Shown here: positions 1 to 50,308 of the stretch, in pieces
Layout of the letters: each line of letters opens with the position of its first letter
Position numbering within the stretch: position 1 is the first letter of the stretch
IMG/VR virus record: IMGVR_UViG_3300042542_001304
Location: 1 to 50,308 of that record
Strand: one strand, 5' to 3'
Length of the DNA stretch: 50,308 nt
Source of the DNA: a virus
Made by a program: the position numbers and the translations under genes
Notes under the pieces: model-generated
What the model saw: the letters and a program-made list of their open reading frames with translations, nothing else
Told to the model about the DNA's origin: nothing
Database searches by the model: none

Positions 1-633
1 GGTGTCATGTTAGGCTCAGCAGACTTTACTGCAACCAATGGTACATCAGTTGTATTGGCTTCTGGTGCTTCTGCTGGTGATTTGGTGGCAATAGAAAGTT
101 TCTATGTTTCATCGGTACTCAATGCAATACCGGCTACGGCAAATGCAGTGAACAGTTTGTTGATTTCTGATGGTGCGGTAACACAAAATAAATTAGGTAC
201 AAATGTGGCCGGAAATGGACCAGCATTTAGTGCTTACATGAGCACAAACGCAGCGTTTACAAGTGGCACAACTACAAAAGTTACATTAGATACGGAAGTG
301 TTTGATACAGCAAACTGTTTTGCTTCTAGTCGGTTTACCCCCAATGTAGCTGGTTACTATCAAATAAATGGCAAAATTCGTGTAACTGGAACTGGATGCA
401 CCGCTAGTGTAAACATATACAAAAACGGTGCTCAAAATATAATTGGTTCTTATATATCACCAACTGGATCGGTGGTTTTTAGCGTTGTATCAACTGTGCT
501 TTATTTAAATGGATCAACTGATTATGTTGAATTATATGGTTATGGAGATACAACATCAGGAAACCCAACATTTCAATATATTGCAATAGGTAATACTTGT
601 GAAATGAGTGGTTGTTTAGTGAGGGCCGCATAA
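1..633 (+). CDS. C1q-like tail-fibre/adhesin protein (5' end outside window)
   Basis: The frame is open from the first base, so the protein probably starts upstream; the first in-window ATG is at 7. The C-terminal ~140 residues form a C1q/TNF-like jelly-roll-type segment, with the signatures FASSRFTPNVAGYYQI, then IYKNG, then VLYLNGSTDYVELYGYG. Similar domains end many phage tail fibres, where they probably trimerise and bind receptors. The same signatures recur in the proteins at 2095 and 2625, so these are paralogues. The stop overlaps the next start (TAATG). Function as host-range fibre is inferred. Confidence 0.7.
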   Translation, partial: GVMLGSADFTATNGTSVVLASGASAGDLVAIESFYVSSVLNAIPATANAVNSLLISDGAVTQNKLGTNVAGNGPAFSAYMSTNAAFTSGTTTKVTLDTEVFDTANCFASSRFTPNVAGYYQINGKIRVTGTGCTASVNIYKNGAQNIIGSYISPTGSVVFSVVSTVLYLNGSTDYVELYGYGDTTSGNPTFQYIAIGNTCEMSGCLVRAA

Positions 634-1733
634 TGACACAAGCAATTCAATTAGCTCAATACGGATCAACAGGCGTATCTCAAGGATTCAAAAATAGAAT
701 CATTAACGGAGCCATGGTTATCGACCAAAGGAATGCTGGTGCTAGTGTTACAGTAACAGCTGGTAGTCCAGCAATTTATCCAGTAGACCGTATCTTTATA
801 AACAGAACAAATGGTTACAGCAATAATGCTACTGCTCAAAGAGTAACAGATGCACCACCAGGTTTTGTGTATAGTCTTAAATATACAGCAGGCACAGCAG
901 AAACACCTACTGGTAGTATGTATTCTAATATTCAGCATTTTATTGAAGGTTTTAATATTGCAGATTTAGGCTGGGGAACTTCTGATGCTAAAGCTGTAAC
1001 TTTGTCCTTTTGGGTAAAATTATCCATTACTGGAACATTTGGATTTAATTTGCGTTCTACTAATGCAGGATGGAGTTACGCTTCTACTTTTACATATTCA
1101 TCAGCCAACACATGGCAATTCGTAAGCACTACTATACCTGGACCTACTATTGGAGGAACTGACGTTTTCACTAATGATAATGGTCTTGGAGTGGGAATTT
1201 TTTGGGACTTAGGTGTTGGACCAAACTTAACAACTTCCACACTTAATTCTTGGCAAGCAGTAAATATTTTAGGTGTAACTGGAACAACAAAACTTAATGC
1301 AACTACTGGTGCAACATATCAGATAACAGGAGTCCAGATGGAAGTTGGTTCATCAGCTACAAGTTTTGATTACAGAAGTATTGGAACAGAATTAGCTTTG
1401 TGTCAGAGGTATTGCAATGTGTATGGTGGAGAAATTTATGCTGTATTTGGCACAATGGCGTTTGCTTTTAGTGGTACTGGTTTTGCATCAGCAACAACAT
1501 TTCCAGTAGAAATGCGAGCGTTACCAACTGTTGCATATACAGGAAATACTAGGGCGGTAAGTGGTAGTGACTCTATTGCAGTTACAAGTGTTGCATTTAA
1601 TAATAGTAACAGCACTAGAAAAATTGCTGTTGTTGAACCAGCCGTTGCTAGTGGCTTAACAACAAATAGAGGTTACTTTTGGTCTGCCAATGCTGATGCG
1701 ACAGCTAGAGCAATCTTTTCTGCGGAGCTATAA
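633..1733 (+). CDS. Putative tail-fibre / virion surface protein
   Basis: A 366-residue protein starting at the ATG that overlaps the previous stop (TAATG); an upstream in-frame start at 612 lies inside the C1q gene and is unlikely. The N-terminus contains FKNRIINGAMVIDQRNAG, a motif common at the start of phage appendage proteins. The middle (about residues 90-230) resembles a beta-sandwich carbohydrate-binding module, with alternating aromatic and Ser/Thr-rich strands and a VQMEVGSSATSFDYRS stretch typical of such phage proteins. No catalytic motif was seen. It is likely part of a receptor-binding fibre; the exact role is unknown. Confidence 0.6.
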   Translation: MTQAIQLAQYGSTGVSQGFKNRIINGAMVIDQRNAGASVTVTAGSPAIYPVDRIFINRTNGYSNNATAQRVTDAPPGFVYSLKYTAGTAETPTGSMYSNIQHFIEGFNIADLGWGTSDAKAVTLSFWVKLSITGTFGFNLRSTNAGWSYASTFTYSSANTWQFVSTTIPGPTIGGTDVFTNDNGLGVGIFWDLGVGPNLTTSTLNSWQAVNILGVTGTTKLNATTGATYQITGVQMEVGSSATSFDYRSIGTELALCQRYCNVYGGEIYAVFGTMAFAFSGTGFASATTFPVEMRALPTVAYTGNTRAVSGSDSIAVTSVAFNNSNSTRKIAVVEPAVASGLTTNRGYFWSANADATARAIFSAEL

Positions 1734-1889
1734 ATGTATAAACTTCAAAAAACCTCAGACGGTCAAGTAAGTTCTGTAACTATTGTTGGTCAAAACATTA
1801 GTATCCCATTCGACCCAGCCAACACCGATTATCAAGCCTATCTAAAATGGGTTGCTGAAGGCAATACTCCTTTACCAGCGGACGAATAA
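1734..1889 (+). CDS. Small tail-fibre-associated protein
   Basis: A 51-residue protein starting directly after the previous stop (TAAATG). It begins MYKLQKTSDGQV and ends with YLKWVAEGNTPLPADE. Proteins with this kind of WxxEGNxPxPAD ending are common beside phage tail-fibre genes and may be fibre assembly chaperones, but that role is inferred from context. The small size, tight packing and good codon pattern support it as real. Confidence 0.6.
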   Translation: MYKLQKTSDGQVSSVTIVGQNISIPFDPANTDYQAYLKWVAEGNTPLPADE

Positions 1890-1891
1890 AT

Positions 1892-2098
1892 ATGGCATTA
1901 ACTAAAATACCAGCAACAATGGTGGGAAACACCACCGCAAATACTGCTATATCAGTTGGTGTTCCAATTATTGAGAACACTCAGACTGTTTCATATCCGT
2001 ATACAATCAGCGCCAACAATTCAGCAATGTCTGTTGGTCCAATAACACTCTCAGCCAATGTAACGATTGGTTCTGGAAGTAGGTGGGTAATCGTATGA
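1892..2098 (+). CDS. Small Ser/Thr-rich structural-type protein
   Basis: A 68-residue protein rich in Thr, Ser, Val and Asn, starting MALTKIPATMVGN and containing SYPYTISANNSAMSVGPITL. That pattern resembles the beta-structured shafts or tips found in phage fibre modules. It lies 2 bases after the preceding gene and its stop overlaps the next start (ATGA). Probably a tail-fibre accessory or a separated fibre module; no enzyme motif seen. Confidence 0.5.
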   Translation: MALTKIPATMVGNTTANTAISVGVPIIENTQTVSYPYTISANNSAMSVGPITLSANVTIGSGSRWVIV

Positions 2099-2625
2099 GT
2101 TCATTAGTAATTCTTGGAGATACTTCAGGTAGTATAACACTACAGGCACCGGCAGCTGCTGGCTCTGGAACTGTTCATACATTACCAGCAGCAACTGGTA
2201 CTGTGATGGTTTCTGGTAATATGCCAGCGTTTAGTGCTTGGCCTGATGCTGGAACATCAGTAGCTCATGCTACATTTACAAAAATTGCTTATGGTACAGA
2301 AAATTTTGACACCAATAGTAATTTTGCATCTAGTCGCTTTACTCCAACTGTTGCTGGTTATTATCAAGTAAGTGCAAGCTTACGCTTTGGCACAACGACT
2401 GCCATTCTTATTCAAATTGCAATTTTTAAAAATGGTTCAACTTGGATGCAAGCTGGTGGAAGTGCATCTAGTAGTTACATAGTTCCTTGTGTGTCAACTA
2501 TTGTTTATTTGAATGGTTCAACAGATTATGTAGAAGTTTATGGTTATCAAAATTCAGGAGGAACTATATCATCTGATAGTGGAACATATTATAATTTTTG
2601 TGGTTGTCTTTTGAGGGCTGCATAA
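2095..2625 (+). CDS. C1q-like tail-fibre protein (second copy)
   Basis: A 176-residue protein. The ATG at 2095 overlaps the previous stop; a GTG four codons upstream is less likely. A short N-terminal beta-rich segment (LGDTSGSITLQAP) is followed by a C1q-like domain with MPAFSAW, FASSRFTPTVAGYYQV, IFKNGS and IVYLNGSTDYVEVYGY. It ends CGCLLRAA, like the first copy (CLVRAA). The strong similarity to the neighbours at 1 and 2625 indicates tandem duplication. Likely an exposed receptor-binding or decoration protein. Confidence 0.7.
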   Translation: MSSLVILGDTSGSITLQAPAAAGSGTVHTLPAATGTVMVSGNMPAFSAWPDAGTSVAHATFTKIAYGTENFDTNSNFASSRFTPTVAGYYQVSASLRFGTTTAILIQIAIFKNGSTWMQAGGSASSSYIVPCVSTIVYLNGSTDYVEVYGYQNSGGTISSDSGTYYNFCGCLLRAA

Positions 2626-3107
2626 TGACCACAATTCTAAACGCAAGTACCTCTGCCGGTTTAATAATTACTCCTGATACTTCAGGTAATATTCAGTTAC
2701 AATATAATGGCCAAGCTGCGCCAGCATTTAGTGCTTATAAGAGTGCAACACAAAGTTTATCTGGTGCTACATGGACAAAATTAACTTTTGATGTTGAAGA
2801 ATTTGACACTAACAATAACTTTGCTTCAAGTCGATTTACACCAACTGTTGCTGGGTATTACCAAATAAATGGGGCTGTTAACAACGGATCAAATATACAA
2901 ACAGTAACAGCTGTTTATAAAAATGGTTCTGCATACAAATTTGGAGTAAATTTTTCAAATGGATATTGTTCTGTTGTATCTGTTTTAGTTTATTGCAATG
3001 GTTCTACCGATTATGTTGAATTATATGGATATTTTGGTTCAGGGGCTTCTACTGGTTCAGGCCTAGAACAAACATATTTTCAAAGTTGTCTTTTAAGAGG
3101 CGCATAA
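2625..3107 (+). CDS. C1q-like tail-fibre protein (third copy)
   Basis: A 160-residue protein starting at the ATG overlapping the previous stop (TAATG). It has the same layout as the second copy: a short N-terminal TSGNIQLQYNG segment, then APAFSAY, FASSRFTPTVAGYYQI, VYKNGS, VYCNGSTDYVELYGY and a terminal CLLRGA. The conserved framework with divergent loops between copies suggests different binding specificities. The role as a host-recognition module is inferred. Confidence 0.7.
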   Translation: MTTILNASTSAGLIITPDTSGNIQLQYNGQAAPAFSAYKSATQSLSGATWTKLTFDVEEFDTNNNFASSRFTPTVAGYYQINGAVNNGSNIQTVTAVYKNGSAYKFGVNFSNGYCSVVSVLVYCNGSTDYVELYGYFGSGASTGSGLEQTYFQSCLLRGA

Positions 3108-3146
3108 TTAATTCTAAGTATTACTTAATATTCAATAGGAAACAAA

Positions 3147-3326
3147 ATGACTTTATACGAAAAAATTATTGCAATTTATCCAGAATTAACTGGTGAAGAT
3201 TTTATGCCAGGTCGTGGCACTATTATGCTTCAGAATGATTCTGATGGCCGTGGTGATTACATCAAATCTTGGACTCATGCAACATTGGCACAACCAACAG
3301 AAGAACAATTAGCGAGTGCTGAATAA
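3147..3326 (+). CDS. Small XkdW-like tail accessory protein
   Basis: A 59-residue protein with ribosome-binding sequence AGGAAA before ATG 3147. It starts MTLYEKIIAIYPELT and contains GRGTIMLQNDSDGRGDYIKSW, then TEEQLASA. This IYPELT/IxLQNDSDGxGxYIxxW pattern is typical of small proteins placed beside phage fibre genes (XkdW-type) and is thought to help fibre assembly. The stop overlaps the next start (TAATG). Confidence 0.65.
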   Translation: MTLYEKIIAIYPELTGEDFMPGRGTIMLQNDSDGRGDYIKSWTHATLAQPTEEQLASAE

Positions 3327-3817
3327 TGTCCATTGTATTAGACGGTACCAATAGTCAAATTTCTGGAGTACCTGGATTGGTATTGCAGGTGGTGCAAGTA
3401 GAATATGCAACACAAGTATCTTTATCTTCTACAACATATACTGATACCGGTTTATCTGCTACTATTACTCCAACATCCGCATCAAGTAAAATTTTAGTTA
3501 ATATAAGTCAGAATCTATACATATACAGAGAGGTTGCTTTTCAATATGGATTACTTCAACTATTAAGAAATGGTTCTGTTGCAAAAGATTTTAGATTGGT
3601 TATGAATCAAACTGCTGGAAATCCTGCTGGCGGAAGTTATCCTTACCACGATATGAGTGCAGTTGTTGGATTAAGTTATCTAGATTCACCAGCAAGCACT
3701 TCTGCTTTAACATATAAAACTCAACAAAAATGTGGAACAACAAGCAATGGCGGAACAATAATTGCTCAAATTGATAGTTCTCCATCTTATATTACTCTTA
3801 TGGAAATAGCAGCTTAA
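3326..3817 (+). CDS. Putative fibre/virion surface protein
   Basis: A 163-residue beta-rich protein. It contains VVQVEYATQVSLSSTTYTDTG and SASSKILVNISQNLYIYR, features I associate with a widespread family of phage tail or appendage proteins, and it ends ITLMEIAA. Its domain probably plays a role like that of the C1q modules upstream (surface binding), although sequence similarity to them is low. It lies in the fibre block, overlapping the upstream gene by one base. No catalytic residues are evident. Confidence 0.55.
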   Translation: MSIVLDGTNSQISGVPGLVLQVVQVEYATQVSLSSTTYTDTGLSATITPTSASSKILVNISQNLYIYREVAFQYGLLQLLRNGSVAKDFRLVMNQTAGNPAGGSYPYHDMSAVVGLSYLDSPASTSALTYKTQQKCGTTSNGGTIIAQIDSSPSYITLMEIAA

Positions 3818-3837
3818 TTTAATTAAAAGGAAACAAA

Positions 3838-4134
3838 ATGAGAATTTCTAAAATTGATGCAATCTTATCTTTATCCCCTGGTGCTGAAGTAGTAGTGCGT
3901 GGTGAAGAAGTAGAATGGATTAATCCTTCTGTTGCACCTGTAACTGAAGCACAAATTGCCACAGAGTTGGCAAAACTTCAAGCAGACTACGAAGCCAAAC
4001 AATATCAGCGTAATCGTGCTGGTGAATATCCAGCAATTGGTGACCAGTTGGATGCTCTGTTTCATGCAGGTGTATTTCCTGAAGAAATGGCAGAGAAGAT
4101 TCAAGCCATTAAGAATAAATATCCAAAAAGTTAA
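3838..4134 (+). CDS. Small XkdW-like tail-fibre accessory protein
   Basis: A 98-residue protein with AAAGGAAA upstream of ATG 3838. The N-terminal half includes VVRGEEVEWINP; the C-terminal half is helical and charged, with YQRNRAGEYPAIGDQLD followed by LFHAGVFPEEMAEKIQAIKNKYPK. The YPxIGDQLDxLxH motif is widespread in small phage proteins next to fibre genes and probably marks an assembly chaperone. A second member of the general type lies at 3147. Confidence 0.65.
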   Translation: MRISKIDAILSLSPGAEVVVRGEEVEWINPSVAPVTEAQIATELAKLQADYEAKQYQRNRAGEYPAIGDQLDALFHAGVFPEEMAEKIQAIKNKYPKS

Positions 4135-4144
4135 TTAGAAAAAA

Positions 4145-5194
4145 ATGCCAATATTCCAAAGTGTCGTAGCAGGTTCAGGAATTTCAGGTGCCACAGGACC
4201 TAATGGTGCTACTGGCGTTACAGGACCTACTGGACCAAACGGACCAACAGGCCCAACTGGACCAGCAGGTGCTACTGGTGTTACAGGACCTACTGGACCA
4301 AATGGCCCAACAGGACCAAGTGGACCAACAGGTGCTACTGGATTGAGTGGACCTACGGGACCGACAGGACCAACCGGACCAACTGGCGCTACAGGTTCAG
4401 TTAACACTTATTCAGGTAGTTTTGTAGTTATTGGTGGTGGTGGCGCTGGCGGTGGAAATAATGGAGGTGGTGGCGGTGCTGGTGGTTATATTGCCAGCAC
4501 TACATCTTTTGTTCCAGGCACATATTATGGAATTGTTGTAGGAGCTGGAGGCACAGGAACTACTTCAGGATTTGGAACAGGCATTCAAGGATCACCATCA
4601 AGCTTTTTTGGAGTTAGTGCTCTTGGTGGCGGTGGTGGTGCAGGAACAAGTGGAGCTTCATCCGCAGGTGCTTCAGGAGGTGGTGGTCAAGCAGGAGCAA
4701 ATCAAAGCGGATCTAGTGGCACTACTGGTCAAGGTAATGCTGGCGCATCAACAACTGGAAGTTATCCAAACGGCTCTGCTGGTGGTGGTGGTTCAAGCGC
4801 AGCAGGTAATGCTAACTCAGGTTCTAATGGTGGTGCTGGTGGTGCTGGAACAGCAAGCTCAATTACTGGTTCTTCAGTAACAAGAGCTGGTGGCGGAGGT
4901 GGTTGTGGCGAACCTAGAGCTGGCGGTTCAGGTGGTGCTGGTGGTTCAGGTGGTGGCGGCGCTGGTGCAACATCAAGCGGAAGTGCTGGAACTGCTGGAA
5001 CTGCAAATACTGGTGGTGGAGGTGGTGGCGGTGCTATTTATTCAGGTAAAGGCGGTAATGGTGGTTCAGGTGTTGTTATTCTTTCTGTACCAACTGCAAA
5101 TTATTCAGGAACAACCACAGGAAGCCCAACAGTTACAACAAGTGGGTCAAATACTATTATGACATTTACAATATCAGGGAGTTATACAGCATGA
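4145..5194 (+). CDS. Collagen-like, glycine-rich tail-fibre protein
   Basis: A 349-residue protein. Residues ~13-82 are an almost perfect Gly-X-Y collagen-like array ([13 protein letters not shown] units), expected to form a triple helix. Residues ~95-310 are extremely glycine- and serine-rich (GGGGAGG runs), resembling the glycine-rich tip domains of phage adhesins. The C-terminus ([21 protein letters not shown]) is beta-rich. Likely a trimeric host-recognition fibre. Low-complexity coding explains the long proline-rich frame on the opposite strand. Confidence 0.7.
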
Positions 5195-5502
5195 GTCATT
5201 TTGCAAAAGTATTAAATGGCAAAGTAACACAAGTGATTGTTGCTGAACCAGATTTTTTTGAAACATTTATTGATACAAGTCCAGGTGACTGGATTCAAAC
5301 ATCTTACAATACTTATGGAAATGTTCATTATGGACTTGATGGAAATCCGGATGGTGGAGTCGCTTTGAGAGGAAATTTTGCAGGTATTGGATTCATATAT
5401 GATAGAGAAAATGATGTATTTTATGAACCACAACCACATTCAAACTCAGTATTAAATACTGATACATGGACTTGGGATACTATTCCCGTAACGGAGTTAT
5501 AA
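5191..5502 (+). CDS. Conserved phage protein, fibre-region
   Basis: A 103-residue protein overlapping the collagen-like gene by 4 bases (ATGA). It starts [19 protein letters not shown] and contains [27 protein letters not shown] and VFYEPQP. Proteins with this [19 protein letters not shown]/NFAGIGFxYD pattern are common in marine phages, usually near tail-fibre genes. Function is not established; a structural or fibre-assembly role is inferred from position. Confidence 0.6.
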
Positions 5503-5503
5503 T

Positions 5504-5812
5504 ATGGCATATCCACATATAAACATTGGCAAAGTTTCAAATGTATTCATTCGCATGATGAAATTTGAAAATGTAGGTGATGTTGAAGAAGGTCATAGCC
5601 ATGATTTTGACCATGTAACTTTATTATCAAGCGGCAAATTAAAAATAACTTCTGATGGTAAAGAAACAATTTTTATAGCACCACATTTAATTTTTATTCA
5701 TAAAGATAAAGAACATCGTTTAGAAGCATTAGAAAATAATACTGTTGTTTGTTGTATACATGGTGTGAGAGATGATAGTGGTGATATAATTGATGCATCA
5801 ATGATACCTTAA
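5504..5812 (+). CDS. Small cupin-fold protein
   Basis: A 102-residue protein that looks like a single cupin domain: EGHSHDFDHVTLLSSGKLKI matches the first cupin metal motif region (H-x-H, G), and PHLIFIHKDKEHRLEAL the second half (KEHR). Such small cupins occur next to fibre genes in aquatic phages. The substrate is unknown; it could be a binding domain rather than an enzyme. It starts one base after the upstream gene. Confidence 0.65.
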   Translation: MAYPHINIGKVSNVFIRMMKFENVGDVEEGHSHDFDHVTLLSSGKLKITSDGKETIFIAPHLIFIHKDKEHRLEALENNTVVCCIHGVRDDSGDIIDASMIP

Positions 5813-5834
5813 TTTTTAAGAACTAAAAATACTA

Positions 5835-5862
5835 ATATCCTCACGACCTAAATACAGGATAT
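5835..5862 (+). promoter_or_regulatory. Late promoter inside an inverted repeat, upstream of gp13
   Basis: GACCTAAATAC at 5845-5855 contains the T4-type late -10 octamer form CTAAATA. It is flanked by ATATCCT (5835-5841) and AGGATAT (5856-5862), a perfect 7-bp inverted repeat with the promoter core in the loop. The gp13 ATG is 24 bases beyond the core. Late promoter function through gp55 is inferred from motif and position. Confidence 0.55.
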
Positions 5863-5878
5863 CTATAATGAGGACAAC

Positions 5879-6652
5879 ATGGCAACAGTTACCAATCGAG
5901 AACAATTTACAGACTACTGCTTACGCAAGCTTGGCTTTCCAGTTATTGAAATTAACGTAGATCCAGACCAAGTATCTGATAGGATTGATGATGCTCTACA
6001 ATATTTTCAAGACTACCATTTTGATGGTTTACAGAAAACATATTACATTCACGAAATCACACAAGAAGATGTCGATAATAGATATCTTGATTTAAGTGAT
6101 GTGAGAGATAATGCTAATGCTGCAACACAGGTTGTAGGTGTTACTCGTATATTTCCACTTCAAGATTCCCAATCAAGCATCAATATGTTTGACTTGCGAT
6201 ATCAATTAAGATTAAATGAATTGTATGATTTCACATCAGCATCATACATCAACTATACCATGACCATGCAACATCTAAGAATGCTTGAGCAGTTATTTAC
6301 TGGTGAAGTTCCAATTCGTTATCAACGACACACAGAAAAATTGTTTGTTGATTGGGCATGGGGTGATCAAGAAGCTCCAGTTGGCCAACCAGTTATTGTT
6401 GATTGTTACACCATTATTAATCCGAATGTATATAATCGGGTTTGGGATGACCGTTGGTTGAAACGATATGCTACTGCTTTGATTAAACGCCAATGGGGTG
6501 AGAATCTTAAAAAGTTTGGTGGTATACAATTACCAGGTGGTGTCGTATTGAATGGTGATAAAATCTTCGAAGAAGCCATGCAAGAAATTGATGACTTAGA
6601 AAAAGATATGGAAAATAATTATGGCGGCGTTTTAGAATTTATGATGAACTAA
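5879..6652 (+). CDS. gp13: Neck protein gp13 (head completion)
   Basis: A 257-residue protein at the T4 gp13 position, first of the gp13-gp14-gp15 neck/tail-junction set. In T4, gp13 and gp14 form the neck that seals the filled head and accepts the tail. The protein starts TNREQFTDYCLRKLGFPVIEINV and contains VSDRIDDALQYFQDYHFDG, which is typical of T4-like gp13. It is somewhat shorter than T4 gp13 (about 309 residues). A late promoter lies just upstream. Confidence 0.85.
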   Translation: MATVTNREQFTDYCLRKLGFPVIEINVDPDQVSDRIDDALQYFQDYHFDGLQKTYYIHEITQEDVDNRYLDLSDVRDNANAATQVVGVTRIFPLQDSQSSINMFDLRYQLRLNELYDFTSASYINYTMTMQHLRMLEQLFTGEVPIRYQRHTEKLFVDWAWGDQEAPVGQPVIVDCYTIINPNVYNRVWDDRWLKRYATALIKRQWGENLKKFGGIQLPGGVVLNGDKIFEEAMQEIDDLEKDMENNYGGVLEFMMN

Positions 6653-6664
6653 GCAAACGGTACA

Positions 6665-7570
6665 ATGGCTACTTCACAATACTTTAATAACTATAATTCT
6701 CGATTTCAAGAACAGAGGCTTGTGGAAGACCTTATCGTTGAATCCATAAAAATTCAAGGATTTGATGGAATGTATCTTCCTAATGATAATGATACAGCTC
6801 GTGATTTATTGTTTGGTGAAGATCCAGTTAAAAAGTTTCAATCGGCATTTCCTGTTGAGATGTATCTTTCAGAGGCACTCAACTATACCGGTGAAAAAGA
6901 ATTCTTTTCAAAGTTTGGTCTTGAGATTAAAAACCACACTAAGGTACTTTTAACCAAGAGAACATTTTCTCAAAGAGTACCACAAAATACCTTTCAAAAT
7001 CCACGAGAAGGTGATTTAATTTGGATTCCATTTTTAAATGGTACGGGTGAATTGTATGAGATTACCTTTACTGACCAAGACCGAGATTTCTATATGCTTG
7101 GTCGACCAGCACCATATTTTTATGAATTACACTTAGAGAAATTCAAGTTCTCCAGTGAACTCATTGCTACTGGTGTTAGAGGTATTGATGATGCTGCCAC
7201 ACAGGCATCATACACTATTGAACTCAATCTTGGTGCCGGTACAGGTGATTACCAATACGGTGAAATTGTTTATCAATCATCTGCCAATACACAAGCCAAT
7301 GCAACTGCCGTGGCTATTGTGCAATCATGGGTTCGTGGTGCCAATACTTCTACAGCCAACACACTATCTGTTTCTAATATTGCCGGTGAATTCATTGAAG
7401 GTGGTTCACTTAAAATTGTTGGTGCCACAAGTAATGCACAGTATAGACTATCTTCATATGACCCATTAAGTGACAATGTAGAAGATGATACCTATGATAA
7501 TTATATCATTGAACAAAATGCAAATTCAATTGTGAATTTTGCTGAAACAAATCCTTTTGGTAGTATCTAA
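6665..7570 (+). CDS. gp14: Neck protein gp14
   Basis: A 301-residue protein after gp13. The N-terminus (NSRFQEQRLVEDLIVESIK) and the LPRN-like segment MYLPNDNDTARDLLFGEDP are recognisable features of T4-like gp14, which completes the neck with gp13. It is longer than T4 gp14 (about 256 residues), mainly through a Thr/Asn/Ala-rich insertion around residues 180-250. Its stop overlaps the gp15 start by one base (TAATG). Confidence 0.85.
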   Translation: MATSQYFNNYNSRFQEQRLVEDLIVESIKIQGFDGMYLPNDNDTARDLLFGEDPVKKFQSAFPVEMYLSEALNYTGEKEFFSKFGLEIKNHTKVLLTKRTFSQRVPQNTFQNPREGDLIWIPFLNGTGELYEITFTDQDRDFYMLGRPAPYFYELHLEKFKFSSELIATGVRGIDDAATQASYTIELNLGAGTGDYQYGEIVYQSSANTQANATAVAIVQSWVRGANTSTANTLSVSNIAGEFIEGGSLKIVGATSNAQYRLSSYDPLSDNVEDDTYDNYIIEQNANSIVNFAETNPFGSI

Positions 7571-8562
7571 TGGCTAATATATTTTATAACCGTGCGTTAA
7601 GAAAATATGTGGTAGGTTTTGGTAACCTATTCAACGATATTACTTTAGTGCGGTATAATCCAGATTACTCTGAAGCACAGCGTATGATTGTGCCAATTGT
7701 GTATGCACCAAAAGAAACTTATGTTTCTCGTTTAGAAACTGATCCACATTTAGATAAGAAAACACAGATTACATTACCAAGAATGTCGTTTGAGTTACTT
7801 GGTTTTAATTATGATACCTCTAGAAAATTAAACACCAATGTTAAACAGTTTGCACAAACATCTACAGGATTAATTTCACAATACAATCCAGTACCATATA
7901 ATTTTGATTTTAATTTGTATCTGTATGTAAGAAACATTGAAGATGGTACACAAATTATTGAACATATTCTTTCATACTTTACACCAGACTATACAATGAA
8001 ACTTAATATGATACCTGAAATGGGTATCGTTAAAGAAGTTCCTGTTGTATTAAATTCAACATCACAAGATATTGACTATGAAGGTAATTTTGAGCGTGAT
8101 ACTCGTGTTATTATTTGGACATTAACCTTTACAGTTAAGGGTTACATTTATGGTAAAATATCCGATTCAGGCGGACCAATTACACATTCAATTACATCCA
8201 TCTATAACCAAATCACCGAAGATGATGTAATACAATTCACAATGAATCTTAATTCTGGTGTAGGAACATATCAGATTGGTGAAACAGTATATCAAGGTTT
8301 CTCTGCACCATTAGCAATTGCATCAGGTAAAGTTGTTTCGTTTAATAATAACTTGTTACAATTAAAAAATATTAATGGCAACTTTGTGTCGAGCGTGCCA
8401 ATACAATCTACAAGCGGTAGCGGTAATTATGTCTTTACTTCATATAGTCCTGTAGAACAAAAATTGGTCCAAATAGATATAAGACCAAACCCAGCAAACG
8501 CAAATATTTCTTTTGCAAATACATGGACTGCAAATACTATTATAACCGAATATCCTGAATAA
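7570..8562 (+). CDS. gp15: Tail sheath stabiliser / tail terminator gp15
   Basis: A 330-residue protein. NRALRKYVVGFGNLFNDITL near the N-terminus and the following IVPIVYAPKETYVSRLETDP are characteristic of T4-like gp15, the hexameric ring that ends the contractile tail and joins it to the neck. It is longer than T4 gp15 (about 272 residues), with a C-terminal extension that resembles a repeat found in gp14 (about residues 215-290: GVGTYQIGETVYQG here, TGDYQYGEIVYQS in gp14). It overlaps gp14 by one base. Confidence 0.88.
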   Translation: MANIFYNRALRKYVVGFGNLFNDITLVRYNPDYSEAQRMIVPIVYAPKETYVSRLETDPHLDKKTQITLPRMSFELLGFNYDTSRKLNTNVKQFAQTSTGLISQYNPVPYNFDFNLYLYVRNIEDGTQIIEHILSYFTPDYTMKLNMIPEMGIVKEVPVVLNSTSQDIDYEGNFERDTRVIIWTLTFTVKGYIYGKISDSGGPITHSITSIYNQITEDDVIQFTMNLNSGVGTYQIGETVYQGFSAPLAIASGKVVSFNNNLLQLKNINGNFVSSVPIQSTSGSGNYVFTSYSPVEQKLVQIDIRPNPANANISFANTWTANTIITEYPE

Positions 8563-8565
8563 AAT

Positions 8566-8982
8566 ATGAATGACTTGAATAAAACTTTATCTGATGTTTT
8601 TGATGTAATGCCAATTGAAGATTCTAAAAAAGAAAAACTTCCTACGGTATCGGTAAAATATAATGATCCTGATTTAAAACAGGACCTCACAGACGCCTAT
8701 CAACAATCAAAAGAAAATCTACAAGGTATTATTGACCAAGGCCAAGAAGCCATGGAAGAAATACTTAATATTGCCAAAGCAGGTCAGCATCCAAGAGCAT
8801 TTGAAGTCTATGGTACTCTATTGAAAAATATGGTAGATGCCAACAAAGAACTTCTGAACATACAAAAACAAATGCGTGATATGGATGAAGAAAAGAAAAA
8901 GAATTCTGGCACCAATATTGATAAGGCCATCTTTGTAGGTTCTACTGCTGAACTTAATAAACTTCTTAAAGGAAAAGAATGA
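8566..8982 (+). CDS. gp16: Terminase small subunit gp16
   Basis: A 138-residue acidic, helical protein at the gp16 position (T4 gp16 is about 164 residues). It contains LTDAYQQSKENLQGIIDQGQ and PRAFEVYGTLLKNMVDANKELL, matching the central helical oligomerisation region of T4-like small terminases. It recognises DNA and regulates the gp17 packaging motor. The stop overlaps the next gene (ATGA); gp17 is displaced by one inserted gene. Confidence 0.85.
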   Translation: MNDLNKTLSDVFDVMPIEDSKKEKLPTVSVKYNDPDLKQDLTDAYQQSKENLQGIIDQGQEAMEEILNIAKAGQHPRAFEVYGTLLKNMVDANKELLNIQKQMRDMDEEKKKNSGTNIDKAIFVGSTAELNKLLKGKE

Positions 8983-9701
8983 AACTTTGGGTGAATGTTT
9001 GTTTTTATTATGTAGAAGAACGAGTAGAACGATTTAAAGAAGTAATAAAAACCTTATCTGATATACCAAACATCAAACTCATTATTAACAGTAATGTTAA
9101 TTTCGATGAATCATTACCAATTCATGTTGCGGAGTTACACGATTCTTACTGGCATACTTGGGAACACAAAAAGTATATGCAGGAGTTCTTAGAATCCGAT
9201 TATACACATTTTGCATACCTTGAAGGCAACATTGAAGTAGAAAAGAAAACATTTGATTATTGGGTTAAAACACGAGAACTATTTCAGCGTAACAATCTAA
9301 AGTTTATACCTGCCATTCACCGAGTTCAAAAAGTAAATGGTGAGGTGTTTTCATTAGACTGCACACATCATCAAGGCCATCGGCCATCAATTACAGTAGA
9401 AGGTCAAAAGTTTGTTTCACTATCTGATCCATATCAAGGTATGTTTATTATGGACAAAGAACTGGTAGAAGAACATATTAACTCTGATTACTTTGTTTTT
9501 GGCCAAAAAGGTTCTTGGGGTATTCGTGAATCAGCCAATCTAGGCAATATGTTTGTAAATATTCCTGTGGGATTTGGTCATAGGTGTATGTTACCACTAA
9601 ATAATTTCTCCGATACATGCGTAACACACTTTGGTACCGACTATCATGGTGACAAAAATTCACCTCATGCCAAAATAAAGATTGAAAATCTATTTCAATG
9701 A
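8979..9701 (+). CDS. Glycosyltransferase-like protein between terminase subunits
   Basis: A 240-residue protein. The order of segments (short beta-strand start KLWVNVCFYYV, then EFLESDYTHFAYLEGNIEVE, then SLSDPYQGMFIMDKELVEEH, then GIRESANLG) is reminiscent of a GT-A-type glycosyltransferase, with EGN where DxD would normally stand. No family was recognised with certainty. It is inserted between gp16 and gp17, overlapping both by 4 bases, so it is probably co-expressed late. It could glycosylate a virion or host surface component. Confidence 0.5.
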   Translation: MKLWVNVCFYYVEERVERFKEVIKTLSDIPNIKLIINSNVNFDESLPIHVAELHDSYWHTWEHKKYMQEFLESDYTHFAYLEGNIEVEKKTFDYWVKTRELFQRNNLKFIPAIHRVQKVNGEVFSLDCTHHQGHRPSITVEGQKFVSLSDPYQGMFIMDKELVEEHINSDYFVFGQKGSWGIRESANLGNMFVNIPVGFGHRCMLPLNNFSDTCVTHFGTDYHGDKNSPHAKIKIENLFQ

Positions 9702-11377
9702 ACACTAAAGATTCGTACCGTGATAACCCCCTACTTAAAAAGGTAGGTGTTGACCATCAGTATACCAAAGAACAGATTGAAGAATATGTAAAGTGTTCTA
9801 AGGATCCAGTATACTTTTGTAAAAGTTATATTAAGATTGTAAACGTAGACGAAGGTCTTATCAATTTTAATATGTGGGGTTTTCAAGAAGAAATGATTAA
9901 TCTGTTTAAAGATAATCGTTTCGTTATTACCAAATGTCCTCGTCAGGTTGGTAAAACTACCACAACAGTTGGTTACCTTCTTTGGGCAACTATCTTTACC
10001 GATTCTCAAAACGTAGCCGTTCTGGCAAACAAAGGTTCTCTTGCAAGGGACATTTTAGCCAAATACCAACTGGCATACGAGAATTTACCACAATGGCTCC
10101 AACAAGGTGTGGTGACATGGAACAAGGGTAATGTAGAACTAGAGAACGGGTCTAAGGTTATTGCGGCCTCCACATCATCCTCAGCAATCCGAGGTGGTTC
10201 TTTTAACATTGTGTTTCTAGACGAATTTGCTTTCGTACCAAACAATATTGCCAATGAGTTCTTTAACTCGGTATATCCTGTAATCTCATCTGGTAAGTCA
10301 TCAAAGATTATTATTGTTTCCACACCAAATGGTATGAATCTATTCTATAAGTTATGGATGGATTCGATTGAAGGTCGAAACAACTATAAGAACTTTGAGA
10401 TTCACTGGTCTATGGTACCAGGAAGAGATGATGCATGGAAAGAAGAAACGATTCGTAATACATCCGAAAGACAGTTTGCACAAGAGTTTGAAACAGAATT
10501 TTTAGGTTCTTCTAATACACTAATCTCTGGTTACAAGTTACAACAATTGAGGTACATGAACCCAATTGCAGAACATGATAAGATGAAGATATACGAACAT
10601 CCTATCAAAGAGGGTCAGAATGAGGCCAAATCAGACCATCTCTATTGTATTACAGTCGATGTATCCGAAGGTAAAAATCTGGATAGTTCCACATTCTCAG
10701 TCATTGATATATCTTCTACACCTTATAAACAGGTTGCAACTTATGCCAGTTCATCAATATCACCTATTTTGTTTCCAACGGTGATTGTGAATGCTGCTAG
10801 GGTTTACAATGATGCCTATATTTTGGTTGAAATCAATAACAATCCACAAGTGGCAGACTTTATTCATTCAGATTTAGAATATGAGAATCTATTGAAAGTC
10901 TTTACTGGCAATAAAAAACCACAACAGTTGTCTGCTGGTTTTGCCAGAGGTGTTCAAATGGGACTGAAAATGTCTCCTCAGGTCAAGGCGGTGGGTTGTT
11001 CCAACCTTAAAACTTTGATTGAAGGTGACAAATTAATCATCAATGACTTTGATACTTATTCTGAATTAACCACTTTTGAACAACATAAGACCTCATTTGC
11101 CGCTGCGGAAGGTGCAAATGATGACATGGCGATGACTTTGGTTATCTTTGCATGGGCAACAACACAGGCCTATTTCAGAGAAATTGTTAATCATGACCTA
11201 AGAAAACAGATTCAGTTGGAAAACATGAATCAAATAGATGAAGATGTTCTACCCGCACCTATCATTGAAGATGGTTTAAAGACTGATTTCATGGTAGAAG
11301 GCGGTGATGTATGGGAAGTTGCTGGTGGCGGAGATACATATGCTGCATACCATCGTAGTTTTTTTAAGGACTTGTAA
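9698..11377 (+). CDS. gp17: Terminase large subunit gp17 (packaging ATPase/nuclease)
   Basis: A 559-residue protein. The ATPase domain has the P-loop CPRQVGKTTT (residues ~80-89) and Walker B IVFLDEF (D175, E176). The C-terminal RNase H-like nuclease domain starts at ITVDVSEGKNLDSS (D322), with a later acidic residue in GANDDMAM. It packages DNA into the prohead and cuts the concatemer. Length is close to T4 gp17 (610). It overlaps the inserted gene by 4 bases. Confidence 0.96.
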   Translation: MNTKDSYRDNPLLKKVGVDHQYTKEQIEEYVKCSKDPVYFCKSYIKIVNVDEGLINFNMWGFQEEMINLFKDNRFVITKCPRQVGKTTTTVGYLLWATIFTDSQNVAVLANKGSLARDILAKYQLAYENLPQWLQQGVVTWNKGNVELENGSKVIAASTSSSAIRGGSFNIVFLDEFAFVPNNIANEFFNSVYPVISSGKSSKIIIVSTPNGMNLFYKLWMDSIEGRNNYKNFEIHWSMVPGRDDAWKEETIRNTSERQFAQEFETEFLGSSNTLISGYKLQQLRYMNPIAEHDKMKIYEHPIKEGQNEAKSDHLYCITVDVSEGKNLDSSTFSVIDISSTPYKQVATYASSSISPILFPTVIVNAARVYNDAYILVEINNNPQVADFIHSDLEYENLLKVFTGNKKPQQLSAGFARGVQMGLKMSPQVKAVGCSNLKTLIEGDKLIINDFDTYSELTTFEQHKTSFAAAEGANDDMAMTLVIFAWATTQAYFREIVNHDLRKQIQLENMNQIDEDVLPAPIIEDGLKTDFMVEGGDVWEVAGGGDTYAAYHRSFFKDL

Positions 11378-11388
11378 ATCCTATGAAT

Positions 11389-11396
11389 CATAAATA
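11389..11396 (+). promoter_or_regulatory. T4-type late promoter octamer upstream of gp18
   Basis: CATAAATA lies in the 71-base gap between gp17 and gp18, 53 bases before the gp18 ATG. It differs from the T4 late consensus TATAAATA at one position. A strong ribosome-binding site (AAGGAGATAA) precedes the ATG. This suggests separate high-level late transcription of the tail sheath and tube. Confidence 0.6.
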
Positions 11397-11448
11397 TCAG
11401 TATGGTATTTTAATTGCCAGAATAACATCATATTTAAGGAGATAAAAA

Positions 11449-13173
11449 ATGGCGTTTCAAATCTCTCCAGGCGTAAATGTTTCCGAAGTCGACCTAACAA
11501 CAGTCGTTCCTGCGGTCACAACTACTGCCGGTGGCTTTGCAGGATATTTTAATTGGGGACCAGCATTTACAAGGATTACAATTGCTGATGAACCTAATAT
11601 TGTTAGACGATTTGGTGGTCCAGATTCGAATTCAGCTGTTTCTTTCTTTACAGCTGCTTCATTTTTAGCTTACTCAAATAATATAAAAATTGTTCGTGCT
11701 ATTGGTGGTAATTCACGCAATGCTATAGCAAACACAGACCCAAATGCAACAAATTTGCGTATATTAAATGAAAACGTTTTTCAAACAACTTTTTTAGATT
11801 CAACTAATAATAATGCAGCTGGTGCTTTTGCAGGACGTTATTGTGGTGCTTTAGGTAACTCTTTAAGTGTTTCTTTAATTGATGCCGGCGGCTCTGCTGG
11901 TTTTGCTACTTGGAACGTTAACGGCATTGGTGTTTCTAGTTATTTTCCTGGAGCTCCAGGAACATCCAGTCAAGCTGCGTCACTTGGTGCAACAAATGAT
12001 GAAGTTCATGTTATTGTTCTAGACACAGGTGGTGTAATTACAGGAACAAAAAATACTGTTTTAGAAGTTTATCCTTATCTTTCCAAAGGTTCTGATGCAA
12101 TTGATTCTTTAGGAAATTCAAACTATTATAAAGAAGTTATTTTTAATCAATCAAGATATATCTATGCAGTAGATCCGGTTGATTATGCTAATACAGTATC
12201 AACATGGGGACGACCATTAGCCAATACAACATATGCAACAATTACTGGTTCTTATAGTGCAACTTTAACTAAAGGTACTGATGAATTACCGTCAGATGCC
12301 AATACGATTGCTGCGTTTTCAGCATTTACAAATCCTGATGACGTTGATATTGGTTTAGTAATTACCGGTGCAGCTAGTACAACAGTACAACAATATGTTA
12401 TTGACAATGTTGCAACAGTTCGTAAAGATTGTATTGCTTTTATTACTCCTCCTTACAGTAGTGTTGTTAATCAACCCGGAATTGAAGCATCAAACATTAT
12501 TACATGGACAGGTACATTAGCACGGTCAACATCATATGCTGTTGCAGATTGTGCATGGAAATATATGTTTGACAAATACAATAACGTTTATCGTTGGATA
12601 CCTTTAAATGCTGATACAGCTGGACTTTGTGCATACACCGATACAATTAGGGATCCTTGGTATTCACCAGCTGGATATAATCGTGGTCAAATTAAAAATG
12701 CTGTTAAACTTTCTTGGAATCCAAATAAAACAGAAAGAGATACTCTATATTCAAATGGTGTAAATCCTGTTATAAGAACTCCAAGTGCAGGTACTATTTT
12801 GTATGGCGACAAAACTTTACAAATAAAACCATCTGCCTTTGACCGTATTAATGTTCGTAGATTGTTTATTGTATTAGAAAAAACAATTTCTCAAGCGGCA
12901 CAGTATTCATTGTTTGAATTTAATGATGAATTTACTCGGGCTCAGTTTGTGGCATTGGTAACTCCGTTCCTACGAGATGTTCAAGGCCGGCGTGGTATCT
13001 ATGACTTCCGAGTTGTTTGTGATACAACAAATAATACTCCACAAGTTATTGATTCTAACCAGTTTGTTGGAGATATTTACATCAAACCTGCTCGGGCAAT
13101 CAACTTCATTCAGTTAAATTTTGTAGCAGTAAGAACTGGTGTTGATTTTAACGAAATCGTTGGTGCAGCTTAA
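11449..13173 (+). CDS. gp18: Tail sheath protein gp18
   Basis: A 574-residue protein, the contractile sheath monomer. The N-terminus ISPGVNVSEVDLTTVVPAV is the classic sheath start, and the C-terminus has the conserved sheath/tube-contacting domain with INVRRLFIVLEKTISQAAQ, followed by IKPARAINFIQLNFVAVRTG. It is shorter than T4 gp18 (659), with the difference in the exposed middle domains. It is preceded by a late promoter and followed directly by gp19. Confidence 0.96.
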   Translation: MAFQISPGVNVSEVDLTTVVPAVTTTAGGFAGYFNWGPAFTRITIADEPNIVRRFGGPDSNSAVSFFTAASFLAYSNNIKIVRAIGGNSRNAIANTDPNATNLRILNENVFQTTFLDSTNNNAAGAFAGRYCGALGNSLSVSLIDAGGSAGFATWNVNGIGVSSYFPGAPGTSSQAASLGATNDEVHVIVLDTGGVITGTKNTVLEVYPYLSKGSDAIDSLGNSNYYKEVIFNQSRYIYAVDPVDYANTVSTWGRPLANTTYATITGSYSATLTKGTDELPSDANTIAAFSAFTNPDDVDIGLVITGAASTTVQQYVIDNVATVRKDCIAFITPPYSSVVNQPGIEASNIITWTGTLARSTSYAVADCAWKYMFDKYNNVYRWIPLNADTAGLCAYTDTIRDPWYSPAGYNRGQIKNAVKLSWNPNKTERDTLYSNGVNPVIRTPSAGTILYGDKTLQIKPSAFDRINVRRLFIVLEKTISQAAQYSLFEFNDEFTRAQFVALVTPFLRDVQGRRGIYDFRVVCDTTNNTPQVIDSNQFVGDIYIKPARAINFIQLNFVAVRTGVDFNEIVGAA

Positions 13174-13179
13174 TAAATA
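13172..13179 (+). promoter_or_regulatory. Late-promoter-like octamer upstream of gp19
   Basis: AATAAATA overlaps the gp18 stop and lies 23 bases before the gp19 ATG, with ATAGGAGAAA as ribosome-binding site between them. It differs from TATAAATA at one position. This could give extra gp19 transcripts, as the tube monomer is needed in high copy. Confidence 0.4.
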
Positions 13180-13201
13180 ACCACGATATAGGAGAAAACA
13201 A

Positions 13202-13744
13202 ATGGCATTCAATGTAGCAGAATTTAGAGCGAATATGATTGGTGACGGTGCCCGTCCCAATCTATTTCAAGTTACTCTCACTTTTCCAACAATTGCAACA
13301 AATAGCACAGCTGCTGGACAAAAAACAACATTCATGGCAAAATCAGCACAGTTACCTGGTTCTACTGTAGGTACGGTACCTGTATTTTATTTTGGTCGTG
13401 AACTGAAGTTTGCTGGTAATCGTACTTTTACAGATTGGACATTACAGATTATTAATGACGAAGATTTTGTAATTCGAAATTCATTAGAATCTTGGATGAA
13501 CGCAATCAATAGTCATACAACCAATGTTCGCAATACCGCAGCGGTTAACCCATTGGGTTATACTGTAGATGCTGTTGTTACACAATTTGGTAAATCTGGT
13601 AACGAATTGAAATCTTATAAGTTTGTAGGTGTATTCCCATTAGATATTGCACCAATTGATTTAGATTGGGGTTCAAATGATGTGATTGAAGAATATTCAG
13701 CAACGTTTGCCTTCCAATATTGGGAATCAAATACTACTACTTAA
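13202..13744 (+). CDS. gp19: Tail tube protein gp19
   Basis: A 180-residue protein; T4 gp19 is 163. FRANMIGDGARPNLFQVTLTF and SAQLPGSTVG, then FYFGRELKFAGNRTFTDW, are hallmark T4-like tail-tube sequences. Hexameric rings stack to form the DNA conduit inside the gp18 sheath. It is followed immediately by a UUCG hairpin terminator, so it ends the sheath-tube transcript. A related tube-fold protein is encoded at 20219. Confidence 0.96.
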   Translation: MAFNVAEFRANMIGDGARPNLFQVTLTFPTIATNSTAAGQKTTFMAKSAQLPGSTVGTVPVFYFGRELKFAGNRTFTDWTLQIINDEDFVIRNSLESWMNAINSHTTNVRNTAAVNPLGYTVDAVVTQFGKSGNELKSYKFVGVFPLDIAPIDLDWGSNDVIEEYSATFAFQYWESNTTT

Positions 13745-13756
13745 TATGTTTTTGTT

Positions 13757-13780
13757 TGAGGGACTTCGGTCCCTCATTTA
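13757..13780 (+). terminator. UUCG-loop terminator after gp19
   Basis: The stem TGAGGGAC/GTCCCTCA (8 bp) closes a TTCG tetraloop and is followed by TTTAT. It lies between gp19 and gp20. The tetraloop form is typical of T4-like intrinsic terminators, although the T-tract is short, so read-through to gp20 is likely. Confidence 0.8.
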
Positions 13781-13807
13781 TGTTTAATTGAATTGGAATT
13801 ATAAAAT

Positions 13808-15487
13808 ATGGCAGCTACTAATAAATTCTCTCTCTTTGGTTTTGAGATTGCTCGTAAGAAGTCTGAAGAAGAGCAAGCTCAACAACCTTCTTTTACACCA
13901 CCTTCCAATGAAGATGGTGCTCTTACCATTTCCTCAGCCGCTTACTATGGTACATATGTTGACCTAGATGGCACAGCAAAGAATGAAGTAGAACTCATTT
14001 CTCGTTATCGTGAAATGGCGATGCAACCAGAGATTGAATCCGCTATTGATGATATTATGAATGAAGCCATTGTGCAAGATGACGATGGTAAAATCATTGA
14101 GATTGTGTTGGACGATTTGGACCAACCAGAGAAAATTAAAAAAGCAATCAAAGAAGAATTTCATACCATATTGCGTTTACTTAATTATAAGCATATGGCA
14201 CAAGATATCTTCCGCCGTTATTATATTGACGGCAGGTTATATTACAATGTGCTTATAGATAAAGAAAATCCAATTGCTGGTATTAAAGAATTACGATATA
14301 TTGATCCACGCAAACTTCGTAAAGTTCGTGAGATTAAAAAGAAGAAAGATGAAAGAACTGGTGCAGAGATTGTAGATGTGTTCAATGAATATTATATCTA
14401 CAACGATAAAGTAGTTTCTGGTTCTTCTTCTAGTTATGGTCCAGTTGGTGTTCGTATTACACTTGATTCTATTGTTTCTGTTGTATCAGGTTTGATGGAC
14501 TCTCGCCGTGCTGTGGTATTATCATACCTACACAAAGCAATCAAACCACTTAATCAATTACGCATGATTGAAGATGCAACAGTTATCTATCGTATCTCAC
14601 GAGCACCAGAACGCCGTATATTTTACATTGACGTAGGTAATTTACCTAAGTTAAAGGCCGAACAATATCTCCGTGATATTATGGTCAAGTATAAAAACAA
14701 GTTGGTCTATGATGCACAGACTGGTGAAGTCCGTGATGACCGTAAATTCTTGTCTATGATGGAAGATTTCTGGTTACCACGCCGTGAAGGTGGAAAAGGC
14801 ACAGAGATTACTACATTACCTGGTGGTCAAAATCTAGGTGAATTGGAAGATGTTAAATACTTCCAAAAGAAATTATACAATTCGTTAAGTGTTCCAATTT
14901 CTCGTTTAGAACCTAATCAAGGTTTCTCAATTGGTCGTGTTGCAGAGGTAACTCGTGACGAATTAAAATTTGCAAAGTTTGTTGATAGGCTTCGTAATAA
15001 ATTTTCTGATATCTTTAATCAGGCACTACGAGTTCAATGTGTATTAAAAGGTATCTGTACCGCTGATGAGTGGGACCAGTTTAAAGAACATATATACTAC
15101 GACTTCATTAAAGATAATAACTTTAGTGAATTAAAAGATGCAGAATTAATGAGAGAAAGATTATCTCTCTTGGCTGCCGTAGACCCATATACTGGTCGTT
15201 ATTTCTCACAAGCATGGATTCAGCGTAATGTGTTACGGTTGACTGACGACCAAATTAAAGAAATGCAAAGTGAGATTGATGAAGAAAAAGAAATTGGTAT
15301 GGGTTTACCAGTTGGTGTTATGAATGATGTGGCACAACAACAAATGATGGCACAAGTACCAAATCAACCAATGAATCCAATTGATGCAGAGCACCAAATG
15401 GAATTGCAAAAAAGAGAAGCACAACAGAATCAGACACAAGAAGAAAAGTCACCTGGTACATTTGTTAAATTGAAACAGATATTATAA
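13808..15487 (+). CDS. gp20: Portal vertex protein gp20
   Basis: A 559-residue protein; T4 gp20 is 524. The N-terminal region has YREMAMQPEIESAIDDIMNE, then RYYIDGRLYYNVLID, and the crown/stem region contains GQNLGELEDVKYFQKKLY and GRVAEVTRDELKFAKFVDRL, all typical of T4-like portals. Twelve copies form the DNA channel and initiate prohead assembly. The C-terminal ~60 residues are Gln/Met-rich and variable. Confidence 0.96.
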   Translation: MAATNKFSLFGFEIARKKSEEEQAQQPSFTPPSNEDGALTISSAAYYGTYVDLDGTAKNEVELISRYREMAMQPEIESAIDDIMNEAIVQDDDGKIIEIVLDDLDQPEKIKKAIKEEFHTILRLLNYKHMAQDIFRRYYIDGRLYYNVLIDKENPIAGIKELRYIDPRKLRKVREIKKKKDERTGAEIVDVFNEYYIYNDKVVSGSSSSYGPVGVRITLDSIVSVVSGLMDSRRAVVLSYLHKAIKPLNQLRMIEDATVIYRISRAPERRIFYIDVGNLPKLKAEQYLRDIMVKYKNKLVYDAQTGEVRDDRKFLSMMEDFWLPRREGGKGTEITTLPGGQNLGELEDVKYFQKKLYNSLSVPISRLEPNQGFSIGRVAEVTRDELKFAKFVDRLRNKFSDIFNQALRVQCVLKGICTADEWDQFKEHIYYDFIKDNNFSELKDAELMRERLSLLAAVDPYTGRYFSQAWIQRNVLRLTDDQIKEMQSEIDEEKEIGMGLPVGVMNDVAQQQMMAQVPNQPMNPIDAEHQMELQKREAQQNQTQEEKSPGTFVKLKQIL

Positions 15488-15490
15488 ATA
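15483..15490 (+). promoter_or_regulatory. Consensus T4 late promoter octamer upstream of the prohead core gene
   Basis: TATAAATA is a perfect match to the T4 late -10 sequence. It overlaps the gp20 stop and lies 17 bases before the next ATG. Its position at the start of the core-protein cluster suggests a separate late transcript for prohead core, protease and scaffold genes. Confidence 0.6.
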
Positions 15491-15506
15491 TTAAATTGGA
15501 GATAAA

Positions 15507-15701
15507 ATGGCAGATACAAGACAAATTATAGACTATGCAGCACAAGATAACGCTAAAGAAATGCGTGATGCATTATATGCTGATATTCATGACCGTGTAA
15601 TGAATCATTTAGGTGCAGCTAAACAAGCAGTAGCACAGAATATGTTTGCTCAAGAAGAAGAAGAAACACAACCAGAGGAAAATTCAGGTGAAAACACTTA
15701 A
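15507..15701 (+). CDS. gp67: Prohead core protein, gp67-like
   Basis: A 64-residue protein at the T4 gp67 position, directly after gp20. The N-terminal two-thirds are helical (RQIIDYAAQDNAKEMRDALY) and the tail is acidic (EEEETQPEENSGEN), the same design as T4 gp67 (80 residues). gp67 is an internal prohead core component degraded by the gp21 protease. Similarity is architectural and positional rather than strong in sequence. Confidence 0.65.
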   Translation: MADTRQIIDYAAQDNAKEMRDALYADIHDRVMNHLGAAKQAVAQNMFAQEEEETQPEENSGENT

Positions 15702-15924
15702 AGAACTACGCTCTTTGAATGAAAAGGAAGACCATGGTTTGCCTATGGATCCTCCTGCCGTTTTGATTATGAAACGTAAATCAATTCGCCAGTTTCCTGG
15801 TAATCAAAGAGTAGCTCTTTACTATGTGGATAAAATAAACAAATATGTTACAGTACCTTATACGGCCATGCAATGGTCATCAACCGGTAGTATGGACGAA
15901 GAAATAGAAACCGAACAGGAATAA
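15688..15924 (+). CDS. Conserved prohead-cluster protein
   Basis: A 78-residue protein. I place the start at GTG 15688, preceded by AGAGGAAA, rather than at the earlier ATG deep inside the gp67-like gene; this gives a 14-base overlap. Features: LPMDPPAVLIMKRKSIRQF, followed by ALYYVDKINKYVTVPYTAMQW. Similar small proteins accompany the head cluster in aquatic T4-like phages. Function unknown; a structural or assembly role is inferred. Confidence 0.6.
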   Translation: MKTLKELRSLNEKEDHGLPMDPPAVLIMKRKSIRQFPGNQRVALYYVDKINKYVTVPYTAMQWSSTGSMDEEIETEQE

Positions 15925-15927
15925 AAA

Positions 15928-16464
15928 ATGGCAACGTCAAACAGCACACAAATTTTAGTTGATACAAATAAACGCACCGTAATTAAACGAGTTGGTATTT
16001 TTGATGCCGCCGGTGGTAATGAAAACTTAACAGTTATTATTGACCCACGAACATTGTCTGGTGCGTTAAATGCTAATAACTTACCATATCAGACCGGCAA
16101 CACAACCGCTCCTGGTTTTGCTAATTCAGCATTTACAATTTCTCGTGTTATTTATAATGTTGATGCAGAAGTTGGTCATCTACAATTAAAATGGCAAGGC
16201 ACAACCAGTGATGCCACAATTTATGCATTAGGTGTTGGTGCTGGTGATACAAACCCACAATATCAAATGCCTGCAATACCAAATAACGCTGTTGGTCCTA
16301 CAGGTAATGTAACCATTGTAACCGCTGGTACAACTGGTAATGCTGCCTACACATTAATTATTGAGTTACACAAGAACAATCAATTCTATAGTTCTGGTCA
16401 GTTTACTGATCCTGCTGCATTTAACTATCCTCCATTTGGTGTAACACCAACATCGAGAGAATAA
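15928..16464 (+). CDS. Virion structural protein, head cluster
   Basis: A 178-residue protein of beta-rich composition, starting MATSNSTQILVDTNKRTVIKR and containing FTISRVIYNVDAEVGHLQLKW. The ending FNYPPFGVTPTSRE resembles a conserved structural protein found in the head cluster of aquatic T4-like phages and absent from T4 itself. It may be a head decoration or vertex protein; this is inferred from position only. It overlaps the next gene by one base (TAATG). Confidence 0.6.
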   Translation: MATSNSTQILVDTNKRTVIKRVGIFDAAGGNENLTVIIDPRTLSGALNANNLPYQTGNTTAPGFANSAFTISRVIYNVDAEVGHLQLKWQGTTSDATIYALGVGAGDTNPQYQMPAIPNNAVGPTGNVTIVTAGTTGNAAYTLIIELHKNNQFYSSGQFTDPAAFNYPPFGVTPTSRE

Positions 16465-16886
16465 TGCAAAATTTTGTTTCCAAACTATTACAAAATAAAA
16501 TAGTTGAAGCAAAAGAAGTTTTGAATCAACGCATACAAGGTTTGGTTAATGAAAAACTTAACCAAATTAAGATGCGTTTGGCTGCCGAAATGTATGGTGA
16601 AGATGTAGAGTTTGAAGAAGTAAATGAAGGTAACATACAAAGGATGGGTAGAACTAAACTCATTCGTGTAAGATTCCGTGGCGGAAAAGTTCAACGGAGA
16701 GTTAAGAAGTCGGCAGTACCAGGATTTACAATTCGTGGTGGTCGTTTAGTCAGAATGTCACCACAAGAACGCAGGCGCCGTAAAATGGCTGCAAGGCGGT
16801 CTAAGTTTAAAAGGCGGTCTAAGTTAAGACAAGCATTAAGAAAAAGACAGATATCAATAAGAAAACGGAAGGCAATGGGACTATAA
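16464..16886 (+). CDS. Basic prohead core-like protein (gp68 position)
   Basis: A 140-residue protein, nearly the size of T4 gp68 (141) and in the same place between gp67 and gp21. Residues 1-50 are an amphipathic helix with Lys/Glu pairs; the last ~60 residues are extremely Arg/Lys-rich (QERRRRKMAARRSKFKRR and similar). It could be a core scaffold component, an internal DNA-binding head protein, or both. The gp68 assignment rests on size and position. Confidence 0.5.
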   Translation: MQNFVSKLLQNKIVEAKEVLNQRIQGLVNEKLNQIKMRLAAEMYGEDVEFEEVNEGNIQRMGRTKLIRVRFRGGKVQRRVKKSAVPGFTIRGGRLVRMSPQERRRRKMAARRSKFKRRSKLRQALRKRQISIRKRKAMGL

Positions 16887-17530
16887 TGAAGTTAATTACA
16901 GAAGTCACCGAATCACTACAATATCTTGCTGAAGAAAAAGACGGCAAGAAAACTTTGTTCATCGAAGGTCCATTTCTCCAAGCAGAAGTGGTAAACCGTA
17001 ATGGTCGCAAATATCTTAAAGAGACCATGGCCAAAGAAGTAGAAAGATATACAGAACAATATATTAATAAAAATCGTGCCTTTGGTGAGCTGGGTCATCC
17101 AGACACCCCATCTATCAATCTCGACAGAGTTTCACACATGGTTGTGGGTCTCCGTCAAGAAGGTAATGATTGGATAGGCAAAGCAAAAATTCTTGACACA
17201 CCTATGGGTAACATAGTTAAGAGTCTTATCGAAGGTGGCGCACAAATTGGTGTGTCGTCCCGTGGTATGGGTTCTCTTAAATCTGTTAATGGTGTTAACA
17301 TAGTTCAAGATGATTTTCATCTGGCCACAGCGGCGGATATTGTAGCAGACCCTTCTGCTCCAAATGCTTTCGTTCAAGGTATCATGGAAGGCAAAGAATG
17401 GGTGATGGTAAACGGTGTATGGACTGAACAACAATTTACTCAAGCGAAGAAAATGATTCAACAAGCTTCGCAGGCGGACATTGAAAAAGTAAGTCTACAC
17501 ATTTGGGAATCACTCGTCAAAAAACTTTAA
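16886..17530 (+). CDS. gp21: Prohead core protease gp21
   Basis: A 214-residue serine protease of the T4 gp21 (S77) type, homologous in fold to herpesvirus assemblin. Motifs: NRNGRKYLKE (residues 37-46), GELGHP with the likely catalytic His71, GVSSRGMGSL with the likely catalytic Ser124 or Ser125, and the acidic ADIVADPSAP (D151). It matures the prohead by cutting scaffold, core and major capsid proteins. It overlaps the upstream gene by one base. Confidence 0.95.
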   Translation: MKLITEVTESLQYLAEEKDGKKTLFIEGPFLQAEVVNRNGRKYLKETMAKEVERYTEQYINKNRAFGELGHPDTPSINLDRVSHMVVGLRQEGNDWIGKAKILDTPMGNIVKSLIEGGAQIGVSSRGMGSLKSVNGVNIVQDDFHLATAADIVADPSAPNAFVQGIMEGKEWVMVNGVWTEQQFTQAKKMIQQASQADIEKVSLHIWESLVKKL

Positions 17531-17531
17531 A

Positions 17532-17539
17532 TATAAATA
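17532..17539 (+). promoter_or_regulatory. Consensus T4 late promoter octamer upstream of gp22
   Basis: TATAAATA lies just after the gp21 stop (TAA at 17528-17530), 29 bases before the gp22 ATG, with CAAGGAGA as ribosome-binding site. It is a perfect match to the T4 late sequence. It probably boosts transcription of the scaffold and major capsid genes. Confidence 0.65.
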
Positions 17540-17567
17540 TCCAATATAAATCAAGGAGATTTTCAAA

Positions 17568-18758
17568 ATGGGAAAATTTAATCTGTCCGAAGCCGCTAAA
17601 GACATTCTTTCGGGTAATGTTTCTGGTAAACAAAGTGGCCAAGATAAACCAGCAAAACTATCTGGCGATGTAGCCTATGGCACCGGTGAAGTAGATGTGG
17701 GTCATACACCACTCAAAACAACTGATGCTAATCCTGACTACACAAAAGGTACGCCATCGGCCACACCTCCTGGTGCAAAACCACCTGTTGGTTCTGAGCC
17801 AGCAAAGAAACTCAAAGGTCAACCACAACAGTCTGACGGTGTTGCAATTGAACAACCAGAAGGCAAGACTGGTAAAAACCAAATGCCTTTAAACAAAGGT
17901 TCTGTTGGTGTTCAAACTTACGAAGAAACCGAATCTGAAGAAGAAGTTGTGGCTGAAGAAAAAGACGAAGGTCACGAAGATGAAGCTCAAGATAAGGCAA
18001 TGATGAAAAAAATGAAAATGAAAGAAAAAATGAAAGAAGATATGGACGCTCTGTTCACAGGCGAAAATCTCTCTGAAGAATTCGTTTCTAAAGCAACCAC
18101 CATTTTTGAAGCTGCCGTTCTTGCTCGTGCTGAAGAAGTTATTGCTGAAGCCGAAGCTGAATTAGTAGAACAATTTGAAGCCGCTGTTGAAGAAGTTAAA
18201 GAAGATTTGGCAGCTAAGGTTGATGACTACCTCAACTACATGGTTGAAGAATGGGTCAAAGACAACGAAATCGCAATCGAAAAAGGTCTCCGTGCCGAAA
18301 TTGTTGAAGATTTCATTACAGGATTAAAAGGTTTGTTTGAAGAGCATTACATTGACATTCCTACCGACAAGGTAGATGTTGTTGAAGAACTCACTTCTAA
18401 AGTTGAAGAACTTGAAGAAGCTTACAACGAACAAATCAAATCTGCTATTGAGATGAAAAAAGAACTCAATGAGCACAAAAAGTTTGAGGCTATTTACGCA
18501 GCTTGTGAAGGCCTTACGCAGACTCAAGTAGAAAAACTGAAATCACTTGCAGAAGGTGTGGATTTTACTACTGATGAAGAATTTGCTACCAAACTATCAA
18601 CATTGAAAGAATCATATTTCAAAGCTGATGTTAAAGTTGCCGATTCATCTGCTTTAGATGAGGTATTGGTTGAAGAAGATAAGAAAGACAAAATCATTTC
18701 TGATGATCCTTCTATTAATATTTACGCAAAAACCATTTCACAAACCATGGTTAAGTAA
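17568..18758 (+). CDS. gp22: Prohead scaffold core protein gp22
   Basis: A 396-residue protein, longer than T4 gp22 (269). The first ~120 residues are low-complexity (Gly/Pro/Lys/Gln-rich); after that comes a very acidic coiled-coil region with EEVVAEEKDEGHEDEAQ, long Glu/Ala heptads and VVEELTSKVEELEEAYNEQI. This composition is typical of T4-like scaffolds. It builds the inner core on which gp23 assembles and is then degraded by gp21. The gene lies directly before gp23. Confidence 0.9.
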   Translation: MGKFNLSEAAKDILSGNVSGKQSGQDKPAKLSGDVAYGTGEVDVGHTPLKTTDANPDYTKGTPSATPPGAKPPVGSEPAKKLKGQPQQSDGVAIEQPEGKTGKNQMPLNKGSVGVQTYEETESEEEVVAEEKDEGHEDEAQDKAMMKKMKMKEKMKEDMDALFTGENLSEEFVSKATTIFEAAVLARAEEVIAEAEAELVEQFEAAVEEVKEDLAAKVDDYLNYMVEEWVKDNEIAIEKGLRAEIVEDFITGLKGLFEEHYIDIPTDKVDVVEELTSKVEELEEAYNEQIKSAIEMKKELNEHKKFEAIYAACEGLTQTQVEKLKSLAEGVDFTTDEEFATKLSTLKESYFKADVKVADSSALDEVLVEEDKKDKIISDDPSINIYAKTISQTMVK

Positions 18759-18792
18759 TTAACCTAACAATACATAAAAAAGGAATAACAAA

Positions 18793-20121
18793 ATGTATTT
18801 GACTGAAGAACTACAAAAGAAATGGCAGCCTGTTCTGGAGCATCCAGAATTAGAAGCCATTAAAGACCCATACAAGAAGGCTGTTACAGCCCTCGTGTTG
18901 GAAAACCAACAACAAGCAATGCGTCAAGACCGTATCGCTTTGAACGAAGCCGATCCAGGTCCTACAAACGTAACTGGTGGTGTTCAAAACTTTGACCCAA
19001 TCTTGATTTCTTTGGTTCGCCGTGCTCTTCCAAATCTTATCGCTTATGACGTTGCTGGCGTTCAGCCAATGACTGGTCCTACCGGTTTGATTTTTGCAAT
19101 GCGTGCTAAGTATATCAACCAATCTGGTGATGAGGCATTCTTCAACGAGGCGAACACAATGTTCTCCGGTGTTGGTTCTGCTAACAACCCATATGGCTTC
19201 CGTGGTACTACTGCAACTGACACAGGTACAAATCCTATTGTTTCTGCAACTTTGGCCGCTAACAGCTATACAACTGGTATTGGTATACCAACAGCTACTG
19301 CTGAATACCTTGGTTCAGATGGCAATACAGCATTTGGTCAGATGGCTTTCTCTATTGAGAAAGTTACTGTAACTGCTCAAAGCCGTGCATTGAAAGCTGA
19401 GTACTCTTTAGAACTAGCACAAGACTTGAAAGCAATTCATGGTCTTGATGCTGAAACAGAATTGTCTAACATTCTGTCTACAGAAGTTCTCGCTGAAATT
19501 AACCGTGAAGTTATCCGTACCATCTATACTGTTGCCGTTCCAGGTGCTCAGTATGGTACAACCACAGCAGGTTTCTTTGACTTAGATACAGACTCAAACG
19601 GCCGTTGGTCAGTTGAGCGTTTCAAAGGTCTAATTTTCCAAATCGAGCGTGATGCTAACGTTATTGCTAAGCAAACTCGCCGTGGAAAAGGTAACGTGTT
19701 AATTGTTTCTTCTGACGTTGCTTCTGCTATGGCAATGGCTGGTGTTCTTCAGTATACACCTGCTCTCCAAGCTGACTTGCAAGTAGATGACACAGGCAAC
19801 ACATTTGCTGGTTTGTTACACGGTCGTATCAAGGTTTACATTGACCCATATTTTGGTGGTTACACAAGCAACCAAGAATTGGTCACCATCGGTTATAAGG
19901 GTTCTAGCCCATACGATGCTGGTCTGTTCTATTGCCCATACGTTCCTCTCCAAATGGTTCGTGCTGTAGACCAGTATACATTCCAACCAAAGATTGGCTT
20001 CAAGACCCGTTACGGAATGGTATCAAACCCATTCGCAGAAGGTCTAGGCGCTGGCTTAGGTGGTTTGAATGCTCGTACAAACAAGTACTATCGCATTTTT
20101 GGTGTGAAGAACTTGATGTAA
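18793..20121 (+). CDS. gp23: Major capsid protein gp23 (precursor)
   Basis: A 442-residue HK97-fold capsid protein; T4 gp23 is 521. RRALPNLIAYDVAGVQPMTG, then PTGLIFAMRAKY and MFSG, match the conserved T4-like N-terminal core. A gp21-type cleavage site is seen at LNE (residues 50-52), which would remove the N-terminal propeptide. A strong AAAAGGAAT ribosome-binding site lies upstream, and a UUCG terminator follows. The most abundant virion protein. Confidence 0.97.
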   Translation: MYLTEELQKKWQPVLEHPELEAIKDPYKKAVTALVLENQQQAMRQDRIALNEADPGPTNVTGGVQNFDPILISLVRRALPNLIAYDVAGVQPMTGPTGLIFAMRAKYINQSGDEAFFNEANTMFSGVGSANNPYGFRGTTATDTGTNPIVSATLAANSYTTGIGIPTATAEYLGSDGNTAFGQMAFSIEKVTVTAQSRALKAEYSLELAQDLKAIHGLDAETELSNILSTEVLAEINREVIRTIYTVAVPGAQYGTTTAGFFDLDTDSNGRWSVERFKGLIFQIERDANVIAKQTRRGKGNVLIVSSDVASAMAMAGVLQYTPALQADLQVDDTGNTFAGLLHGRIKVYIDPYFGGYTSNQELVTIGYKGSSPYDAGLFYCPYVPLQMVRAVDQYTFQPKIGFKTRYGMVSNPFAEGLGAGLGGLNARTNKYYRIFGVKNLM

Positions 20122-20152
20122 TAAAAAAAGTCATCACAAGAATGACATTTCA

Positions 20153-20180
20153 AGAGACCTCTTCGGAGGTCTCTTTTTTT
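20153..20180 (+). terminator. Strong UUCG-loop terminator after gp23
   Basis: The 9-bp stem AGAGACCTC/GAGGTCTCT closes a TTCG tetraloop and is followed by a run of seven T. It lies 31 bases after the gp23 stop. It ends the head-gene transcript cleanly and is the strongest terminator in the window. Confidence 0.93.
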
Positions 20181-20183
20181 ATG

Positions 20184-20193
20184 ACCTAAATAC
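20184..20193 (+). promoter_or_regulatory. Late promoter (GACCTAAATAC type)
   Basis: The sequence ACCTAAATAC, preceded by TG, is nearly identical to that upstream of gp13 (GACCTAAATAC). The core CTAAATA (20186-20192) lies 27 bases before the next ATG and directly behind the gp23 terminator. It would start a new late transcript for the tube-like gene at 20219. Confidence 0.55.
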
Positions 20194-20218
20194 CTGTATG
20201 TTCAATTAGAGAATTATC

Positions 20219-20755
20219 ATGTCCGTATTATCAAGAACTCCAGAAAATACCAATTATCTACAACCGACAAAGTTTCTAATGACTTTCAATCGGATACCCA
20301 ATGCGACATGGTTCTGCCAGTCTGTAAACATACCAGGGGTGAGTGTAGGACAGGCCCCAATCAACTTTCCAAGCGTGACTGTATACTCGCCTGGTAACCA
20401 AATATTATACAACAATTTTACTATGACTTTTTTGGTTAATGAGGATGTTCAGAGTTGGATAGATTTACATGATTGGTTCCGTTCTTTTGCTTCACCAGAC
20501 GGCACCGAAGAACGTAATCTAAAAACGGCATTACAGAATCAATATAATAATATGTCCAGTAATAAACAACAATATTCAGATGCCACTTTAACAATATTGA
20601 GTGCTTTGAATAATCCAATTGTCCGTGTAGAGTTCAGTAATATGTTTCCTGTATCTCTTTCGGATATCATTTTTGACACAAAACAATCAGCAGATGATAT
20701 GATTACCGCTGATGCCACTTTTGTTTATGACCAGTTTAAATTTATACCAGTTTAA
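20219..20755 (+). CDS. Tail-tube-fold protein (gp19 paralogue; baseplate tube or tail terminator)
   Basis: A 178-residue protein beginning SVLSRTPENTNYLQPTKFLM. TFNRIPNATWFCQSVNIPGV and the later SWIDLHDWFRSFASPDGTEER give the same order of elements as gp19: start strand, xLPG-like loop, then a strand pair before a W-containing helix. It likely has the tail-tube fold shared by gp19, gp48 and gp54. The size is close to gp3 (176), and gp3 lies after gp23 in some aquatic T4-like phages, so the exact role (tube initiator or tail-completion protein) is not settled. Confidence 0.6.
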   Translation: MSVLSRTPENTNYLQPTKFLMTFNRIPNATWFCQSVNIPGVSVGQAPINFPSVTVYSPGNQILYNNFTMTFLVNEDVQSWIDLHDWFRSFASPDGTEERNLKTALQNQYNNMSSNKQQYSDATLTILSALNNPIVRVEFSNMFPVSLSDIIFDTKQSADDMITADATFVYDQFKFIPV

Positions 20756-20768
20756 TTAACATAAAGCC

Positions 20769-20797
20769 TTGCCATTTAACATAGGTTGTGTTAGTAT
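20769..20797 (+). promoter_or_regulatory. Sigma70-like promoter for uvsY
   Basis: TTGCCA (20769-20774), a 17-base spacer, then TAGTAT (20792-20797). It lies in the 73-base gap before uvsY. The match is moderate (one mismatch in -35 and two in -10) but the spacing is ideal, marking the switch from late structural genes to early/middle recombination genes. Confidence 0.5.
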
Positions 20798-20828
20798 GTA
20801 AAACTGGTGTTAAACTATTGAAAATATT

Positions 20829-21263
20829 ATGGAAAATCTAGAACAAGTATTAAAGTATTGGGAAAAAGATGCAGAAATGGACCAGACAGAACCTGGCAAA
20901 GAACTGCTTCGTATTCCCACCCTACACAACAAGTATCTCTCCATCCTTACAAAACACAAAATTGCCTCTAAGAAGGCACACTTTGATTACCTGCGTTTGC
21001 GTAAGGTAAAGATTGATTATTACAATGGCAGACTAGACCAAGACGAATTAGAAACTCGTGGTTGGCAACCATTTCAGTTTGTATTGAAATCAGATATTGG
21101 TGCCTACTTGGAAGGTGATGATGATTTGATTAAGATGTTAGAGAAAAAAGTATACCATGAAGAATGTGTTTCGGTTTTAGAATCTGTTATGAATGAATTG
21201 AAACAAAGAACATGGCAACTCCGAGATTTTATCTCTTGGGAAAAATTCATAGGAGGCCAATAA
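20829..21263 (+). CDS. uvsY: Recombination mediator UvsY
   Basis: A 144-residue protein; T4 UvsY is 137. The helical N-terminal half with LLRIPTLHNKYLSILTKHK and the segment KVKIDYYNGRLDQDELE align with the T4 UvsY region that includes LDYYSGRGDGDEF. UvsY loads UvsX recombinase onto ssDNA coated by gp32. Its placement directly before uvsW supports the call. UvsX itself lies at 45590. Confidence 0.9.
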   Translation: MENLEQVLKYWEKDAEMDQTEPGKELLRIPTLHNKYLSILTKHKIASKKAHFDYLRLRKVKIDYYNGRLDQDELETRGWQPFQFVLKSDIGAYLEGDDDLIKMLEKKVYHEECVSVLESVMNELKQRTWQLRDFISWEKFIGGQ

Positions 21264-21889
21264 TGGCTCATATCATTGCCAATTTACCACCAGTAAAATG
21301 TTTTGTTCGTAAAGAATTTCTCTACGACTTTCAAAAAGGTCATGGAGAACTTGAACCTTGTTGGTGGATAAGTATTAAATCATTACGAGGTCAAGCATTT
21401 CGTATTGAAGCATACTTAAACAATTATGGTGCTTTATACGATAAGTTACCACTACACGCATTTTGTTGGAAACCAATTGAAGGTGAACCACAATCATTAG
21501 ATAGTTTACAATTATGGGATTGTTTATCATATGATATAACTGTTCTTAAAAAGGCACAGTTACAATCCATGAGATGTAAGTTTAAATTAAAAAATGGAGA
21601 TTGGATGTATGGGATATACCTTTTCACAGTTGATAGTGCCCATCCTGATTTTAATACTCTTGATACTGGCTTTTCCGAAGATGTTGAGGACCATAAGTCT
21701 TATAATTTTGTTATGTGTGATAACGGTCAGTTTGCTGCTCAACCGAATAATCGGCTAATTATATTAGAGCCAAGTAGTAATCCAAAAGAATTAAAGATGC
21801 CAGACTTTAAGGTGGCAACAAAACGATGGTCAGTTGAAACTGATCCTAAATGGGCATTAGGAAATACCAACACAGTAATGTATGAGTGA
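21263..21889 (+). CDS. Conserved protein between uvsY and uvsW
   Basis: A 208-residue protein starting at ATG 21263, which overlaps the uvsY stop (TAATG) and has an excellent AGGAGG site inside uvsY. Features: FVRKEFLYDFQKGHGELEPC, then WWISIKSLRGQAFRIEAYL, KLPLHAFCWKP and an Asn/Asp-rich middle. It looks like a conserved protein of unknown function found beside uvsW in aquatic T4-like phages. A role in recombination or gene regulation is inferred only from its neighbours. It overlaps uvsW by 8 bases. Confidence 0.6.
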   Translation: MAHIIANLPPVKCFVRKEFLYDFQKGHGELEPCWWISIKSLRGQAFRIEAYLNNYGALYDKLPLHAFCWKPIEGEPQSLDSLQLWDCLSYDITVLKKAQLQSMRCKFKLKNGDWMYGIYLFTVDSAHPDFNTLDTGFSEDVEDHKSYNFVMCDNGQFAAQPNNRLIILEPSSNPKELKMPDFKVATKRWSVETDPKWALGNTNTVMYE

Positions 21890-23369
21890 TATTGTAATTT
21901 CTAAACTGAATGAAGTCTATACCAAGATAACTTGTGAAAAACATATCGCAAAAGAGTTATCAGAGTATTTTACTTTTTTTGTTCCTGGTTATCAATTTGT
22001 TCCAGCATATCGTAATCGTATATGGGACGGCAAGATAAGGTTGTTTGATTTACGAAACAATACCATCTATCGTGGACTTCTTTATTATGCGGAAGAATTT
22101 TGTAAAGAAAGAAGTTACACATATGAATACCAAGACAGTTTGGATTTTGAAGATGAATACTCCAAATATCATGCCGAAAAGTTTATTAAAGAATTAAATC
22201 TACATTCTCGTGGTGATCCTATTGAAATACGAGAACACCAAACTGATGCGTTTATTCATGCCATGCAAAAACGCCGAGCGTTACTGGTTTCACCAACGGC
22301 ATCTGGTAAATCTCTAATCATCTATCTAATCTTTCAACAACTATACAAATATCAAAATTTAAAAGGCCTCGTAATTGTTCCAACCACATCTTTGGTTGAA
22401 CAGTTATATTCAGATTTTGCCGATTACAACAACGATAATATGGAACCATATCTTCATCGTATCTACCAAGGCAAAGAAAAAGACACAGACAAACCGTTGA
22501 CAATATCCACTTGGCAGTCATTGTATAAACTTCCAAAAGAATACTTTGAACAGTTTGATTATATTATTGGTGATGAAGCACACCTTTTCAAAGCACAATC
22601 TCTTACCACCATATTGACTTCCTGCATTAATGCTAAATATAGGATAGGCCTTACAGGTACATTAGATGGTACTAAAACACACAAATTAGTATTGGAAGGT
22701 TTGTTTGGACCAGTTCGTAAGGTAATTACCACTAGAGAACTGATTGATAAACAGCAAGTTTCGGATTTTGAAATTAAATGTCTAGTTCTCAAACATGATG
22801 ATGAGATTTGTTTACACATGAAAGACAAAACTTACCAAGAAGAAATACAGTATCTAATTGCTAATGAAAGTCGAAATAAATTCATTAAGAATCTTGCAGT
22901 TAGCTTAGGCAATAATACATTAATATTATATCAAATGGTTGACAAACATGGTCAAATCCTGTATGATATGATTAAGGACACCAATAATATTGGTGATAGA
23001 AAAGTATTCTTTATTCATGGTGGCACAGATGTTACCGATAGAGAAGAAGTTAGACGAATTATGGAGATTGAAAACGATGCGATTGTTGTGGCTTCTTTTG
23101 GGACTTTTTCTACTGGTATCAATATTAGAAACTTGCACAACATCATCTTCGCAAGTCCATCTAAGTCGAGAGTGCGAAACCTACAATCAATCGGTCGTGG
23201 ATTGCGGCAGTCAGAAGGAAAAGAAAAAGCCATCCTCTACGACATTGCAGATGATTTAAGATATAAGAAACATATGAATTTTACTTTAAAACATTTCGTT
23301 GAACGAATTAAGATTTACACGGAAGAGAAGTTCCCATTCAAAATATATAAAATAGGACTAAAAAAATGA
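21882..23369 (+). CDS. uvsW: UvsW helicase (SF2)
   Basis: A 495-residue superfamily 2 helicase; T4 UvsW is 503. Motif I is SPTASGKS (137-144), motif II DEAH (231-234), motif III GLTGTL, and motif VI QSIGRGLRQ near residue 440. The N-terminal domain with IRLFDLRNN is the UvsW-type DNA-binding part. In T4, UvsW unwinds R-loops and branched DNA and drives the switch from origin- to recombination-dependent replication. Its stop overlaps the next gene (ATGA). Confidence 0.95.
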   Translation: MSDIVISKLNEVYTKITCEKHIAKELSEYFTFFVPGYQFVPAYRNRIWDGKIRLFDLRNNTIYRGLLYYAEEFCKERSYTYEYQDSLDFEDEYSKYHAEKFIKELNLHSRGDPIEIREHQTDAFIHAMQKRRALLVSPTASGKSLIIYLIFQQLYKYQNLKGLVIVPTTSLVEQLYSDFADYNNDNMEPYLHRIYQGKEKDTDKPLTISTWQSLYKLPKEYFEQFDYIIGDEAHLFKAQSLTTILTSCINAKYRIGLTGTLDGTKTHKLVLEGLFGPVRKVITTRELIDKQQVSDFEIKCLVLKHDDEICLHMKDKTYQEEIQYLIANESRNKFIKNLAVSLGNNTLILYQMVDKHGQILYDMIKDTNNIGDRKVFFIHGGTDVTDREEVRRIMEIENDAIVVASFGTFSTGINIRNLHNIIFASPSKSRVRNLQSIGRGLRQSEGKEKAILYDIADDLRYKKHMNFTLKHFVERIKIYTEEKFPFKIYKIGLKK

Positions 23370-23737
23370 ACACAATAAAAATAGTTCGTTTAAAGAATGG
23401 TGAAGATATTATTGGTAACCTGAACTTAATCAATGACGAATATGAAATTATGGAACCTATGTCGGTTAATGTTGTTATGAAAGGCCAAGAAAGTGGTCTA
23501 GTTATGTCACATTGGTTACCAGTTCAACTAATTAAAAAGAATGAAATTAAAATCAATTCTCGTGATGTGCTTACTGTGATTGAACCTAATGATGAGTTTG
23601 CAGAATACTACACAAATACCGTAGAAAAGATTAAGATGTTGTTGAAGGCAAAGAATGATACTGACGAAATGACAGACGAAGAAATTGAAGATATTATGGA
23701 TGCTATGGAAGATGGTGATGGACAAACACTACATTGA
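23366..23737 (+). CDS. Small Lsm/Hfq-like barrel protein
   Basis: A 123-residue protein with the N-terminal pattern KIVRLKNGEDIIGNLNLINDEYEIMEPM, followed by VIEPNDEFAEYYTNTVEKIK and a very acidic tail (DEMTDEEIEDIMDAMEDGDG). The LKxGEDIIGxL/EPM layout resembles small SH3/Lsm-like barrels in phages. A paralogue lies at 41811 upstream of gp43 with the same LVTGEDLLGEL start. An RNA- or protein-binding role is inferred; no function is known. Confidence 0.55.
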   Translation: MNTIKIVRLKNGEDIIGNLNLINDEYEIMEPMSVNVVMKGQESGLVMSHWLPVQLIKKNEIKINSRDVLTVIEPNDEFAEYYTNTVEKIKMLLKAKNDTDEMTDEEIEDIMDAMEDGDGQTLH

Positions 23738-23820
23738 TTTAAATATTAACTTCATAGGGGAACACCGAGGACTATACACTCTGTCAAGCCCTTTGTCAAC
23801 AACTTTTTATGGTATATTTT

Positions 23821-24363
23821 ATGGCTAAGCAAAAACATTATATAAACAATGAAGATTTTCTCAAGGCACTGGTTGACTACAAGGCAGCTTGTAAACTGGC
23901 AAAGAAAGAAAAACAAACACCTCCAGCAATTCCAAATTATATTGGAGAGTGTTTTATGAAGATAGCAGAAGGTCTATCACATAAACCCAACTTCATAAAC
24001 TATACCTATCGTGATGAAATGATGTCAGATGGTATTGAGAACTGCCTACAATACTTTGATAATTTTGATCCAGCCAAATCTAAGAATCCATTTGCTTACT
24101 TTACACAGATTATATACTTTGCCTTTCTACGAAGAATCTCCAAAGAAAAGAAACAACTCTATGTTAAGTATAAAGCTACAGAACAAATGGGTATCTTGGA
24201 TGAATTTGAGTTAATGGAGTTTGAAGATGGTACATCCAAACAGTTTGAACTGTATGATAATATTGCCGAGTTTATTGAAAACTATGAGGATGCTAGAAAG
24301 GTAAAGAAGGATATTGCAACGGCAAAGAAAACAAAAGGGCTTGAAAAATTTTTAGGAGAGTAG
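23821..24363 (+). CDS. gp55: Late sigma factor gp55
   Basis: A 180-residue protein from the ATG at 23821; an in-frame ATG at 23809 would add four residues. NNEDFLKALVDYKAACK, then YRDEMMSDGIENCLQYFDNF and KNPFAYFTQIIYFAFLRRI match the T4 gp55 sigma2-like region. gp55 directs host RNA polymerase to TATAAATA late promoters with the sliding clamp. The C-terminus GLEKFLGE is comparable to the clamp-binding tail of T4 gp55 (SLDFLYE). The late octamers seen in the window fit this. Confidence 0.93.
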   Translation: MAKQKHYINNEDFLKALVDYKAACKLAKKEKQTPPAIPNYIGECFMKIAEGLSHKPNFINYTYRDEMMSDGIENCLQYFDNFDPAKSKNPFAYFTQIIYFAFLRRISKEKKQLYVKYKATEQMGILDEFELMEFEDGTSKQFELYDNIAEFIENYEDARKVKKDIATAKKTKGLEKFLGE

Positions 24364-24367
24364 TATA

Positions 24368-24550
24368 ATGTATAAAGTAACTTATTACCCAACAGAAAAA
24401 AAAGATACCGTTTTTTTTAAATGGTTTAAAACATTAAGAGAATCAACCGATTTCGTAAACACTTTAAATGTGCCAGAATCGGTGATTGAAGTTAAGTATT
24501 ATGACCCAAATGATCCAAATCAACCAAAACCACCTAGTATGCATATTTAA
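24368..24550 (+). CDS. Small hypothetical protein
   Basis: A 60-residue protein starting 4 bases after gp55. It opens YKVTYYPTEKKDTVFFKWFK, continues VIEVKYYDPNDPNQPKPP and has no recognised domain. The Asp/Asn/Pro-rich end is probably unstructured. Position between gp55 and gp47 suggests coexpression; function unknown. Confidence 0.55.
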   Translation: MYKVTYYPTEKKDTVFFKWFKTLRESTDFVNTLNVPESVIEVKYYDPNDPNQPKPPSMHI

Positions 24551-24565
24551 ACAATTGACTTTATT

Positions 24566-25648
24566 ATGAAAATTGCGATTATAACCGACCAACATTTTGG
24601 TGCTCGTAACGATTCAATACATTTTTTGGATTATTATGAAAGATTCTATTCTAGCACTTTCTTTCCAACTCTTGAAGAATACGGCATTGATACTGTTCTT
24701 ATTTTGGGTGATACATTTGACCGTAGAAAGTATGTAAACTTTTATACACTCAAGCGTGCCAGAGAAATGTTCTTTGACAAACTCTATGCCAAAGACATTC
24801 AAGTTCATATGTTGGCTGGTAACCATGACACCTATTTTAAAAATACCAATGAAGTAAACTCGGTTGATTTGTTATTACAAGAGTATAGTAACATCAATGT
24901 CATATCTTCACCACAAACAATTCATTTAAAATATAGTGATACCAATTATGATATTTGTATGATACCATGGATTTGTCCAGAAAATTACAATAACAGTTTG
25001 GCAGAAATTGAAAACACATCGGCAGACATCTGTATGGGTCACCTTGAGATTGCCGGTTTTGCAATGCATCGTGGTATGCCAAGCCAAGAAGGATTAAATC
25101 GTGAATTATTCAGAAAGTTTGATTTTACTTTTAGCGGTCATTATCATCATCGGAGTTCATCTGATGGTATTCATTATCTTGGAAACCCGTATGAACTCAC
25201 TTGGCAAGATTATAATGATGATAGAGGTTTTCATATTTTTGACCTTAGCACTCGTGACCTTACTTTCATAAAGAATCCAAATGTAATGTTTCATCGTATT
25301 TTATATGATGATAAAGAACAAAGTATTACCGAAATTACCAGTAAAGACCTTAGTAAGTATACCAATACCTATGTTAAAGTGGTGGTAATCAACAAAACGA
25401 ACCCCCATCTATTTGACAAGTTTATGAATAACCTGTATAATGTTAATCCGGTCGATATTACCATTGCCGAGGACTTTACAGACTTGACAGAAGGTGTAGA
25501 AGATGATATGGTGGATCAAGCAGAAGATACTATCACAATTATTAATAAATTTGTAGATGGTATTCATGAAGAACACATTGACAATGAAAAGCTGAAAACA
25601 GTAATGCGTGAATTATATGTTGAGGCACTAAATCAGGAACAAGCATAA
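24566..25648 (+). CDS. gp47: Recombination nuclease subunit gp47 (Mre11-like)
   Basis: A 360-residue metallophosphoesterase; T4 gp47 is 339. Metal motifs: DQHFG (D8, H10), GDTFDRR (D49), GNHDTY (N86, H87, D88), GHLEIAG and SGHYHHR. With gp46 it forms the phage Mre11/Rad50 complex that processes DNA ends for recombination. A small gene lies between it and gp46. It overlaps that gene by one base. Confidence 0.95.
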   Translation: MKIAIITDQHFGARNDSIHFLDYYERFYSSTFFPTLEEYGIDTVLILGDTFDRRKYVNFYTLKRAREMFFDKLYAKDIQVHMLAGNHDTYFKNTNEVNSVDLLLQEYSNINVISSPQTIHLKYSDTNYDICMIPWICPENYNNSLAEIENTSADICMGHLEIAGFAMHRGMPSQEGLNRELFRKFDFTFSGHYHHRSSSDGIHYLGNPYELTWQDYNDDRGFHIFDLSTRDLTFIKNPNVMFHRILYDDKEQSITEITSKDLSKYTNTYVKVVVINKTNPHLFDKFMNNLYNVNPVDITIAEDFTDLTEGVEDDMVDQAEDTITIINKFVDGIHEEHIDNEKLKTVMRELYVEALNQEQA

Positions 25649-25965
25649 TGAAATATAATTTTATTTACGATATTATTCAAGTAGCCACCGAAGAACTTTT
25701 TGGTAATAAAAATATTGTTACAGAAATTCGTTTTTATCACACACTAGGCAATAACAAACGATTGTATGTGGTACATTTGTTATATGAAAATAATGAACCG
25801 TATATTACATTACAAAATATTGAAACTGAAGGAAAAGATATTTTAATTCCTCATATTGAAAATATTTTAGGTGTGGATCAAATAGAACATATGAAAAATT
25901 TGTTGATTGAAGATTCAAATAATGAAAAAAATTCAGTAATATCTAGACAATATATTAATTTATAA
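25648..25965 (+). CDS. Unknown protein between gp47 and gp46
   Basis: A 105-residue protein overlapping the gp47 stop (TAATG). It contains FIYDIIQVATEELFGNK, then YVVHLLYENNEPYITLQ, then a charged IENILGVDQIEHMKNLL helix. No family recognised. Its placement inside the Mre11/Rad50-like pair suggests it may regulate that complex. Nearby T4 has gene 47.1 in the same position, but no sequence similarity is claimed. Confidence 0.5.
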   Translation: MKYNFIYDIIQVATEELFGNKNIVTEIRFYHTLGNNKRLYVVHLLYENNEPYITLQNIETEGKDILIPHIENILGVDQIEHMKNLLIEDSNNEKNSVISRQYINL

Positions 25966-25974
25966 TTAAATTTA

Positions 25975-27690
25975 ATGATTATTTTTGAAAAAGTTCGTTG
26001 GAAGAATTTTCTTTCAACAGGATTAACCTTTACTGAAATCAGTTTAACTAAATCTCCAAATACACTTATCATTGGTAACAATGGTGCGGGTAAATCTACA
26101 ATATTAGATGCCTTATGTTTTGGTTTATTTGGTAAGCCATTTCGTAAAATCAATAAACCACAATTACTTAATTCCATCAATCAACAAGATTGTATAGTTG
26201 AGGTTGAATTTTCTATTGGTAAAAAACAATACAAAGTAATTCGTGGTATTAAACCAAATACATTTGAGGTTTATTGTAATGGTGTGATGGTTGACCAAGA
26301 TGCCAAAGCCAAAGATTACCAAGAACACTTAGAAAAGTTTATTCTTAAATTAAATTATAAATCGTTCACTCAAGTAGTAATTCTTGGTTCAGCCTCGTTT
26401 GTTCCTTTCATGCAGTTATCTCCAGCCGATAGACGAGCAATCATTGAGGACTTATTAGACATCCAAATCTTTTCATCCATGAATGGTGTTGTCAAAGAAA
26501 AAATGGCCATCATAAAAGATACCTCTACCAAAAACAAGTATGAAATGGATTTAACTTCTGAGAAGATTAACTTTCAGAAACAAAGCATTGAAGAACACAA
26601 GAAACACAATGATGCCGAGATTGAAAAGAAACAAAAAGATGTTTCTAATTCAGAAGAACAAATAACACAGTTAACTAAAGATATTGGACTGATTCAAAAA
26701 CATATTGATGTATTGAACAGTAAGATTTCGGATCAAATGGCCATGCAAAAAAAGAGTGGTAAATTGGTTCAGTTGGAATCTAAACTAGAATCTCGTTTAA
26801 AGAAGATTGAAAAAGAAGTAGGATTTTACCACGATAATAGTGATTGTCCTACTTGTAAGCAAGGTATTGACCAAGAGTTCAGAGAACAACAAATCACCAG
26901 TTTAAACAATACTAAAGTTGAAGTTAATGATGCACTAACGGATATATCTAAACAAATTGCCGAAACAAGTGATAGAATTGATACGATACAGAAAATAGTT
27001 CAACACATACAATCACACAACAATGAAATAGTTAAACACAATTCAACCATAACAGCGGTAAATAGTTTTATTAAAAAGTTAAATGGTGAGATTAATGAAC
27101 TGTCAAATCGTAAAGATAATTTAGAAGAAGAAAATGCCAAGTTAAAAGAATTACGAGCTGAGTTGGCTGTATTAATTACCAAACAAGAAACATTGGCCAC
27201 AGAGAAACAATACTATGAATTTGCTGGCAACTTATTAAAAGATACTGGCATCAAGACCAAAATCATTCGTCAATACTTACCTATCATGAATAAATTGATT
27301 AATAAGTATTTGACTGCCATGGACTTCTTTGTAAACTTCAACATCAACGAATCGTTTGAAGAAACAATTAAGTCTAGGCACCGTGATGAGTTCTCATATG
27401 CCAACTTCTCAGAAGGTGAGAAGATGCGAATTGATTTGGCTCTATTGTTTACATGGCGACAGATTGCTAAGTTGAAGAACTCTACAAACACCAACCTATT
27501 AATTCTTGATGAGGTATTCGATTCATCATTAGATGGAGTTGGCACAGAGGAGTTTTTGAAGTTGATTCATGAAATGGGAAATGATACCAACATTTTTGTT
27601 ATATCCCATAAGGGTGACCAGTTGTTTGATAAATTTAGGTCAATTATTAAATTTGAAAAGAAAAATAATTTTAGTCAGGTGGCGAAATGA
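25975..27690 (+). CDS. gp46: Recombination nuclease subunit gp46 (Rad50-like)
   Basis: A 571-residue SMC-family ATPase; T4 gp46 is 560. Walker A GNNGAGKST (34-42), zinc hook CPTC (C291, C294) between two coiled-coil arms, ABC signature SEGEKMRID near residue 479, and Walker B LILDEVFDSSLD near 510. It partners with gp47 in DNA-end resection. It overlaps the next gene by 4 bases (ATGA). Confidence 0.96.
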   Translation: MIIFEKVRWKNFLSTGLTFTEISLTKSPNTLIIGNNGAGKSTILDALCFGLFGKPFRKINKPQLLNSINQQDCIVEVEFSIGKKQYKVIRGIKPNTFEVYCNGVMVDQDAKAKDYQEHLEKFILKLNYKSFTQVVILGSASFVPFMQLSPADRRAIIEDLLDIQIFSSMNGVVKEKMAIIKDTSTKNKYEMDLTSEKINFQKQSIEEHKKHNDAEIEKKQKDVSNSEEQITQLTKDIGLIQKHIDVLNSKISDQMAMQKKSGKLVQLESKLESRLKKIEKEVGFYHDNSDCPTCKQGIDQEFREQQITSLNNTKVEVNDALTDISKQIAETSDRIDTIQKIVQHIQSHNNEIVKHNSTITAVNSFIKKLNGEINELSNRKDNLEEENAKLKELRAELAVLITKQETLATEKQYYEFAGNLLKDTGIKTKIIRQYLPIMNKLINKYLTAMDFFVNFNINESFEETIKSRHRDEFSYANFSEGEKMRIDLALLFTWRQIAKLKNSTNTNLLILDEVFDSSLDGVGTEEFLKLIHEMGNDTNIFVISHKGDQLFDKFRSIIKFEKKNNFSQVAK

Positions 27691-28286
27691 GTGATACAAT
27701 AGTCTTTGATACAGATGCAGCGGTACAAAATCAACCTATAATGCGTCAAGTAAAAACCTTTGCGTTGGTACCAGAAAATCATCCAGCACTACATGAAGTT
27801 TTACCAGAATTTGATTTTAGTAATTCACCAACAAGTCCAAATGAGTTTGCCTCTACATTGGTGGAAACCTGTAAATTAAACAAAGGTATTGGATTGTCTG
27901 CCAATCAATGTGGATTTAAACATCGAGTATTTGTAATGGGTGCTGGTGATGAATATGTGGCATTCTTTAATCCAAAAGTCGTTTCTATGTCTGATGAGAT
28001 GGTATTAATGGATGAAGGTTGCCTTTCTTATCCTCTATTAACATTGAAAATCAATCGACCAAAAGAGATTATGGTTGAATATCAAGACTTTAATGGCCAA
28101 ATTAGAAATACCAAACTTGTTGGTATATCTGCTCGTTGTTTTCTACATGAGCTTGACCACATGAATGGAATAGTGTATACTAGTCGTGTAAAACCTCTAG
28201 CATTTGAAATGGCTATGAAGAAGCGAGATAAAATGTTTAAGATGGTTAAGAAAATGCAAAAAAACTTGGCAAAGATTAAAAAATAA
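27687..28286 (+). CDS. def: Peptide deformylase
   Basis: A 199-residue protein with all three deformylase motifs: GIGLSANQ (67-74), EGCLSYP (C112) and HELDH (H154, E155, H158). These form the metal centre that removes the N-formyl group from new proteins. The N-terminal ~20 residues and a very basic C-terminal tail (KKMQKNLAKIKK) are extensions. Phage deformylases are known in marine phages. It lies in the recombination cluster between gp46 and a DUF4338-like gene. Confidence 0.93.
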   Translation: MSDTIVFDTDAAVQNQPIMRQVKTFALVPENHPALHEVLPEFDFSNSPTSPNEFASTLVETCKLNKGIGLSANQCGFKHRVFVMGAGDEYVAFFNPKVVSMSDEMVLMDEGCLSYPLLTLKINRPKEIMVEYQDFNGQIRNTKLVGISARCFLHELDHMNGIVYTSRVKPLAFEMAMKKRDKMFKMVKKMQKNLAKIKK

Positions 28287-29551
28287 TGGCAACACCTATT
28301 GAGTTTGTAGAAAAACAATGGCAAGATTGGCAAGATAAAAATCCTGCCGATGGCTTTGAACACATTGATGAAGAGCATATGAAGAAAGTCCTTGTTGAGG
28401 ATTTAACATATGCTTCTCAAATGGATGTTCGTGAATATACTTTATATCAAAAGTGGTGTGAAGTGAAAGAGAGATATCCTGTTCATGAGGTATCTACACT
28501 ATTTGGTAATGAAATTCAAATGGTTAATCCTCAACAAGAAGAACTAATTAAAGAAGTTAAATCCAATTTTTGGATGCCAAAAGAACCTGACGATTTTGAT
28601 AAATTAAAACCTGTTATGGTTCTTTCAAATGGTCCTGATGCCGAAAGATGGAATGCCATTCGTACCTTTTCTTCTACAATGAAGAACAATTCTAATATTG
28701 GTCGTAACCTATTTTATGTTTTAACTGATGAAGTAACAGGTAAGTATCTCGGTGTTATCTGTATCTCCTCAGACTTCCTGGACTTGACTCCGAGAGATAA
28801 CGCAATCGGATGGTCGAGAGATGTTAAGACACAGCAACACATGATTAATCACACGGCAATTGGTTCTACAATCGTTCCGTTACAACCACTTGGTTTTAAT
28901 TACATGGGCGGTAAATTATTGGCATTGATGTGTTTATCTGATACAGTTCAAAAAGATTGGAAACGGCAATACGGTGATGTTCTTGTTGGTGTTACCACAA
29001 CATCATTATATGGCAAAACTAAAGCTGGCGGATTATCACAGTATGATGGACTAGAACATTGGACACCTATGGGATTCTCCTCAGGTTCTGTTGCATTTGA
29101 ACCTAGTAGAGCAACCAAAAAAATAGTGTTTGATTGGATTAAAGAGAAACATACTCGTAAATATTTTGAATGGTGGGATGCCAAAAATCCACAAGGCCTG
29201 CCACTCAAGCGTGACCATAAAAATCGTTCATTGAACTTTGCTTATTCTAAACTGCAAATACCAAAAGAACTGATTCGTACCGAACATCAACGTGGAATCT
29301 ATTTTTCTCCTTTGTATAATAACACAAATGAATTTTTGAGAAAAGAAATCACAGAAGATAAACTGGTAAAGTCGTTTGATACCAGTGAAGAGGCTTTGAG
29401 TATTATTTGGAAAACCAAATATGCCAAAGGAAGGATTAGGCAATTACAGAAAAAAGGTAATGTTTCATATGAAACACTTTTCTATGATGACCTAATCAAA
29501 ATGTCTTGGGAAGAAACCAAGGCAAAATATCTGCCACAAGTTGGCAGATAA
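28286..29551 (+). CDS. DUF4338/DruA-like protein (paralogue 1)
   Basis: A 421-residue protein. The core is YLGVICISSDFLDLTPRD, then IGSTIVPLQPLGFNYMGG, KLLALMCLSDTVQKDW and VGVTTTSLYG, followed by QYDGLEHWTPMG. I read this as a DUF4338-type (DruA-like) or Mom/GNAT-like acyltransferase-type fold, but the family call is uncertain. A paralogue at 48559 has the same core (GFNYLGGKLLSAICTSHTV). The C-terminal ~140 residues are Lys/Arg-rich and may bind nucleic acid. Overlaps the deformylase stop by one base. Confidence 0.5.
   Translation: MATPIEFVEKQWQDWQDKNPADGFEHIDEEHMKKVLVEDLTYASQMDVREYTLYQKWCEVKERYPVHEVSTLFGNEIQMVNPQQEELIKEVKSNFWMPKEPDDFDKLKPVMVLSNGPDAERWNAIRTFSSTMKNNSNIGRNLFYVLTDEVTGKYLGVICISSDFLDLTPRDNAIGWSRDVKTQQHMINHTAIGSTIVPLQPLGFNYMGGKLLALMCLSDTVQKDWKRQYGDVLVGVTTTSLYGKTKAGGLSQYDGLEHWTPMGFSSGSVAFEPSRATKKIVFDWIKEKHTRKYFEWWDAKNPQGLPLKRDHKNRSLNFAYSKLQIPKELIRTEHQRGIYFSPLYNNTNEFLRKEITEDKLVKSFDTSEEALSIIWKTKYAKGRIRQLQKKGNVSYETLFYDDLIKMSWEETKAKYLPQVGR
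29528..29550 (+). other. 9-bp hairpin overlapping the stop of the DUF4338-like gene
   Basis: TATCTGCCA/TGGCAGATA are perfect 9-bp arms with the loop CAAGT. There is no T-tract after it, so it may stabilise RNA ends rather than terminate well. A sigma70-like promoter starts 23 bases downstream. Confidence 0.5.
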
Positions 29552-29572
29552 ACAAGTATACCATCAATATGC

Positions 29573-29602
29573 TTGACACACACACATATATAATGATATG
29601 AT
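29573..29602 (+). promoter_or_regulatory. Sigma70-like promoter for the winged-helix gene
   Basis: TTGACA (29573-29578), an 18-base spacer of CA/TA repeats, then TATGAT (29597-29602). The -35 box is perfect. The gene starts 53 bases downstream, after ATGGAGTATTACA, and the unit ends at a terminator at 29934, so this is an independent early-type transcript. Confidence 0.75.
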
Positions 29603-29654
29603 GTGAGAACTTGCTTAAGGCAAGGATTTATTAACTTTACTATGGAGTATTACA

Positions 29655-29921
29655 ATGAGCAAATTATCTGCTAAAGAAAAGATGTTGAATGCCTTACAAC
29701 AACCTTCAGGTTACAACACTTTTACTGTCAAACAAGCCCAACGCCGTTTCGGCATTACCAATGTTACTGCCCGTATTGACGAACTCCGTCAAGATGGCCA
29801 TGTAATCTACACAAACAAAAAAGTTGTAGATGGTAAGAAAGTTGCTTTCTATCGTATGGGTAAACCAACCAAATCTATGGTTCGTGCCGCATACAAAGGT
29901 GGTTTTAGTTTTACTGCCTAA
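29655..29921 (+). CDS. Small winged-helix DNA-binding protein
   Basis: An 88-residue protein. KEKMLNALQQPSGYNTFTVKQAQRRFGITNVTARIDELRQDGHVI reads as a helix-turn-helix (QAQRRFGI-NVTARIDELR) followed by a wing with YTNKKVVDGKKVAFYRMG. Likely a small phage transcription regulator or DNA-binding protein. It has its own promoter and terminator, so it is expressed as a single-gene unit. Confidence 0.75.
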   Translation: MSKLSAKEKMLNALQQPSGYNTFTVKQAQRRFGITNVTARIDELRQDGHVIYTNKKVVDGKKVAFYRMGKPTKSMVRAAYKGGFSFTA

Positions 29922-29933
29922 TAAGCTTTAGTA

Positions 29934-29964
29934 GGGAGGTCCTCAAAAAGGACTCCCTTTTTTT
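29934..29964 (+). terminator. Intrinsic terminator after the winged-helix gene
   Basis: GGGAGGTCCT pairs with AGGACTCCC (one bulged G), separated by a short CAAAA loop, followed by seven T. It lies 12 bases after the stop codon. Confidence 0.85.
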
Positions 29965-29979
29965 ATTCTCGGAGAACAA

Positions 29980-30798
29980 ATGGAAATTTCAATTAAAAAA
30001 GAAGAACTACAAACAAAAAGCCTATTTGTAGCTACACCCATGTATGGTGGTATGAATCATGGTCTGTATATGAAGGCCTGTTTAGATTTACAGGGATTAT
30101 GTTATCAGTATGGTGTACAGATTAAATTTTCATTTCTTTTCAATGAATCATTGATTACTCGTGCCAGAAATTATTTGGTTGATGAATTCATTCATCGTTC
30201 AGAGTGTAGTCATATGCTTTTCCTTGATTCTGATATCTCATTTAATCCACAAGATGTAATTGCACTATTGGCACTTGACAAAGAAGTTTCAGGTGGTCCT
30301 TATCCAAAGAAAGCAATCAAATGGAAATCAGTTAAGAAAGCATTAGAAAGAAAGCCAGATATGGAAGCACAATCACTAGAGAAAGTTACTGGTGATTATG
30401 TGTTTAATCCTGTTAAAGGCACAGCACAGTTTTCTGTAACACAACCATTAGAAGTATTAGAAATTGGCACTGGATTCATGATGATTAAGCGTGAAGTATT
30501 TGCCAAGATGGAACAAGCATACCCAATGATTCGTTATAAACCAGACCATGTTGGCCAAGCCAATTTCGATGGCACACGATACATTCATGCTTTCTTTGAT
30601 ACAGTCATTGATACAAAAGATAGTATCGTTGGTGGCGGCTCGGATCGTTACCTGTCAGAAGATTATATGTTCTGTCAGATGTGGCGTAAGATGGGTGGTT
30701 CAATCTGGTTATGTCCATGGATGAGAACAGCACATATTGGTACCTATCACTTCCAAGGAGATATGCCAGCTGTTGCCAATTATGTTGGAGAAATGTAA
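29980..30798 (+). CDS. GT-A-type glycosyltransferase
   Basis: A 272-residue protein with ATPMYGGMNHGLYMKACLDL at the start, then FNESLITRARNYLVDEF, the DxD motif FLDSDISF (D83, D85), EIGTGFMMIKREVF and SEDYMFCQMWRKMG. This pattern is typical of family-2-like phage glycosyltransferases. It could glycosylate DNA, virion proteins or host surface polymers; the substrate cannot be read from sequence. The next gene overlaps its stop by one base (TAATG). Confidence 0.8.
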   Translation: MEISIKKEELQTKSLFVATPMYGGMNHGLYMKACLDLQGLCYQYGVQIKFSFLFNESLITRARNYLVDEFIHRSECSHMLFLDSDISFNPQDVIALLALDKEVSGGPYPKKAIKWKSVKKALERKPDMEAQSLEKVTGDYVFNPVKGTAQFSVTQPLEVLEIGTGFMMIKREVFAKMEQAYPMIRYKPDHVGQANFDGTRYIHAFFDTVIDTKDSIVGGGSDRYLSEDYMFCQMWRKMGGSIWLCPWMRTAHIGTYHFQGDMPAVANYVGEM

Positions 30799-31148
30799 TG
30801 GGAAATCCTTACGGATACAAAATTGGAGATGAAGTAAAAGCTTCACAAAATGCAACAACTGGTGGCCGTAAGTTTGATGGTGGTAAATTACAGTATGGTT
30901 TAATTCCACCGCTTGCACTTAAAGCAACGGTTGAAATTCTTACCTTTGGTGCAGAGAAGTATGAACCAGACAATTGGAAATTTGTTCCTGATTCCAAGCG
31001 TAGATATTTTGATGCCATGCAACGGCATCTTTGGGCTTGGAAAGAAGGAGAGATTAATGATCCAGAATCTAGTAAACACCATTTGGCCCACGCCATGTGT
31101 TGCCTGATGTTTTTGTATGAGCATGATGTTAAGTATTCCAAAGAATAA
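30798..31148 (+). CDS. dATP/dGTP diphosphohydrolase-like protein (DUF5664 type)
   Basis: A 116-residue protein starting at the TAATG overlap (30798), with an in-frame region upstream excluded because it lies inside the glycosyltransferase. GGRKFDGGKLQYGLIPPLAL, then LTFGAEKYEPDNWK and HLWAWKEGEINDPESSKHHLAHAMCCLMFLYEH match the MazG-like DUF5664 family annotated as dATP/dGTP diphosphohydrolase N-terminal domain. Acidic and His residues in EGEINDPESSKHHLAHA probably bind metal. It may clean or shift dNTP pools. Confidence 0.75.
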   Translation: MGNPYGYKIGDEVKASQNATTGGRKFDGGKLQYGLIPPLALKATVEILTFGAEKYEPDNWKFVPDSKRRYFDAMQRHLWAWKEGEINDPESSKHHLAHAMCCLMFLYEHDVKYSKE

Positions 31149-31149
31149 C

Positions 31150-31178
31150 TTGACAATGTATTTTGAATGTAGTATTAT
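31150..31178 (+). promoter_or_regulatory. Sigma70-like promoter for the sliding clamp gene
   Basis: TTGACA (31150-31155), a 17-base spacer, then TATTAT (31173-31178). A perfect -35 and a one-mismatch -10 give a strong early-type promoter 30 bases before ATG 31208. Confidence 0.85.
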
Positions 31179-31207
31179 AAAAGAACTTTTACATAATGGA
31201 GAATCAA

Positions 31208-31882
31208 ATGAAGTTAACCAGTGAAACACTATCCGTATTAAAAAACTTTGCCAGTATCAATCAAGGCATCGAGTTTAAAAAAGGCAATACAATCCGTACC
31301 ATGTCATCCGGCAAAACTGTTCTTGCCAAAGCCACATTGAAAGATGAATTTCCACAAGATTTTTGTGTATATGATTTGAATCAATTCTTATCGGTTCATT
31401 CTATGTTTGATAACACCGAAATCGAATTTGATTCTAACCATGTGATTTTCAAAAGTGGTGCCAAAAAATCAACTAAGTATCGTAAGACAGCCAAAGAAAT
31501 GATTGTCACCGCACCAGAGAAAGAATTGAGCTTACCATCGGTAGATATTTCTTTTTCTCTAACAAAAGAAGATTTTGCTGATATTCTAAAGAGTGCAGGT
31601 ATTCTTCAATCACCACACATTGCCGTTGAATCAGATGGTGATAAGGTTAAACTAACTACCTTTAATGCCAAAGACGATTCAGCACACACAAACTCGATTG
31701 AAGTTGCCGATGGCACAGGCATTAAATTTAAAATGGTTTTCTTAACAGACAATTTGAAAATGATTCCCGGTGCCTATGATGTAGAAATCTCATCAAAAGG
31801 TTTGGCTTCATTTAAAAACAAATCGGTTGATATTCAATATTGGGTTGCAACTGAGTCCAAAGAATCTAAATTTGGAGAATAA
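31208..31882 (+). CDS. gp45: DNA polymerase sliding clamp gp45
   Basis: A 224-residue protein; T4 gp45 is 228. I chose ATG 31208 (MKLTSETLSVLKNFASIN) over 31196 because the T4 protein starts MKLSKDTTALLKNFATIN and a GGAG site lies 7 bases before it. The conserved end has IPGAYDVEISSKG and YWVATES. The clamp tethers gp43 to DNA and activates gp55-dependent late transcription. It is preceded by a strong promoter. Confidence 0.95.
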   Translation: MKLTSETLSVLKNFASINQGIEFKKGNTIRTMSSGKTVLAKATLKDEFPQDFCVYDLNQFLSVHSMFDNTEIEFDSNHVIFKSGAKKSTKYRKTAKEMIVTAPEKELSLPSVDISFSLTKEDFADILKSAGILQSPHIAVESDGDKVKLTTFNAKDDSAHTNSIEVADGTGIKFKMVFLTDNLKMIPGAYDVEISSKGLASFKNKSVDIQYWVATESKESKFGE

Positions 31883-31883
31883 T

Positions 31884-32075
31884 ATGTTGGTATATTTTAC
31901 AGATGCAACCAATCAACAAAAAGTTGCCATTAATCCAAAATATGTTGTTGTAGTATTTGTTTTACCTGATGGTGACATGAAAGGCAAAACAGTAGTTGGA
32001 TTAACCAATGGCAATATTGTTGTGGAAGAATCACAGATTGATGTTGTTGGTGTTCTGCAAGGCCAAATTGAGTAG
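31884..32075 (+). CDS. Small barrel-like protein between gp45 and gp44
   Basis: A 63-residue protein starting at ATG 31884, just after the gp45 stop. It is mostly beta: LVYFTDATNQQKVAINPKYV, then GKTVVGLTNGNIVVEESQID. It resembles a small SH3-like barrel protein found in T4-like phages next to clamp genes. Its role is unknown; it could regulate clamp or replication protein translation. Confidence 0.55.
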   Translation: MLVYFTDATNQQKVAINPKYVVVVFVLPDGDMKGKTVVGLTNGNIVVEESQIDVVGVLQGQIE

Positions 32076-32111
32076 TATTTTTGTTGTATATTATATTATG
32101 GAGTATGTGAA

Positions 32112-33044
32112 ATGGAACATTTATTATGGGTCGAAAAGTATCGACCAGCTAGAATAGAAGATTGTATTCTTACAGATGCAATCAAGGAAACTTTTCAGGA
32201 GTTCGTTAAGAGAAAAGAAATACCAAATCTTCTTTTATCTGGTACAGCAGGTGTTGGAAAAACAACAGTTGCTAAAGCATTGTGTAATGAGGTCGGTTGC
32301 GATTACATTATCATCAATGGCTCTGATGAGTCTGGAATTGATGTGCTTCGCAATAAAATTAAAAACTATGCTTCATCAGTTTCTCTTATGGGTGGCAGAA
32401 AAGTTGTCATCATTGATGAGGCTGATTATCTTAATCCCAATTCAACTCAACCGGCTTTACGGGGAGCCATTGAAGAATTTGCATCAAACTGCTCATTCAT
32501 CTTCACTTGCAATTTCAAAAATCGTATCATCGATCCGATACACTCTCGTTGTTCTGTTATCGATTTTAAAATCAATGGTTCCAAACCAAAACTGGCAGCA
32601 CAATTTTTTAAACGAGTTGAAAACATCCTTTCACAAGAAGGTATTACATACGACAAAGAAGTTGTCGCAGCCGTTATCACGAAACACTTTCCAGACAATC
32701 GTAGGATTCTTAATGAACTTCAACGATATTCAGTTTCTGGTTCAATTGATAAAGGTATGCTTTCTAGTGTTAGTGATATACAACTTGCTGATTTACTCCG
32801 GGCATTAAAAGACAAAGACTTCGCATCAGCCAGAAAATGGGTCACTAACAATCTTGACAACGACCCAGCCAGAATCTTCCGTAAACTATACGACAGTTTA
32901 TATGAATCGTTGAAACCACAATCTGTTCCACAATTGGTTTTGATTCTTGCTAAGTATCAATATCAAGCCGCCTTTGTTGCTGATGCAGAGATTAATCTGG
33001 TTGCTTGTTTGACAGAGATTATGGTGGACTGTGAGTTCAAATAA
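32112..33044 (+). CDS. gp44: Clamp loader large subunit gp44
   Basis: A 310-residue AAA+ ATPase; T4 gp44 is 319. WVEKYRP start, Walker A GTAGVGKTT (44-52), Walker B IDEADYL (D102, E103) and the arginine-finger SRC motif in HSRCSV. Four copies with one gp62 load the clamp onto primer ends. A weak TTGAGT-N18-TATATT sequence lies directly upstream. It overlaps gp62 by one base. Confidence 0.95.
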   Translation: MEHLLWVEKYRPARIEDCILTDAIKETFQEFVKRKEIPNLLLSGTAGVGKTTVAKALCNEVGCDYIIINGSDESGIDVLRNKIKNYASSVSLMGGRKVVIIDEADYLNPNSTQPALRGAIEEFASNCSFIFTCNFKNRIIDPIHSRCSVIDFKINGSKPKLAAQFFKRVENILSQEGITYDKEVVAAVITKHFPDNRRILNELQRYSVSGSIDKGMLSSVSDIQLADLLRALKDKDFASARKWVTNNLDNDPARIFRKLYDSLYESLKPQSVPQLVLILAKYQYQAAFVADAEINLVACLTEIMVDCEFK

Positions 33045-33427
33045 TGCCAGATTTATTCAAAGAAATAATACCATCCATACTAACAACTAAGAAGTCTGTA
33101 ATACACGATGATATTGATGCAAAAGACTATACTCCTTTTGTGGTCAATCGTGCCTTGTCGTACCATATGGATTGTGTTCTGTATGCCAATGAGATGAACC
33201 TTTATCCAGAGTTGGAAAAAGACCTTCAATATCAATATCTTCTAAATACCATTAGGTCAATGAAACGGAAATTTCAACCGTGGCAGAAGTCAGAGACCGA
33301 TAAGAACATAGATTGCGTAAAGGCCTATTTCGGTTACTCTAATCAAAAGGCTAAAGAAGCTTTGCGTATTCTTAATGATGAACAAATCGCTGAAATAAAA
33401 AGAAGAACAGATAAAGGCGGAACATGA
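33044..33427 (+). CDS. gp62: Clamp loader small subunit gp62
   Basis: A 127-residue protein, shorter than T4 gp62 (187). It contains YTPFVVNRALSYHMDCVLYA and NTIRSMKRKFQPWQK, which are typical of the aquatic T4-like small loader subunit, and lies directly between gp44 and regA as in T4. It likely completes the gp44/62 complex. The reduced length probably reflects loss of part of the C-terminal region. Confidence 0.85.
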   Translation: MPDLFKEIIPSILTTKKSVIHDDIDAKDYTPFVVNRALSYHMDCVLYANEMNLYPELEKDLQYQYLLNTIRSMKRKFQPWQKSETDKNIDCVKAYFGYSNQKAKEALRILNDEQIAEIKRRTDKGGT

Positions 33428-33831
33428 TTAATATTACAGATTTGGTTGAAGTGACTTTGAATGAACAGGATGATTTCCTCAAGGTCCGTGAAACACTTAC
33501 ACGAATTGGTGTTGCTTCCAAAAAAGAACAAACATTATTCCAGTCGTGCCATATACTACATAAAAGAGGTCAATACTATATTGTCCACTTTAAAGAACTG
33601 TTTGCCTTAGATGGTAAACCAACCGATATTACCGAAAATGACTTGTCCCGTAGAAATGCCATTGTAAAACTATTGGAAGATTGGGGTCTGGTAACTGTTG
33701 TTCGGAAACAACAGATTGAAAATCCACCACCTATTTTCCTCAGTCAAATCAAGATATTATCGCATAAAGAGAAAGATGATTGGCAATTAGTACCAAAATA
33801 TAATATTGGTAAAAAAACTCAGGACTATTGA
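33424..33831 (+). CDS. regA: Translational repressor RegA
   Basis: A 135-residue protein; T4 RegA is 122. DDFLKVRETLTRIGVASKKE, then LFQSCHILHKRGQYYIVHFKE and WQLVPKYNIGKK match T4 RegA closely. RegA binds ribosome-start regions of early mRNAs, including those of its own cluster, and lowers their translation. It overlaps gp62 by 4 bases (ATGA). Confidence 0.96.
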   Translation: MINITDLVEVTLNEQDDFLKVRETLTRIGVASKKEQTLFQSCHILHKRGQYYIVHFKELFALDGKPTDITENDLSRRNAIVKLLEDWGLVTVVRKQQIENPPPIFLSQIKILSHKEKDDWQLVPKYNIGKKTQDY

Positions 33832-33856
33832 CAAGTAGTATAAATACTAGTATACT
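33828..33856 (+). promoter_or_regulatory. Sigma70-like promoter for hsp20, with embedded late octamer
   Basis: TTGACA (33828-33833), a 17-base spacer and TATACT (33851-33856). The spacer contains TATAAATA (33839-33846), a perfect late octamer. The gene could thus be read early from sigma70 and late from gp55. The -35 overlaps the regA stop. Confidence 0.75.
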
Positions 33857-33921
33857 TATGGTGTGGTGCTCATCCGAGGCCACAGTTTTATTGACTAACT
33901 CGCTTAATTAAGGAGAAATCT

Positions 33922-34386
33922 ATGACAAGCACAAATCTATTATTCCCACAATGGGCTTCACTATCCAAATCTTTGGATCCTTTCTCGGTCGGTTTTGATG
34001 ATGTATTAGACCAAATCCGTGATATCTCAGAAACCGTAGCCAAAGCATCACCTGGTTATCCCCCATACAATATCAAACAAGTAAAAGAAAACAAGTATGT
34101 CATTGAAATGGCAGTTGCTGGTTTTGCTAAAACTGATATTGAAGTTACCTTAGAAGGTAATAAATTAGTAATCAAAGGTGCTGTAGTTGACAGTTCCGAT
34201 GATGCTGATAGTTACATCTACAAAGGTATTGCTAACCGTAATTTCAATCGTGCTTTTACTCTTGCCGATAAAGTAGAGATTAAAGATGCCGAAATTGCAA
34301 ATGGTATGCTCAAAGTTTGGTTAGAGAATATGGTAAAGGTTCAAGATGCGGTAAAGAAAATTACTGTAAAATCGAAAGATGAGTAA
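33922..34386 (+). CDS. hsp20: Small heat-shock protein (Hsp20)
   Basis: A 154-residue protein with an alpha-crystallin domain: NIKQVKENKYVIEMAVAGFA, then DIEVTLEGNKLVIKG and a C-terminal ANGMLKVWLENM. Hsp20 chaperones hold unfolding proteins; phage versions are common in aquatic T4-like phages and may aid virion protein folding. AAGGAGAAA precedes the ATG. Upstream lies a dual early/late promoter. Confidence 0.95.
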   Translation: MTSTNLLFPQWASLSKSLDPFSVGFDDVLDQIRDISETVAKASPGYPPYNIKQVKENKYVIEMAVAGFAKTDIEVTLEGNKLVIKGAVVDSSDDADSYIYKGIANRNFNRAFTLADKVEIKDAEIANGMLKVWLENMVKVQDAVKKITVKSKDE

Positions 34387-34444
34387 CTGGTGGCCCGTAA
34401 CCGATGAGGAATGGGAACAGTTGAATTATCCAAAAAGTCGGTAA
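34379..34444 (+). CDS. Possible 21-residue peptide
   Basis: ATG 34379 overlaps the hsp20 end in another frame, and the frame runs to TAA at 34442-34444 (MSNWWPVTDEEWEQLNYPKSR). The acidic, Trp-rich sequence resembles a tiny phage peptide, and it sits between hsp20 and a terminator-like hairpin. Only context supports it. Confidence 0.3.
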   Translation: MSNWWPVTDEEWEQLNYPKSR

Positions 34445-34449
34445 AAATA

Positions 34450-34474
34450 TAGGGGGATCTTGACAGACCCCCTA
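34450..34474 (+). other. Hairpin enclosing a promoter -35 box
   Basis: TAGGGGG (34450-34456) and CCCCCTA (34468-34474) form a 7-bp GC-rich stem. The 11-base loop holds the TTGACA of the next promoter. It is followed by CTCTTA, too poor in T for a sure terminator. Confidence 0.6.
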
Positions 34475-34489
34475 CTCTTATGTTACAAT
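34460..34489 (+). promoter_or_regulatory. Sigma70-like promoter, probably leaderless
   Basis: TTGACA (34460-34465), an 18-base spacer, then TACAAT (34484-34489). Transcription should start near 34496, which is the ATG of the next gene, so the mRNA would have no leader. Confidence 0.7.
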
Positions 34490-34495
34490 TATATT

Positions 34496-34696
34496 ATGAA
34501 AAATGTGAAACCCAAATCAATACTCAAAAAAGTTCGTGCCAGAAATGGTACGGATATCTACTATACTTATTCGAATTGGCCAATTGAAGAAATTGACGGT
34601 GAAAAGTTTATTCCTGTTGTAAAACAAATGCCTGATCCAAAAAAGAATCAGGTGGTTCATTATATGAAAAAAGATAGTATGGAGTATGTGAAATGA
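34496..34696 (+). CDS. Small hypothetical protein
   Basis: A 66-residue protein starting at ATG 34496 (MKNVKPKSILKKVRARNG). The upstream in-frame TTG at 34460 overlaps the -35 box, so it is rejected. The middle has TYSNWPIEEIDGEKFIPVV, and the end is Lys-rich. No family recognised. It has no Shine-Dalgarno site, which fits a leaderless transcript. It overlaps the next gene (ATGA). Confidence 0.55.
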   Translation: MKNVKPKSILKKVRARNGTDIYYTYSNWPIEEIDGEKFIPVVKQMPDPKKNQVVHYMKKDSMEYVK

Positions 34697-34923
34697 GTTT
34701 TCTAATTCAACACCAATTATTAAATAATCAAAAAAGAAAGTTTGATCCTAAAAATAAAAAGGACTTAGAATTATTTAAAATGTTTTTATTGGAAAATAAA
34801 TGGAGAGGACCTTGTCCTTTTCTTTTAGAAGAACCACATACAGTAATACCAGAAATGTTAAAAGACAAATACATCCGTAGTCAATTTAAGATTTCAGAAC
34901 CTGTTCCAGAGATTTTAAAATGA
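34693..34923 (+). CDS. Small hypothetical protein
   Basis: A 76-residue protein with a Lys-rich first half (NNQKRKFDPKNKKDLELFKMFLLENKWRG) and the Pro-rich CPFLLEEPHTVIPEMLKDKYIR. Similar small proteins occur in aquatic T4-like phages with no known function. It is tightly packed with both neighbours through ATGA overlaps, suggesting translational coupling. Confidence 0.55.
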   Translation: MSFLIQHQLLNNQKRKFDPKNKKDLELFKMFLLENKWRGPCPFLLEEPHTVIPEMLKDKYIRSQFKISEPVPEILK

Positions 34924-35090
34924 ATTGGTTAAAATATTCAGGTTGTAATATTACATTGAAATTAAATCCATTTCATTGGAGATTACATTGTGCATATAAT
35001 AAAACAAATGAAGTTTGGGAAACTGATGCATTTGTTTTAGAGTTGTTACCTTTTACTATACGAATATGGTTTGATAACGGATCTTGGTAA
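34920..35090 (+). CDS. Small Trp-rich hypothetical protein
   Basis: A 56-residue protein: ATG 34920 overlaps the previous stop (ATGA) and its TAA overlaps the next ATG (TAATG). It contains NPFHWRLHCAYNKTNEVWE, then VLELLPFTIRIWFDNGSW. The ending LLPFTIRIWFDNG resembles a small protein found in other aquatic T4-like phages. Function unknown. Confidence 0.6.
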   Translation: MNWLKYSGCNITLKLNPFHWRLHCAYNKTNEVWETDAFVLELLPFTIRIWFDNGSW

Positions 35091-35524
35091 TGAAACAAAA
35101 ATTTATTGACGCTTACATAGATGTGGCAGAAAGGTTTGCGAAACTATCTTCTGCCAAACGATTACAAGTTGGTGCCATTGTAGTCAAAGATGACCGAATT
35201 ATTAGTATCGGTTACAATGGTATGCCAGCCGGTTGGGATAATACTTGTGAAGATGTGGTAGAAGTTCATGAGGTTGGTGGCGTAGTTACTAAAACCAAAC
35301 CTGAGGTGATTCACGCAGAGGCTAATGCCATCGCTAAGTTGGCCAAGAGTTCCGAGTCTGGAGATGGTTCCACGATGTTCCTGACCCATGCACCTTGTAT
35401 TGATTGTGCTAAACAAATCTATACCGCTGGCATCAAAAAGGTATATTACCGAAATACCTATAGAGATGCTATAGGGCTTGACTTCCTTAGGAAATGTGAT
35501 ATAATGGTGTCCAAGATAGAGTAA
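35090..35524 (+). CDS. cd: dCMP deaminase
   Basis: A 144-residue zinc deaminase; starts at ATG 35090 (TAATG overlap). Zinc and catalytic motif HAEANAI (H75, E77) and PCIDC (C103, C106). YNGMPAGWDNTCED is the family's nucleotide-binding loop. It converts dCMP to dUMP, feeding dTMP synthesis. It is shorter than T4 Cd (193), which has an extra zinc loop. Confidence 0.93.
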   Translation: MKQKFIDAYIDVAERFAKLSSAKRLQVGAIVVKDDRIISIGYNGMPAGWDNTCEDVVEVHEVGGVVTKTKPEVIHAEANAIAKLAKSSESGDGSTMFLTHAPCIDCAKQIYTAGIKKVYYRNTYRDAIGLDFLRKCDIMVSKIE

Positions 35525-35554
35525 TGCATTTCACCAGGTGAAAAAAATGTTGGT

Positions 35555-35562
35555 CATAAATA
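35555..35562 (+). promoter_or_regulatory. T4-type late promoter octamer for the metallopeptidase-like gene
   Basis: CATAAATA lies 40 bases before ATG 35603, in the only gap of this stretch. Just upstream, TTTCACCAGGTGAAA (35529-35543) is a short palindrome. It suggests the downstream gene is expressed late. Confidence 0.5.
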
Positions 35563-35602
35563 GCTTTGTATTGGGTCAGTTTACTAAAGAGAAAGGTCCC
35601 AA

Positions 35603-36142
35603 ATGCAGCTAAGCATAGTTAATTGTCCCGATAAAAAGCGTTTTAGACCGTTTGTGAAGCGTGCTGCTCAGTTTTACGCAAAAGAATTGATATCCGAAAA
35701 GATGTTAGAGAACATTTTTGTTCGTATAAAGTTTAGTAAAGATTTACCTGCTTATGGTTATGCTTCGGTAGAAGATTATAATGATAGTGGTAAACCTAGA
35801 GAATTTGAAATCGAGTTACATTCTGGCATTGGTGGTTATGATATTCTCAAAACATTGGCACATGAAATGGTTCATGTTAAACAATATGTTTATGGTGAAA
35901 CCAACGAAAGACTATCTCGTTGGAAAGGCCAAAGAGTAGATTCCGATACCATTGATTATTGGGTTCAACCTTGGGAAATAGAAGCACACGGATATGAAGC
36001 CGGTTTATTTACCAAATTTGCTATTAAAGAAAAACTTTGGGAAATATTTGAAGGTGTTAGTAATCCAGATTCAGAAATTGAAATAGAACCTATAGGTTGG
36101 AAAAATATACCACAAATAACTATTGACAATCAACCTATATAA
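35603..36142 (+). CDS. Putative zinc metallopeptidase (HExxH)
   Basis: A 179-residue protein with KTLAHEMVHVKQY (H87, E88, H91), the zinc-binding HExxH motif, and downstream Glu residues in WEIEAHGYEAGL that could supply the third ligand. It resembles SprT-like or phage putative metallopeptidases. Substrate unknown; it could act on virion or host proteins. A late octamer lies upstream. Confidence 0.75.
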   Translation: MQLSIVNCPDKKRFRPFVKRAAQFYAKELISEKMLENIFVRIKFSKDLPAYGYASVEDYNDSGKPREFEIELHSGIGGYDILKTLAHEMVHVKQYVYGETNERLSRWKGQRVDSDTIDYWVQPWEIEAHGYEAGLFTKFAIKEKLWEIFEGVSNPDSEIEIEPIGWKNIPQITIDNQPI

Positions 36143-36151
36143 TGTTATAGT
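36123..36151 (+). promoter_or_regulatory. Sigma70-like promoter for the tRNA-like gene
   Basis: TTGACA (36123-36128), a 17-base spacer, then TATAGT (36146-36151). It overlaps the metallopeptidase stop and would start RNA at about 36158, next to the tRNA-like 5' end at 36161. Confidence 0.7.
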
Positions 36152-36160
36152 ATTACATAT

Positions 36161-36230
36161 GCGGTCGGGGTATAGAACCAGGGTAGGTGTCCAACTTACT
36201 CATCTAGTGCGAATCTAGACCACCGCTCCA
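36161..36230 (+). tRNA. tRNA-like gene, probable tRNA-Gly (UCC) with shortened D-arm
   Basis: A 70-base cloverleaf-like sequence. The acceptor GCGGTCG pairs with CCACCGC (one C-C mismatch), then T and an encoded CCA. The T-arm TCTAG-TGCGAAT-CTAGA is perfect. The anticodon stem GTAGG/CTTAC holds the loop TGTCCAA, with TCC at the anticodon. The D-arm has only about 13 bases and base 33 is G rather than T. It may be a minimal or decayed tRNA. Confidence 0.55.
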
Positions 36231-36249
36231 CTATTTCAAGGACTATATC

Positions 36250-36417
36250 ATGGCAGTTTCAAAATCAAAAAAGAAAAATCCAATGTTAACAAAAAATGGT
36301 AAACCAAGATTAGGTCCATTAAACATTGCTCAACTAACAAAGATGTTGGATGAAACGAGCAAACCAAAAATCAAAGCTAAAATCAAAAACGCTATTGCAA
36401 GAAAGAGCCTTTCATGA
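36250..36417 (+). CDS. Small basic protein
   Basis: A 55-residue, highly Lys-rich protein: MAVSKSKKKNPMLTKNGKPR, then LGPLNIAQLTKMLDETSKPK. Short conserved phage proteins with the KNGKPRLGPLN pattern occur in aquatic T4-like phages. It probably binds nucleic acid or a partner; this is inferred from charge. The stop overlaps the GroES-like start (ATGA). Confidence 0.55.
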   Translation: MAVSKSKKKNPMLTKNGKPRLGPLNIAQLTKMLDETSKPKIKAKIKNAIARKSLS

Positions 36418-36650
36418 AACCCACTAGAGATAATATTATTGTCATTCGTGTTGCTGCAGAGAAGGCCACTTTTTCTGGCATTATTCTTAAATCAACTGTT
36501 GAACCTGATAAAGCTGAAGTAATTGCAATTGGTAATAAAGTAGATGAAGTAAATATTGGTGATACTGTTCTATTAAATTGGAACAAGGCGACCAAGATTG
36601 AAAATGAAACTTATGTCGTGCCTATCAAAGAAGTAATTTGGATTTACTAA
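36414..36650 (+). CDS. GroES-like co-chaperonin (gp31-type)
   Basis: A 78-residue protein with Cpn10 layout: PTRDNIIVIRVAAEKATFSG at the start, AEVIAIGNKVDEVNIGDTVLLN in the middle, and YVVPIKEVIWIY at the end. GroES/gp31 proteins cap GroEL and are needed for capsid folding in T4-like phages. It is shorter than GroES (about 97), with a short mobile loop (residues ~18-32). The T4 counterpart is gp31 (111). Confidence 0.8.
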   Translation: MKPTRDNIIVIRVAAEKATFSGIILKSTVEPDKAEVIAIGNKVDEVNIGDTVLLNWNKATKIENETYVVPIKEVIWIY

Positions 36651-36664
36651 AAAGGTTGGATTGC

Positions 36665-36684
36665 CGGAGCCTCCGAAATTTTTT
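36665..36684 (+). terminator. Weak terminator after the GroES-like gene
   Basis: A short stem CGGA/TCCG with a 3-base loop is followed by AAATTTTTT. The stem is only 4 bp, so termination would be partial. Confidence 0.35.
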
Positions 36685-36738
36685 CCTACGATTTCAAAGT
36701 TTAAAAAAGTGATTTTAGTTTTTGACATATATAATTAT

Positions 36739-36813
36739 AGCGGGGTAGCTCAGAGGTAGAGCATTGGACTCATAATCCAGGGGCCGTAGGTTCGATTCCT
36801 TCCCCCGCAACCA
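36739..36813 (+). tRNA. tRNA with CAU anticodon (Met or Ile2)
   Basis: A 75-base cloverleaf with encoded CCA. Acceptor AGCGGGG/CCCCGCA has an A-A mismatch at pair 1-72; D-arm GCTC/GAGC; anticodon stem TTGGA/TCCAG with loop CTCATAA (anticodon CAT); T-arm GTAGG/CCTTC with one T-T mismatch. The 1-72 mismatch and CCCCGCAACCA end recall initiator tRNA-fMet, but the anticodon stem lacks its three G-C pairs. It could be elongator Met or Ile2. Confidence 0.88.
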
Positions 36814-36827
36814 CTAAAGGAGATACT

Positions 36828-36950
36828 ATGACAGAGCCAAAAAAGCCAGCAGTAACATTACCTAAATCAAAAACTCCATCAGCACCAAAACCAAAACAAA
36901 CATTTGTTCCTAAGATGACTGTCATGCGAAAGGCAGGTAGAGGCAGATGA
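36828..36950 (+). CDS. Small basic Pro/Lys-rich protein
   Basis: A 40-residue protein with AAAGGAGA before ATG 36828. The sequence EPKKPAVTLPKSKTPSAPKP is low-complexity, and the end MTVMRKAGRGR is basic. Tiny proteins of this form are common in phage early regions. Function unknown. It overlaps the next gene (ATGA). Confidence 0.5.
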   Translation: MTEPKKPAVTLPKSKTPSAPKPKQTFVPKMTVMRKAGRGR

Positions 36951-37105
36951 CTTCTGATTTAGAAGAATATCGTAAAAGAGCTATGGAGTTGTGGTTCAGT
37001 AATGGTGGTTCATGCACAGGTGCTGAGCCACCTGAACCAAAAGTTATTGATGATGCTATTGCTGAAGATGAAGAATTCAAACGAATAGAAAAACAACATA
37101 AATAA
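36947..37105 (+). CDS. Small hypothetical acidic protein
   Basis: A 52-residue protein: MTSDLEEYRKRAMELWFSNG, then TGAEPPEPKVIDDAIAEDEEF. It has an acidic tail and one Cys. No family recognised. It begins at an ATGA overlap and ends 3 bases before the IscU-like gene. Confidence 0.5.
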   Translation: MTSDLEEYRKRAMELWFSNGGSCTGAEPPEPKVIDDAIAEDEEFKRIEKQHK

Positions 37106-37108
37106 TAA

Positions 37109-37507
37109 ATGGCATACTCAGATAAAGTTATAGACCACTATGAAAACCCACGCAATGTTGGTAAAATGGATATTGCTGATGTTAATGTTGGTACCGGTAT
37201 GGTTGGTGCACCAGCTTGTGGTGATGTAATGAAATTACAAATCCGAGTAGAGGATGGTATAATCAAAGATGCAAAATTTAAAACATATGGCTGTGGGTCG
37301 GCGATTGCAAGTAGCTCGCTCGTCACGGAGTGGGTCAAGGGTAAAACGTTGGACGAGGCTGCAACAATTAAGAATACTCAAATTGCAGAGGAACTCTCGC
37401 TCCCGCCAGTTAAGATTCATTGTTCGATCCTTGCGGAAGATGCTATTAAGGCAGCAATAAACAATTACAAAGGCAAACATGATAACAATCACTGCAAGTG
37501 CGATTAA
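37109..37507 (+). CDS. iscU: IscU-type Fe-S cluster scaffold
   Basis: A 132-residue protein with the whole IscU active site: C37 and D39 in GAPACGD, C62 in YGCGSAIASSS, H104 and C105 in KIHCSILAEDA. LPPVK (98-102) is the HscA-binding motif. These match E. coli IscU (C37, D39, C63, H105, C106) closely, so it is likely a working scaffold that receives sulfur from the host IscS. It overlaps the IscA-like gene by 29 bases. Confidence 0.93.
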   Translation: MAYSDKVIDHYENPRNVGKMDIADVNVGTGMVGAPACGDVMKLQIRVEDGIIKDAKFKTYGCGSAIASSSLVTEWVKGKTLDEAATIKNTQIAEELSLPPVKIHCSILAEDAIKAAINNYKGKHDNNHCKCD

Positions 37508-37802
37508 TAAAGTTCGTGATTTATTGGTAGAAGAAAAATTACCCAATGGCGCATTACGAATGTTTGTCAAAGGTGGTGGATGTTCTGGCTATCAATACGG
37601 ATTTACATTTGATGAAGAAATTACAGAAGATGATTTTGTAATTGAAAATGATAATATCAAGGTAATTGTTGATATGATATCATCTCAATATCTTCAAGGT
37701 GCAACACTAGACTATAAAGAAGAAAAGTTTAATTCACAATTTATGATTAGTAATCCAAATGCTAAATCTACTTGTGGATGTGGTTCTTCATTTAACGCTT
37801 AG
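37479..37802 (+). CDS. iscA: IscA-type Fe-S cluster carrier
   Basis: A 107-residue A-type carrier, the same length as E. coli IscA. The three conserved cysteines are all present at C35 (GGGCSGY), C99 and C101 (CGCGSSF). It would pass Fe-S clusters from the scaffold to target proteins. ErpA is an alternative name for the same fold. It follows the IscU-like gene in a coupled pair and ends convergently with the desaturase, overlapping it by 15 bases. Confidence 0.93.
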   Translation: MITITASAINKVRDLLVEEKLPNGALRMFVKGGGCSGYQYGFTFDEEITEDDFVIENDNIKVIVDMISSQYLQGATLDYKEEKFNSQFMISNPNAKSTCGCGSSFNA

Positions 37803-38495
37803 TTTAGCTAATCTGAATTTTTCTAATAGTTTGATATAGAACCAACCAATATCTATTTCAAACCATTTCCTACTAAGCTTGGCAGAACCAGCATCAGCAT
37901 GGTGATTATTATGAAGCTCTTCGCCACCAATAATAAGACCAATAGGGAAAATATTTCTAGATGATTCTTTTGTTTCGACATTTCTATATCCCCAATAGTG
38001 ACCAATTCCATTGATTACACCTGCGGCTAGTAATGGAATCCACAACATTTGAATACCCCAAATCAACAAACCCCACCAAGAAAAACAAAGTAAATTTATT
38101 AGTAATAACAAAGTAATTCCTAATCTACTGTGTTTGCTATATACATTTTTTTCCATCCAATCATCTGGTGTTCCTCTACCAAACGCATTGACCATTAGGG
38201 TATCTTTGCTGGCGGTGTTATATAAAAATGCTCCACCAAATAAAACTTTCCAAATACCAAATAATTGAGGTGAATGTGGATCACCTTTTTGGTCGGTCAT
38301 ACCATGGTGTTTACGATGAATGGCTACCCATTGTTTTGTAACCATGCCTGTGGTTAACCATAACCAAAAACGAAAAAAGTGATTTACTACTGGATGAAAT
38401 GTAACGCCTAGATGAGTTTGACTACGATGTAGATAAAGTGTTACTGCGATGATTGTTAGATGAGTTGTTACTAAAACATAAATTAGTTCGTTCAT
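37788..38495 (-). CDS. Membrane fatty acid desaturase
   Basis: A 235-residue protein on the minus strand with the three histidine boxes of acyl-CoA/acyl-lipid delta-9-type desaturases: HRSQTH (H23-H28), HRKHH (H60-H64) and HNNHH (H195-H199), plus H166 in NGIGHYWGYRN. Hydrophobic segments lie around residues 4-22, 37-53, 126-146 and 148-162. It would introduce a double bond into membrane acyl chains using host electron donors. Similar desaturases are known in cyanophages. Confidence 0.92.
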   Translation of the reverse strand: MNELIYVLVTTHLTIIAVTLYLHRSQTHLGVTFHPVVNHFFRFWLWLTTGMVTKQWVAIHRKHHGMTDQKGDPHSPQLFGIWKVLFGGAFLYNTASKDTLMVNAFGRGTPDDWMEKNVYSKHSRLGITLLLLINLLCFSWWGLLIWGIQMLWIPLLAAGVINGIGHYWGYRNVETKESSRNIFPIGLIIGGEELHNNHHADAGSAKLSRKWFEIDIGWFYIKLLEKFRLAKLSVK

Positions 38496-38579
38496 TGGTG
38501 TGTTTTATAAGTGTGTGTGGAAAAAACCAAAGATTGAGTATAAAATATACCCAAATGTCTATTGGATGAATTATTGCCA

Positions 38580-38735
38580 TTACTTATTTAGGTCTTTCCA
38601 AGTGTGACGACAACAGGTTTTCAAATATTGATTTTTGCCGTTATTACTCACAGTTTTTGAAGAATTGACAGAATATATTTGAGCTGGTCGTTCACACTTT
38701 TTTACTTGACACATAGATGGAATATCTACTAACAT
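38580..38735 (-). CDS. Small Cys/His-rich protein
   Basis: A 51-residue protein on the minus strand: MLVDIPSMCQVKKCERPAQI, then NGKNQYLKTCCRHTWKDLNK. The pattern C-x4-C ... CC-x-H could bind zinc. It begins next to the stop of the membrane/coiled-coil gene (38737). Its end carries the late-promoter sequence for the desaturase. Function unknown. Confidence 0.55.
   Translation of the reverse strand: MLVDIPSMCQVKKCERPAQIYSVNSSKTVSNNGKNQYLKTCCRHTWKDLNK
38585..38591 (-). promoter_or_regulatory. Late promoter for the desaturase (minus strand)
   Basis: On the minus strand the sequence reads GACCTAAATAAG, with core CTAAATA, the same GACCTAAATA form seen upstream of gp13. It lies about 90 bases before the desaturase ATG, inside the end of the small Cys/His gene. 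Confidence 0.55.
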
Positions 38736-38736
38736 T

Positions 38737-39213
38737 TTATTTTGCTAGTGGGTTATCCATTGCTTTTTGAATCTTGCTATCAATTTCTTTACGCAAAACA
38801 CGAATGTCTTGGTCAATTTCACGAGATAGTTGTTTATTATCACGCTCAACTTGTTCTACAATTTTTTCCAATTTACGAATATCATTTTTGATATCATTTT
38901 TAATATCACGAGTATAATCGTTTGTTTTGGATGATGTTTCTTCTACCATTATCAAACGCTTATCAAACTCAGATAAATCTGGTGCAACATATTTTTCAAT
39001 TTTAGTTTTCATATCTTGGTATGATTTGTATACTTCAAATGCACCATATAGAGCACCAAGTGTGGATGATACAATTGTAAACGCTATCATTAATTTGGCT
39101 GGAGTAAATTCATAACCACCGATACTGATAACTGTATCTTTACTGGCATATTTTTTAACTGCTGCTTCTGCTTCGTCAATTTTTTTATTGACATCTTTGA
39201 TTTCTGTTGACAT
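38737..39213 (-). CDS. Membrane-anchored coiled-coil protein
   Basis: A 158-residue minus-strand protein. A charged N-terminal helix (KKIDEAEAAVKKYASKD) is followed by one hydrophobic segment (FTPAKLMIAFTIVSSTLGALYG, ~residues 31-52), then a long charged coiled coil (residues ~85-150). The design of one membrane segment plus coiled coil could fit a holin- or spanin-like lysis protein or a membrane scaffold; not certain. Confidence 0.55.
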   Translation of the reverse strand: MSTEIKDVNKKIDEAEAAVKKYASKDTVISIGGYEFTPAKLMIAFTIVSSTLGALYGAFEVYKSYQDMKTKIEKYVAPDLSEFDKRLIMVEETSSKTNDYTRDIKNDIKNDIRKLEKIVEQVERDNKQLSREIDQDIRVLRKEIDSKIQKAMDNPLAK

Positions 39214-39214
39214 T

Positions 39215-41155
39215 TTATTTCCCTAATTCGTATTGTGATTGAACCATTTGATTATGTAATTGGTCAGTCGCACCAAACAACCTGCGACCAACTCTTGCAT
39301 TATCGATATTTTTTTGTCCACCATAAATGGCAAACGGTTTATAAAAAGAAACATCTTTCATCACGACACTATTATAAGCATCAAAAGATGGATTGAATCC
39401 CATAGCTGCAATAACTAAACCTTGTGTAGCTACTTGAGCATTTATTGATTTTGCTTCACCACTTTCTTTAACGGCTTCAGAACCTTTTGATATTGCTTCT
39501 TTTCTTGCCGCCTCAACTCTTGCCTGTTGCATTGTTTGCCTTGGTGTTGATGTTGCGGCAGTCGTTGTGGTGGAACTTGTAGTGGTTGATGAACTGCTTG
39601 AACTAGAAGAAGAACTAGAATCACTACTTGAACTTGAAGAAGATGTAGATTGTACCGATTCAACCGCTAGTGTGGTAATATTTTGTTGTAAAGATGATGT
39701 TGTTGTTAATTGAACAGCTGTAGCTGGTGCTGTTGGTGCAGTAGATGTGGATGTTGTTGTGATTGTTTGATTAACAACAGGATCCGAAACTAATTGTGGT
39801 GTGGCACTAGATGTTGAACTTGTGGTTGTAGTAGTCGTGGTGGTTGTTGAAGAAGCTACTGTCACAACATAACCAGGACAAGTAGGACTAGATTGTGAAT
39901 TTGCACGACAAGCTTGTGCAGTTAAGTATGCTTGATAAGCAGCTGCATAACCAGGACATTGAGGACTATACAATGTATTCAGACTACACTGCTGATTAAA
40001 ATATGCCTGTTGATAACCAGGACAACCAGAGTTATATAAAGGATTTGCGGTACATTGTTGTGCAAAATAAGCCGTTTGATATCCTGGACAAGATGTTGAA
40101 TACAATGAATTTAATGAGCATTGTAAATTAAAATTTGCTTGTTCGTATCCAGGACAGTTAGGACTATACAATGCACTTAATGAACATTGTTGATTAAAGT
40201 ATGCCTGTTGATAACCAGGACAAGAAGTTGAATGCAATGGATTTGCGGTACATTGTTGACTTAGATATGCTTGTTCATATCCAGGACATTGTTGATTATA
40301 TAAAGAACTAATACTACATTGTTGATTAAAGTATGCCTGTTGATAACCAGGACACGATGGGTCATACAAAGCACTTATAGAGCATTGTTGAGTTCTGTAT
40401 GCTTCTGTGTAACCAGGACAAGATGAATTGTATAGTGGATTGATTGTGCATTGGTCAACACTTTGACCTGTTCCACCTAAAGCTTGCCAGCTAAAAATAG
40501 AAGAGCCGCCTGGTGTAATGTTTAATCCTTGTCCGTGATAATGTTGGTAGTATTCACCTTTACTTAAATCACCGGAAAATCCTGATGTAACATTGTTCCA
40601 AGAAACCATTGCACCAGCAATCCGAGTATCAATTAAACCTGTCGAATCGATTTTAATTTCAAAACTGTTACCGCCTTGTGAAGAACAACATTGACTTAAA
40701 TTATACCAACCATAAGTCATTGAGTTACCTTCACGGAGATAATATTGTTGTTGATTATTCCAAGAATATAAATCAGTATGTAATCCATAGATTGTGTAGT
40801 TATATCGTGGATCGGTTGTATTTCTTAAATCAATTCCAGAACAACAACCTCCACCTAAACCAGACGTTTGTGGGTCCCGGAATGTAACATAACCATTTGT
40901 TGCTGCCCATGATGTAGTGAAGTTTTGACCATACATGGGAAATGTAAAACCTAGCGGTACTTCATTATACCAATCGTCCCATGTTGTAATGTTTACAGCA
41001 TTTGGATTATTTTTAATATCTTGCAAAGGTAAAGCATTAACTCCTGTACCAACAGTTATAGAAAGTCCTGGAGTTCCAGGTATTGGAACAGTAACAATTT
41101 GAGCATAAGAAAAAGACGATACTACAAATAGTAGTGCCGCTAATAATTTTCTCAT
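39215..41155 (-). CDS. Secreted cysteine-repeat adhesin-like protein
   Basis: A 646-residue minus-strand protein. Signal peptide MRKLLAALLFVVSSFSYA (cut after Ala18); residues ~60-230 form a beta-rich, possibly NIDO-like domain (GFTFPMYGQNF, YGLHTDLYSW). Residues 236-429 carry eight Cys repeats of mostly 22 residues (pattern C-x-x-x-x-L-Y-x-x-x-C-P-G-Y-x-x-A-Y) plus a degenerate ninth. A Ser/Thr-rich linker follows to ~540, then a helical C-terminal region. Export is expected; function unknown. Confidence 0.7.
   Translation of the reverse strand: MRKLLAALLFVVSSFSYAQIVTVPIPGTPGLSITVGTGVNALPLQDIKNNPNAVNITTWDDWYNEVPLGFTFPMYGQNFTTSWAATNGYVTFRDPQTSGLGGGCCSGIDLRNTTDPRYNYTIYGLHTDLYSWNNQQQYYLREGNSMTYGWYNLSQCCSSQGGNSFEIKIDSTGLIDTRIAGAMVSWNNVTSGFSGDLSKGEYYQHYHGQGLNITPGGSSIFSWQALGGTGQSVDQCTINPLYNSSCPGYTEAYRTQQCSISALYDPSCPGYQQAYFNQQCSISSLYNQQCPGYEQAYLSQQCTANPLHSTSCPGYQQAYFNQQCSLSALYSPNCPGYEQANFNLQCSLNSLYSTSCPGYQTAYFAQQCTANPLYNSGCPGYQQAYFNQQCSLNTLYSPQCPGYAAAYQAYLTAQACRANSQSSPTCPGYVVTVASSTTTTTTTTTSSTSSATPQLVSDPVVNQTITTTSTSTAPTAPATAVQLTTTSSLQQNITTLAVESVQSTSSSSSSSDSSSSSSSSSSSTTTSSTTTTAATSTPRQTMQQARVEAARKEAISKGSEAVKESGEAKSINAQVATQGLVIAAMGFNPSFDAYNSVVMKDVSFYKPFAIYGGQKNIDNARVGRRLFGATDQLHNQMVQSQYELGK
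39869..40450 (-). repeat. Tandem 66-bp coding repeats
   Basis: The DNA repeats with a 66-bp period (22 codons): seven copies of 22 residues, one of 26 and one partial. Each encodes C-x9-CPGY-x-x-AY-x-x-QQ with variable spacer residues. They lie wholly inside the secreted protein gene and keep its frame. Confidence 0.85.
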
Positions 41156-41631
41156 TAGTCTTTACTCTTAATTTTCTGTGGTTTGCGTTCTGGATCGGAT
41201 TCCCAAATTACTTTTGCTTCATTACCAATTTTACCATCAACTGGACATGGAGTACCAGCATTCATCATAGCAGTAAATACTCGTTCATCTTGGCAAAGAG
41301 TAGCAACAGCGGCCACTTTCATGCCCATGTCGTGGAGAGTTTTAGAAAGTTTTAATCGTTCACAGTTTTTATCTACAAAAGTGGATCCAATAGCGATACC
41401 AAGAATTTGAGTCTGAGCTGCACCAGAAACACCTACGGCACAAAGGTCATTATTAATAGATGTAATGTTTGGTGCTACAGCAGTTGGTGGTGGAGATTTA
41501 ACTGTTGTGGTACTATTGGATGTGGAATCGTTGGTACTTCTGGTTGTGGAATCTGTAACGATAGGGTCCGCAAATACATTGCCAACAAATAACATTGCTG
41601 TTATAATTGGAATTACTTTACTTTTAAACAT
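41155..41631 (-). CDS. Secreted Cys-containing protein
   Basis: A 158-residue minus-strand protein. Signal peptide MFKSKVIPIITAMLFVGNVFA (about 21 residues), a Ser/Thr-rich segment, then KNCERLKLSKTLHDMGMKVAAVATLCQDERVF and NAGTPCPVDG with several cysteines. It is cotranscribed with, and directly upstream of, the repeat protein (one-base overlap), so the two may work together outside the cytoplasm. Similar small secreted proteins occur in other aquatic T4-like phages. Function unknown. Confidence 0.6.
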   Translation of the reverse strand: MFKSKVIPIITAMLFVGNVFADPIVTDSTTRSTNDSTSNSTTTVKSPPPTAVAPNITSINNDLCAVGVSGAAQTQILGIAIGSTFVDKNCERLKLSKTLHDMGMKVAAVATLCQDERVFTAMMNAGTPCPVDGKIGNEAKVIWESDPERKPQKIKSKD

Positions 41632-41710
41632 TTATTTTTGATAAAGGTTGTCCTCTACCATCCTCTGTTAGATTTTTTAATGGGGATAATAAAGAATACC
41701 GAATGTCAGG

Positions 41711-41739
41711 TTGACATGGAGAGATAAATTTGATATAAT
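41711..41739 (+). promoter_or_regulatory. Perfect consensus sigma70 promoter (plus strand)
   Basis: TTGACA (41711-41716), a 17-base spacer and TATAAT (41734-41739) match the consensus exactly. It reads toward the small barrel gene and gp43. It is the strongest sigma70 promoter in the window. Confidence 0.92.
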
Positions 41740-41758
41740 TTCACATCAACTACATATG

Positions 41759-41766
41759 TATTTATA
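41759..41766 (-). promoter_or_regulatory. Consensus late promoter (minus strand) for the secreted block
   Basis: On the minus strand this reads TATAAATA, a perfect T4 late octamer, 128 bases before the ATG at 41631. It overlaps the leader of the plus-strand early unit, giving divergent early and late transcription from one region. Confidence 0.65.
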
Positions 41767-41770
41767 ACAG

Positions 41771-41788
41771 ACTTGATTCATATCAAGT
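41771..41788 (+). promoter_or_regulatory. Hairpin in the 5' leader of the gp43 unit
   Basis: ACTTGAT (41771-41777) and ATCAAGT (41782-41788) form a perfect 7-bp stem with a TCAT loop, 23 bases before the ATG at 41811 and upstream of a TGGAGG site. A translational control site for gp43-type autoregulation or RegA is possible; inferred from position. Confidence 0.5.
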
Positions 41789-41810
41789 CAATATTCGCTC
41801 TGGAGGTAAT

Positions 41811-42122
41811 ATGGAAGTATTAGCATTAAAATTAGTAACTGGTGAGGACTTACTTGGTGAATTGGAATCTCAATCGGAAACAGAATTCGTTATTGTAAAT
41901 CCGGTTGGTATTGCAGTTGTTCGTGGTCCTGATGGTAAACCACAAGTTGGATTTTCACCGTTTCCCATTCATGCCGAACAAAAATCAGGTGCAACTATTG
42001 CCTTGGCTAAGAAAAATGTAGTATACTCATACACACCAGCAGAAGATTTTATTTCTAACTATAATTCAATCTTTGGTTCTGGTATTGTTCTACCACCACA
42101 AAAACAACTAATCACAGGTTAA
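41811..42122 (+). CDS. Small Lsm/Hfq-like barrel protein (second copy)
   Basis: A 103-residue protein with a TGGAGG ribosome-binding site. MEVLALKLVTGEDLLGELES and FVIVNPVGIAVVRG mirror the start of the protein at 23366 (KIVRLKNGEDIIGNL, EPMSVNVVMKG). The last part (YTPAEDFISNYNSIFGSG) also parallels it, but the acidic tail is missing. Its placement directly before gp43 suggests it may regulate the polymerase; this is inferred. Confidence 0.6.
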   Translation: MEVLALKLVTGEDLLGELESQSETEFVIVNPVGIAVVRGPDGKPQVGFSPFPIHAEQKSGATIALAKKNVVYSYTPAEDFISNYNSIFGSGIVLPPQKQLITG

Positions 42123-42123
42123 A

Positions 42124-44661
42124 TTGAGTTCATTCTATACAAATGTTCAGAGTATCGGTGGTAACATACTCTATCGTGGCATTCAAAACGGCAAAAAGAT
42201 AAAGACAAAGGTCGAGTATTCTCCATCTTTGTTTTTGCCATCCAAAAAAATCACCAACTTTACAAATTTAGAGGGTGATTATCTTGACGAAAAGAGGTTC
42301 GCCAATATCAAAGCAGCCAGAGATTATATCAAACAATTTGATGGTGTGTCTGGTGCCTCTATGATTTATGGCCAAACTCGTTTTGAATATGCTTTCATTG
42401 CTGACCAACATAAAGGTATGGTCGACTATGATTATGACAAAATAACAATCGCCATTATAGACATTGAGGTTGGTTCGGAGAATGGCTTTCCCGATCCATA
42501 CCAAGCAAACGAACCTATTACTGCAATCGCAATTCGACAACTGAATGGCGGTATTACGGTTTACGGATGTGGTGAGTATCAAGTTCAAGGCGAAGAAATC
42601 TATATTCGTTGTAAAGATGAATACAATCTTTGCAAAACATTTTTAAATCACTTCAAAGATAATTATCCAGATATCATTACTGGTTGGAATACAAAGTTCT
42701 TTGATATACCATATCTCATTAATCGTTTCAGAAAGATTCTTGGTGATGATGAATCCAAAAAACTATCACCATGGAATTTTATTACTGAGAGAAATGCCTA
42801 TGTCAATAATCGCCAGTTGATTGATTATACACTAGTGGGCATCTCATCGCTTGATTATATTGAACTATACAAATGGTATGCTCCTGGCGGTAAGTCACAA
42901 GAATCATATCGTCTGGATAATATTGCACAAGTTGAACTTGGTGAAGGCAAGATTGCATATGATGAATATGATAACCTTCATGCTCTATATCGTTTGAACT
43001 ATCAAAAGTTTATTGAGTATAATATTAAAGACGTTGATTTGATTCTTAAACTAGAAGATAAACTAAAACTTCTTGAGTTGGCTGTAACTCTAGGCTATGA
43101 TACCAAATCAAACTTTGAAGATGTGTTTGCACAAACTCGTATGTGGGACGCACTGACACATTCTTATCTGCGTGATAAAGATATTATTGTTCCACCACGA
43201 ATCGTCAAAGAAAAAGATTCAGCATTTGAAGGTGCATATGTTAAAGATCCACAAGTTGGTTTACATGATTGGGTGGCATCATTTGACTTGAACAGTTTGT
43301 ATCCACATTTGATGATGCAATATAATATTTCACCAGAAACTTTAATTGAACCTGAAAATTATACAGATGCAATGCGTGAGGTTCTTTCACAAGGTGTATC
43401 TGTTGAGAAATTATTGTATAAAAAAATTGATACTTCAAATTTGAAAGGTGTGACAATCACGCCTAACGGACAATTTTTTCGCACAGACTTCCAAGGTTTC
43501 TTACCTAAAATGATGGAAGAAATGTATACAGATAGAAGTAAGTTTAAGAAGTTGATGTTACAAGCAAAACAAGAATATGAAAATGAAAAAGATTCAAACA
43601 AACTCTATGAAATCGAAAAACGAATTGCCAAATACAACAACATTCAACTTGCAAAAAAAGTTTCCCTTAATTCTGCTTACGGTGCTCTCGGTAGTCAATA
43701 TTTTCGTTTTTATGACCTTCGTATGGCCCTTGGTGTTACTACTGCTGGCCAGTTAAGTATTCGTTGGATTGAAAATAAAATTAATGATTACATGAACAAA
43801 CTACTGGAAACAGATAGTAAAGATTATGTGATTGCTTCTGATACAGATTCAATCTATCTCCGCATGGGTGAATTGGTTAACAAATTTATCAAAGATACAT
43901 CAGACAAACAAAAAGTAATTTCTCTTATGGATAAAATCTGTGAAGATAAACTTCAACCATACATTGATAAGTGTTATGGTGAACTTGGAAATTATGTTCA
44001 TGCCTATCAACAAAAAATGGAGATGAAACGAGAAGGTCTATCCAACAAAGGCATCTGGACTGCCAAGAAACGATACATTCTGAATGTGTATAATAATGAA
44101 GGTGTTCAATATAAAGAACCACAGATGAAAGTCATGGGTCTTGAAATGATTAAATCATCGACACCATCTGCCATCCGTGAGAGAATGAAAGAAGCCATTC
44201 AGTTAATGGTAAATGGTACACAAGAAGATGTATATAAATTTATTGAAGATTTTAGAAAAGAATTCAAAACATTACCTGTAGAAGAAATCTCTTTTCCTCG
44301 TGGCCTTAATGGCCTAAATACCTATTCCGATGCATCAACATTGTATAAGAAAGGCACACCAATTCATGTCAAAGGTGCCATTCTTTATAATCACAATCTG
44401 AAACAAAAGAATCTAACCAAGAAATATCAACTCATTCAAGAAGGTGAAAAGGTTAAGTTTACTTACCTAAAGATGCCTAATCCATTTAAAGATACAGTCA
44501 TTTCGTATCCATCTCGTTTACCAAAAGAATTCGAATTGCAAGAGTATATTGATTATGATATGCAATTTGATAAGGCATTCTTAGAACCAATTAAAGTTAT
44601 TCTGGATTGTATGGGCTGGAAAACAGAAAAAACAAGTTCAATAGAGGATTTCTTCTCATGA
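42124..44661 (+). CDS. gp43: DNA polymerase gp43 (family B)
   Basis: An 845-residue replicative polymerase. Exonuclease motifs: DIEVGS (D113, E115), GWNTKFFDIPYL and YNIKDVDLI; polymerase motifs: FDLNSLYPHL (~386-395), KVSLNSAYGALGS, and SDTDSIY (~571). The start is a TTG at 42124, which aligns SSFYTNVQSIGGNIL with T4 KEFYISIETVGNNIV; no ATG fits. The C-terminus SIEDFFS is a likely clamp-binding tail. It overlaps the next gene by 4 bases. Confidence 0.97.
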   Translation: MSSFYTNVQSIGGNILYRGIQNGKKIKTKVEYSPSLFLPSKKITNFTNLEGDYLDEKRFANIKAARDYIKQFDGVSGASMIYGQTRFEYAFIADQHKGMVDYDYDKITIAIIDIEVGSENGFPDPYQANEPITAIAIRQLNGGITVYGCGEYQVQGEEIYIRCKDEYNLCKTFLNHFKDNYPDIITGWNTKFFDIPYLINRFRKILGDDESKKLSPWNFITERNAYVNNRQLIDYTLVGISSLDYIELYKWYAPGGKSQESYRLDNIAQVELGEGKIAYDEYDNLHALYRLNYQKFIEYNIKDVDLILKLEDKLKLLELAVTLGYDTKSNFEDVFAQTRMWDALTHSYLRDKDIIVPPRIVKEKDSAFEGAYVKDPQVGLHDWVASFDLNSLYPHLMMQYNISPETLIEPENYTDAMREVLSQGVSVEKLLYKKIDTSNLKGVTITPNGQFFRTDFQGFLPKMMEEMYTDRSKFKKLMLQAKQEYENEKDSNKLYEIEKRIAKYNNIQLAKKVSLNSAYGALGSQYFRFYDLRMALGVTTAGQLSIRWIENKINDYMNKLLETDSKDYVIASDTDSIYLRMGELVNKFIKDTSDKQKVISLMDKICEDKLQPYIDKCYGELGNYVHAYQQKMEMKREGLSNKGIWTAKKRYILNVYNNEGVQYKEPQMKVMGLEMIKSSTPSAIRERMKEAIQLMVNGTQEDVYKFIEDFRKEFKTLPVEEISFPRGLNGLNTYSDASTLYKKGTPIHVKGAILYNHNLKQKNLTKKYQLIQEGEKVKFTYLKMPNPFKDTVISYPSRLPKEFELQEYIDYDMQFDKAFLEPIKVILDCMGWKTEKTSSIEDFFS

Positions 44662-45578
44662 TACTAATCATATTAACATTCTTAGCGGCATTCTTATTAT
44701 CTGGTACTGCTGCTTATTATTCAGTTATTGGTCTTGCACTCATATTCTCTGGCGCATTTTGGCCAGTTGTTATTATGGGTTCAACACTTGAATTTGCCAA
44801 ATTAATTACTGCATCATGGCTATATAATAATTGGCAGAAAACTAATATTTTATTGAAGTCATACTTGACGGCTGCCGTTGTCATCTTAATGTTTATTACT
44901 TCAATGGGTATTTTTGGTTTCTTGGCCAAATCACATATTGATTCTACATTAGATGCTGGTGCAAATACTGCCGAACTCAAAACACTCAATTCACAACAGA
45001 AGATTGCCGAACAACGACTAGAATATTTACTCAAGCGTGCCGGTAATCCTGAAACTGCTTCTGTTCAAATTGATAGACAGATTCAAACAACACAAAAAGA
45101 ATTGGCCGAAATCAACAAGAAAAAGTTACCACTTCTTAAAGAAGAAAATAAATTAGTGGCAGATGTTGGTCCAATCAAATATGTGGCAGACATATTCTTT
45201 GGTAGTGGTGACGGTGCCTTAGATAAGGCTGTAAGACTGGTAATCTTCATGATTATGCTTGTATTTGACCCTCTAGCTGTGTTATTATTGATAGCAGGAA
45301 ACATATCTTACAAGGAAAAATATGGAAGCAAGAGTTCACTTCCCATTTCGGTACCTAGGCCTACTAAGCAGAGGCGAAAAACAGTTTCGCCAGTTAAAGA
45401 ATCGCCGAGTAATACGGTTGAAATCCCCAAAGAGAACTTGGTTGCAATCGAGGAGGATGAGGCACCTAAAAATAAAAAGAAGGGCTTTCCGAGGCGTGAG
45501 GCGGATCGCATAAGTAAATATGATGAGAAAGCAGAACTTGCTTTTAAAGAAAAAAGATTAGATGGTGGTGACTTTTAA
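44658..45578 (+). CDS. Multispanning membrane protein with coiled coil
   Basis: A 306-residue protein; the start is ATG 44658, overlapping the gp43 stop (ATGA). Hydrophobic segments: residues ~1-20, 22-45, 68-92 and 190-212. Between the third and fourth segments lies a coiled coil (QQKIAEQRLEYLLKRAGN). After the last segment comes a Lys/Arg-rich tail. Similar membrane proteins sit near gp43 in aquatic T4-like phages. Function unknown; possibly a membrane anchor for phage replication or a host-takeover factor. Confidence 0.65.
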   Translation: MILIILTFLAAFLLSGTAAYYSVIGLALIFSGAFWPVVIMGSTLEFAKLITASWLYNNWQKTNILLKSYLTAAVVILMFITSMGIFGFLAKSHIDSTLDAGANTAELKTLNSQQKIAEQRLEYLLKRAGNPETASVQIDRQIQTTQKELAEINKKKLPLLKEENKLVADVGPIKYVADIFFGSGDGALDKAVRLVIFMIMLVFDPLAVLLLIAGNISYKEKYGSKSSLPISVPRPTKQRRKTVSPVKESPSNTVEIPKENLVAIEEDEAPKNKKKGFPRREADRISKYDEKAELAFKEKRLDGGDF

Positions 45579-45589
45579 AAAGGTGAATT

Positions 45590-46666
45590 ATGAGTATATT
45601 AGATAAAATTAAAAAGAACAGTAGTATTAAAGAATCAGCAATTCTTTCTAAATCAAAGTTCTTTACTGACAAAGATATGATACCAACGGCAGTTCCCATT
45701 ATTAATGTGGCGTTGTCCGGTAAATTAGATGGCGGTTTAACACCCGGTCTTACAATGTGGGCAGGTCCATCAAAACACTTTAAGACCGCTTTTTCGTTAT
45801 TGATGGCAAAAAGTTATTTGGACAAATATGAAGATGCAGCGTTACTATTCTATGATTCGGAGTTTGGCACTCCTCAGTCTTATTTTGACAGCTTTGGTAT
45901 TGATACCAGTAGAGTTCTACATACACCTCTTACTGATATTGAACAATTAAAGTTTGATGTTATGCAACAATTAACCCAATTAGAACGTAATGATAAGTTA
46001 ATTATTATTATTGATTCGATTGGTAATTTGGCTTCAAAGAAAGAAGTTGAAGATGCCTTGGCGGAAAAGTCTGTTGCCGATATGTCAAGAGCAAAACAAG
46101 TGAAATCATTATTCAGAATGATAACTCCTCATTTAAATCTTAAAGATATTCCAATGATTGTAGTAAATCATACCTACATGGAAATTGGAATGTTCCCTAA
46201 AGCAATCGTAGGTGGTGGAACAGGTTCATACTATTCTGCTGATAATATCTTTATTATTGGACGCCAGCAAGAAAAAGAAGGTACTGAGGTTGTTGGTTAT
46301 AACTTCATTATTAATGTGGAGAAATCCCGATATGTTAAAGAAAAGTCTAAAATTCCTGTTACGGTTCGTCACGATGGTGGCATTAGTAAGTGGAGTGGGT
46401 TACTTGACCTTGCTCTTGAATCGGGTCATGTTGTTAAGCCGTCCAATGGTTGGTACAGCAAAGTGGACGCCGATGGTGTTATAGAAGATAAAAAATACCG
46501 CATTAAAGAAACCGATTCATCAGATTTTTGGTTACCAATTCTTAAACAAAAATCCTTCCAAGATTTTGTGCAGAACACTTACCAAATTGCTTCAGGTAAT
46601 ATTATGCAAGGAGATGTTGACCAAGCATTTGAAGTGGAGACAACGAACGGAGTAGATGATGAGTAA
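45590..46666 (+). CDS. uvsX: UvsX recombinase (RecA/RAD51-like)
   Basis: A 358-residue protein; T4 UvsX is 391. Walker A GPSKHFKTAF (59-68) and Walker B IIIIDSIGNL near residue 140; the DNA-binding loop region contains GGGTGSYYSAD. It catalyses strand exchange in recombination-dependent replication with UvsY. AAAGGTGAATT precedes the ATG. It overlaps the next gene by 11 bases. Confidence 0.96.
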   Translation: MSILDKIKKNSSIKESAILSKSKFFTDKDMIPTAVPIINVALSGKLDGGLTPGLTMWAGPSKHFKTAFSLLMAKSYLDKYEDAALLFYDSEFGTPQSYFDSFGIDTSRVLHTPLTDIEQLKFDVMQQLTQLERNDKLIIIIDSIGNLASKKEVEDALAEKSVADMSRAKQVKSLFRMITPHLNLKDIPMIVVNHTYMEIGMFPKAIVGGGTGSYYSADNIFIIGRQQEKEGTEVVGYNFIINVEKSRYVKEKSKIPVTVRHDGGISKWSGLLDLALESGHVVKPSNGWYSKVDADGVIEDKKYRIKETDSSDFWLPILKQKSFQDFVQNTYQIASGNIMQGDVDQAFEVETTNGVDDE

Positions 46667-46898
46667 TGAAGATGCTAAATTAAAACATTCTAAGCGTATT
46701 CAAAAAACTCAAAATCAAATTAAGAAACAAACTAAAATTGCCAAATCACATGGTATGCCGGTAGATGAACCACACAAATTTGCCAAACACCATGCAATGG
46801 ACTGTGGTAATCCCGAATGTGTAATGTGTGGTAACCCTAGAAAAGTATGGAAAGAAAAAACCATACAAGAAAAAAGATTTGAGGTGACTGGTGATTGA
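46656..46898 (+). CDS. Small zinc-ribbon-like protein
   Basis: An 80-residue basic protein. The C-terminal CGNPECVMCGNPRK gives a C-x4-C-x2-C group (preceded by His residues in KFAKHHAMD) that could bind zinc. The first half is Lys/Gln-rich. It overlaps uvsX and is followed by the GTG-start gene. Related small proteins occur near uvsX in aquatic T4-like phages. Function unknown. Confidence 0.6.
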   Translation: MMSNEDAKLKHSKRIQKTQNQIKKQTKIAKSHGMPVDEPHKFAKHHAMDCGNPECVMCGNPRKVWKEKTIQEKRFEVTGD

Positions 46899-47211
46899 AG
46901 GTACAGATTATTGTTTCATTTATCCTAAAGATGATTCAACAGCGGTACACATAAGGTTCTTACAAGGACCATATAAAGATACCGTATTCAAATATGGTAA
47001 GGTAAAGTTCAAAGAAGAAAATGAACAAATGTATTTACTTTTTGCTTATGATGTGTTAGAATCTACAATAGATAAACCCAAGAATTTGGAAAAAGATGAC
47101 AAGTTTAAAAATTACCTAGGTGATTTACTTGTAGAATTGATGTCAAACAATATTGAGCAGGAAATAGTGGATGAAACTGGAACAGACGATATTAAAAAAC
47201 CTGATTTATAA
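46891..47211 (+). CDS. Small barrel-like protein (GTG start)
   Basis: A 106-residue protein with a GTG start at 46891 preceded by GAGG, overlapping the upstream gene by 8 bases. IEGTDYCFIYPKDDSTAVHIRFLQGPYKDTVFKYGKVKF is beta-rich; the C-terminal half is helical and acidic. No family recognised. It overlaps gp41 by 41 bases, so expression with the helicase is likely. Confidence 0.55.
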   Translation: MIEGTDYCFIYPKDDSTAVHIRFLQGPYKDTVFKYGKVKFKEENEQMYLLFAYDVLESTIDKPKNLEKDDKFKNYLGDLLVELMSNNIEQEIVDETGTDDIKKPDL

Positions 47212-48562
47212 TGAGGACTTTCTACGGAAAGTTTTACCATTTTTAAAGACGGAATATTTTAGTGATAGTGTAGAGAGAACTTTATTTAATGAAATTACAT
47301 CATTCACGGAGACTTACAATAACACGGCAACGATTGAAGCACTTAGTATTGCCGTCAAAGAAAAGAGAAATCTCACAGCTGATGAAGTTCAGAGATGCGA
47401 AAGTTATCTATCAGAGATTGAGAAGATTAAGTCTACAGAAACCGAGGTTCAATGGCTTGTTGACAAAACCGAACAATTCTGTCAAGAGAAAGCCATCTAC
47501 AACGCAGTATTGGGGTCTATTTCAATTCTCGATGGCAAAGATAAAACTCACGACAAAGGCCAGATTCCCAAGATATTATCAGACGCCTTAGCCGTTTCGT
47601 TTGACAACTCCGTAGGACATGATTATTTACAGGACTCAGATGCTCGATATGAATTCTATCACAGAAAAGAAGAAAGAATCCCCTTTGACCTCGATTACTT
47701 CAACAAAATCACCAAAGGCGGTCTACCAGCTAAAACACTTAATATTGCTTTGGCGGGGACTGGTGTTGGTAAATCTCTTTTTATGTGTCATGTGGCTGCT
47801 TCGTGCATGGTTCAGGGTAAAAATGTACTTTACATCACTTTGGAAATGAGTGAAGAAAAGATTGCAGAACGAATTGATGCCAATTTATTGAATGTAACAA
47901 TTGATGATTTGATGGAGTTACCAAAGGACATATATGATAAAAAGGTTACCAGAGTCCGTGAAAAAACAACTGGCAAACTTATTATCAAAGAATATCCAAC
48001 TGCCTCAGCATCAACTATTCACTTTAGGACACTATTAAATGAACTTAATCTCAAGAGGTCTTTTGTACCTGATATTATATTCGTTGACTATCTCAATATT
48101 TGTTGTTCTGCTCGTATTAAGGCTGGTGCGAATATTAATTCCTACACCTACGTTAAAGCAATTGCAGAAGAACTACGAGGCCTTGCTGTTGAGTATAATG
48201 TTCCTATTGTATCTGCTACACAAACTACCCGTTCAGGATTTACTTCCAGTGATCCGGGACTTGAGGACACGAGCGAGTCGTTCGGACTTCCCGCCACCGC
48301 AGACTTGATGTTTGCTTTAATTTCTTCTGAAGAACTAGAAGAACTTGGTCAAATCATGGTTAAACAATTGAAGAATCGATATAATGATCCAACATTTCAT
48401 AAACGATTTACTCTTGGTGTTGATAGAGCCAAAATGAAATTATATGATGTTGAGCAGGCTGCACAGATGGGTATCGCAGATGCTGGACATGATAAGCCAC
48501 TAAACACATTTGGTACAAGAGAGGAAAAACAAAAGAAATCATTTAGTGGATTTAAAGTATGA
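47171..48562 (+). CDS. gp41: Replicative DNA helicase gp41 (DnaB-like)
   Basis: A 463-residue protein; T4 gp41 is 475. ILKNLIYNEDFLRKVLPFL at the start matches T4 gp41 (ILSHLIFDQAYFSKVWPYM). The RecA-like domain has Walker A LAGTGVGKSLF (~194-204), Walker B IIFVDYLNIC, and NSYTYVKAIAEELRGLAVE. It unwinds DNA at the fork and works with the gp61 primase, which is not in this window. The stop overlaps the next ATG by 4 bases. Confidence 0.95.
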   Translation: MKLEQTILKNLIYNEDFLRKVLPFLKTEYFSDSVERTLFNEITSFTETYNNTATIEALSIAVKEKRNLTADEVQRCESYLSEIEKIKSTETEVQWLVDKTEQFCQEKAIYNAVLGSISILDGKDKTHDKGQIPKILSDALAVSFDNSVGHDYLQDSDARYEFYHRKEERIPFDLDYFNKITKGGLPAKTLNIALAGTGVGKSLFMCHVAASCMVQGKNVLYITLEMSEEKIAERIDANLLNVTIDDLMELPKDIYDKKVTRVREKTTGKLIIKEYPTASASTIHFRTLLNELNLKRSFVPDIIFVDYLNICCSARIKAGANINSYTYVKAIAEELRGLAVEYNVPIVSATQTTRSGFTSSDPGLEDTSESFGLPATADLMFALISSEELEELGQIMVKQLKNRYNDPTFHKRFTLGVDRAKMKLYDVEQAAQMGIADAGHDKPLNTFGTREEKQKKSFSGFKV

Positions 48563-49668
48563 TAATCTCCAGAGAAAATGGTTTGTATTGTGCTAAGGCC
48601 TTTCATGATTACTTTAGTAACATTGAAAGTACCGAAGAATACATGCGTGATGAGAAACTAAAGAATGTGGCTGATATGCCATCTTCTTTATTTCCAATTG
48701 AAGATGATTTGTTCTCCGATTTCACAATGCACCCAAAAGATATGGATATTGAAGTATGTGAAATACCAAATGATGTTTGGGAGCCATTACTTGCCATTAC
48801 CAGTTCTCATATCAATAAATCACCTGTTGGTAAGAATATTCAATTGGCAGTCAAAGAAAGAAACTCAGGAAAGATTCTAGGATTCATTCGTTTAGGTTCA
48901 CCAGTCATCTATATGAAACCTCGTAACGACTACCTAGGACAAGTTTGGATTCAAAATGAAGATACTGCCAAGCGGTTCAATACAGCTTGTGTTATGGGTT
49001 TCGTAATTGTACCATCTCAACCATTTGGTTTTAATTACCTAGGCGGTAAACTTCTATCTGCCATTTGTACCAGTCATACTGTAAGAGAAATCTGTAATAA
49101 AAAATATGATATGAATATCTGCTTATTTGAAACTACCAGTTTATATGGTAGTACCAAATCAGTATCACAATATGATGGTATGAAACCTTACATTCGTTTT
49201 AAAGGTCTAACAGAATCGGATATTGTACCGATGATGCACGGCCAAAGATATACAGATTTGAAAAAATATGTGGAAGATATTACTGGTGATTTGTTGGGTG
49301 GAGATACTTCAACAACAAGTAGAAAACTCAGAACATTTACTAAGATTATTGCTCTCACCAAAGCTGCATTAAAAGGAACACCTGAGGGAGATGCTTTCTC
49401 TTTAACGATTGAGAACGCCAAAAAGTTGACAGAAAAGAAACGATATTATATTTCTGATTATGGATTTAAGAATACAGTAGATTACATGAACTGTAAGACT
49501 AATAAACTTTTACCTGGTGAAAATTATGACAAACATGAACTATCTAATGTGATTGAATGGTGGCGGACCAAAGCTATAAATAGATACGAAACCCTTAAAT
49601 CTGAGGGTAGATTGAGAACAGAATTAGAAATCTGGACTTCAGGCAAAGACATTCAAATTATACGATAA
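48559..49668 (+). CDS. DUF4338/DruA-like protein (paralogue 2)
   Basis: A 369-residue protein sharing its core with the protein at 28286: ILGFIRLGSPVIYMKPRND, then MGFVIVPSQPFGFNYLGG, KLLSAICTSHTVREI and FETTSLYGSTKSVSQYDGM. It differs in its N-terminal ~85 residues and lacks the first copy's Lys-rich C-terminal region, having instead a charged helix set. The DUF4338/DruA or Mom/GNAT-like fold is a cautious reading. It overlaps gp41 by 4 bases. Confidence 0.5.
   Translation: MIISRENGLYCAKAFHDYFSNIESTEEYMRDEKLKNVADMPSSLFPIEDDLFSDFTMHPKDMDIEVCEIPNDVWEPLLAITSSHINKSPVGKNIQLAVKERNSGKILGFIRLGSPVIYMKPRNDYLGQVWIQNEDTAKRFNTACVMGFVIVPSQPFGFNYLGGKLLSAICTSHTVREICNKKYDMNICLFETTSLYGSTKSVSQYDGMKPYIRFKGLTESDIVPMMHGQRYTDLKKYVEDITGDLLGGDTSTTSRKLRTFTKIIALTKAALKGTPEGDAFSLTIENAKKLTEKKRYYISDYGFKNTVDYMNCKTNKLLPGENYDKHELSNVIEWWRTKAINRYETLKSEGRLRTELEIWTSGKDIQIIR
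49575..49582 (+). promoter_or_regulatory. Late octamer inside the end of the second DUF4338-like gene
   Basis: TATAAATA matches the T4 late consensus exactly and lies 88 bases before ATG 49670. As it is coding sequence, the match could be chance, but the next gene is otherwise without a promoter. Confidence 0.35.
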
Positions 49669-49669
49669 A

Positions 49670-50308
49670 ATGGCAAGCTCAACAGACTTAGCAGAATCTT
49701 CACAAGCTTTATTTTGTGCTTTAGCTGATTTCATCGGCATTCCTACAATTAATGGAAAATTTAAATTAAATCCTAAAAGTGCCACGATTAATAATGTATT
49801 TGACATTGATGATGAAAGCAATAACACCTATAAATTATTTTCATCCAACTGGTCTAAAAAATATCCTCGCACATCTATTGAAAGTTTGTTTCAAAAATAT
49901 GTTAAATCAGGAAAAGCTTCATTTTCAGAAATTGAAAAATTTTTGACTGGTTCTGGTGTTAAAGATAAAGTAGCTCTTGGATGGTTCAAGTCATCTATAT
50001 TAATTGGTAAATATTTGGTAATTAAAATTAATACAATAAGTTCACAATTTAAATATATTCAAGATGAGGGAATAACAGCTACAAAAATATTTTATGCTCA
50101 TCAAGATAATACAATTATGGCCAACATACAAATTTTATTCTCTGAAGCAAATAAAAATCAAAAAGAATTACGAGATAAAATATCAAAAAATAGTGCTCAA
50201 GTTCCTTTTGGAAATTTAAATAAATGGAGTCCGGCTGACATTTACTTATCAACAAAAAAAGCTGAAAAAGCCATTGAAGATTTAGTTAAAAATAAAAAAG
50301 GTTTAACT
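49670..50308 (+). CDS. Unknown protein, C-terminus outside window
   Basis: Open from ATG 49670 to the window end (213 residues so far), starting one base after the previous stop. It begins MASSTDLAESSQALFCALAD and reaches NKWSPADIYLSTKKAEKAIE. The KWSPADIYL segment resembles the ADI region of phage proteins that go on to a (I/V)SLKK motif, a layout compatible with a PD-(D/E)XK-type nuclease; this is a guess. It appears truncated only by the window. Confidence 0.55.
   Translation, partial: MASSTDLAESSQALFCALADFIGIPTINGKFKLNPKSATINNVFDIDDESNNTYKLFSSNWSKKYPRTSIESLFQKYVKSGKASFSEIEKFLTGSGVKDKVALGWFKSSILIGKYLVIKINTISSQFKYIQDEGITATKIFYAHQDNTIMANIQILFSEANKNQKELRDKISKNSAQVPFGNLNKWSPADIYLSTKKAEKAIEDLVKNKKGLT

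Follow-up and report, generated by a model that had tools for sequence, protein, structure and literature searches.

The described phage systems that come closest to the locus reported here are the two-component spanins, of which lambda Rz/Rz1 is an example, and the curli (type VIII secretion) module of pelagiphages and OM43 phages (PMC7029224, PMC9599517, PMC9004378). A survey of phages that infect Gram-negative bacteria recognised no spanin in 91 (13%) of its 677 genomes, with many marine cyanophages and marine T4-like phages among the spanin-less, and left other outer-membrane routes open, including membrane proteins of other topology (PMC6139136). Here we describe a three-gene module, A-B-C, for which we found no description in the literature. 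It resembles two-component spanins in that its genes are late, overlap or abut, and lie beside a holin or endolysin in part of the phages, and in that an inner-membrane coiled-coil protein (predicted for C) accompanies exported partners (predicted for A and B) in what we propose to be a long, periplasm-spanning build; it has three genes, however, where those spanins have two. With phage curli it shares the character of an exported envelope module found in the same kinds of phages and in more than one phage family, but it differs in its helical Cys repeats and in having an inner-membrane protein of its own (both predicted).

The window, which is the whole 50,308-base IMG/VR virus record that we analysed, is a fragment of a T4-like phage; it encodes a gp43-like polymerase (about 50% to cyanophages), UvsX, a gp45-like clamp, a gp55-like late sigma factor and a tail tube protein. 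A, B and C are three abutting minus-strand genes that run opposite to the flanking polymerase and isc genes. The original prediction had called A and B at their correct coordinates and described them rightly as two exported partners in one unit behind a late promoter, but it had missed the third gene, C, which starts one base after the B stop. The features are as follows (window positions):

41759-41766, minus strand: T4-type late promoter TATAAATA, an exact match, 135 nt upstream of A
41155-41631, minus strand: gene A, small exported protein, 158 aa
41569-41631, minus strand: signal peptide of A, MFKSKVIPIITAMLFVGNVFA, aa 1-21, at a homologous position in 92/92 non-redundant homologues
39215-41155, minus strand: gene B, exported modular protein, 646 aa, whose start overlaps the A stop (TAATG)
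41102-41155, minus strand: signal peptide of B, MRKLLAALLFVVSSFSYA, from the signal scan
40463-41098, minus strand: N-terminal tip domain of B, aa 20-231, a beta-sandwich in the model
39845-40450, minus strand: nine Cys units of B, aa 236-437
39551-39844, minus strand: Ser/Thr-rich disordered linker of B, aa 438-535, pLDDT about 30
39218-39550, minus strand: conserved helical C-terminal region of B, aa 536-646
38737-39213, minus strand: gene C, predicted membrane-anchored coiled-coil protein, 158 aa, ending AMDNPLAK

Signal peptides were called with a home-made scan for n-, h- and c-regions and an AXA motif, which found the signals that had been proposed for both proteins and showed them to be conserved in homologues (strong h-region in 89/92 and cleavage motif in 92/92 for A; 84/90 strong and cleavage motif in 89/90 for B). 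The same scan found a lipobox in none of the 92 A homologues and lipobox-like matches in only 7 of 90 B homologues, the B signals fitting type I cleavage. Annotated starts seem to remove the signal peptide in two cultured-phage homologues, HTVC115P gp53 (L144:9476-10876) and HTVC202P gp25 (L146:8038-9336), and the former begins VSPSKAE, resembling the end of a signal peptide.

Behind its signal, A consists of a Ser/Thr/Pro-rich stretch (aa 22-57) and a core (aa 58-150) whose four conserved Cys stand at 64, 90, 113 and 129, and this core is conserved from the relatives of the window to cultured pelagiphages and, more distantly, roseophages. A matches phrog_20531 (E 1.6e-16), a family that contains the four-Cys core and is unannotated, with no functional hint; modelled alone, A gave a low-confidence structure (pLDDT 62) and no fold match. 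We also considered a host origin for A, and set it aside: the matches of the genome scan are confined to metagenome and single-cell assemblies, in which the contigs may be of phage origin.

The modular build of B was assessed on an AlphaFold2 model (monomer, 35-sequence alignment, no templates), in which the tip has a pLDDT mostly of 80-93 from aa 41 to 210, and each Cys unit forms one helix and a loop (pLDDT mostly 80-90). Eight 22-residue Cys repeats had been predicted, and the C-x9-CPGY units indeed start at aa 236, 258, 280, 302, 324, 346, 368 and 390, exactly 22 apart, with a ninth, degenerate unit at aa 416; the 22-residue period recurs in nearly all B homologues. The predicted Ser/Thr linker is likewise present, following the repeats. 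The C-terminal helices are of low confidence in the model, and the region carries a conserved box (S/T-D-x-x-H-x-x-M-V-x-x-Q-Y) and is common to gp53 of the cultured SAR11 phage HTVC115P (hhalign 96.9%, E 1.7e-10). In marine B proteins of the HTVC023P/Mosig type the linker is rich in Glu, Pro and Lys, and the C-terminus aligns only weakly with that of the window (probability 19%), so that homology in this part is at most tentative; these proteins are placed by gene order and by their A and C neighbours.

B matched nothing in 50,697 named phage records, and its sequence gave only chance matches to solved structures. The original prediction had taken the tip for a NIDO-like domain, for which we find no sequence support: neither the window B nor about 35 homologues matched any Pfam profile, NIDO included (E <= 0.1), and the model gave no clear structural match (Foldseek, none in the PDB with E below 0.001; VIA, best Z 4.7), which leaves a relation at the level of the fold possible. 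In BFVD, six viral proteins match B (E <= 0.001); they include proteins of uncultured phages and one from Synechococcus phage S-SRM01, and none has a named function. Tips of two marine B homologues match CBM_4_9 (PF02018) weakly (E 0.009 and 0.02, below the curated cut-off), whereas the window has a tip of the other class, without a match; in the deposited records, HTVC033P gp45 and the MedDCM B are named putative carbohydrate-binding proteins.

Among 85 homologues the B tips fall into two classes with no detectable similarity to one another (39 window-like, 46 other), and some homologues have an apparent second tip domain between the repeats. Tip class differs between phages whose C proteins are 93-98% identical (L089 or L142 vs. 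the window, L002, L003 and L012), which indicates exchange of the tip with its neighbours left in place.

In C, a single TM-like segment (about aa 41-59, mean KD 1.71) precedes a long stretch of coiled-coil character, and the C-terminal NPL is present in 83/83 homologues; by the positive-inside rule, the charges that flank the segment are ambiguous on topology in the window type. The C profile aligns with pelagiphage C (85%, E 6.6e-6) and with CRP-207 gp73 (91%, E 1.1e-6). Two proteins named lysozyme, CRP-207 gp73 (L180:3292-3873) and CRP-810 gp51 (L148:9219-9641), were considered as lysis neighbours of the module and rejected, as they have no Pfam lysozyme match and are themselves C homologues with a GGY/GGF motif, a TM segment, a coiled coil and the C-terminal NPL. 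In several phages (L014, L023, L027, L031, L035 and others) C is present as a tandem duplicate.

The unit had been thought rare in tailed phages; while B is indeed unmatched among named records, A-B-C proved widespread in aquatic viral contigs and cultured pelagiphages. Homologues of B lie at 70 viral loci and those of A at 154 (80 kept). The cultured SAR11 phages Mosig, HTVC115P, HTVC023P, HTVC033P, HTVC202P and Baldr have homologues, and the order A-B-C on one strand holds in nearly all of about 100 viral loci with enough sequence (identity 46-97% for A, 28-90% for B and 34-98% for C). In nine pairwise comparisons dN/dS of A, B and C was 0.02-0.26 (0.60 for B against the tip-swapped L089), and these low values mark them as real, selected genes. 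Since the octamer TATAAATA is at chance level across the window (6 seen vs. 5.7 expected), the evidence for a late promoter is its conserved position: in 30/101 non-identical loci it occurs in the 250 nt that precede A, where octamer density predicts about 1, and in antisense it occurs there in 0/101. The call is also backed by the late sigma factor (gp55-like) and the clamp (gp45-like) that the window encodes.

In unrelated phages the module adjoins lysis genes, among them endolysins of four enzyme families and holin-like genes (A-B-C-holin-like-GH24 lysozyme in L034, L036 and L061; A-B-C-TM-GTA_holin_3TM-M15 in L055; GH19-DUF4337-A-B-C-GTA_holin in L083; A-B-C-C'-DUF4337-GTA_holin in L031; A-B-x-C-M15 in HTVC023P; Amidase_2-TM protein-x-x-A-B-C in HTVC033P; and GTA_holin-A-B-C in Mosig). 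An S11 D,D-carboxypeptidase that appears to be exported lies downstream in 8 loci (e.g. L118:10296-11048), and a DUF4337 membrane protein lies near the module in 12. An endolysin was identified in 13 records of 30 kb or more, and in 5 of these it lies no farther than 1.3 kb from the module (0.72 expected, P about 4e-4), and a GTA holin is as close in 3 of 7 records (0.22 expected, P about 1e-3); the cut-off was chosen after inspection of the data, the records are partly dependent and some positions are approximate, so that these P values serve as guides. The endolysin is 11-123 kb off in HTVC115P, HTVC202P, Baldr, MedDCM-S28-C10 and four large contigs, a distance to be expected, as lysis genes are unclustered in T4-like genomes (PMC6139136).

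A six-frame lipoprotein scan that recovers lambda Rz1 and Bor found no credible candidate in five module-bearing genomes, the frames it returned being implausible (0 in HTVC202P, 2 each in Baldr, HTVC023P and HTVC033P, 1 in the Manatee Spring podovirus), and these genomes therefore hold no candidate o- or u-spanin. A-B-C itself is not filed as a spanin, because A and B carry type I signals in place of the lipobox of an o-spanin and C has no sequence relation to Rz (C profile vs. lambda Rz, probability 0.1%, Rz alone being compared out of many spanin families); B, at 400-900 aa with tip, repeats and linker, differs from spanins as well.

We reasoned that an exported pair with a coiled-coil anchor that is late, apparently periplasm-spanning, enriched beside holins and endolysins, and found in phages lacking recognisable spanins would most likely serve the outer-membrane step of lysis, as a late envelope-spanning complex that is spanin-like in action without being a spanin, although we would put this reading a little short of probable. 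C would be the inner-membrane anchor that carries the coiled coil; B, exported by Sec, would dock through its C-terminal helical region with C and/or A near the inner membrane, while its helical repeats, presumably disulphide-braced, and its flexible Ser/Thr (or Glu/Pro) linker would reach across the periplasm; the exchangeable beta-sandwich at its N-terminus may grip a wall or outer-membrane glycan; and A would be a small disulphide-rich exported partner. After holin and endolysin had acted, the complex would break or uncouple the outer membrane. That A and B are exported, late and under purifying selection counts for the lytic reading, as do the five genomes without a candidate o- or u-spanin. 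Against it count the distant endolysin in many module phages, the non-lysis neighbours in the window itself (a desaturase and the DNA polymerase, with no adjacent holin or endolysin), the lack of Rz homology and the ambiguous TM-flanking charges of C, and the exchange of tips, for which a target on the host surface or in immunity would be the simpler explanation. It is conceivable, if somewhat doubtful, that the module is an undescribed three-component system by which aquatic phages without spanins, those of SAR11 included, disrupt the outer membrane: a stalk that spans the periplasm, is tethered at the inner membrane and bears an exchangeable tip that grips a glycan. The cultured relatives infect SAR11, and a conserved three-gene candidate in cultured pelagiphages makes the outer-membrane breach by spanin-less phages directly testable. 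With A-B-C, phages of the most abundant aquatic bacteria would have a second exported module in addition to curli.

The original prediction had named a changed host surface, a block to superinfection or an adhesive structure as roles for A and B; these are possible, and tip swapping fits them, but the linkage to holin, endolysin and D,D-carboxypeptidase together with gene C points rather to a lytic or outer-membrane step, which it had not named. Superinfection exclusion is the main rival; here A-B-C would alter the envelope or surface of the infected cell, and the tip would block or mask a receptor glycan and be swapped as receptors differ. It has its best argument in the two unrelated tip classes exchanged while C stays 93-98% identical; A and B are exported and late, and a gene beside the lysis cassette of another phage may be a surface moron, as lambda bor is beside Rz. 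We nevertheless consider exclusion unlikely: late expression comes late for such a task, the linkage to holin, endolysin and D,D-carboxypeptidase exceeds chance, no outer-membrane translocation partner was found, and strict conservation of three genes across phage families would be unusual for a moron.

A repeat stalk with a possibly lectin-like tip could also be read as an adhesin or fibre, an extracellular B that sticks cells or released virions together as an alternative to phage curli. CsgG (PF03783) is absent from all 21 module-bearing records and was found in 4 control genomes, the A profile found no A in the csgG-bearing HTVC008M, and no csgG-bearing Melnitz record is among the tblastn matches listed for A. 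As far as observed, csgG and A-B-C do not occur together in one phage and may be functional alternatives, although this exclusivity rests on few independent lineages. Such an adhesin seems improbable to us, as the repeats are helical in the model and not amyloid-like and no secretion route through the outer membrane was found; identity of the module with curli itself was rejected because the CsgG pore is missing and because Pfam matched no curlin repeat in the window B or in any of 34 homologues. Least likely, and to our minds very improbable, is that A and B are virion decoration or tail fibres with signal-like N-termini by chance, as the late promoter and the position of the unit after tail-fibre-like genes in podovirus-type loci (L034/L036) might suggest, given that both proteins keep cleavable signals in almost all of their 90+ diverged homologues, that virions assemble in the cytoplasm, that the third gene product is predicted to be membrane-anchored, and that nothing in the sequences appears to tie A or B to the tail.

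Beside the module, the window encodes a fatty-acid desaturase (PF00487) and, adjoining it, overlapping iscU- and iscA-like genes (37109-38495); these are possible auxiliary metabolic genes, and many relatives have them close to the module in one orientation or the other. A desaturase beside the unit, with curli genes absent, recalls the putative Fonsibacter myophages of PMC7029224, and we mention this as a lead only. Positions 44607-45578 encode a multi-TM protein with a weak Tetraspanin match (E 8e-4, below cut-off), which about half of the related loci also have close to the module, frequently directly upstream of A.
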